A stretch of 64,000 nt of DNA from Hirudinaria manillensis (Eukaryota; Annelida; Clitellata; Hirudinida; Hirudinidae). Below are positions 1 through 64,000 of this stretch, one piece after another. The stretch covers positions 7,815,244-7,879,243 of the forward strand of contig CM067526.1 in the NCBI GenBank assembly GCA_034509925.1. Reading direction: 5' to 3'. The position numbers and the translations under genes were made by a program. Numbering within the stretch: the first letter of the stretch is position 1; each line of letters begins with the position of its first letter. The notes beneath the pieces are model-generated. The model made no database searches, was not told the DNA's origin, and saw nothing but the letters and a program-made list of their open reading frames with translations.

Positions 1-1359
1 CAACTTATTCTTACAACACAACATCCAACATATTGTTGGATCCCTACATAAATTCAACATTTGCAAGCATTTTTTTCAATCTAGTTTTATTTATAATTCT
101 TGAATGACGTTTTTTTTCCATACAGAAGACTTAAAAGAAACATCCTGTGTTAGGAAATGAAAGCTAACCTTTAATAATAATATAATTTAAATAATTCAAT
201 AAAGCAAATAATTTTCAATAAAACATAAAAAAACAATAAAGTTGAAAAAACATCATCATGAATTATTCTTTCATCGGTCATCAACACCATTTTTATTGGT
301 TTAATAATCAATGTTTATGAAATAAGTGATTAAAATTTTAAAAATCATATTCAAAACAATAAGGACATTAAATTTCTCCTGTTACAATTTCTTGTGAAAG
401 ACTTCGTATAACATGTTTTTCAAAATTTAATTATTATAAACTTCGAATATTATTATAAATAATAATTATAAATAACAAGTACGAGTTTAAATACATGAAT
501 ACATACGCAGATGTATGCTGCAATAAATACACCAAAGTGTATTTTAAGGTTTCACATAATTGTTATTATAAATGTTGACATGAAATTCATAATTATTTCA
601 ATGAAAGTCAAAAGTAAAAAAGTTGTTGTTTTCCTTGGAGCAGATTAACTAAGATTAAAAATCTTTTTTTTTTACTTTTAATTATTTAAGATGTAAAATC
701 TTTTTTTATATTTTAATTAATTAAGATTAAAAATCATTTTCATCTTAAATAATAATTCCTGAAGACAGAGATTGTCATTGATCCTACCCTTAACTTGGAC
801 AACGAAATATAATGATTTTATTCAGTCTCTTAACTTCGATATATTTATTAATCATTCAGAACCAAAAAAAATTATTTTTTGATATTTGAAATGTTTTTAG
901 CTTTTTGTTAAAAGACTTGCTTTGAAATAAAATGAACTTCTTTTTCATGCCAAATTAAACAGCACGCTACTAACCTCCTCCTACTTCCCCACCCTTCTTT
1001 AAATCTTTTCTAAGACTTCTTATTTTTTCCTCATTTTTAATAGCAGAAAAGTTTTATAATTCTTGGAATATCGAATTTCTAGGTGACCTTCTGAAGGTTG
1101 AAAGTAAAACATCTTACAATCACTGAACAGAAAGATGACAGTTGATCTCAATGTTGTTCTTATGAAAGCAATTCGAAATTGAAAGTAAACCCCGTATCGT
1201 AGACAGGCGTTCAGAAAGTTTAAAACTTAAAATGCACATAAATTCATAATTTATAACAATAAGGAAACAATAATTCATAAATTTTTAATATTCAGGTCAA
1301 CAGGTGAGTAAATAAAATCATTGATTATTAACTCACGAAACGACTTCAACTAACTTCAG
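1..1359. other. AT-rich stretch without recognised gene
   Basis: No ORF or splice-bounded exon that I can support. The stretch is AT-rich with short A and T runs. It ends in an acceptor (cttcag) directly before the GPCR exon at 1360, so at least its right part is probably intron of that gene, whose earlier exons must lie to the left or be missed. Confidence 0.5.
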
Positions 1360-3838
<2,479 letters not shown>

Positions 3839-3986
3839 TCCGTACATAGATCCGTACATAGATCCGTACATAGATCCGTACATAGATCTGTACCTATATC
3901 TGTACTTATATCTGTACTTATATCTGTACTTATATCTGTGCTTATATCTGTACTTATATCTGTGCTTATATCTGTACTTATATCTT
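3839..3986. repeat. 12-bp minisatellite with two sub-families
   Basis: Twelve-base units in tandem. The left part repeats CGTACATAGATC about four times. The right part repeats TGTACTTATATC about eight times, with two TGTGCTTATATC variants. Because 12 is a multiple of 3, both strands stay open (YIDP/YLYL on the plus strand, YRYK on the minus), which explains the short ORFs here. Confidence 0.95.
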
Positions 3987-4262
3987 CTCGAGTACATGCA
4001 CTCATGGTACTTGCCTTCCATTTAATGTGATCTTCAACAACTCAGACAGATTTGTAATCATTCATTGAGTGAACATTACATAATCTACTCAATGTTTATT
4101 ATAAACTCATGCAATTAACATTTTTAATTTACCTATTAATCGAATCTTTTACATACATGTCAATATCATGATAATAATCAATCATAAAGACAATATCACA
4201 ATCAATAAAAATAGTTTCGTATGATTTTATTTGTCGAATTATTCCGAAGAGTTATTATACAA

Positions 4263-4298
<36 letters not shown>

Positions 4299-5469
4299 TT
4301 TAACCGATATTGCCAATCTATAAATGCCCGTGATTTATTCCTCGAATTAAACTGATATTTTTCTCGCTTTCTTTCATCTGTCACGGTTTCAATGCCAGAC
4401 TCTTTTACAAAAACATTTTTTATCCAAGTTGATGGCGAAATGATTTCTAATGATTTCTCAGAAGATTAATTTCTTTTTATTAATAAATTTATATATCCAT
4501 TGCTTTAAGACTTTAAAAATTCATTTCAATATTTTATGGAAAATCTTTTCAAGGATTTCATTCGCGTGATCAGGGAAAACTCAGGACTTCCATGATCAAC
4601 TTGCAGACGATTGTGAACCTCTGAAAATCATAAAATAATGAATTAAAAGATTTCAAGGAGAACAAAAAGTTAAAGAAATTCAAATGTTGAAACAACAACA
4701 ACAACAACAAGTCTTTTTCATCTTCGTATTGAGGACCAAAAGTGGATTAAAAAAGTGAAAATTCAATTTTAAGAATATTTTAATCTTAAATTTCAAATAA
4801 TTCTTTGAAAAGAAATATTTGAAAATCTTCCTGACGAACATAAATTTAATTTGTATAGTTTTCCTTTTCATCTGAGATTATTTGACGTAGGTTCTGATAT
4901 TGTATTATAAATTAAATGAATTTAGACTTTAAATTAAAGTTGGATATTTAGTTGTACTGAAAATATATTTATTTTTTTAAATATTTATTTAGAAATTCAT
5001 AATAATCTATATTAATCCATAACCGGTAATAACTGGTTTTATTTATTTATTTTTTATTTTTAATTTGTGTCAAAAAATTTCCATTTCAATCAACTTCCAA
5101 GAGAAATGATGACGAATTGCCTCATTTCCATATTCATATTTTATAATCGACACGAACGTCAATTAAATTATTTAATTAAAATATTATTTTATTTGATCAA
5201 TTTCTTTCAAATTCCAATTTATTTCAAGTTTTTGTGACGGGGTGGTGTTGAAGGGATTACAATACGTGCTCTCTCGATATTTTTCAGAAACCAAGAAGAA
5301 GAAGCAGCTAAGAAGCGATGTTGCCTCATCAGCATCGTCAACATCATCGTCGTGGTCGTCGTCATCTGCGTCTGCGTCATGGTCGTGGAGGTGGTCATCG
5401 TCTTCAAAGGCAACTTTATCGTTCCAGGAAGATGATAACGTTAACTCAGAAGAACCTGGAGTGCGAATT
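3987..5469. other. Non-coding AT-rich sequence with (ATT)n
   Basis: Holds an imperfect-free (ATT)n run at about 4263-4297 and a CAA run near 4693-4710. No gene is supported up to 5469. Confidence 0.5.
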
Positions 5470-5640
5470 TTAAATAAATTTAATTGGGTTGTCATCATCC
5501 GCATACTCACCATCATCATCCTCGTCATCAGCATACTCATCATCAGCACTTTCATTATCGTTTCCATTAGGACTGTGACATTCGTCGTCGTCATCATCAT
5601 CGTTAAAGTACCACACATGCAGCTCCTCGTCTAACAACCT
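5470..5640 (-). CDS. Candidate terminal exon of an acidic protein (weak)
   Basis: On the minus strand a frame ends in TAA at 5470-5472 and carries LLDEELHVWYFN followed by a run of six Asp and then DDEYADDEDDDGEYADDD. An acceptor-like ctt atcagacag precedes it near 5640. The frame stays open further upstream (WQALHCFLLHFF, SKVRSIWSLSDR) to about 5775, with no Met. It could be a real last exon of an unrecognised acidic protein. It could also be a chance reading of a GAT/GAC repeat: the other minus frames are open too. I do not assign a family. Confidence 0.22.
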   Translation of the reverse strand, partial: RLLDEELHVWYFNDDDDDDECHSPNGNDNESADDEYADDEDDDGEYADDDNPIKFI

Positions 5641-5804
5641 GTCTGATAAGCTCCAGATCGAACGAACTTTTGACGGAAAGAAATGAAGCAGAAAACAATG
5701 AAGAGCCTGCCACGTTGAAAATATTATTGAGTGAATGAATGATCGAACGGACGGATAAATAAATAATTAAATCAATCAATCAAACAAACAATTAATTTAC
5801 GATT

Positions 5805-5829
5805 AAACATTGCTCCCATCCGCATAGTT
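5805..5829. repeat. 25-bp direct repeat, left copy
   Basis: AAACATTGCTCCCATCCGCA plus TAGTT, identical to 6330-6354. The two copies flank the ATCA array. Confidence 0.9.
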
Positions 5830-5991
5830 AAATCGCATAGATATCACTCATTAGATTTCATTTATTTCGTCATCGTCACGTGATCTGGTTGAGAATTTAA
5901 GTTTTAAATCGAAACTAAATTCAAGTTTTTGAATTAAAAAAAAAGTAAAAAAATAATTTGCAAGTCATCACATGACATCGTTACGTGACTT

Positions 5992-6282
<291 letters not shown>

Positions 6283-6329
6283 GCTCTCATCGATTAAATC
6301 AATTGTGGAAATGTTTTAATAATTATCAC

Positions 6330-6354
6330 AAACATTGCTCCCATCCGCATAGTT
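6330..6354. repeat. 25-bp direct repeat, right copy
   Basis: Identical to 5805-5829. It lies about 48 bp past the end of the ATCA array and is itself followed by a short ATCA run. Confidence 0.9.
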
Positions 6355-6594
6355 GAACAGATCAATCAATCAATCATTAACCAATCAATTTGTGGATCAA
6401 TTGATAATCAATGATTGCCTTGTTAATAATCCCTCGTCTTGTAAATTATATTGTTTTTAATTATTTTTTTCGTGGAGTGCTTTTGTGAATTTCTGTAAAG
6501 AAAAGTATTTTAGGTTTTTCTCGTTTAAGTAACGTTAGTTGATTTTACTGTTAGTAATGGTTAATAAATATTCAATTCAGTTTCTTATTACTCT

Positions 6595-6950
6595 GCCTTG
6601 GAGCTCCGACAGGTATCCTCAGAGGAGTCCCCCGTTTTCAAACGTTTCGGCCTTTTGAATCTCCTTACGTTTTCGGGGGGCGGGCCGCACCCGGTGATCA
6701 GCCGGCCGGCTTTTCCTTCCGGGCCTAACATTTACGCCGGCTGTGAGAGGCATCCGTTGGTCTTGTGATGCAGGTCACTGCTGCTTGGACTGGGGTGACT
6801 CTGAAAGCTCTCGTTGGCTTTTTAAAGTCGCACTTGCATCCTTCGTGCAAACGTCGACTATGCGAGGCTTTCTTTGGCCTTGTTATGTCTATCAACTCCA
6901 CCCCAGCGTACAAAGGTCATGAAAGCCCTCAGTGGCTTCTTCACATATAT
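6595..6950. repeat. GC-rich block with ~60-bp tandem units; possible retroelement tail
   Basis: A sharp GC-rich island in AT-rich surroundings, including a ggggggcgggccgc run. Its right half repeats a motif of the form GAAAGC-CTCGTTGGCTT at about 6745, 6803, 6864 and 6921, a period near 60 bp with much divergence. On the minus strand this shows as ITRP..ASHSRR repeated. It is followed almost at once by (ATT)n at 7007. A GC-rich body followed by a short tandem tail is the form of a non-LTR retroelement 3' end, but no reverse transcriptase is visible, so this is inference. Confidence 0.45.
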
Positions 6951-7003
6951 AAATTATTAATATCGATAATATCCCGCTATTGTAATTAAGATTGATATCG
7001 TGA

Positions 7004-7119
<116 letters not shown>

Positions 7120-8087
7120 GCTATTACTAATATTATTATCACCGTTGTTCAATGACAACGAAATGCCTTGTTAAAATGTTCGGAGTTGTCAGATTAAAAA
7201 TCATTTTGAAATGTAATTTAAAAGTTTTTCTTGTCGTTAAAAATATAAAAGTTTAACGAAATTATTCGTTATTATAAATTTTAATTGGTTAATGTTTCAA
7301 AATATTCTTGAAATTCCACGTGCTGTTTGTTGAATTTACTGCAGAAATAATTAAAATGAATTCATTTCAAAATTCGTCGATTTGAATATATTCGTTGATC
7401 ATATTGTTTAACTTTGAGTATTTCGGCTTCATTTGCAGATATTTAATTTGTTTATTTACATTTAATAGAGGTTAATTGTAGTAACAGAAATATAAGAAAT
7501 TAAGTTGTCGCCATCATGGTCCGACTGTTGTCATGGAATGGTTTCAATTGTTTTAACCTCTCGCTATGAAGTGTTTTGGAATCATTTTTGGAATTTCCAC
7601 CTGACTTTTGGTTTCATTTTATTCTCAAATGAAACATTTAGCTGATCACAATAAGAGATATTCCGTAATATTTTATGGTTAGTAGCCATTGGGTATTTTT
7701 ACAAATTTATTGAATAAAATGTCTTTGTTTTGTAATTCACAATAATAATTTATAAATTATTTTTATAAATAAAACGTTTTATTTGATTTGTTCAAAGATG
7801 GACTCATGGGAATATCAGGGCCCAACGGATCAGAACGCACATGAATACAAATGACTTCAATTTGTCCTTCGCAATCAATTAAATAAAATGCATAAATAAA
7901 ATATAAATCAATATTAAATAAAATATATTTTTCATTTGCAGGAGGTAGAATGCTATTAATCTAAATTGAGCATAAATAATAACAACAATATTAATAATAA
8001 TAATAATCATCATCATCATTATCATCAATTTTATCACAGTAACTGCTTCCAGAAAATAAATGGTTTCGACCATTTTTTAAACAAAAT

Positions 8088-8136
<49 letters not shown>

Positions 8137-10021
8137 TAAAGAAGACACAGCAAATGAAAAGGTTGCATGCATTTGAGATTTAAGATCAATTTAAGTATTT
8201 GGATCTTGAAACGTTCTGACCATACATTGTCCACACATTGGAACGTCGACCAGAGATCATGACATCGATCTTCTTGGAATCCTTACCAGGTTCCTGTAGG
8301 AAATGCTCGTATAAATAAATATTAATTAAATGTTAAAATTAAATATACTATTGAACTTAAATTACATTAAATATAATATAAATTAAGTCTTAAATCTTAA
8401 AACGACAGAGCATTGCTTCTCACATTAAATACAGATCTTCGAAAAGAATTTAAAATTTTATAAGAATTTCCTGCTAACGAGTTGCGCCTCTCGTGCATTT
8501 CGGTTCAAAGGTTCAATAACTTAGGGGGAAAAGGCAACTTCACATGAATACTTTAGAATGTCAGAGATGAACTTTCATTTTCAGAAAAACATTGTTAAAA
8601 GCTTTCGATGAAGTATATGAGATGAGACGTGTGTGATCGTATGGTGTATGAGTCATTGTATGATTTACATTTACATTTATTTAGCTAATTTTTAACGTGC
8701 TCCATTTTATCCCAAAGGGTTGTAAAGACACCGACAAACAATACCATCAGACACAAACTAGCGGCTAAATTAATAAAACGAAAGGAAATTAAAGAATAAA
8801 ATTGGAATTAAAATGGATATCTGGAAGGGAATGAGAAATTTGATTAGAAACAAAATAAAATAAAATACTGTGAGAGGAAAGAAAGGAAATAGAATCAATA
8901 AGATTTCATAAATAGGTGACATTTTAGTTTGGAGCGGAAAGTCTCTGACGACTGCGGCAGACGAATATTCGGAGGAAGCGCGTTCCATGTCTTGGGAGCG
9001 CTGACTTAGAAAGCCAGGTCACCCTGCCTCATGGTTCGAGACCTTGGAACAACCAGGGTCCTACTGTCAGAGGAGCGTAGAGACTCCCTTTGTATGAGTT
9101 ATTGTATGTATGTATCAGTTGTTGAATGATTGTAATAGTCATTGTATATTTCTATGATTCAGTGGAAAATTAAGATCAACCACGTAAACTTACCAATCTT
9201 GGCTATTCCCCAACTTTCAATCATTTTGTGCGTTCATTGTTAAACCATGTTTTCTGGGGCAGTTGACAATTTGCACATTTGGACCAGGTGAGTTCAGTCC
9301 TCTGATTATGATGGAACATAGAAAAACAGTCTCTATTTACGACTTTATAAATTAAACAAAATAAAAATGAATCGGGCACGTTTTAAGAAATTAAGTTAAT
9401 TTTGCTCATTTAATCTTTTCTCATTAATTAAATCATTTGAAATATTTTTCACTCAAACTCTTATGTCGTTTAGAATACCGTATCATTTAAAATATATTAT
9501 ATATAAATAATTAAATAAATAAATAATTACATAAATTATATATTTAAATACCATATCCATAAACTTGGTTTCCTGATTGATTCAACCTTCCTTTTCTCAA
9601 GAATTTCGTCAATGATAACTCGAGCGATGAAATTATAAATCACTTTAATTACAAACTCTGCAAAAGAGGGCGCAAGTTAAAATAAAGGTCGGTAAATATT
9701 TATTCATGTTTATAAATGTTATTAATAAGAAAAATAACAATAATATTATTAAAGTTGAAGGCAAATTAAAACAATTTTGTAAGGCAAGTCTCAATGTTTA
9801 AAGCGCATTAAAATTGTTACAAACAAATATTTAATGTATTTGCATTAGTTAATTGTACCGAGGTTTTCAGTGTGATATTATTAATTATAATATTATTATG
9901 ACGATGATTATTATTTTTAAATTACTCTATTATAATATAATTATAATAATATTATATTATTATTATTATATTCCCTCCATACGTCATTTGTTCGTCATTC
10001 AACCACCGCTCCTCCTTTCCA
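7120..10021. other. Non-coding stretch with short repeats
   Basis: AT-rich sequence with (AAT)n at about 8089-8133 and the dispersed-repeat-like block at 8930-9090. A short ORF starting at 9247 (MFSGAVDNLHIWT) ends at a good donor (accag then gtgagt, 9289-9294). It is a possible small 5' exon, but nothing confirms it. Confidence 0.4.
8930..9090. repeat. Dispersed-repeat-like fragment
   Basis: A patch with more GC than its flanks, with phrases such as gcgcgttccatgtcttggga, ccaggtcaccctg and ggttcgagaccttggaacaa. The wording resembles a class of repeats I have seen in many animal genomes (a 'ttccaggccttgggagc ... gagaaggcccggtcaccc' pattern). I cannot name the family, and there are no terminal repeats or ORF to support a mobile element call. 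Confidence 0.25.
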
Positions 10022-10911
10022 ATGGCACGTGACAACAAAGATACCAACAAAATACAAACAACAATAGCCAATAGCAACAGCAACAACAACAACCAGTTGT
10101 TGACATTCCATTCAGAATCCTTCGTTGATTTATACGATGCTAATGGCAAGGTAAGAAATGAGGAAAGTGATGAGCACAAATGATGACGTCATCTCCCGGG
10201 GAGACGTCAAGTCAAGTCGATGAAGCTGACCTTGGCACTTTGTAGTGGACTCCAAGAGGCTGCAAACGAGTGCAAATGAGTGCAGAGGAGTGAATTAGTT
10301 GTGGATTGGCTGAGATTGTTTAATTGGTGACTCGCTGAGATCGTTTGAAACTTTAGTTTTATTTCAAATCATTTTAAAGATTTTAAAATTTTTTAAATAT
10401 TTTAAAACTGTTCTTAAGTAAATTATTTCTTGATTCTTATTCTTCTTTTTGTTTTTTTCTTCTTCTTCTTATTATTATTGTTATTATTACTATTATTATT
10501 ATTATTATTATTAATATTATTAATATTATTATTATTATTATTAAAATTATTATTATTATTATTATACAGACTTTGACTTTCAACGACATGAGAAATATTT
10601 TTAATTATAAGGTATTTAGCATAAATAATATTTAAATTAAAGTCTTTAGGCTTGATTAAATTCAAATCAGATAAATTCATTTTCTATTATTAAAATATCT
10701 TTCCACCCGTGAAATTCTTAATTTGGATTGAATGATTTGATTCCACGATTAATAGATAATGATGTTAATTCAATTTGAATGTAAATTATATTATAAGTGT
10801 ATTTTTTCTAATGATAATTTTAAATGTCAGTGGCGTACAGGAGAATACTTGGAAGGTGTTTTGCAATTCCATGTCTCAGCGTATCTTCAGGGAACGATGA
10901 CGTCATTGTGA
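10022..10911 (+). CDS. Candidate two-exon small gene (unrecognised)
   Basis: Exon 1 (10022-10150) starts with ATG and reads MARDNKDTNKIQTT, an Asn/Ser-rich stretch, then LLTFHSESFVDLYDANGK. It ends in phase 0 at a good donor (caag then gtaaga). Exon 2 could be 10831-10911 after an acceptor (aaatgtcag), reading WRTGEYLEGVLQFHVSAYLQ and stopping at TGA. Together this gives 69 residues. Exon 1 looks believable on its own: start, codon-like composition and donor. Exon 2 is less sure and more exons may be missed. No family is recognised. Two full CRE palindromes lie at 10184 (just past the exon 1 donor) and 10898 (inside exon 2). Confidence 0.3.
10184..10191. promoter_or_regulatory. CRE palindrome TGACGTCA
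   Basis: Perfect CREB/ATF-type palindrome, the first of three within 1.33 kb. Confidence 0.45.
10466..10563. repeat. Imperfect (ATT)n array
   Basis: ATT/TTA units interrupted by gttatt, actatt, aatatt and aaaatt variants. It lies inside the supposed intron of the 10022 candidate gene. Confidence 0.9.
10898..10905. promoter_or_regulatory. CRE palindrome TGACGTCA
   Basis: Second perfect CRE palindrome of the cluster. Confidence 0.4.
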
Positions 10912-13340
10912 TTAGACGCCACGTTGATTTCAACGCTGATTGGCCAATTATGAGAGAATGTTTTTGTTGTTGCTGTTGTCGTGATGACGAATACGACGAG
11001 AACGACGTGATTATGATGATGATGATGATAGTGGTGGTGATCGGGTTGTTGTTAGTGTGGTTTTGGGGCACTATAATTAACGAATTATTTGCTTCCAGGA
11101 GGTTTTTAAGTACATTTTTCGAATTGTTTCCAAGTTGGATGCAATAATTTAGTAATGTTACATTAAGTTGACATGTGGGGTTGATGATGATGATGATATG
11201 AAGAATATGAAAGGTGGGTGATGCAGGGATAAGTGGATCCTCGCAGAAATCTGTGTTTTTTTGTCGTTTTTGTCGTTTTTGATTAGAATTTGTTTATATA
11301 ATCTCTGAATGTAATCTGTTAAATAAAATGTGAAGGGGAAACAAAACTTAATATTTTTATATTAACACCTTTGGAACACCCAATAATGAACACAATTTGT
11401 CCATCCATCCATCCATCCATCAGCGGTCTTTAAGCAGACGACACGACCTAATCTCGGAAAGCATCGTCAAAACGACTTGTTTAAGTTCGAGTGGTGACGT
11501 AACTTGATGACGTCAGAGAGATGGCCGATGGCGGCATCGAATTCTTCGTCTGTTGACACAATTGGGTGGTACTTGTGAGGTCAGGAGTTCAAATCCCTAT
11601 CAGGTCTCCATGGTTACCAAACAATCGCATAATGATAATGATGATCAAGACAAATATTAAATTGAAAAGGAATCTGATTTTTCAGTCTAGATAGCTAAAG
11701 AACATAGTTGCAATGAAGAATTCTTAAATTAAAATTTATTAAACTGAAATTATTCAAAACAGAAAATCGAAATAGTAATAAATGGGCATAAAGTAAATCG
11801 TGGATCATCAGTGGAGTGCTGATGACGATGCGTGAATAATAATTGTGGCCGTCATTTGGGTCACGTAGAAAGCCTGAGAAAATGTAATATGGAGCACAAC
11901 TGCTGGAATATTTTGCCTTCCAATTCGTCCCTCCAACGTCAAATAGAAAACACTGACACTGCATGGAGTTCGTTGGAAATGATGAAAGATTTACACAATC
12001 ATTTAAGTTTTGAATTTTAATTTTAGTTTTACTTTTAAATGATGCCATTTTCTGAATGTTATTATTATCTTAATTATGTTATTTAATTAAATGTTAAAGT
12101 ATCAGTTAAAGGTTATTTTGGAATAAATAAATAAATAATTATTCAAATACGTTCCAAAATTGCACAAATCACAAGTTGGCTTTGTTTCCATCGTAGCCAT
12201 TGCGATACATTCGTTTCCATGGCAACGAGTTTGTTTGTTAACAAAACCTGCTCTCGAAAGGGGGCCACAATCGAAGAGCAGGAATATGAAATAAAATAAA
12301 GAATAAAAAAGAAATAATCGTGGATGGGGTGAAGGAGAGATGCAGAGTTGGAAGTGAGGGGGGATATTAATTTTTCCAGGACAGGACGTGGAAAGAAGTG
12401 ATGCTGGATGAGAAGCTCCATCGCAGATGTTGTTGCAATATTGAACGAATAAGTTTCTCTTACGTCCAATTATGCCTCTGTGACTGCGCCGTCCCTTTGT
12501 CATCATCCTCTATCACCACCGCCGTCGTCGTCATCATCATCATCACCATCAGCCTCCATCAACACCAATGCCGTCGTCGTCATCATCACCCTCTATCACA
12601 GCCGCCATCGGCATCATCATTATCATCACTCTCTATCATCACCGCCACCATAGTCATTGTCATCATTATCAGCATCATCATCACCAGTCTCTATCATCAC
12701 AACCACCATAGTCTTAAAACATGTGATGGTACGATATCATTCAAATTAGTTTATAAATAACAAATTGATTTTAAAGTCAAGACGAAAATATGATGATGGT
12801 TACGATGATGATGATGATGAGGGTGGCGGTGGTCATTATGATGGTGATAATGATAATAGTTGATAATGATAATGATTAAAGCTGTTGCGATGCTGCTGCT
12901 GGTGATGATGACGACTACGAAGAAGCCGATGACGACTATAAAGCAAATGGCCTCTTTATCCGCATAAAGTAACTTGTCACTTCCATGCCCAATTCCTTTC
13001 ACGGCTCAACAAAGATTTTATTTGCATAATTTTTTTTTAAATCAACAAATGAATTAAAATACTTCGTGAATGACCTTGAGCATCTTGCATACGTCGTGTA
13101 TGGGTTGGGGTTGTGAAAGACGATGAATTATAATTTAAAACTGAATAATATAACATATTTAAGAGCAATTATTATAGCATAATAAGATGCGTTGTCAAAC
13201 AAAATACAAATCTTAATAGAATAATCAGATTAATAACAATAAATTTAATGATTTATAAATCTCTATAATGGTTCTTGACCATCCAGGATAATTATTTACC
13301 ATTGCAACCATTTCATTCGCTGACAGTGACATTCTCCATT
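10912..13340. other. Non-coding stretch with CAT/ATC-type repeats
   Basis: Holds a third CRE (11508), a CCAT run (11400-11420), and a long imperfect ATC/CAT-rich minisatellite on about 12495-12715 (units such as catcatcatcaccatcagcc and ctctatcatcaccgcc). A mirrored GATGAT-rich patch lies at about 12790-12930. The several open frames here come from those repeats. No gene is supported. Confidence 0.5.
11508..11515. promoter_or_regulatory. CRE palindrome TGACGTCA
   Basis: Third perfect CRE palindrome. It sits just before a GC-rich patch (gatggccgatggcggcatcg). Confidence 0.4.
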
Positions 13341-13343
13341 GCC

Positions 13344-13460
13344 ATTGGTTGATTCAAAAATGACGATCTGACACCTCATTGGTCGAACGATGGCCGATGG
13401 ACAAACGTCATTGGATGGTTAGACATTTAAACTTCAAATCAAAAGCTTTACTTGTCCAAT
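13344..13460 (+). promoter_or_regulatory. Cluster of CCAAT/ATTGG boxes, possible Dbx promoter
   Basis: ATTGG at 13344, 13378 and 13410 and CCAAT at 13456: four NF-Y-type boxes within about 120 bp, about 1.2 kb upstream of the Dbx start codon. Multiple spaced CCAAT boxes suggest a promoter. No TATA box or initiator is clear, so the role is inference. Confidence 0.35.
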
Positions 13461-14666
13461 CACATCGAAACGAATTATATTCGTTTTATTTAAAAGTAAG
13501 CGCCTCAGTAAACTGCAAAGAAGAGAAGATTATAAAATATTTAAGACCGCTTTTATAAAATATTTATAGTAATTGGATATTATAAACATATTCAAATGGC
13601 TTATAATTAGCTGCCCACATCTCTGCCAAACCCAGGTTGGAAATACTTCTATTATTTCTATTTCAAGTTAAATAATTTCATTGTTGATTAAATCCTGGTT
13701 TACTTGTAAATTAGTAAATTTTAAATTACAATCTTATCCAGCGATATTACCACCACGATATTATCATATTAATATCAAATGACTATCGAGAGTTCAACAT
13801 CAACTAGCAAGTGACTGCAATTAATTGTTATATAATAAATTAATAATATAATAAAATGAGTTTTATTGATTAAGAATTATTTAATGCTATCGTTGATTAT
13901 ATGTCCAGTGCCTTCATGTGATATTATGAAAGACAACAGCGACTTTGTTGTACACGTTGACTTTCGAATAAACTTTAAAAATCTGATATTAATGAATTAA
14001 GCTATAAATAATATAAACTAAGCTAAGGCTACACGAATGTTGCCAATTAAATGCTTTTAATGTCGTTAAATTATATTCTTGTCTTTTACTCATTCTTTAC
14101 CAACTTTTCAATCTTTCAATCTCCTTCCTGTGGACAGTTCCTCCTGTTTTTATTCACGAGTTCCTCTCACCTGGTTTGCCAATCAAGCACCTGATTTCAA
14201 GGTGAATATTTTCAAATTTTTCAGCATTTTGTTGAATTTCAAATCAATTGCTGACAAATGAATTTCGCTTTCAAAAAACATTTTCCATGCGAAATTATAA
14301 ATTAACAATCAAAAAATTCCGATAAATGGACATTTTGAGTTGAACAAATGAAGGAAGGTGAAAGATGTGCGCATCATTTTCATAGGTGATCTTAATTACT
14401 GAATGTCAGTCAACTACAGCTGCCATCGCAAAAAAAAACTGAGTGTTACATTGCTATTATTATATTTAGTGTTCATGCTATTATTATTTTTTTGTTATCA
14501 TCATCATCGTCATCATCTCCTTCCCCTATCGTCGTTGTTATTGTCATCAATTTTTAAATAATAATTTTTATTGCTATTTATCATTTTTCATATTCCTCTA
14601 CTTGTCGAGAAATTAATTGAATTTCTGTTTAATATTCATTTAGATTTCGAAAGAACAACAAGAAAC

Positions 14667-17600
14667 ATGTTGAACAACGACAATCTGAATCACCACCACC
14701 ATCATCATCAACCTCAACAACAACACAAACAACTGGACAGTTCCACTGCTTCGCTCATACTCATGGAAACCTTGTTTAGAGAAAGACCATCCACAAAGGT
14801 CATTATTCACAGTTGTTTTTTTATTTATTTATAAACTCTATGTTTTTCCAGTTTTTTAACCACTTGAAACAATTGCTCGTGACAGCAACCGGATCAAACA
14901 TTCAGTCAAGTACGTCACGTCCAACAATCACAACAGCCTCACAGCACCAACAACAGCAATCATCAAGCAACAATACAACAACTTACAAAACTACATGCAA
15001 CTACTGCCCCCGTCAAAGTTTTTCCAAATCATTTCTTCTTCCACGCAAATCTCCTGGATCAAGCAGCCAAGAATCAACAACACCAGCAAAGGCAACAACT
15101 GCTGAATCAGTTCCTATCGTATAACAACAACAGCAACAACATTTTACCACAGGCCAGATTGGCAGCCTATCTCAGCCAGCAGAGCATGCTTGCCGACATC
15201 AAAAACTTCTACCATAGCAACAACAACAACAACAAGCCTATGTTGTCATCGGATGATCCTTCAACAACAACAACGTGCCCTCCTGCCACAGCATCTCTCC
15301 AACAACTCCAGCAACAAATCTTCAACTTTCCGACTACAAAGTTTCGCTCCAAGTTTGACTCAAGATCAGAGTTTGCAGATTACAGAGGTCATTGGAGAGT
15401 CGAGCATTTCTTAAATTATTTTATTAAATCGAACAAAAAATATATATTTTTACATTTTTATAGTTTACAAAAATAAATGAAAATCAGTTTGAGATAAAAA
15501 AAAAATGTTCAAATGCCGGATGTTTACAGACACGGCAAGGTGAGAAATCATGCTAAACTGAATTTGAAATTAATTTATTTTTAGAACGAAAATCAGAAAG
15601 CGAAATCCAACAATCCCCACCAAAGTTGACACCCGAATGTCCTGATGTCGTCAAACCAAAGAAGGTGCCCAAATTTCCAACGACTTCTGATTCTCCGTGT
15701 TTCTCTGGTGCTTCCACTTCTCCACCGATCCGCAGTCCTTTCAATCCATCAACTGCTTCCATAAAATGTGAACTCAGACACGAAGAGGATGCTGAATCCA
15801 GCTTTGAAACTCATAGGTCCTCGAGATCAGATCTCAAGTTCAGTGTAAACGCCATCTTGTCAGCGGGACCCACAGTTACCAAAGATCTCAAAAGTGATTG
15901 TTATTTTTTATCCAGAATTTTTAAATAATTATTTCAAAATAGTCGTTGTTATTTTCCAAAAATTTTATTTGAGAATCTTCTTGGAATATATTGAGGAGTG
16001 TAAAACCATTCTAAAATCATGAGGATCAATTGAAATGCACCATCTTCGAACTTTTAAGCCATGGAAATACAAACGAGGATACAAATATTTTTTAAACTAA
16101 TAAAGGTTATTTATCTCCATGCATGTTAATATTAAAATGTAAAAATCAAATTAACATAATTCTCTTCAAAACAGAAGAATGCCAGAAACTGAAAAAAGAA
16201 TCCTTATCTTCTACATCGTCACCTTCTCCATTAACATCGTCGTCGTCATCTTCATCTTTGGTTGTGCCTACAGAGAACAAAGGCGCCGAGGTCCATTTCA
16301 AGACAGGGGCTTTATACCACGGCTTCATTAAGCCAAACCCTGGTCACCAACCAAACCCCTACTCCCATTTTTCCGGGCCAATTCACTTCAACCAATCAGA
16401 ATCGTCGTCTTTTATGACATCTGCAGCTCCAGTAAATCACATCATGATAGCTAATAATATCCGCCAATCGCATCACCCTTACGGCCTCTTGCCCAACGAC
16501 GCGGTAGGAAGCATTCCGGGTACTGGAATTTCACCTGGTTCTATTTTTAGGATGCCTTATGACGCCATGGATGCGTTCAAGCAGACATATTTTCAAGGTC
16601 AGTCAGTGAGCACCTGCTCTATCAATATTCAATTCCTCGAAAACATTGCATTGAGGAATATATTATCATATAATTTATAATTTTTGGAGGAGGAGGTATG
16701 TTTGGCCTGCACAGCACCCTTTCATTTCTCGGGGGCCTGAGGGGCAAACCACGACGCGGGATGTTGAGGAGGGCCGTGTTCTCGGATTTCCAGCGCAAGG
16801 GACTGGAAAAGGTCTTCATCAAGCAAAAATACATCAGCAAACCAGATAGGAAAAAACTGGCAGAAAAACTCGGACTCAAAGATTCTCAAGTTAGTATCGA
16901 GTGAGTGAGTGAGTGAGTGAGTGAGTGAGTGAGTGAGTGAGTGAGTGAGTGAGTGAGTGAGTGAGTGAGTGAGTGAGTGAGTGAGTGAGTGAGTGAGTGA
17001 GTGAGTGAGTGAGTGAGTGAGTGAGTGAGTGAGTGAGTGAGTGAGTGAGTGAGTGAGTGAGTGAGTGAGTGAGTGAGTGAGTGAGTGAGTGAGTGAGTGA
17101 GTGAGTGAGTGAGTGAGTGAGTGAGTGAGTGAGTGAGTGAGTGAGTGAGTGAGTGAGTGAGTGAGTGAGTGAGTGAGTGAGTGAGTGAGTGAGTGAGTGA
17201 GTGAGTGAGTGAGTGAGTGAGTGAGTGAGTGAGTGAGTGAGTGAGTGAGTGAGTGAGTGAGTGAGTGAGTGAGTGAGTGAGTGAGTGAGTGAGTGAGTGA
17301 GTGAGTGAGTGAGTGAGTGAGTGAGTGAGTGAGTGAGTGAGTGAGTGAGTGAGTGAGTGAGTGAGTGAGTGAGTGAGTGAGTGAGTGAGTGAGTGAGTGA
17401 GTGAGTGAGTGAGTGAGTGAGTGAGTGAGTGAGTGAGTGAGTGAGTGAGTGAGTGAGTGAGTGAGTGAGTGAGTGAGTGAGTGAGTGAGTGAGTGAGTGA
17501 GTGAGTGAGTGAGTGAGTGAGTGAGTGAGTGAGTGAGTGAGTGAGTGAGTGAGTGAGTGAGTGAGTGAGTGAGTGAGTGAGTGAGTGAGTGAGTGAGTGA

Positions 17601-19130
17601 GTGAGTGAGTGAGTGAGTGAGTGAGTGAGTGAGTGAGTGAGTGAGTGAGTGAGTGAAGGAATGAATATTTCTTGGATTCGATGACCAGAAGTTTCATAAG
17701 ACAAAATGGTGGATAGTTTTGTTCATTCAAGCATGAATGACTGACGCCATCCATTTATTAGAGAAGCGAGGAAATGAAATATTAAAAACCTGGCGTCACG
17801 TGTGACGTGCTGATGACGATCATCAATAATATTTAAATCGTCATAAAAAATCACCTTTTTTTATCACCTTTATCGCATTTATATCATCATTAATAATAAT
17901 ATTTTCGTTTTAAAATTATTATCATTTAATGATTAATATCGATATTTATGTTATTGTTGTTGTTGTTGTTAATTTGAGATACAAAAACGTTTACGCTTTC
18001 CATGAAATTACGAACGATGAACATCCACAGCAATGACTTAGACCCAACATCAATCTTCTTCAGCAATTAACTCGAACAATCACATTTTATGATTTCTAAG
18101 GTTATAACATCTGTTGAAGGTTGTTTCAAAGATCACGCAAACACGTGCTGAATTGAGTCCCTGAGTAATTTATGCGAAACTCAAATTCATTATCGATCCT
18201 CATTTTCTACTCACTCTGACGGTGAGGCTTCGCGGCCATCTTGGGGAGGCTATGGGGAGACGGGTAGCTCTCCTTAGAGAGCACATGCAGACGATTCAAT
18301 GTGTCCCACGCTTGTCATTGGAGGGAATTCACACGTGTTGAATGCTTGAGTGCATTTGCTGATCGCGCGTCAACAAGTGCTTGAAGCCGATTATGGGATG
18401 TTGGTCTCGCGTTGAATAAATATCAATTGATTAAATCACATAAAGCAATAACGTACGATGTTAACGATTATAATTGATATTTGTCAATTTAGTTTTTAAA
18501 CGAGATTTAATTTTTTTTTCGCAGGTGAAAATTTGGTTTCAAAATCGTAGAATGAAATGGCGCAACAACAAGGAACGTGAAATGCTCACTTCAGTTTCTA
18601 GCGTCAACCAGAAGATCACCAACAACAACAACAACATCAACAACCAAAGCAACAGCAACAGAATCATAGGTGCATGCGAGGGCATGGCCAATAATCACCT
18701 TGGCAAGAAATCTTTCCACCAATCAGAAGAGGGGGCGGCATCATTTAAAATCCCAAACAACTCGATTGGTCGAGAGAGGGATCAGTCTGCTCAGACAAAC
18801 AACACAAGCAGCAGAAACTTCTGTCGTCTCGATGGAGTCGTGTTTAACGCAGCGGATCATTTTAAGGCGCCATTTGAAGTTCAACCTAGAGCTGGTGACC
18901 TTTTGACCGGTGACCTCGGCAACATCAAGCGAGAACCAATCAGCTGTCAGAATAAAGATGAACCCAACACCGATCCAATCAGTCGAACGAGGGCTGACGA
19001 TGACGACGAAGGAGATGAGGACGATGATGATCGGGGCGGTAGAATGGTGACTTATACCGACTATTCAGACCTTAATGATGATGATGATGGCGATGATGAC
19101 GAAGAAGATATCGATGTCGATTCGAGTTAA
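14667..19130 (+). CDS. Dbx: Dbx-family homeobox transcription factor, six exons
   Basis: Exons 14667-14798, 14886-15387, 15585-15893, 16175-16597, 16690-16889 and 18525-19130. All phases agree; 2172 nt gives 723 residues, about twice vertebrate DBX1. N-terminus: His/Gln-rich, then ASLILMETLFRERP (residues ~26-39), which resembles the FLIENLLR-type motif of Dbx. Residues ~45-211 are Asn/Gln-rich. DLKFSVNAILS (294-304) matches FLKFGVNAILS of DBX1. Homeodomain 479-538: GMLRRAVFSDFQRKGLEKVF, then YISKPDRKKLAEKLGLKDSQ and VKIWFQNRRMKWRNNKERE, diagnostic for Dbx. The intron between homeodomain residues 44 and 45 is the classic Dbx position. The C-terminus is acidic (about 50 residues of D/E), as in DBX1. 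It is a DNA-binding regulator of neural patterning in relatives. Donors gtcatt and gtgatt are weak. AATAAA lies at 19425. Exon 1 may have an earlier 5' partner. Confidence 0.88.
16899..17656 (+). repeat. (GTGA)n array, ~189 perfect units, at the homeobox intron donor
   Basis: 758 bp of uninterrupted GTGA. It begins nine bases after the true donor GT (16890) of Dbx exon 5 and lies wholly in intron 5. The sense strand has no C. TGA stops occur in every sense frame. The long THSL-repeat ORFs on the minus strand are repeat artefacts. The last units decay to aggaatgaat. Confidence 0.97.
18232..18243 (-). promoter_or_regulatory. YY1-type site (GCGGCCATCTTG) in Dbx intron 5
   Basis: The reverse complement CAAGATGGCCGC fits the YY1 consensus. 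It sits in a GC-richer patch (about 18220-18390) within an AT-rich intron, which suggests a regulatory element. Function is inference. Confidence 0.35.
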
Positions 19131-20297
19131 ACATAGTAAAGCTATACTGCATGATGATGATGATGATGCTTATGAAACCATGATTGCATTAATTAATTTA
19201 TTTATTTATTTATTCCGTGATTCCATTGAAGTTTACGAAATTTTATTCGTTTATTGCATCGACGATCTGACTTAATTACGGGCATAACAAGTTGTGCTGA
19301 ATTTATTTTATAAAAACCAATCATTCGACAACCATGTTACGAAACGTAAAACATGTCGAAGTATTTACAAATCAATTGATTTAAATTAAATTTAATAATT
19401 GCAACGAATGTAATTTTGATGACGAATAAAATTTTGAACTCTGTTTCCGACATATTTTCCACGATCATTTAAAGATATCTCCGGATGTCAGAAAATATAT
19501 CAGAAGAAAATTTTTTTTGGAACGAATTTGGAAAATAAAATGAAAATTTAAAAGAAAAAGTCGACGATGGTGGACATTTCACAAAATTAGCTCGAGCCAA
19601 ATTTAAAATTATACTTGACAACATTTTGGATTTGGAAGCAAATGAGAAAAAGTTTCATTTGGCGTCAGGCAAAAAGAAATAATTTACACAAATGCATTTG
19701 CGAAATTATTCTGACAGAAGTGAGTAGAAAAAAAAAATTTTTTATTGGCAATTTGTAATAAATATTACTTATATTGTGATTAATGAGAAGCACAACCAGG
19801 TTTAAAACATTTTTCTTGCAAGCCATTACGGCACACTCAACTCGATTCGTTTAAATTCCTGAGCTCACGAACTGCTTTTCAAGCGGATCACGTAGATTTC
19901 GGGAAAGAAAGAAACACTTAAGAATCACTGTGTTTGACATGTGACTCTCGTTAAGATCATATTTTCAGATGCAAATGTATCAAAAATTGTGAATAAAAAC
20001 GAGAACAATTTTGTCCTATTCAGAAAAAAAAAAATTTATTATAAAATATTTATGTAATTAATCAATCTTCAAATCAAATTCTGAATTATTTTATGCGTCA
20101 ACAAGATATAAATTCACTTTTAGCATTTCGTGTTAGTAATAGAGACGCTACACAAGATAGTTTATTTTTATTGCTTCTTGGTTTCGAGATTGATAATTTA
20201 CGCCAAATATATCATTAAATTATGCCAGCTCTGTTGAGGGCTAATTGCTTGATTGTGGGTTAGTAGCTAATATGTTTGGTCATTTCATGTAGGTACA

Positions 20298-21334
20298 ATG
20301 CTTGAATTAAACGTGAAATGCTTAGGTGATGAGGGAGTAGGAAAAAGCGCTTTAGGGCAAGTCTTTCAGAGTGATAATTGTCAATTTCAAAAGAATTACA
20401 TCATGGTAAATTGCTTACAAATAACCAAGAAAATTTTAGAATAACGTTATTCACTCGTATATTCAGACAACGAGTCTCGAAATTTCATCAAAGATGATTT
20501 TGTTACCAGAACTTCACATCAACTTGGTAAGAAGCAATGAATGTTACCAAGATTGATTTTGTGTTAGAATTCATTGTTTAAAATCCAGGAAATATTTTTG
20601 ATGAACACATCAGGAAAAGAAATATTCTACGAGATGAATGAAAGACAGGTTTGTTAGATGATCTAACCAAATAAATTTTTCAAAAATATTTTCTTAAATT
20701 CTAGATAAGTGATCCTGATATGGCCCTGATTATGTATGATGTAACAAATGAGGAATCCTTCAAGACAGTCACCAGATGGGCAGAGAGGATAAGAAGCTTC
20801 AGAAACTCTAAGGACATTCCAAGTAAGAAACTGCTGCATTTTTTAATTAATCAAATGAAAACGTGTTCCAGAAGTAGAATAAAAATTCAAAGCAGAAATA
20901 TGTTAATGCTTTGATGCATCAACGCTTCAATGTAAAATGTAATCCTCTCTTTTCCAGTTATTTTGGTTGGAAATAAGGTGGACTTGGAGGAACAAAGGAG
21001 AGTCCCGAACGACATGGGACAACAAATGGCACAATCTTTGGGTGTGCATCACATGGAATGCTCAGCTGTGAATATTTATTTATTTTTATTTAACTAATTT
21101 AAGATCATTTTGCATTGTAGTCTCACTGTAAATTAAATATTTATTTTAGAAAGTTTCTTGCATTTTAGATAATGTATTTATGACTTTTCAATGTAATGTC
21201 ATTAATCTTTTATTGTTGGTTTTCATTTCCAGAAAAATATGCAAAACATCAATGAGATTTTCCTATATTTGTCTGAGCAGCACTGTTCCTCCAAAAACCT
21301 GGTTGGCCAATCAGAGCATTGGACAAGTTCTTAA
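20298..21334 (+). CDS. IFT27: IFT27 (RABL4), intraflagellar transport small GTPase
   Basis: Exons 20298-20405, 20467-20526, 20589-20648, 20705-20822, 20958-21067 and 21233-21334. Phases agree; 558 nt gives 185 residues (human IFT27 is 186). G1 is GDEGVGKS (10-17), followed by LGQVFQSDNCQFQKNY, close to human IFT27. G3 region reads LMNTSGKEIFYEM where human has FDSAGKELFSEM, so the G3 Asp is Asn62. ALIMYDVTNEESF (residues ~83-95) and ILVGNKVDL (G4, NKVD at 121-124) follow, then ECSA (G5, 149-152) and a short helical C-terminus. There is no C-terminal prenylation cysteine motif, as usual for IFT27. It acts in IFT complex B with IFT25 and in ciliary export of the BBSome and signalling receptors. 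Introns 1-3 are only 56-62 nt. AATAAA lies at 21402. Confidence 0.92.
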
Positions 21335-21499
21335 TGTTGCCTCATCACTACAATTTTATCAGGCATAACTGACTGTTACATAATTTTGTTTGTTTTTTAT
21401 TAATAAAGTAATAAGAACATTTAATGTACTTTTATTTATTTTGGCTGTTTGGGATAAACCATTTCTCATGTAAAAGTTCAGTTAAAAAAATAATTCAAA

Positions 21500-22017
21500 A
21501 TGTTTCAAAATTGTTTTATTGTAACATTTATTCTTGGAATTATTTTTGCATGCATCCTGGGAACAGTCATTTGCCTTATAAAATTAATTAAACAAGTATG
21601 ATAAATATTTATTTTTACACATGCGACCCCTTCACATTAGTGAAATTAAAAACTTGAAATGCCCCAATTTTGAAGATGTTTGAAGATAAATATTGAAATT
21701 ATATGTAAAAAAAAGTTGTCAACTGGATTCATTTAAACAACGATGAGCATGAAAGTCTCATTGATTGACTGGCATTCACTTTAAATATTTTAGAGTCGAT
21801 GATGAAACTGTTTCTTGAACATGAAATAACTTCACTGTGGTGCAGATGTTATGGTACTTTTATCGTTTTAAAATTTAAATGCAATTTCACAAAACGTTCC
21901 CAAATTGGTTGTCTTTCTGTAAAAGTAAACGTAAAAATATTTCCGTTCGGGATAACCATAGTTAAGAATGCAGATCCGAAGGACCTCTTATGTTTTGTGT
22001 GCAGAAATGAACAATAA
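21500..22017 (+). CDS. Candidate two-exon small membrane or secreted protein
   Basis: Exon 1 (21500-21595) starts with ATG: MFQNC, then a single hydrophobic helix (FIVTFILGIIFACILGTVIC, residues 6-25) and LIKLIKQ, ending in phase 0 at a gtatga donor. Exon 2 could be 21796-22017 after an acceptor in attttagag. It reads SMMKLFLEHEITSLWCRCYG, a Cys- and Lys-rich middle, and ends PKDLLCFVCRNEQ. The joined product would be 105 residues with a signal-anchor and six cysteines in exon 2. An AATAAA (22013) overlaps the stop codon. No family is recognised. The frame length and helix argue for it; the weak donor and the AT-rich setting argue against. Confidence 0.3.
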
Positions 22018-22760
22018 ACCGTCATTTTTACTATTATTTTTATTGTTAGTATTAAATCAGTAAATCAATTAATACAAATTTTAAGGAAATTCTAAGGTTA
22101 ACGCTATTTTAACATGTCTTCTACATTTCTTAAGTATAGAACTGCTTCTAGCACCAAGAAAAGGTTAGAAAACATTCGACATTTTGAACACGATAACTTA
22201 CTACCATGATTCAACTGTCTACCATAAACTCATAACTGCTCTCTTTGACCTAGTAAGTGTCAGAAACACTTTGAATTCAAAGGTTTTCGTTTTGGAAGTG
22301 CCATCTAGTGAGTTGAAGGCCAAATTTATATTTGCATTTGCATTACATTTGGACCATGAATATTCGTTTCTAACCATGTACTAGATTAATAAGATTATTT
22401 TTTTCGTAGTTAACCTGTTTATTGGAACACTGTCTAGCAGTTGAACGTGAGCACTAAAGCGTCGAAATTTCGTTTAAAACGGATGTTGACACCAAACAAA
22501 AAAATCATCTTTTGGAAAAAAGCGTCTTTTGGTTCGGCAATTGTGCGAAATAATGAAGCCAAGTGCAGATAAAAATAATAAAAAGACTACTTAGAAAAAG
22601 TAAAACATCAAGTCACATCAACAGGAACACGTGGAATTACGTAATTACAAATTTTAGTAACATTGTAAGAATATAACAGGATGAAAAAAAATTCAGTTAG
22701 TCATTTTCTAAATGAAAATCAGTCGTTTTGAGAGTCGCATAGGGTGATAATCGTTTACGT
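22018..22760. other. Intergenic stretch
   Basis: AT-rich, no supported gene. It includes the 3' side of the coiled-coil gene; TTTATT at 22418 (AATAAA on the minus strand) may be its poly(A) signal. Confidence 0.5.
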
Positions 22761-25700
22761 TCAAGAGAAGTCTTGAACTAAGGAGTTCAAAAGCATATTC
22801 CTCCTTTCGTCAGCCGTTAGTGTCGCCGAACCTCTGTGTCTTTGAGGTGAATGTTGCAATGGAACCAAGTTTTGACATTCCTGGCGCTTGCGATTAACGT
22901 TAGGAGAGCGACTGATGTGAATCGCCAAATTCCCACCATTAATCAAACAAGTCCCAGTTCGCAGTCCCTGTCCGTCTGCCGTGTGTCTCCTACTGCTGTG
23001 ATGCTTTCTCTGAGGGGGCTTCTGTCGATTGTTTCTGGAATGATGTCTCAATCCGTCAGAGCTGGAGCTGAGGTCGCTCGGAACTTCGTTCTCGGAGTCG
23101 CTTTCGAATGGAAAATCCCGGGCATCTTCCGATTTGCAATTGTCATCGGAACGTCGACGACTTTCGGTCTGATCCACGAAGGCGCTGAAAGATTTCCTGG
23201 TAGGAGAGATGCTACCCAGGGATGCACTCAGTTTCACTGTACCGTTCTGATTAATTTTTATGCTCTCGTCGGTGCCGGCCAAAAAGTCGATGGATTTGTG
23301 ATTGGATCTGCTGGATGCTTTGACCTTTTTATCTGTGATCTTCTTGGTATGTTTCGAAGAATTCTTCTGAAATAGGCAACAAAATTTTATTTTTCACGGA
23401 AATGAAAAATTACTGACATAAAAGCTGAAGTGCTAGCATAAAATAAGGTCGAAAATATCTTGAAAGTTTTAAGTTAAAACACTCTGCCGAAACAAGACGT
23501 TTTAGATAGCGCCATACTTAAAGAGATTGCAATTGTAACTTGATACTCATTATTATTGATACAAAGAAAAAGATCTAAGATATGCAGGTGGTGATAGCTA
23601 CAGTGTATTAATAATGGACAAATGGTTTACATTTCCCTCTGGGTTGTGTATCGTATATCGGCTTTATTAATCGATAAAAGAAGATGGATAGCACAAGATG
23701 AACCTAATTAGCCCTAATGAAACCAAGTCAGGAAAGTGATTGTACGTTGCCCACGCAGTCTTCATTATAAGCCCAATGTTATCCCAGTTTCATTTGTGTT
23801 TGTTTGAAGTGGTTTTTAATCGAAGTTGTGGTGCCAGCTGGATTATGCATTCTAGTATTTTGATAATTAAACTTTAAAACTTAAATGGCGTTAAAAGACG
23901 TTAGATTCTATTTAGAATTTAAATGAGAAATGAAGCGTATATTATACATAGAAAAGCAGTTATTTATCAATTTGAAGTAATTAATCAACTCCTTTAAATA
24001 AACCAAGGTCCCAGTCAATTCATTTGAATTAGTCCCAGTGCAATAATAATTCAGTGCAATCTCTGAGAGTCAGCAAATTTATTGGCATTGTAACAAAACT
24101 GGAAATGATACTTTATTGTCCATAAAAACCTCACAAAAAGATATCTCACAAGAAATTTTCAAACTCAAAATTGAAAGTGTTTCAAGTATACTATTTCAAT
24201 GAAAACTTGAAAAGATGAATTACTGATTCAAAGCTTGTGATAAAATTTTAAAAAGTGGACATCAACATCATCAAGTATTTCCTATTTCAGTGGTCCATAA
24301 AAGTGAAGATCAATGGAATAATAACTCACTTGGATATCCTTCTTCAGTTGGTCCACCAATTCTCCGTGTTCTGCATCTCTCAATTTGGAAAGTACTGCTT
24401 CTTCTTTGTACTGTTGAATGATCAGTACAATTATTTGATTCATCTAGAATTGTTGGATTTTCATTGTTAAATGTTTCAAATGTCCGTAATTGTCAATAAA
24501 AAAGCTACCTTCTCGTTCAAATCTTCGATTGTGAGTCTGAGGTCATTGATCAAGAACTGGAGTTCCCTTTCCTTGCCTTTTGCTTCCACAAGCATTTCCT
24601 TGTGTTTCAACAGAGCACACTCCAGCCTCTCCAGTTGCATCTCGCGTAGGGATATCTGCAATAACAGCCATTCACTTAAAGGATTGCATTAACTTGACCA
24701 TTCGGAAATATTTACGGAATCGTAAATTAGTGGTAATTCATTATTTATTGACTCGCCTTGCACTGAAATGATGAACTCATGATATTTTAATCACCAAAGT
24801 GCATCGAAATTATACATGTACATGTCAGCTGAGTGAGAGTTGCATTACCGTGACAGCAGAATGTAACGTCTTTTGGCTTACATCAGAAATAATTTTTGTA
24901 AACATTATTTCCCAAAAGATTGGCCAAAGGTTATGTACCGACAAGTTTGATTGAATGTTTCGACAGGTGCTTCCTTTCTAAGTTTCAAGTTCCACTCCTA
25001 TTATTGAGATGATGTTATTATTATTATTATTCCTATTATCGAGATGATGATGTTATTATTATTACTGCTAGTCTTATTATTGAGATGATGTCGTTATTAT
25101 TATTATTGTTATTCCTATTATTGAGATGGTGTTGTTGTTATTATTATTATTATTCCTATTATTTAAATGTTATTATTATTCCTATTATTGAGACATTAGG
25201 CCTGTGTTCTCATCAATTCCTTAATTCTTTCTAGGGTCTATTTTGAACCATTTACTTATTCTAAATCGAATTTTAGCACTTTAAGAAGTCACTTTTTTTC
25301 CTGATATTTTCTATTAAAAAAATTCTAAATCGATAATTTGGAACAAAAGTGTACACCACACAGTTTTTTGGAACGCTTTATGATGGCATAAAACCATTAA
25401 CATCATCCAGGCGTGACCATTAAATAAATAAACATTACCGTGGAGTTCACTCTAATTTTCTGGAGTGGATTGCTTAGTATTTTCATAAAAATTCTACCGA
25501 CTTATTGAACACTGTTTGTTAATATTATTATTATTATTATAAACCAGAGTTTAAATTATAAGTTAGTATAATATAATATTAATATTATTATTTTTCCTAG
25601 TATTATAATGTTTATTATATATGCTATATATGTTTATTATGTTTATAATATATTATAAAATATTAATAATAGTAATAATAATATAACCACTATTAATATT

Positions 25701-28203
25701 ATTTCTTTATGGAGATTTTATAAGATGGATTGGATGAATAGGTAGATTGATGACTAAAACTCTAGATGCAGTCCAAGCCGTGGTAAAAAAAAAACGTTTA
25801 CAGGCAGAATTACAGATGGTTAGAAATAAATAATAAAAAGAATTTAAAAAAAAAGTCTGCCTGCAAAGGTTCCAGAAGGAAGATTTTTGTTGACAGATGG
25901 GAGGTTGCGAATCTCATATCCAACCCGGTTGAATATTACAAATAATTTTGGCATTAAAAATTAATATTATAAATTATTATAAAACAATATTTACAGCATT
26001 TATGATGCTATTGTAGCATCGTTTTTCAATAAATTATTTATTTGTTTATTTATTACTATTATTTCCAGCAGCCATCGCAAAAAACAACGATATTAACAAA
26101 CTTAAAGGCTAAATATCATAATCTACAACGTTACTTATTTTGATAACGAGTGTTAATGCCTCATAACGAGGGGTGAAATTTCTATGGGAGCGTTGGATTA
26201 TTTGGCAAAAATAAATTCATATCGTCGAGGGTTTGACCATCATGTGTAAAAGTGAAATTAAATAAAATCGGAACTTGATGACGTATCAATAGATTACGAA
26301 ACATTGACATCGCTAATGTATTGTTACATTACACGACACGTGATGATAATGATGATAATTGTGATGACGACGACGACGACAATGGTAAACTATTGTTTCA
26401 CCTTTCTTTTGAGATCTTCTGTCCTCTTCCTATAATCGTTCAAATGACCGAGCATGTTGAACTCTCTTTGTCGATACATTTTTATTTCTTTGCTGACAAC
26501 TGTTTCACATTCTTTGTCCTCCACGTTTAACAGGAACATGGACTGCAAAACAAAGTAACTTTTTATTCTGCTGGCTTGCTGTTGTTGTTTTTGGATATCT
26601 TAAAAGCCAGTTAAAGCAACGATAGACTTGTGTTTTTCTCTATTTTAAGCCACATTTTAACACAAATATTTCTGGGCCAAGTAAAGTTTCAATTACGAAT
26701 GCGACGTTAATGTCACACAAATATCACGTAATGCCACACCTATAATCTATTATTTAAAATTTTCAAAGAACATTTATTTAAAGCAACAACGCATGTGGTC
26801 CAATGGAACTGTGGATAATAATTCGGACATTGAATCAGCAATTGAATAGCAATTGAAGCGGATTTGCTGCGCAAACATGGAATCGAAAAGTTGCGGACGA
26901 TGAAAAGGATGTGGAAAGATGAAAGTACGAACAACAGCGTACTCCTCATCGTCGGAGTCTCCATCATCGTGTCGTGGAAACGATGATAAGTTCTCATCGA
27001 TTGTGTGGGTGGGGGAAGGTGTTTCTTAAGAATAAAGTTCCATTCATTCGTTGGATTCTCATATTTGTGCCACGAGGCAGTGACGTCATTGTAATATGTT
27101 GTCAGTAACTTCACATCGTCTCGAAACTAAAGTCGTTTAATTTGTAGAAATCAATTATAAATTATTTTTAAAGGTAAATTTTTAAAGAAATAATGAAGAA
27201 AAACTTCATTCCAAGAACAATCGAATCTTATGGACGAGATTTGAGCCAACGTCTTGGGTTAGGATTAGGGTTAGGGTTAAGGTTAGCGTTAGGGTTAGGT
27301 TTATCGTCTGCGGTCAGAAAAGAAATGTTTTGAATGATTGATAGGAGCAGACGTTATTTCATTTTCGTCTGGATTGAAGTTGCCGGGCTTAGATCAGTGC
27401 TCGATGATGGAAATGACTAACAGGCCAATTACCTATCGTCTAAATCCAACTTAAGACATTAATTCATATGAACGTGGTCCACATTGACGTATGTTCGCAT
27501 TCTTGGCTTAAAAACGGGCTAAGGCTCTAAATGCTTCCTATGTCATAGACACTGACTTTAAGTAAACATATATTTTTGTAATTATTTCGTTCACTGTAAT
27601 TCGTGGAATTATTAAAAATATTATGCGAAAGTTATATTATGCGTTACTATATTCCATCAGAAGTTATGATCCGAGAAATGTAATAAAAATAAAACTGAAT
27701 TGCGGCAGGGTATGAAAGCTTTTCAAAAAATCCCGCTTCAATCGTCAAGCTGTAAAAAAAATATTTGACCTTTGTTGAATTTTATTTATTTATTTATTTG
27801 ATATAAACTTTAGGTTACACTCAATTATTTATTAGATATTTATTGTGCGATATTAAGTGCTTCGAATTAAGTCGAAATAATTTATAAAACTTTCTATTTT
27901 CACAATAGTACGCATTGTTATTGAGAAATAAATAGAAAAATATCGTCAGCCCTTTATTCATTCAGCTTGCTTTTTGGCGTAACTGCGATATGTGAAATGA
28001 TTTCTAATTTGGCCAGACTTATAACTAAAACAGTAACTGTTAGTGTGTAACTCTTTACAATGTGTAATTGTTTGTAACGTGAAGCTACCTTTATTTCTTG
28101 ACTGTCTGTCTCGGCAAACACCGTCCAATCAACTTGGATCCCCTTATCTTTGGTGGCGTGTTGTTCGCTTCTGTTATCGTTAGATGAAGGTTGAAGGGGT
28201 TTT

Positions 28204-28239
<36 letters not shown>

Positions 28240-28427
28240 GCTTGTTGTAGATGCTTTTGTTGTGACTGCGGGGAATGTGCCGATTGTTGTTTCTGTATTC
28301 GCGATTGTTGCTGTTGTTGAACGATTTGTTGTCGCTGTTGCTGGGGTGATGACTTCATCTGTTGGACCACGTAAGTGCTGTCTTTGCCGGAATTTCGATA
28401 CAAAGCCATCGATGAGGATGAAGACAT
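22761..28427 (-). CDS. Unrecognised coiled-coil protein, at least five exons
   Basis: Minus-strand exons in order: 28089-28427 (ATG at 28427), 26402-26542, 24509-24655, 24330-24410 and 22761-23366. Every junction is phase 0 with plausible GT-AG sites; 1314 nt gives 437 residues. Residues 1-113: MSSSSSMALYRNSGKDS, then Gln-rich, ending DKGIQVDWTVFAETDSQEIK. Residues 114-236 look coiled-coil: NVEDKECETVVSKEIKMYRQ, MQLERLECALLKHKEMLVEA, KEEAVLSKLRDAEHGELVDQ. The C-terminal 200 residues are Ser/Arg/Lys-rich and disordered, with basic patches (KKITDKKVKASSRSN) and end ERRNMLLNSLVQDFS. Such a layout suits a centrosomal, trafficking or cytoskeletal scaffold, but I recognise no family. Short exons may be missing, since introns reach 1.5-2 kb. 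Two or three isoforms are possible because all junctions are phase 0. Confidence 0.65.
24997..25193. repeat. ~45-bp minisatellite with ATT core
   Basis: About five units of the form CCTATTATTGAGATGATG followed by a variable TTATTATT run. It lies in an intron of the coiled-coil gene. Confidence 0.8.
27081..27088. promoter_or_regulatory. CRE palindrome TGACGTCA
   Basis: Perfect CRE inside the first intron of the coiled-coil gene, about 1 kb downstream of exon 1. Confidence 0.3.
27256..27303 (+). repeat. Interstitial telomere-like (TTAGGG)n tract
   Basis: About eight hexamer units: perfect TTAGGG copies mixed with variants (TTAGGA, TTAAGG, TTAGCG, TTAGGT). It is isolated inside an intron, so it is not a chromosome end. 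Confidence 0.85.
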
Positions 28428-31244
28428 GATTCAGAAGAAGAAGAAGAAGATGATGAAGAAGATGATGAAGATGTGCAGAGGATTAAAAAGGTGACATGAG
28501 ATGGCTTCAGAGATCAACCAATTCCTTGTCTTGTTGTCCCTCTGAAAACAAATGTAAACATCAAACAAAGGAAAAATATTTCTCTCAAACCTTGAATTCT
28601 TTCACTGACACAACTTATGATTTTAATTAATTGATGGATTATTATTTTAATTAAATATTGCGACGGTGTTCAACAAAATGAGTTGATAACATGCACAGAC
28701 AAGGATTATGAGATGCAAAAGCATTTAACTCTTTTCCATATTAAAAATAACTTCACATTTGAAGATCATTGATGTGATCACGTTAGCATCGAAATATATT
28801 CCCCTTAAGACGTAAGATGATAACACCATCATCACCATCGTCGTCGTCGTCATCATCATCATTATCATCAACAGAAGAACATGTCCTATAAACAGCTCTT
28901 CTTGTTTTAAAAATGCAAAGAAAAACTCCTTTCTTGTGGAATAAATAGAAGAAAAAGATCGTAATAAGTGTGTAATAAGAGTGTTAATGATGGCTGTAAA
29001 CAATGGATTTATGTACAACATAATATGATGCGTCTGCTATTGAGATGAAAGCGTGGAGTGGGCGATAATGGGGGATTTCATCCACGGCGAAAGCTTTATT
29101 TATAGTCATTCATCAATATTTATATTTATAGTCAGTATTATCAATTGTTTCTAACCATTAATAAATAACAACAGATATTTGTTATAATAATGATTTATTA
29201 TTATGTGTATATTATAGTTGTAATAATAATAACATGTCGTTTGTATAGGGCCGTGCTAAATAATATAATAATTATAATTATTAGTTATTATCTATTATAT
29301 GTATATTATAGTTATAATATAATAATAACAATTATTATTATTATCTACTAATTAACCAGTTATGCTTAAAATGTTCCTCTTCCATTCTTGTAAACCGTGG
29401 AAGCAGTTCGTTTGAATGAGAATCCAGCATCGAATGTAAACAAAAGAAAAGCATTGAGTTGTGGTAATTCGTTCGTCTTGTGGCGGATGAAGATGGAATG
29501 GGGAGGAAGACCGTTCGGAATGTTGGAAAGTTTTCAAGGAATGTTTGGGCGAACAGCCATGGAGATATCTCTTAATTATCTTTCGTCGGCCCTCGAGCAA
29601 AACACTTTGGGGTTGCGTAACTCGTGAGATATCAGGAAACTAATTAATGAGCCTCGTATGATATCAGGACATTAATTAATGAACCTCCTATGATAACCTA
29701 AGTGCTCTGATGTCTTGATCTCGTCTGCCTTCAATTCTTTATGGCACGAGATCAATGTTTCTTCCTAGTTTCAGGTGCAGTTGAGGTTAACATGTGATTA
29801 GTGACCACTGGTTATGTTCAATGCATTGATCAAAAATAAAAAACTTATCTAAAAATGCATGAATTGTTGCATTGCATGGCTTTAAAGACTTCAAAGTTTA
29901 AGAAAATGTCTTCAAAATTGTTCTAATAAGACTGGATAAATGCACTATTTTCAGTTTCTCTTTTGAATGCCTCTTGATCCGAACACACGACTAAGATGTA
30001 CGTGTAGCTTGATCCTAAATAATTGATGCATTGATGCTCGCAAACGTTTGAACCTAACATAAATAAACGCTTGAATAAAAAAAAAACCTAATAGCAGCGA
30101 CAAATCACCATTTTGCTCCAAAGTTCCGACGATGTCAACGTCCAATCCTCCTTATCTGCGACCATCCACGAACAGCATTTCGTTTGTATTTATTTCAATT
30201 TGTCACAAAATGAAACACAAATTCATGGTAAATTTAATAAATAAATTTAATGAATTACATGTCAACAATTTGTTGCAAATCTTCGACTGCAGAGGAAAAA
30301 TTGTTGCAGTTAGTGCGTTTGTTTTGTTTGGAAGTCTTGAACAATGAAATGAACGGACAAAGTTATGATTGAAGTTATGAACTGAATTTGAATTAAAATT
30401 CATTTCGGATGAACTCGAGTCTATTACGATGAGAAATGTTGCGCGACATTATTTTGCAAACAATTTTCCGGTATATTTGATTTATTTTAAATATAAAAAT
30501 GAAGAAATTATAAAATGCTTAACCTGCAAATAGAAAATACATACAAATAAACCAACCTGATATCTGTGATCGTCAGTAATATTTATTGTTTAAAACAATA
30601 TTTATTTAAATTATTTAATTGATTTATTATAGTTAATTAATATTTTATTAATTAATTAATATTTTATTAATAATCGAGCCCGTCGATCCTCCGATTCCGA
30701 GCAGTAACCTTTAACTGGTGCAAAGAGGTTCTCTGCTTCCAGGATCTTTTATAGGCGCTTACTCCTCCTTCGATTCCTTCCTTTCATCATCATCGTCGTC
30801 GTCGTCGTCGTCTTCATCTCCATCTTTTTATTCTGCCTCGTTCCGTCTCTGAATTTGCATTTCGTCGGTATTGACACTGTGGAATCTTTTCGTTCGTTTT
30901 TAAATGGAAGTTATCATCTTAATCATTATTATCATTATCATCTTAATCATCATCATTAACATCATAATTTATTTATTTATTTGTTTATTTATTTATTTAT
31001 TCGTTTATTATTTTCACAATGAGTTAAAGAATTAAATTAAAGAAATTAAATTATCATCACCACCTTAAATTTGCTTTTTAGCAGAAAGATATTCATTCTT
31101 TTTTATTAGTTCTACAAAACATCAAATTAAAATTGCGATTATTTACTGAAACTAAAGTGTAATTATATAATTACGTTCTTTTCAATTCAATTCCTTGAAA
31201 ATTTCTTGAGTGCTTTCTTTTCATCCTCTTCCTCTTTCCATCAG
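28428..31244. other. AT-rich intergenic stretch
   Basis: Upstream region of the coiled-coil gene: a GAA/GAT-rich patch right before its ATG (28437-28475) may be 5' UTR or promoter. Beyond it are only chance ORFs, GTC/CAT runs (28825-28870, 30785-30815) and AT-rich sequence. Confidence 0.45.
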
Positions 31245-31384
31245 CATCTCTCAATAATTGGCTCCTCTGCTGCCGCGTTCGATTCTCGAGATAGGATGAC
31301 GAATCATTTCAGCTTCCACGGTTCCACGAAGAAGATCCATTTTCAATTCAAGGATGCGTGGGTGTCCGAGGGAGACAAAGGAAA
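31245..31384 (+). CDS. Isolated exon candidate (weak)
   Basis: A very strong polypyrimidine tract (ctttcttttcatcctcttcc) and acceptor tttccatcag precede an open segment. It reads HLSIIGSSAAAFDSRDRM, then NHFSFHGSTKKIHFQF and KDAWVSEGDKG, and ends at an AAA/gtgatt donor of the kind used in Dbx exon 3. It is less AT-rich than its flanks. No family and no partner exons are recognised, so it may be a chance reading. Confidence 0.25.
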
Positions 31385-33022
31385 GTGATTGTTGCGTGGG
31401 TTATAAAGTGTTGCCAACAGGTTACAAAGAGGTTACAAAGGAAGCTTTTCACTTGCTACTCCTCATGGAAAGACTGGAACTTCTGAGACAGCAAAAAAGA
31501 ATTCCTTTTCATTGTTTTTTTCGATTTATCGCATAAATGGAAACAATTCTTAATTTGAGTTGTCGTCGGCGCTAGAGAGTAATCAGTGCTACTCCGCTTT
31601 GAACGTGAGTTGCCAAGAATTAAAATGATTAAAATGATTTTTAATTATTTTTAATATCATTATTGAATAATAATTAACTTGATTAATTACAAATTGTTAT
31701 AATTGAATTCAACTAATTATAATAAATAATAATATGTAATTATTGTCATATTTAAATGTAAATAATTATTGTAATGTGATAAATAATATTAATCCTGTCA
31801 CAAAATTATAATGTATTACGAAATGAATGAAATTATAATTATATTGTTATAAATGACGATGCCACTGAGTCCTTGATGTTTTCTTTGTCGACTTCCATTT
31901 TAATATATAATAATTTCAACAATAATAATTTGATAATTATAATTTAATATGTAATAATTTTAATAAATTTAAATAAATCTAATATTTATATATATATTAA
32001 TGGGTTAAATATTATATCACACATATATAAAGTTTTATTTTAATATATAATAAAGATATAATAATTTTAATATTACTATTTTTCAAATTATGTTTATTAT
32101 TACATTGTATATAATTTTGAGGAATAATTATGTATATTATATAACATTATACGTTTATATTAAAGATAATATAACCTCAAAATATTTATTGTGCGAATTA
32201 TGTTTACAATGCATTCATGTTAACCACGACTATTTATTGTATAAATACAAATGACTTATAGGATAATATAACCACATTTGTTTTTAAAACAATTTAAAAC
32301 AATTTTTAATTTTCCGAATGCAAATCATTTCTCCACAGGGACGTCACACAGGGATTATAATTGAATGATTTTGAATAAATAATGATTTTAATTAACTTGG
32401 TTCATTCGATTTATTAAAGAGAATAACAAAGGAATATATTAAATATTTATTAATTTAATGAATTTATTAAATATATTATTAATATAATGAATTTATTAAA
32501 TATTTATTAATTTAATGGCTTTATTAAATATATAAATCGATCTTTCATGATTTTTGACTTCTCAACCCAATTTATCTCGTACAATCGAATTTAAGGCGTG
32601 GCTTTGAATTCGTGCATATTTTCTTGATTGAATGTCGACATTCAGAATAATATTTCCATATTTACCGAATAATTAACGAAAAAATGCGTTTCATATCAAT
32701 GGTATTAATGATATTTATGATATTGATGATAACTTACAGCCATAACTTCAACCATTAACTTATTAAAATTCATTTCATTGTTTTTAAAGAGTTTCCAAGA
32801 AAAACATTTAATACAAATAAAATATTCTTTCGGAAAAGCGGGAAAAGATCGTTTCAAAAAGAAAGGTTTAAAAAGCAGAAGCACAAAATCCGTTCTAAGT
32901 TTCAAATCATTTTTCAATTTCTGAAGGACCAAAAAAACAAGATGTTGGGGGAAAATATACAAGTGTAATTGAAAAACGACAACAACGACAACAACAACAA
33001 CGGTCCTACTCCATTGGGTCTC
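31385..33022. other. Very AT-rich intergenic stretch
   Basis: Dominated by TAAT/ATTA words and TATATA runs (for example 31980-32060, 32450-32530). No gene or RNA is supported. Confidence 0.5.
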
Positions 33023-33024
33023 GC

Positions 33025-33056
33025 TGACGTCACGACGCGACAAGGAAGATGGCGAC
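33025..33056 (+). promoter_or_regulatory. CRE plus YY1-like start region of the 33049 gene
   Basis: TGACGTCA (33025-33032) lies 14 bp before AAGATGGCGAC (33046-33056), which differs from the YY1 consensus by one base and contains the proposed ATG. YY1 sites spanning the start codon and CRE sites are typical of housekeeping and mitochondrial-protein promoters in animals. Confidence 0.45.
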
Positions 33057-34992
33057 AGTCAACATTGCATTGTCAACAGAAAGGAGTTTGAATTGTTTTC
33101 ACGTTTGTTTCCACGTCCGGCACAACGTCCACCACGAGGGTCATCGGAGGTTCAGGAAATGCAATCGAATGTTCCGTGGAATCGTCGAGACGCGTTAATA
33201 GTTTCATCCTAACGCGATCAGGATATGTATCGTTATTCTTCAATATATTCATTTATTTGTTTATCGATTTATTTGTTCATTAATTATTTATGTAATGGAT
33301 GTTTATTATTATGTATTCCAGTGTCGTCTGATTATCATTATATTAATATGAATTTATTTCACTTATATTTGAATATAATATTTATTTCAAACCAATTTTG
33401 GCTTTCACCGAAGCTTGTTCATTGTTCACTTCTTCAACGAAATGCAACAAAATGTAAACACCTCAAGACTTGGTTCTCAACCTCACTTCTCCAGAATTTG
33501 TGTCTCATCCTCATCATCCTCATCATCCTCATCATCCTCATCATCTTCATCATCGTCATCGTCCTCCTCCTCGTTATCATCATCATAACCCTAAATCCTT
33601 GATATTTACTGGATGCTTACAAAATGTATCCCTACCAAATGTCATTTACTCTGTTATTGTGCTAACAGTTATTCCATTAACATTATATAATAATTATTAT
33701 ATATTAATTAATAAATAATTTATATTAAATAATTATTAATATAATAAATTTATATTAAATAACTTTTAATTATTACTTGAATTATTCCATTCAATGACAC
33801 TATGAACAACCAATATTAACTGGTCACCGACCGCATCGAATAATGAGGCACATTAAGTCTTTCATTAATTATTAAAGAATATGATGATGATGATGATAAC
33901 GACGATGATGATGATGATGACGGTGGAGAATGGTGAGGGTATCATAAGATACAGGCTGTGAAGGTGATGATAATGATCATATTTGTAGATGTTCATAGAA
34001 ACAGAATCAGAATTTATTAATGATCTTAATAATAATAATTTTAAAAACTAAATTTTTGACATAAAAAGCATTTGAAGGACGCCTGCTAAATAATAAAATG
34101 GCTCTTTAAAATGGGATATTATTTTTATTATTGTAACCATTATTTTCTCTGCCGAGAACCTGTCTCTAAAGCATATCACGTGACCGGAAGTGGAGAGAGA
34201 GAGAGAGAGCAGGTGAAACTGCAATCCTCAGGTGGGTTGTTATACGAAAGGTCAGGTCTGATTTCTTCAGGGATTGGAAATTTAGTGTTCACTGAAGCGT
34301 TCGTTCAGTCTATCCATGCAATGATAAAAGAGATGATGATGATGATAATGATGATCATGACGATGACGATGATGATATCAACGAGTAAAAACGCTCATTA
34401 ACCAGAACTTCATGATTTCCTGTTATAATTAATCTGAATCGTGGGTGTGGTTTTCAGTTATTTTTTTTATTTACAATTATAATTTAATAATTTAGATTGT
34501 ACTTGTATTATACAGTTTGTATGCATTTGCTTGCTTGATGGATTAGCAGAGTTGTTGACCTTCATTAAGTTTGTTAGGCGTTCCAGTGCCTCCAAGAAAT
34601 CTCAAACATGCCCTCCTTCATCATTCCATCCATACATCCAAGGTTGTGGTCATGGAAAAACGAAAGAATGTTCGTGGATGGAATTCCTGGAGAGCCTCGG
34701 TGTCAGCAGATGGCGCTTTAAATTCTTTTCCAGCTCTCAACGTTCGAGATGTCAAACTTGTCAACTTTGACGGCTTAAATCGCTACAAGGTCGAGTTTAG
34801 AAGCACATGTCGGACATTTCAAAAACAAATTGTGACGTTTGTAAGTTCAGTGGGGCCTCATAAGTTTTCTTTCAGTTGATTTTATTAACTTATCTTAACA
34901 AGGAAATGAGGAATTTGGTTGGAAATGAAGGCAAATTCCCAGTCTTGCTCCAGATTTGGAACAAGCATGTTTTAAAGCAAAACGCTTACTAA
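33049..34992 (+). CDS. Small protein, probably mitochondrial; three-exon model
   Basis: Exons 33049-33139, 34587-34840 and 34876-34992. Phases agree; 462 nt gives 153 residues. The N-terminus (MATVNIALSTERS, CFHVRHNVHH, then RNLKHALLHHSIHTSK) is rich in Arg, His and hydroxyl residues and poor in acids, and HSIHTS resembles the end of mitochondrial presequences. The rest reads ALNVRDVKLVNFDGLNRYKV, FRSTCRTFQKQIVTF, then LNKEMRNLVGNEGKFPVLLQ and ends IWNKHVLKQNAY. I do not recognise the family; a mitoribosomal or respiratory-assembly protein would fit. Exons 2-3 are the surer part (they share a strong frame and end in TAA). Exon 1 rests on its promoter, phase and presequence look; its donor gtcatc is weak. 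Intron 2 is only 35 nt. Confidence 0.5.
33470..33580. repeat. CATCATCCT-type minisatellite
   Basis: Tandem catcctcat units at about 33508-33580, inside the first intron of the 33049 gene model. Confidence 0.7.
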
Positions 34993-36717
34993 AGTGTTTT
35001 GTATAATTTTATTAAATGTTTATTAAAGTATTTATTTGCATAATAATCAGTAAGATTTGAAATGTGTTGCGTCACTCAACGTTACGTCATTTGCAACTGT
35101 GGTTGGAGACATCAAACATGGTTCGCAATAATTCATATCCAATCAATACAATTGGAATTGTATGGATGAATATGTAAAATATGAAAATATGATTTAGAAA
35201 ATCAGTAGGCAGGTATTTTCACGCATATAAAAAGATTAATTAAATATTTATTTCCATTTGTTGAATATTCAAATGACGTCGTTTGTGGAATGAATCCATG
35301 TAACCATGGATTTCATGCAAAACCACAGAGCTATCAAGCTTTGATTACATTCAGCTTTAATAAGCAAACGATCAACAATTAAATCAACTTTTTATTTTAA
35401 TTAATCATTAATTACCACGTAGACTCAATAACCACATAACATTTCAGTGTGCCTTGATTCCTCAATCACCAGGAAATGGCTTGAACCTACTATGCTTATT
35501 AATCTCATTAAATTAACATTTAGTAGAGGTGTAGAAACCAAGTATTGATATTACCAATATAATAGTCACCGAATTATATATATATTTCAAACTATATCTA
35601 TACGTAATATATTGGCTAACTATAATAGCTAACTACTGCAAGGACAAAGCATATACCCTCACTTTACTAGTTCCATAGTAAATAATGATCAGCTATTTAA
35701 CATTCCTTTACAAAAACTCCAATAAAGGTTACCTCTGATGTTAAAGATGATAAAAGGTCAAATTAAAACAAAGTTCTTCAGACCATTCATTGTCCACTGA
35801 ACTGTTTGTCACAAATAATCCATTAAATGCATTAAATAATAAAATCAAATTAAATATGCAAATACACATGTTCAGCTGCAAGAATCGAGGAGAATAAAAT
35901 GCAAAGCAGTCCAAAGGTGACTTTCAAAAAGCAGTTCACAGAAACAAATGAAATGAGATTAACAATCATTAACAACATTAACAATCATTAACAACATTAA
36001 CAATCATTAACAATATTTAATCTTTTATTTTTATTAATTAAGAATATTTAAACACAATTGCAGTAGGACATAGAATTAATGCATATAAACATTCCAAAAT
36101 ACTAAGCATGAAATAGCATGAAAATAATTTATTAAAAATTATTAAATTTATCAAAAGAGTAAAAATACACCAAAAATAGTTAGAAATATCATCAACCAAC
36201 ATATACACATATGTAATAGTTATAAACACAACATCAAATTGGAATGTCATTGGAAAATTACCTTAAAGCCTAAACTTATTTATTGGACCAAAGCCACTGC
36301 TTGGTGTCATCAATATCACATGCATATAATTTAGCATTTAACGATTATTTATTAATCTCATGACAAAAGAAACAATCTCAACAAAACAATAACAAAGTAA
36401 GTAACAGTCAAGTATTTTAAAAGCTTGGCATGAATTAAGCAAACATTTTGTTGCTAGGAGTGGTTGAAACGTTCAGTTAACCTCATGTGGCAAGGAAGCA
36501 AAAAACATGATCATCATCATCATCACAATCTACATCAAAAGCTAAGAAATTACATTTGGCACATTTCTGAGCTGTTCATAATTAAGCAGATCTTGATCAT
36601 AGCATAACTTCTATAATTACATGAACCAGGAGTGGGAATATCATCATAAAATTTCTTTTGATCTTTTTTGAGAATTAATAAAATATTTAAATAATCAAAT
36701 CCAACAGACTCGATCCA
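34993..36717. other. Intergenic stretch
   Basis: No supported gene between the 33049 gene and the 3' end of the BCAR3-like gene. TTTATT near 36016 and 36345 could be minus-strand poly(A) signals for the latter. Several short attaacaatcattaacaac repeats occur near 35960-36015. Confidence 0.5.
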
Positions 36718-39700
36718 TCAATGTTCATCTCCTCCCTCCGCCTCCTTCTCGACAACTTCCGACAAAAGGCTCAAAAGATGGTCGAACTTGGCCAACCTCT
36801 CCGACCTGTCGACCTCTGCCCCTTTGGAACCCCACATGAACTTTGCTTGAAACGAGGGGTCGAGAATGCACAGCAGGTCGTCGTTAAGAAGCGAAGCAGG
36901 ATTCGACTTCAGGAATCTCTCGGTGGCTTCCTTGAAAAGGTGGATTCGACTCGTGACGAGACGAGCCGTTTCCAGGTGAACGAGGACGACTTCGAGCCCG
37001 AAGAAGGGCTGATTCATCTCCCACGAACCCAACTTCCAGAACCCCTACCATTAAGAACAACCATTTTTAACATTAAAGAATGAATTATTAATAAATAAAC
37101 AGCTGACTTCAGAGCCAAGGTATAATAATGCAATTAGAATAATGTTTCATGATTTTTTGACAACAAAACCACTCACTCACTCACTCACTCACTCACTCAC
37201 TCACTCACTCACTCACTCACTCACACTTCCAACAGCAATCACAAATGACATGAACAATCATTTACAAGTACATCGCTAAAGCACCACAAAAACCTACTTC
37301 ATCGTCCGCGTCATTGGACGACCTCTCGAGAAGGTCGAGCAACGGAAAGACGTGCGGAGCGATGGAATCTTTTTGGTGGGGGAGGGTCAGCCCCGAGGCA
37401 TCCAGAAAGGCCCGGTAACTGGTGAGAAGTTTCGTCTCAAAAATCTGTCGACAGAGAAAGGTATAAAGAAACTCTAAGAAAATAAATAGCAGGATGTCAG
37501 AACGAGTAACGTGCCTATGAACGAAATTAAAGGACAACAGATGTTATGCTTTGAGTTTGAACTCTTGAACTGCAACATGAGCACTCAGGAGAAGAGGACG
37601 ATATAAATAGAATGCTTTATTATGAGGACTTCAAAACACATGTTTATTATAAATATTAATATTACACATCTTTATTAATTGTATGTTAATGAGGCTTCAA
37701 ATTGTAACGATGCTAAACAAACAATCCCACATGAATACAAGTCATTGAATGCACTATTATAAAGAGTTATTATGAGTTATGATAATAAATAATTGAATTA
37801 CAATATCATATTCTCCACGAATATTTTTTACATACAATTATAAAATGATCTTTGATAAACAAATAAATAAATAAAGCAAATAAATTACAAAGTAAATTTT
37901 AACAGATGCATACCTCAAACACCACTTGATGATATTGTTTGACAAATCTCCAGCTTTTCTTCAGTCTCACTATCTTCATTGAAAGGAATAGGAATAAATC
38001 ATAATAATTCATACAAATTAGTGAATAAATCATAGTTAACCACAGTAATTACTTGTAAATTCAAGGTGAATAACATAATCCACATGCTATTATTATTGGC
38101 TCATGCATTTTATTCAGAAGTTCTTAAAAGATTTATTAAAAACTTTGTCACCTGTGATGAACAAAGAGCATCCATTACAGAATAGAAACTGAACATATTT
38201 CCAGTGTTTGATTTTAATTCCATGGCAACAGATAGCCAATGGGATATCAGATCACCTCTTTCCTTAATAGTTTGACCTTTAAGGATCATGGCAGAGGTAA
38301 ACATTCTCAGGCAGTAATGTCTGTGATGCATCATTAACAAAATTTGAAAAAAATTGGAATGAAATGAAAGATTATTATGAGATTTCCTTATGATGATGTT
38401 TAATTCAATGTAATTATTGTAAGATTTCAAAAGGAAAAAGCATAATGTTTATTAATTAGTAATAATTATTATCCCAATACCACCCAATTGAGTTAACTCG
38501 ATTAACTATCAATGTCATTTAAGTAAGATATTAATGAGACAGGTACAGAATCTACACTAGATTTTGAGATACCAATTCTGTAATTTATGTGGTTAGAAAG
38601 GTTGGCTTATTCAAGTTAAAGAATCTCAGAGGATGTTTGCATCTTATTTCTCACAACTAATTGATTCCAGATTTATAAATTTTGCTTAAAACTACCTTTC
38701 AATGGCTTTTTGTCTCAAATAGTGACCTTGGGGCAGAGTCAACAATTCAAGACCAGAGACAAGATCAAGTTCATGATGATGAGTTGGAATGATTTGCAGG
38801 ATCTGAATGTCAATGTAGGTCATGTGCCTGGAATTCAAAGTGTTGCTGATTTGACATTAATTAATGAAGTTTCGTGCTGTAGTCACATGAAAGGGAGGAA
38901 AGTAAAAATTGTAAAATAAATGAAAATAATCAATAAAATCAAATGTTATTAAAAAAAAAAATAGAATTTCATGAATACCTGGCAATGCTTCCTGCAGATG
39001 CCTTCAAAATTTCCAAAGTGATGCTGGACAGGGCAACGGGATCCAGAGGTTTGTTATTTGGCGGTAGGAAAGGATTGGAATGAAGTTCACTGCTGCAGGA
39101 TGGTGATGATGATGATGTTGGCTTGGGCTCAGAAGAGGGAGCTTCAACATTCAACATTCATTAAGTAAATACAGACAGATAATCATTCAGTTGCACCCAC
39201 CCAGGAAATAATTTTGATAATTGCATAATTGTTCTACTTAGGTATAGGTAATTGTTCTGGCAATAAATACTCTATTTGGAACACACTATCAGTACCCAGA
39301 GCAAATTTCTGCAAAACTTCAAAGATTTTCAAAACATTCCAAATTATCACCTGCTATAGTGATGGCCTGATCATCATCGCTGTCATCACTGTACAGTCCA
39401 TCATTCCTCACTTTTACCATCGGTCTAAAACTGGTATCATTGAATCTCAAGGTCGGAACTCTACTCGGTTTTGGAGGAGGCTGTGTTTTGGGAGAAGCAC
39501 TAATTTCTGTCGAAGCACTCGGTAAAGACGTCCCCTCCGGTAATGCCGAGGGTTCGCTGGTCCCTGACAGCAAAAATGGAGGGGGTGGAGGAAGTTGTTC
39601 ACAGTCTGTAGTTGCTTCTGAAGCTGCTGGATTCAGGTACCCATTTGAATCTTCTGCAGTAATGCCTAAGAAAGATGGGTTCCTGTGTTCCCCGTCATGT

Positions 39701-41382
39701 TTTGATCTTCTGGATAATCTTTGACCATCATAGCCAAGTCTTTCTATAGAACTTTTTGCACTGGAAATCTTAAAGAAGAGAGTCAAATGTAAATAAACAT
39801 CATGATTATGTACTGAATTCTGATACATAAGACATTTAAATGTTGGATAAATATGGCATACCTAGAGATCCATGATCTAGGCATTATTTGTTAGAAAGAA
39901 AGATGTTTTATTAAAACCATTCACCTCATTGGTTAAAGGAGATTTGCCAGCATCTTTGAGATTCTTAAACATGGAAGGCATACTACCATAATGTTCAAGA
40001 GATGCAGCCAAAGAGGTGCTGCTTCTCATGGGAGAACCCTGACCTAATGAAAGAAGGGGCTGACTCCCTGTCCATTTATCAGATGCAAAGCGATTATTGT
40101 CCAAACTCTCTGGCATGTTTTCAGTGATGATATTAGCCTTTAAATTGGGAATTGGATTAAGTAGAACAGCACAGGATAACGTGGTAATGGGTTGCCCACT
40201 TTCCAAGTGATGGGTAATTAATTTTGTTGTTGAAGGAAAGGCTTCACCATCAAATTTGTAGAATTTCTCTGAATGTAAATGTTTTTAATCTACAGAATAA
40301 ACTGGCTAGTTTTAGTAAAATTATTTCAATTCATCATTTTGTAATTATGAACATCAACACATAATATAAAAACTTAACATAATATTGAATAATATAAATA
40401 GTCACTAACAGAAAAGTTTTTAACGATTTAATGAATACCAAACGTATCAAATTATAGAGTCTTATAAATTGCTAGAAACTTTTTTTCTATCTCAACTGAA
40501 AATAAAAAATAGAAATTCAACATTTTTGAAAATGTCTAACCACTAACTCCGTGACCCTTCTGATAGTCTATGCAGTTGATGACAAAGTGCATTGGTTTGT
40601 TCTCCTTGTAACATGTCAGAACCAATTCCCCAGGATGAGAAGCAGAATCCCTAACTAAAAAGTCTCCCTCTTTCATCAGCAGAGACTCTGCTTCCAATCT
40701 GGAAATCAAGCCATGATACCAGAGGACTCCCTCTAAATCTCTTGTGCTCGGAAGACCGAGAGAGGGCACAATTCCAACGGGGCTTGTGAGAGCTTTGTTC
40801 GAGTGAAACATCAATTTATATATCGAACGAGGGATGGAAGCCTCTTGCTTTAATCTCTCCAATCGTACAGCAGAACCAACTCCAGATCCTGAAAGTTGTG
40901 TCATTGATAATCCATAGCAAATATAAACTAACATGTTTTTAATATTAACTAACGTTTAGCAGCATCTCTGAGAAGTGCTATGCTGGACATCATTCTTGCT
41001 CTATGGGCCCCATCCTTTACACCAAGTTTCTTTATGGATGACTCAGAAAGTTTCAGTAGATCCTTTGAATTTACGTGATTTTGAGCAATTAATCATTGAC
41101 AAGATTTATATTCAAAGTAAATGGAGTAAGTTCTGTACATGCTTCTTTCAATAGTTATTTGTTTTTTAATAACTAAAACACAGCCATATCCAAACTGAAA
41201 GATTTAAAAAAGTGTTTATTATTATGAGTCCTTACTTCAACACCTTTGTACTTTTTGAAAAGTGATTTATAATTGGCTAGCTCCAAGTTATCCAACCATT
41301 CCTCCACAGTTTTATGAGTACATCCAACAAATGGAGATTTGTGTGATTTTCTCAATTTATCTTTTATTGAAAAACTTGACAT
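36718..41382 (-). CDS. BCAR3/SH2D3 (NSP) family adaptor with N-terminal SAM domain, 11 exons
   Basis: Minus-strand exons: 41236-41382, 40954-41062, 40548-40888, 39925-40266, 39351-39768, 38979-39141, 38696-38827, 38152-38320, 37914-37973, 37298-37444, 36718-37044. Phases agree; 2355 nt gives 784 residues. Residues ~24-86 are a SAM domain: TVEEWLDNLELANYKSLFKK, then DLLKLSESSIKKLGVKDGAH. SH2 domain from ~141: LWYHGLISRLEAESLLMKEG and DFLVRDS (FLVR Arg ~165). A Pro/Ser-rich linker contains PPPKPSR (SH3-ligand type). From ~500 to the end is the NSP-type Cdc25/RasGEF-like domain that binds p130Cas/BCAR1: SGLELLTLPQGHYLRQKAIE matches BCAR3 closely, and FQAKFMWGSKGAEVDRSERL matches its end. In relatives the GEF fold is inactive and serves as a Cas-binding scaffold in adhesion and migration. 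The junction 40548/40266 has a second phase-compatible option. Confidence 0.9.
37170..37224 (-). repeat. (CACT)n array, (GTGA)n on the transcribed sense of the BCAR3-like gene
   Basis: About 14 perfect tetranucleotide units in the last intron (37045-37297) of the BCAR3-like gene. Read in the sense of that gene it is GTGAGTGAG, the same unit and sense as the Dbx intron array, starting about 73 nt after the donor. Confidence 0.95.
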
Positions 41383-41864
41383 ATTTCCAAAAGCTCTAAT
41401 CTCTAAAGTTTCTTATATGCACCATCAAGAAAGACGGCCCATCTGGAATCACCGCTGTTTATTTATTGGTAGTCCAGGAACTCGAACCGAAAACATGAAA
41501 TCGTCTTTCACTTTTCATGCTTTTCAAATTCAGACAGTAGCAAAAGTGACATTTTTAAAAACGAAGTGGTTAATATCTTTTAGTTTTGCTTTAGTAATAT
41601 TTTCGGTCTTGTCCAGGGGCTTGCGTTTTATGCAAATGTTCCCTTGGAATCATCTTGAAATAACGTCTGTGTCCTGAATTTGAGATTTCTCTGATGGATG
41701 AAACTGATAATAGCATACTTCATAAGAAAATTCAAGGTTAAACTTTGATTGGTTCTTAAGCGAAGTGTAGGACGAGAAATTGTTTCGTTGATACCGGTTC
41801 GAGATTTACATATGTGATTACTGGTTAATTTTCAGAATCTAGGAGTGAATCACACTGTCCAGAT
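41383..41864. promoter_or_regulatory. Shared divergent promoter region, BCAR3-like (-) and AMPD (+)
   Basis: The two start codons are 482 bp apart and point away from each other. An acceptor-like ttttcag at 41829-41835 just before the AMPD exon means that the AMPD transcript may start upstream of a short 5' intron, or have alternative first exons. No clear TATA box. Confidence 0.5.
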
Positions 41865-50163
<8,299 letters not shown>

Positions 50164-51438
50164 TTTGTTAAATGGACTTAATGTATTCTTCAAATATATT
50201 GTGAAAGTCAATGGAATGGATTTGGAAGTCTTTTTCTTGTGATTCTTGTAGCTCTCTTAGATCTCTTCTTGATGCTAAAAATAGCAATGTTTCTTTGCAG
50301 TTTTTACAATTTCGATTGGAAGATTGATTTGTATCTTTGGCAATTTGTGGCCTCATGAGGTGGCTGTATGGTGGAGGTTGCTCATGGCTCTAAAGTTTTT
50401 TGTTGAATAACGAAATGTTGAATAAAAATTGATCAGATCTTCAAAATGCATGAGCTATCTTACGTATTTTAATCATTTAACAATGGGCGGAGCAATTCGA
50501 ATTCAACATCTAAAATTAGGCCGTCCTTATGTCAAAGCCATGGTGATAGACAATCAATTACAATTATGTAGTTCTCTGCGTTTTGTGGTATATTTATTCT
50601 TCTAGGTCCGCGAATAGAGCGGTCACAAGGGGTTATACTAAGGCGTCTACTATTGGTATACCGCATCCATTTTGGGCAAATAGTCACACAATATGTGTTA
50701 CTTATATGGTGTCAGGAATATTTAAGCATGGGCACGTGTGACAGGATTTTGGGGTTAAGAATCGCTTGCCTATCAACATTATCTTTGAGTGAGTGAATTT
50801 TAGTATGATGAGCAAAAAAAGTTTCTTGTGTAAGAGTTGCGTAATGACAATAATATCACGCACTTTGGAACCAAATAAAATCATTCATTCGACATGTGTT
50901 TGGCACATTTCAAACTTATTTCTTATGCATAATCAATGATTCCTGAGAGCCGTGTTTATAAACCTCAAAGAGTTTTTAGATCCTTTGGGGCTATGTTTGG
51001 AAAAAAACTTGTCCACCGAACTTGTTTTGCGTCATGCGACCATTTTTTTTTTAAAATCGCCGGGTCGGTATTGCGGGGTTTGCATCTCTGTCTGTTTTCA
51101 TTTGCAATTGCTTAACTCATTAACTCATCGCGTTGTTTACAACGGTTGCTTTTGAGATAACGGTGTCAGCTGATTGTCAGGGTTTTGTTGGGAAACTTTT
51201 TTTTAAAATCGATTATGTATAGACGAACAAATCAATCAGACTGCCCCGATAAGGTTAGGCCGCATTAAGTAATATATTTATTGCACTAATTTGCATGCGT
51301 GAGAACCAATTTTCTCTCTTTAGTAATTGATTAAAAAGAGCTGAACTTTAAATATTAGAACTTATTAATTTTTCTACGTTTATGTTAATTTGATGAAGCA
51401 ATTTGAATCTTATTTTGCTTGACAGATAGACTGAGAGG
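50164..51438. other. Intergenic, AMPD 3' side to chitobiase 5' side
   Basis: AMPD 3' UTR to about 50430, then no supported gene. Sequence from about 50480 to 51150 is somewhat less AT-rich (for example gtccgcgaatagagcggtca), but no exon or RNA structure is recognised. It may hold the chitobiase promoter. Confidence 0.45.
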
Positions 51439-54400
51439 ATGACAAGGTTTTTCTCAAGAACATCTACAAGGTAAATTACTGCTTGTGATGGGCTTTTGTT
51501 TATGAAATGGTAAACATTAGATGTGTTGACTCCATATGATGTGGAACCATTTAAGATTATTTTTGGTTTCAGAGCCATAAAGAGGGTCTGCATAGCTGGA
51601 TCAATTTTGGTCTTAATTTTGGCACTTTTGAATACATATGACAGGCACGACTATAGTTAGTCACTTTATCTACTTAAGTTTAAGATAAACTTTCTTTTGA
51701 CTGACGTGGGTGATCGGCACAAATGCACAAATTGCTCAAATACTTTAATTTCTATTGGTTGACATTTTAATGAAATCATATATTGTTAAGCTATTATGTT
51801 TATACTAACTTTTCGATCAATTTATTTTATTATATTTTAGATGTGTGTTTTGTGTTATAACTAGTCAATGATGACAAAATAGCCAATTTTTTTTCAGGAA
51901 TTATTGATCAGAATTCAGATCCATTCATCATTTTTTCTTCTTCATCATGTCCCAAGAAATATCAGAGGGAGTTAAATTACATTGCAGCAAATTTAGAAAT
52001 TAAAGTTCATGTAAAGAATGAACATATATTCATTATTCGCATCACTAACATGGGCCAGAACAATATAAAAAATTGTCAATGGGAGATATATTTTTCACTC
52101 ATAACAATGCCTCTTCATCCTATATTCACTTCTGATAAGTTTGATGTATTCCATGTCAATGGCTTCCTATACAAGCTCAGCCCAAAATTATCAGACAACT
52201 CATTTCTCTTTGTACCCCAAGAAAGCACAGAATTGGTAGCTTCAGGTTATCAAATACAGTCGAAATATTTTGTTTTCCCGAACTGGTTTGTTGTCGGTCC
52301 AAATCTCAAGTCTCTGGTCATTAGTAGCACATCCATTGACCGTCATGCAAACATGGTCGTCATTGACCGAACGCAGTCGAGTTCTAAGAGATTCGTCGAC
52401 AACCAAGAGAGCATCGGCGAAACAAGATCGAAGCCAAAACTCGTCATCCCGACTCCGCTTCTCATGAAGGGCGATGAGCCGCGGATGGAGTACCTGACCA
52501 TGTCGAAGGAATGGTCCGTTGCCTTTAATAAACCCGAGCTGGCATTAGAGGCAGCCATCCTGGAAGGTGATTTTCTATTTGATTTTTATTAGAAATTTAT
52601 ATTTTAATCATTTAAAAAATAAAGAATTTTGACAGATTTCTTTGGCATACAATCTACTTTTCATGAATTTGATGATGTAAGAAAAAATGTTATTCTCCTG
52701 AATATGGTCAAAAAGTTAAACGTGGACGACGGCATTGACTTGAAATTTGGGAATCGGCGAATCCTCAGGTCTCCGGAAGCATACAAAATTACCATTTTCA
52801 AGGATAGCTTGTTGGTGGAATCCACAAGCACCAAGGGTATGTTCTATGGCTTGCAGACGATCATGAGCCTTTGTCGCAAGAACTCATCAACGTCCAAGGA
52901 GAAACGGATACCCGCTTTGAATATAACCGATGCTCCGATATACAGGTTAGTCATTCTGTAATGATCGAGTAATGATTTAGTAATGTTTTAGTTACTAATG
53001 ATTTAGTACTAAATCAGTTACTATGGCTTGCTAAATTACTATGGCTTCCTAAATCATTAGTAACTTAAAATGTCATTGCAACTTAAAATAATTTTTCTCA
53101 TATGCTTTACATAATACATTAGCAGCTTTTTGTGATGATTTATTCTGCTTGAATTTAATTTGGACAAATGATTGTGTTTGGTGTTTTACTCAATAAGGCT
53201 ATGGCAATATTTTTTCTAGCATATTTGCTGGGCCACTTAATGGTTATGTAATGACTTGACGAGAGCAGATTTGCAATAACATTGAAGAATACGTTAATAA
53301 TTTTTATGGACTTTGTCTGATGTTGTAGGTATAGGGGACTCATGATTGATGTGGCTAGACATTTCCTGAGTGTGCATACCATACTTAAGATTATAACTGC
53401 AATGTCAACATATAAGATGAATCACCTTCATCTCCATCTTAGTGATGATGAGGCATGGAGAATTGAGATTCTAACCTTCCCTGAGTTGACCTCAGTTAGT
53501 CTGAATTTATTTCCCCAGCATAATTGCCATGAAGAAATTTAATCCATTTAACTGTTAAATAACTCAAAAGATTTCCTTTGTGGGATATAAATAAATAAAT
53601 ACAGTAAAAAATGAGATGCTTCTTGATTCTGGGTAATTGAACATTGGTAATGATGATAATTAGATACTGAAACAGTTCTGATTTTATACTCTTTACTTGA
53701 TTTCTGTAGTCAGTCGTATTGACTTATAATCTTCTGGAAATAGATCGGAGCTCGACCGACTGCCAGGTATGGTGCCAAACCAAAATTCAATTATCTCAAC
53801 TCTTACCTCGGTTCTATTCCGACTCACGAAGTCAAAGCATTCAAAAGGCAGTATTACACTTACGCGGATTACGTTACCATATTAAAACACGCCAACGCTA
53901 ACCACGTGACCGTAGTCCCGGAATTGGACTTTCCGGGACATTCGCACGCGGCCCTCGTCAGCATGCGCAGGAAGATTAAGCTGAACGTTCTGGAGGACCA
54001 CCAAAGGTTCGACCTCGAAGACGAGGACGACTCTTCCGACGACGCTTCGATCAACGACGTTCGCGACACCGTCATCAATGTCTGCAAAGATTCGGCATTC
54101 AATTTCATGAGCGTCGTCGTTCAGACTATGATTCATTACCATAAAGTAGGTTCTATTTTCTAGTCTGAATATCTTCTGTTACGAAAGTTGCATCTGTTTT
54201 ATGGTCGGTTTGGAGTGAAAGTACTTTTTGTGCTTGTAACCTTAGGTGTCTTCATCTACTTCTTTGCTTTGAATAAATTGCTTTGCTAAATTAATATTTT
54301 TTGTTTCTTGCAATCAAGAATTAGGCCTATTTCTTTGTGAATCACAAAGATTGATCTTTACACTCACAGGATCATCAACCATTGGAAATGATACACCTTG

Positions 54401-55945
54401 GAGGAGATGAGGTCTCTGAAAAGGCTCTCACTCAAAGTTCTTTCTGTAAAAAGTTGCTGAAGAATTCCGATTTAAAATTGAGGTCCTACATCCTGAATAC
54501 TCTGCTGGACCTTGGTTCGAGACACAAAGTCAAAGTGGCTTTGTGGGAAAGCAATCACAGAGAAATTAATTTTGAAAATGTCTCAAAACCAATCATCCAC
54601 TTTTGGCTACCTTCACCTGAGAAGGAAAGTCTCATCAAAAGATACATAGATGCTGGGATAGATGTAGGAACTTTCAGATTACACAGTTACTTAATTCATT
54701 ACAATTTTTAAAATCTGGCAAATTAATGCAAACAACTTTTGTGTTTATTATAATAATTATAATTTATTTTGTGGTTTAACAAAATTTATTTTGAAATGTT
54801 TGAAGGTAATCATTTCTGAGGCCACAACCTTTTACCTTGATCATCCTTACGAGTCTTGTAGCCATGAAAGAGGTTTGAGATGGGCAACCACAAAGATCGA
54901 TGAGTTTGATATCTTTGCATATAAACCTCCAATGGTTTGTCCCTCTGAGAAAGACGATTGTAAAGAGATGGATCACATTTTGGGTATCATTACAAATACA
55001 ATTTGTTTTTTTTTGAGAATCAAAATGCACCTTTGTACCTCACCTAATGGATGTCACTTATCTAATTTTTACAGACATTTTTAAAACCTTGATGAAACTG
55101 ATAATAGAGCTGATAATGGAATATGTGGCACAAGCTCTTTATAGAAATGCCAAATAACGAAGCAAACCTTCACTAAACTGAATGTTGAGCTTCGAGGTTA
55201 TAGATACTTTATGATTCTTTTACAAGGCATTCAAGCAAACTTGTGGGGAGAACTCGTTTGGAGTTCGGACGTGGCGGAGGAAATGCTCTTCCCTCGACTT
55301 CTGGCAGTTGCCGAGAGGGCTTGGCACCGAGCGCAATGGCAGAAGGATCTCTTCAGGGACCTACTTCTCGACGATTGGTCTTCATTCGCCGAGAGCATCG
55401 TAAAGTGGGAGTTGGATCGGCTGGATCATCTCTCCATTAAATATCGGATTCCTCCCCCAGGGATAAGGTATAAAACGATATTTACAGGGGAGTTTTGGGG
55501 AAGTTTCTCCACAGATTTTCAGCGTCGAACGATCTCCTTACGTACGTATCCTTTGTAAGAGGATTTAAGGACTGGTATGAAGTTGGTGAAAACTAGTTTT
55601 CAGAATTCAGTTCCCTAAGAATGTCAAAACCATTATTAAAAACTCCATAAGAGTGCTTGTTATCTTTCCTCTTAAGGGTGAAAGGGAAAAGCGTCGAGTA
55701 CAACACGCTTTTGCCGGGCCTTCCGGTAGTGATGAGCAACGACAACGGTGCTTCGTGGCATGCCTTCGAAACCCCAAGTAACATGCAAAAAGTTCTTGTT
55801 GCAACCCAGTAAGAAGTCGAATAAATACTTTTGAATGGATCTAGAAGATTGTGATCATAAGTCACAAATAAATGTAAATTACTGTTGCAGATCTCCTGGC
55901 AGAAAGAGACGAAGCAGGCACGTCTTATTATTGGATGACCCGTAA
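51439..55945 (+). CDS. Chitobiase-type beta-N-acetylhexosaminidase (GH20) with N-terminal membrane anchor, 11 exons
   Basis: Exons 51439-51470, 51573-51655, 51898-52566, 52636-52945, 53329-53494, 53744-54145, 54370-54663, 54806-54983, 55227-55467, 55677-55808, 55891-55945. Phases agree; 2562 nt gives 853 residues. Residues 1-15 are basic (MTRFFSRTSTRAIKR), then a hydrophobic segment (16-30): a type II anchor or uncleaved signal. CHB_HEX-type N-domain ~55-220 (FDVFHVNGFLYKLSP). GH20b ~225-364 (GMFYGLQTIMSL). GH20 barrel from ~365: RYRGLMIDVARHFLSV, HLHLHLSDDEAWRIEI, VVPELDFPGHSHAALVSM, the catalytic Asp-Glu in HLGGDEV (D567-E568), YLDHPYE and the WGE in QANLWGELVW. A short C-terminal beta domain follows and the chain ends RKRRSRHVLLLDDP. 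It should remove terminal GlcNAc from chitobiose or related glycans. The layout matches bacterial chitobiases rather than lysosomal HEXA/B. The acidic insert near 505-525 (EDEDDSSDDAS) is unusual. Confidence 0.92.
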
Positions 55946-56849
55946 GAACAGCCAAAAGACGTTGCTATTTGTTCCTTCTTTGTTTTCCAACTTGTTCTTA
56001 TTAACTAAAGGGTTTTTACTTTAACTTTTTATGATTTCCTTGTAAATAGGAGAGACGTGCCTTCAAAGCATTTGATCATTACCTTTATACATCCGAGTTT
56101 CCTTGCTATTTTTATATTTTAATTATTTAAGCACTTAACTTAAAAACTGTTCCCAGGTCGAGAGAAGTTACCGTTATCGGGGTCGTTATTGTTACGAGAC
56201 GATAATAAAATGAGAACTGCGGCAAATTTGAAAAGGATTTATTGTCAAATTATGAAACTTGTACAGGCACTTGTGGAAGTGAGTCGAAAACCTTGATGTC
56301 AATATTTGCCTCGTACAAATTGTTCCATTTGACAAGGAGAGATCTAACCCTTTCTGTGGTGCAAGGAGTAGACTTATGGTTACGTGGCTGGGTATCACTT
56401 GTAATCAATTAGAGAAGAACCAATGAATCACAGATAAATGGTGATATGTGTGCATGGATGTTGTGACTGGACGAATTCTGGGTTTACAAATGGTGAAAGG
56501 CGAATGGATGTTTCCTGGTCGCCTTCAGAGTGTAGTTTGGAGGAGGAAATGTGACTCAACAACGACAGCAATGATAATAACATTGAAACGCGGTAAAACA
56601 AAAAACGACCTAAGTGCACGAATTGTCTCTTCTAAAAAATACCAGTTTTCGTGGAACATCTAAAACAATTAAAGTCGATGGTGTGAACGTAACGTCGGGC
56701 TCAGACTGATTTCCCAACAAAAGTGATCTACGTAGATTTGAGAAGAAACACCACGTTATCTGATAGAAATACATCTCGAATGCAGAACACGGAATTAGAA
56801 ATAAATTTGTTGGTCACACCTGAATATGTATAACCTGATCTATTAAGCC
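55946..56849. other. Converging 3' ends of chitobiase (+) and Wnt16-like (-)
   Basis: AATAAA on the plus strand at 56205-56210 and AATAAA on the minus strand (TTTATT at 56238-56243) lie about 30 bp apart, so both 3' UTRs probably meet or overlap here. No other gene is seen. Confidence 0.5.
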
Positions 56850-57641
56850 TCATTTACAAATGTGCACATCCGTAAACTTCTCGCAAGAATTACACTGGAC
56901 GTGACAACACCAGATAAACTGACAGTTACATCTCTCTACACTCCTAGTTCTGAAAGTGTTGTAACCTCGACCGCAGCACATGAGATCGCAACCATCGGGT
57001 TCACTCGAGCCCTTCTTGCACTGTCTGCCCTTTGTTCCTGGCCAACTGCCATCTGGTGATGGTTCGCAAAAATTGGTCGATTGCGATGTAAAGACCAATT
57101 CGTCCCTGGAAGGTCTCCTGACTGTCACGACTAATCTTTTAGAGGCGTCCATCTGCTTCTGTGGATGCCTTTTCCGTTGCTTACCGAACTGTCTGTAGAC
57201 GCGTCTCTTGATGGCTATTGATCCTCGATTCAGAGCAGGAGTCTCGTCCACTGTTTTCTTGAGATCTTCAACTTCTCCATACGGAGAGTTGGAATACTCG
57301 CTCGTCTGGACGTGTTTTTGATCCATTGTTCCGTTGTTGTTGATGACATTGTTATTCGACGATTCGCCTTGAGTTTTCGAATATTTCTGAGAACTTTTAA
57401 TCGCAGAGACTTTTCTCAACGCTTCTTCAGAGAGAAGGACTCTCTTTCTCTCCGAGTAGCTGTGAATCAAATTCGTTCCAGCTTTGTTGAACTTGACCAT
57501 CACTGCCGAGTTGTCGTATTTGGCCTTCAGTTCATGTCCAATCATCCGGAAGGAGGGCAACTGATGCCAACAAGTTTTGAGGCTACAGGATCCCGAAACT
57601 CCGTGGCATTTGCATCCGGGTTTGCTCATGGAGACGACAGC
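56850..57641 (-). CDS. Last exon of a Wnt ligand, Wnt16-like
   Basis: The exon starts after acceptor ctttcag at 57641 and encodes 263 residues to the stop at 56850. AVVSMSKPGCKCHGVSGSCS holds the acylated-Ser motif of all Wnts (Ser16 of the exon), followed by LKTCWHQLPSF. The Cys-rich C-terminus reads DELVFTSQSTNFCEP, GCDLMCCGRGYNT, VERCNCQFIWCCHVQC and CEKFTDVHICK. CGRGYNT with VERCxCxFIWCC and DVHxCK agrees best with Wnt16 as I know it; other Wnts differ at several of these places. The linker between the two parts (exon residues ~56-179) is about 124 residues, Asn/Ser- and Lys/Arg-rich, against some 30-45 in most Wnts. The upstream exons are not found in the window and probably lie beyond 64 kb or were missed. 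It is a secreted short-range signal. Wnt identity is sure, subfamily less so. Confidence 0.88.
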   Translation of the reverse strand, partial: AVVSMSKPGCKCHGVSGSCSLKTCWHQLPSFRMIGHELKAKYDNSAVMVKFNKAGTNLIHSYSERKRVLLSEEALRKVSAIKSSQKYSKTQGESSNNNVINNNGTMDQKHVQTSEYSNSPYGEVEDLKKTVDETPALNRGSIAIKRRVYRQFGKQRKRHPQKQMDASKRLVVTVRRPSRDELVFTSQSTNFCEPSPDGSWPGTKGRQCKKGSSEPDGCDLMCCGRGYNTFRTRSVERCNCQFIWCCHVQCNSCEKFTDVHICK

Positions 57642-60600
57642 CTGAAAGTTAAACAAAGTTTATTACATGTAATGCATTGGTTTACAATTTTTGCAATTTT
57701 TTTCAAACAACCCTTCATACTTACTCAGCCGTTTTAGTATTAAGGCCTTTTAATTTACAGGGATGGAGGTGTCCTATAAATTTCCAAAGAAAATTGTTCT
57801 ATTGTGGCTTCGTGAAATTTAAATTAAAGCTTTATCAAGATTTCCGCAAAGAAGTTACAAGGAAGGAAACATCAGACCCATTACTGTTAAAAGCCACAAC
57901 TATCGCTCGAAGGCACAACTCGAGTCAAACAATTAGCATGCTTTCCTTTATTGGCTTCCTTAACCCAGCTTGAACGCATTTCAGAAAACTGGAATGACCA
58001 ACTGTTAATAGCATGCTAGGCACTCCCACATATTACACACCATCATATTTCGCAAGGACATCACTCTTCAAGACAGGCCAGCATTTGATCGTAAAACTGT
58101 TTTTGTAAGTTTGCAATTTATTCTTCCAGGAAAAGTGAAAAATGGGAATCTTTGAAACTGACAAATAAGAAGAAGTTGAAACGATGAAATTAATTAGTTA
58201 ATTACTTAATAGAATGAATGTACTCGCGAATGAGGTAGTTGAGCGATCAAGAGATATTCCTCGAGCCTTTGAAATCCACTTCCATTCATCGTATCAGAGG
58301 CCTCTGCATATTTAATCTTCACGTTCATTCTTAATTTAATTTGACGACTATGGTGAATGTGTCATCGACAACGACGATGATGATAACGATGACATGGTAA
58401 CGGTAATGATGGCGATGAAATTCGAAAATAGTATACGTGAGATCTGAGGTTAAGCGAATATGTAAAGATTGGTGAGGAAAATAAATGATTAAAGGAGGAG
58501 TCGTGCCGCAGAGTGAGTTAAGAGGTGAGTGAGTGTTAATTATGACGAATAGCTCCACTAACACCTTAGGAAAGATGGAAGCTTTACGGATCGAACCACG
58601 CCAACGATGCGTGTCCATCATTCTCCGCATTTCCATCACGGCCTCTTTTTATGTATTTCTTCTTTTATTCCAGCAACCTTGTAGCCATTAGTTTGAATGA
58701 AGCGTGTTCAACAATAGAGACAGTAGCTTCGACGTGCATACGAATGCCTGGCAATATTTGAATGATGATGATGAGTTATTACTTCTAGCAGAATTTCAAA
58801 TATTCCACTCGCTCAGCTTATTACTTAACTTCTGCTCGCAAAATTACGGAAATATGCTCTTTTTCTTGCTCTTTACAAACTTCCATCTGTGACGAGTCTA
58901 GTAATTGTTATTATATATATATTTTTTTATTAATTTACAAATGTTATCTCCAGTTGTAAGAGGATGATTTAACTCAACTTGAAAACTATCCATTCACAAG
59001 CTTCGAGTTTAAATCTTCCACTCAAAACATCGTACGCGCAAGTTTGAAACATTTCTTCTGTAATTAAATTAAAATTCAAGGCATATTTGCTAAATTGTTT
59101 GAAAATAAGAAACGTTTGTTCGATTTAAATGTTATTATTTTGATGGTTCGCGTATTTCACCTCTGCTCTTGTCGAAGAAAAGTTGAAAAGAAATCACTTT
59201 TCTTTGTAGCAATAGCTTTAGTAATAGTAGTAGTACTCGACAGTTTTAAAGTCAGAAAGGTAAACCATTCAATCCGATCAATTCAAAAACGATTTGAATT
59301 TGTCGTAACTATGGACTCATAAGAAGCCATAACTCTTCGGACGGTTTTGTTATTTATGTACTCGCAAACTGCTAACGGACATTAAGCGCTATTCATGTAA
59401 TAAAATTTAAAATTTCTAAACAGTCTCGTTAAACCAAATTTAAATACAAAATGCCAGGAAGAAATTTATAGCTAAGTTTATAACAAGCTAATGAACAAAC
59501 TTTTTGAACAAAGTTTTATTCGTTAATTTTTTTCCCCGGGTTCATTATTTTATTGAAGTCTGAATTTAAGAGCTGGTAATTTAGATGAAAGAATTCACTG
59601 TGATCCATTCACGAAGAAAGTACTGCAAAGAGACTCAACTCAATAAAAAGCCCATTAAACAACATAAATTAATTGGTTGTACTCATTCACGTATTAATTT
59701 GACTATACGAAGATTGAAAAACGAGCAAATGCGACAAACGATCTCGACTATCCTGAGATTTATTCGTGAGTTCGAGCACTTGTGAGGGCACAACTATGGC
59801 ACGCAAGTCGTAGAAGAGAGTTTCGTCTCACATTAGGAAGGCAAATGCGTTCGAAGACCATCAAATATTGAGTGATTAATTTACTAGTTTGTTTAACATT
59901 GAACGTCCAAACCAGAGATTTCTATTCAGAAGGCTTTGCATTGTGGCAGAAGATTGTGAGCGTTCATTTAGAGATTAAAAGCTTTTCAAATCTCAGGGAA
60001 AAATTTGATTCAGCCATCACTGCAAAAAGTACTTCCGATCTATGAATCATTAAAATGATAATTCATCTCAGTTGATGAGTCCGTAAATGGCTCTTAATAA
60101 GTATCCATTCATTATAAACTTAATCGGGTAAATTTACAAGTGGAAAGCTTATCGCTGTCTCTCCATTATGGTTACGCAATGTTGTGAAGTTGCGCAACTA
60201 AGCTCATCAAGAGTTGCACAACTTTTACAACTGGATGAATTATATTGGAAATCCTCTGCTACAGTACAAAGTTTTGGGCGGGAAGGACGTCCAGATGGAA
60301 GAACTGGACCTGATTTCTCCATAAGTTATGCGGAATTGTTGGACTGACCAAGTCAAAACAAAAACGCCTTGGAAATAGTGATAAAGAATCTAACACCTCT
60401 CCGGCATCACTTTCTTCACCTCTCTGTAAACTCGCCGCAAGAATTGTTATTTACGTACCGACCTGATTTGACGGGACGCAGGTTTGTTTAGCTTACGCAG
60501 TTTGTTGCTGCAAAATTAAGAAGTTTATTATTACTTCAAACGCTTGTTGCTTCGATTACAGTTTATTATTCCGTCTCTAATCTCTAGGGGTGCACCCTTT

Positions 60601-63600
60601 CTTTGCTCATTTCTTGCACTTTAAAGCAAGTTGTAACTCGGCCACTGGCTGTTCGCTTTTCATTCCTTTAACGTAAATATTCGGCAGTTATCACTAGCAT
60701 AATAAATACCTACATTACATCTCTCTCTCTCTCCGAAAGGTGATGCGTGTCATTCATGATAGCTCACAAAGGGCGTTCGAAGTCTACGTAGCCACGTCAA
60801 TTTCAATTAAACCGATTCGAGGCGACCGACGAAAATTTTGTTTATGTAGTTTATGAGGTGTTAAATCCTGGCATGAAATGACCCCTCCCGTCATCCTACG
60901 ACTCCTCCCGATCTTTGGCTTCAACAACAACGGATTCGTGCGCAGACAAACGCGGGGTGCGTTCTATTTGCAAAGGTGTGAAAATACTGCACTCTCAAAG
61001 TGCATGTAATTACTTTTTAGTACAAGCTGTCGCAAAAATTTTAAGCAGCAAATTAAATAAATTTAATTTATAAGGGGTAAAATGAAACTGGAGTCGGACT
61101 ATTACATCAAGCTCCCAATGAAAAATTTTCTACGGAATTTCATTTTCTAGTCCTTTAATAATTGGCCAGGATTACCAACTCCCAGTACCGACAAAAATCT
61201 AAATATCCAACGGTGACATTGAACAATTGTGTTGATAACAAGCGAGTACGTTTATTGCTCTCTCCGTTGCACTTATTAAAAAGAGGTTCCCACAAAATCG
61301 GAAGAAATTGTCGATACGCTCTATTCAGAGATCATTCAATGGTATAATAAGAGGCGGTTTTATTAGAATTTATAAATAAACAAATAGTGTCGCTGAACTA
61401 GAAACTTTCCAGTACGAATTATAGGAAAATATTGTAACAAAAAAACAAAAAAATATTTAAAAAAATTTATTTTCTAATATCTTAATTTCGTAAAAATTTT
61501 TTTTTGTAATGACAAGCGTATTTCTAAATTCTCTCTCAAGTATTTCTTTTTGTTTCAAAGCACGGAGACTCCGAAAAATTGCATGACACCATTGGGCGAC
61601 CGCGCAAATCGTAACCATTAGTAACCGGCAGAGTCACGGAGGGAGCTCTTCCCTAACCCCGTCAGTGTGCCGCTTAAGTGACAGATTTGGTGAGAAAATA
61701 AAAAATATAAAGGTCATCAGGTCACCGACTCAGGCTCAATTTGATACCCCCTTCCAAATTCGACCAATTTAAAATCCTGACTGACTTGAATTCAGCGCTG
61801 GTCGTAACAAACACTTCACAGATCTTTAACAAAGAGAATTTAAATTGATTCAAAATAGCAGAGAAAGATATCAATTCATAACATTTTCGTACCATTTGCA
61901 TTAACGATTATTATTTATTAATTGGTCGGTTAACGACCTACTTATGATAATAATTACAATAATAATTGCCAGAAATTATTCATAAAATGTTCACGGTTTT
62001 TTTTTTAAATTTCAGTTTAATACGGTTTGCAATCGTTAGTGCGTTGAAAAAAGTCATGAATTATGACAAGAAGCGATTTCGTGAAAGGGCTGACACGGCT
62101 TCATTGTCAGAGCGGACATCTTCATACAATTAAACAAGGAATTCATTGTTGCGCAACAACTTCTCACTAACATCCAAAGAGGACATCATTATGCATTATG
62201 GATCAATTCATTACCCGCTTCATTCTACATCCATCACGTGGAATGATCCGCTGAAAGTTATCACACCTGCCTGGAAAACTGATCTACGACATAAATTGAA
62301 GAATTGGAAAACCGTCCCTATTGCTTTTAGCAAGTCTTCGGCTTATGTTTTATAGAAGCATTTTTTGTTGAATATTATCAATTTTACCGCATAGTGGCCG
62401 ATTCTTCGCTTGGCTAACAGGACACAATAAAGAGTTATTTAATTTCATTTATTTATTTATCTTCTCTCAAGTTAAAACAAACATTCGCTAATGTCTAAAA
62501 GATCATTACTGATGAAATTTGTAATCATGCCTTTTACCACATTCTCCTTTTATGATACACCCTTATCTGATATATATGATATGGATTACAAGTATCTATA
62601 GATGTTGTAACGGATAATGTCTTATAAAATCGTTACTGAAATATCAATTTAACATTATAAGCAAGCATTATCCTCTAGGGGTTTGAAGAATCCCATCGAC
62701 ACTGGAAAGCATTCCTTGCTTTAGACCTCCTTATCAATTCAATTATCGAGCTTGCAAACCTTATATTCAATATCGAATCCCTAATTAACTGACATGGCTT
62801 TAATATGTTGCAATAATACCAACACTGAGGCGTTCATTAGCGAGGCATCGTCGAAGAAGGAAAGATCAAAAGACCGTGTCAGGAGCACGAAATCCCGTTC
62901 CATTAGAATCAACCAATCAAGCAGCCATTTTGTGAAGTAGGTAACTTTCGCAAAACTTCTGCGTAGCTTCATCAATTTAATGAAGATTTAGCGGATTTGG
63001 GTGCAAAGGATTTAATTATCAACCGTTATGGACCTTTTTGTCTTCTGGAAGTCATTGTTGACTCGAATAATTGAATGCTATTGATTGACATTAATATTGA
63101 TATTAGTTATTATATAATAACTCGCTATAAAATTCGTCTTGTGACCTTGATGAACTATTAACAAGAAGGATGGCGAATCTGGACGCCTCAACAAATTTCT
63201 CACAATTAAGGAATATTTTAGGATAAGAGAAATCAATAATATTTCATTATTTCAGACGTGGTGTAATATTGAACAGCTTCGTGTATTTTTGAGGCTTCGT
63301 GGCATTCAGAAATCAGAAAATAAAATAAATGAATTGACCGAAAATAATTAAATTCAACGGATTTTAAATAGGTTATTCTATGTCAGGCAAGCAACGTCTG
63401 AGACATTTTACTGACATGCAATTAATTATTTCTTGTTACTAAATCCGTTAAAACTTATGAAATTACACGAACCCTAGTAACGGTAAGTTTACGTTGGAGC
63501 AAGCGTGTCTAATAATATTTATTCTCTTTGTTTCCCTGTACAACTCATTTTGCACGGCTATTACATGCATGACTGGGAATGCACTAAGGCGTGATTCCAG

Positions 63601-64000
63601 CCTCCAGCTGAACGAAGGATTAAGGATGGAAGAGGTGAAATCCGCGCCTTATCCGGATAATGACGTCTTTGAAGTGATGTTTTGCAAAGAATAAAAAATA
63701 GCCAGGCAAGAGATTACGAACACCTCATAAACGTGGAATCCGAGAGCAGAGGGCAGTGAAAGTTTACGACTGCAGAGTTAAAAGAATCCAGTAGCAGGGA
63801 AACCTGCTCGAATTCGACATTAAAGGGTTCGCTAGGCTAGGGTCGTGATAAGGAAAATTGTTATGCAAATAGAAGCCACCGTGTAGGGTAGGACTGTCTT
63901 TGATCCCGTTCGACACGATTTTGGAAGGAACCGAACGGAATTTGGTTCAACTCTTATTTGCTTGGAAAAGCATAAAAATAACAAGACGAAAGGAAAGGCA
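57642..64000. other. No supported exon; probably Wnt intron and/or upstream region
   Basis: I looked for the earlier Wnt exons (RWNC-, WGGCSDN- and HNNEAGR-type motifs) on the minus strand and found none. ORFs here are short and lack splice support. A signal-peptide-like frame near 63494-63694 starts at TTG, not ATG. A (CT)n run is at about 60721-60732. Confidence 0.4.

Follow-up and report, generated by a model that had tools for sequence, protein, structure and literature searches.

The stretch of DNA analyzed here, referred to as the window, comprises 64,000 nucleotides of the Hirudinaria manillensis genome (GCA_034509925.1, contig CM067526.1, positions 7,815,244 to 7,879,243). Its plus strand carries a homeobox gene, the joined-exon protein of which matched PF00046 at 73.2 bits. 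By sequence, BarH-like 1 was the best solved relative; the gene itself is putatively Dbx. The exon encoding the homeodomain up to residue 44 extends from 16696 to 16889 on the plus strand and is called exon 5 according to the numbering of an earlier, sequence-only reading of this DNA. Its start is ambiguous between 16690, 16693, and 16696, where three AGs follow one another. Exon 5 ends at a donor with the sequence CAA/GTTAGT (slashes mark exon-intron or exon-exon borders), which occupies 16890 to 16898 on the plus strand (GTTAGTATC, GT at 16890). The intron that splits the homeodomain runs from 16890 to 18524 on the same strand and is 1,635 bp long. At 18525, the acceptor cgcag/GTG restores VKIWFQNRR, and the exon that follows, from 18525 to 19130 on the plus strand, encodes the remaining homeodomain and the C terminus up to the stop codon. 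The joined-exon translation reads RGMLRRAVFSDF...LKDSQ/VKIWFQNRR. This agrees with the earlier reading, which had placed the division of the homeodomain between residues 44 and 45 at the donor GT at 16890. The boundary of another split homeobox (L053) reads CAG/GTTAGT. The homeodomain exon of the window has a Dbx-like paralog, with which it shares 75% identity, at C5:5698003-5698134 on the minus strand.

A perfect (GAGT)189.5 array begins 9 bp past the donor GT, with ATC lying between GTTAGT and its first unit. It covers 16899 to 17656 on the plus strand, 758 bp with neither mismatches nor indels, and fills 46% of the intron. Like a microsatellite, it consists of a 1- to 6-bp unit repeated head to tail (189.5 copies, 100% match). 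The uninterrupted 758-bp GTGA array that the sequence-only reading described nine bases behind the donor is therefore real, as is the tandem arrangement of donor-like hexamers, but their number was slightly overstated: instead of about 189, there are 188 complete GTGAGT hexamers, the first at 16901 and the last at 17649. Elsewhere in the window, GTGAGT occurs 15 times on the plus strand and 20 times on the minus strand, with 13 of the latter contained in a second array at 37170 to 37224. That array, read from 37224 to 37170 on the minus strand, is a perfect GTGA repeat in sense orientation that begins 73 bases past the donor of a 253-nt intron. The minus-strand gene that holds it is presumably SH2 plus RasGEF-like. 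In the window, neither Rfam models at their gathering cutoffs nor a bacterial-code tRNA scan gave a match. Among the matches listed in literature searches on GTGAGT, leech, or exon-border microsatellites, U1 in connection with pseudo sites or short tandem repeats, and leech Dbx, we recognized no such array in the titles and abstract openings.

The GAGT motif is dispersed throughout the genome (148.4 Mb, 23 contigs), as is typical of microsatellites. Overlapping GAGT 32-mers yielded 52,394 matches, of which 28,945 were forward and 23,449 were reverse. In the four phases, 1,364 starts of perfect arrays 24 bp or longer were counted (332 + 444 + 150 + 438), a total to which an interrupted array contributes more than once. 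The 121 starts on C1 fell into 84 clusters, which extrapolates to approximately 845 clusters genome-wide. Arrays of at least 296 bp preceded by C numbered 29, the one in the window included. GGAT, which has the same base composition and contains no GTGAGT, was even more common than GAGT, with 66,968 matches; GAGT is therefore not favored for its likeness to a donor. Perfect 32-bp arrays of GGTA, which spell AG/GTAGGT, had zero matches on either strand of the whole genome. Their absence could be caused by mutation bias or by selection against repeats that carry a fuller donor. Simple repeats account for 1.8% of the H. manillensis genome according to the repeat figures given in PMC10671345. The array in the window is not chance sequence, yet it is one among an estimated 845 clusters.

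The relationship between arrays and donors was evaluated from the letters that precede array starts. Starts in the donor-like phase G/GTGAGT without G at -3 numbered 212, compared with 127 for the mirror-image control. Among 100 listed of the 212, the letters ahead of G were TG in 74, A was at -2 in 10, and CA or AA preceded in just 3; these letters were counted by eye, for this one phase. Assuming random placement, 18,106 genes (the gene number provided in PMC10087013), and 4 to 8 introns per gene, 2.3 to 4.5 sense clusters are expected to start within 11 bp after a donor genome-wide, and approximately 52 to 103 within 250 bp.

Split homeoboxes were considered separately. We picked 55 of them from the listed matches ending at profile positions 44 to 49 and examined 35 of the 55, approximately 4 kb downstream of each. 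GAGT arrays were present in 2 of the 35 stretches (L040 and L049), compared to 0.91 expected. The probability of observing two or more is 0.23, and enrichment in split homeobox introns was rejected as not significant. Stretches around full-length homeoboxes contained an array in 0 of 30 cases (0.54 expected). At L040, a sense array starts 215 bp past the end of the homeobox match, and no acceptor was found within the stretch. At L049 (C13:6597200-6601718, minus-strand gene), a perfect (CTCA)n array of 598 bp at 4130 to 3533 lies in antisense orientation and nearly fills an intron of approximately 660 nt. This intron sits inside the homeobox, with the exon reading ...TEARIQ/VWFSNRR. The array abuts TTCCAG, the final six bases of the intron, so the repeat itself would need to supply the branch point and the pyrimidine tract; its CTCAC is similar to a branch-point sequence.

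Overall, three of the arrays that could be placed in genes, two in the window and that of L040, are sense and downstream of a donor, versus one clear antisense case, L049. A strand preference is possible, and four arrays are too few to claim it. Inspection by eye of arrays met regardless of genes (L001, L005, and L074 to L078, amounting to six places since L005 and L074 overlap, with three loci partly N) revealed no exons abutting them. At positions 554 to 874 of L001, a channel-like coding stretch lies on the opposite strand approximately 0.6 kb from the array and may represent a second antisense case. Two further observations were made in the genome. At C2:13032133-13041363 on the minus strand, nine matches to the homeodomain score almost the same and are mostly spaced at 941 bp, as if a homeobox had been tandemly amplified. 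The single above-cutoff match to the hirudin family, at C4:12249547-12249618 on the minus strand, contains an in-frame TAG in the stretch that was read.

Considering the purity of the array, the abundance of its motif, and the rarity of donor-like letters before starts in the donor-like phase, we regard it as very probable that this is an ordinary, neutral, and recently expanded tetranucleotide microsatellite, that its U1-like sites are incidental, and that splicing is most likely unchanged. Replication slippage would have lengthened a short intronic GAGT run until this allele reached 190 units, the left end of the array coming to lie 9 bp from the donor by chance. The GTGAGT hexamers would then be a by-product of the repeat unit rather than the result of selection, and splicing would most likely keep using 16890 and 18525. 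The slippage origin, the neutrality, and the normal splicing of the intron are what we infer from these observations. The idea of a special set of decoys in a key developmental gene found no support: the motif is very common and GGAT is commoner still, donor-like letters seldom precede the arrays, and a few arrays close to donors are expected by chance. The picture is striking locally and fades against the genome background, where donor-like hexamers simply accompany a common repeat unit.

Some points count against neutrality. The true donor is predicted to be weak, with only 1 of 32 leech homeobox donors pairing as weakly; the array occupies the region in which U1 binding matters in the human PAH gene; and both arrays in the window, together with that of L040, are in sense orientation behind a donor. 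The lack of GGTA arrays fits a mutational bias, but it fits selection against good-donor arrays as well.

To compare the array units with the true donor, we predicted their pairing with the 5' end of U1, in which pseudouridines were treated as U. Values of -3.6, -6.5, and -14.0 kcal/mol were obtained for the true donor, the decoys, and the consensus, respectively. In a comparison of 10-mers, on which scale the true donor has a value of -2.8, 1 of 32 leech homeobox donors was equally weak, and 25 were predicted to pair with U1 at -6.5 or better. A generic donor matrix built from human frequencies scored the true donor at 1.35 and a decoy at 1.30; the first decoy reached 2.77, and the consensus 8.75. 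The units read TGA/GTGAGT, which fits the consensus on the intron side and on the exon side has neither A at -2 nor G at -1. A matrix was also derived from the leech donors themselves (32 of the 35 split loci, boundaries read by eye; L039, L040, and L048 were dropped because their boundary was unreadable). Over positions -3 to +6, it scored the true donor at 9.07 versus -0.28 for the decoy, a result not to be trusted, since the conserved glutamine codon biases the -3 to -1 columns; restricted to positions +3 to +6, it scored the decoy at 3.25 and the true donor at 2.55. The suggestion that the decoys fit U1 better than the true donor stands for predicted pairing; the label consensus-like overrates them in view of their exon side, and the two are tied on the generic matrix. 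Judged by these predictions, the array units are mediocre sites next to a weak donor, and in principle they may compete with it or help it.

Help could come from the units closest to the donor (GT at +12, +16, and onward): by binding U1, they would help to define the weak donor while the cut stays at 16890. A U1-dependent intronic enhancer of this type requires a U1-pairable site near a weak donor, and such a site is predicted here (-6.5 versus -3.6 kcal/mol). There is also a precedent. In the minigene experiments described in PMC5933811, a GT at +18 of PAH intron 11 binds U1 and raises exon 11 inclusion, serving as a donor in 4 of 30 and 1 of 30 clones. On the other hand, the paralogous exon on C5 has no array close by in three listings of array starts that reach past its place, and the proximity of array and donor is expected by chance. 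An enhancer function is unlikely in our view.

The opposite outcome would be competition, with the units drawing U1 off the true donor and acting as decoys or as a silencer. Its coding consequence was determined by translation. Splicing from the decoys at 16901, 16905, 16909, 16913, and 17649 produced a protein ending in ...KDSQVSIE in 5 of the 5 cases tried, and intron retention gives the same end. The first stop in the sense frame, TGA at 16902 to 16904 on the plus strand, applies to retention of the intron and to any decoy after the first, whereas the first decoy (16901) also stops because the next exon, too, begins with GTGA. The truncation at ...KDSQVSIE that had been predicted for decoy use or intron retention was thereby verified. 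Some transcripts would end in this manner and would be subject to nonsense-mediated decay or encode a protein without the recognition helix. The better predicted pairing of the decoys with U1 would favor such competition, and the PAH +18 site, once optimized, was used in 8 of 30 and 26 of 30 clones (PMC5933811). Against it, the units have neither A at -2 nor G at -1 and tie with the true donor on the generic matrix, and selection would be expected to act against the loss of such a regulator as long as decoy use is not rare. We consider diversion of U1 by the array quite improbable.

In a more far-reaching model, the array would be a U1 platform, its length tuning the use of the weak homeobox donor, so that slippage would make individuals differ in the dose of a developmental regulator. 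This is a long shot in our estimation. Were it correct, the gene would provide a natural series of array lengths from which to gauge how the number of U1 sites downstream of a donor improves or impairs its use.

The array might alternatively have arisen from a donor, with GTGAGT donors serving as seeds of GTGA microsatellites. The sense orientation of three of four gene-placed arrays downstream of a donor and the excess of G/GTGAGT starts over the mirror-image control (212 versus 127) are in line with this. However, the preceding letters tabulated above are rarely those of a donor (CA or AA in 3, A at -2 in 10, and TG in 74 of the 100), the donor in the window reads GTTAGT and is separated from the array by ATC, and the donor-free GGAT arrays are commoner. 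As a general origin, donor seeding was disfavored by the preceding letters and by the GGAT isomer, for one phase and the 100 listed of 212 starts, and it is highly improbable here. Perfect long repeats may generally be mis-sized in assemblies, but HiFi reads averaging 18.73 kb (the figure stated in PMC10671345) far exceed 758 bp and should span the array well, and L049 holds another perfect array of 598 bp, which makes an assembly artifact hardly credible.

The array can be compared with several known systems. In intron 5 of the dog LHX3 gene, loss of one 7-bp repeat leaves an intron too small (68 bp) and causes a splicing defect, as reported in the account given in PMC3223203. The two cases are alike in having a repeat within an intron of a homeobox gene, and they differ in that the leech intron is 1,635 bp long. 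Tandem alternative 5' splice sites resemble the array in presenting several closely spaced GTs, and the extra sites of the leech gene are putative. For PAH intron 11, the data presented in PMC5933811 show the natural donor alone in liver, with the U1-binding GT at +18 itself hardly used. The likeness consists of a U1-pairable GT some 10 to 20 bases past the donor; PAH has one site with tested function, whereas the leech array comprises 188 sites with predicted pairing. Among tested mechanisms, that of PAH comes closest to how the leech array might matter. Intronic tetranucleotide microsatellites share the 4-bp unit and the perfect array, and in this genome the motif recurs in approximately 845 clusters by extrapolation; the leech array differs from them only by its place, 9 bp past a donor.
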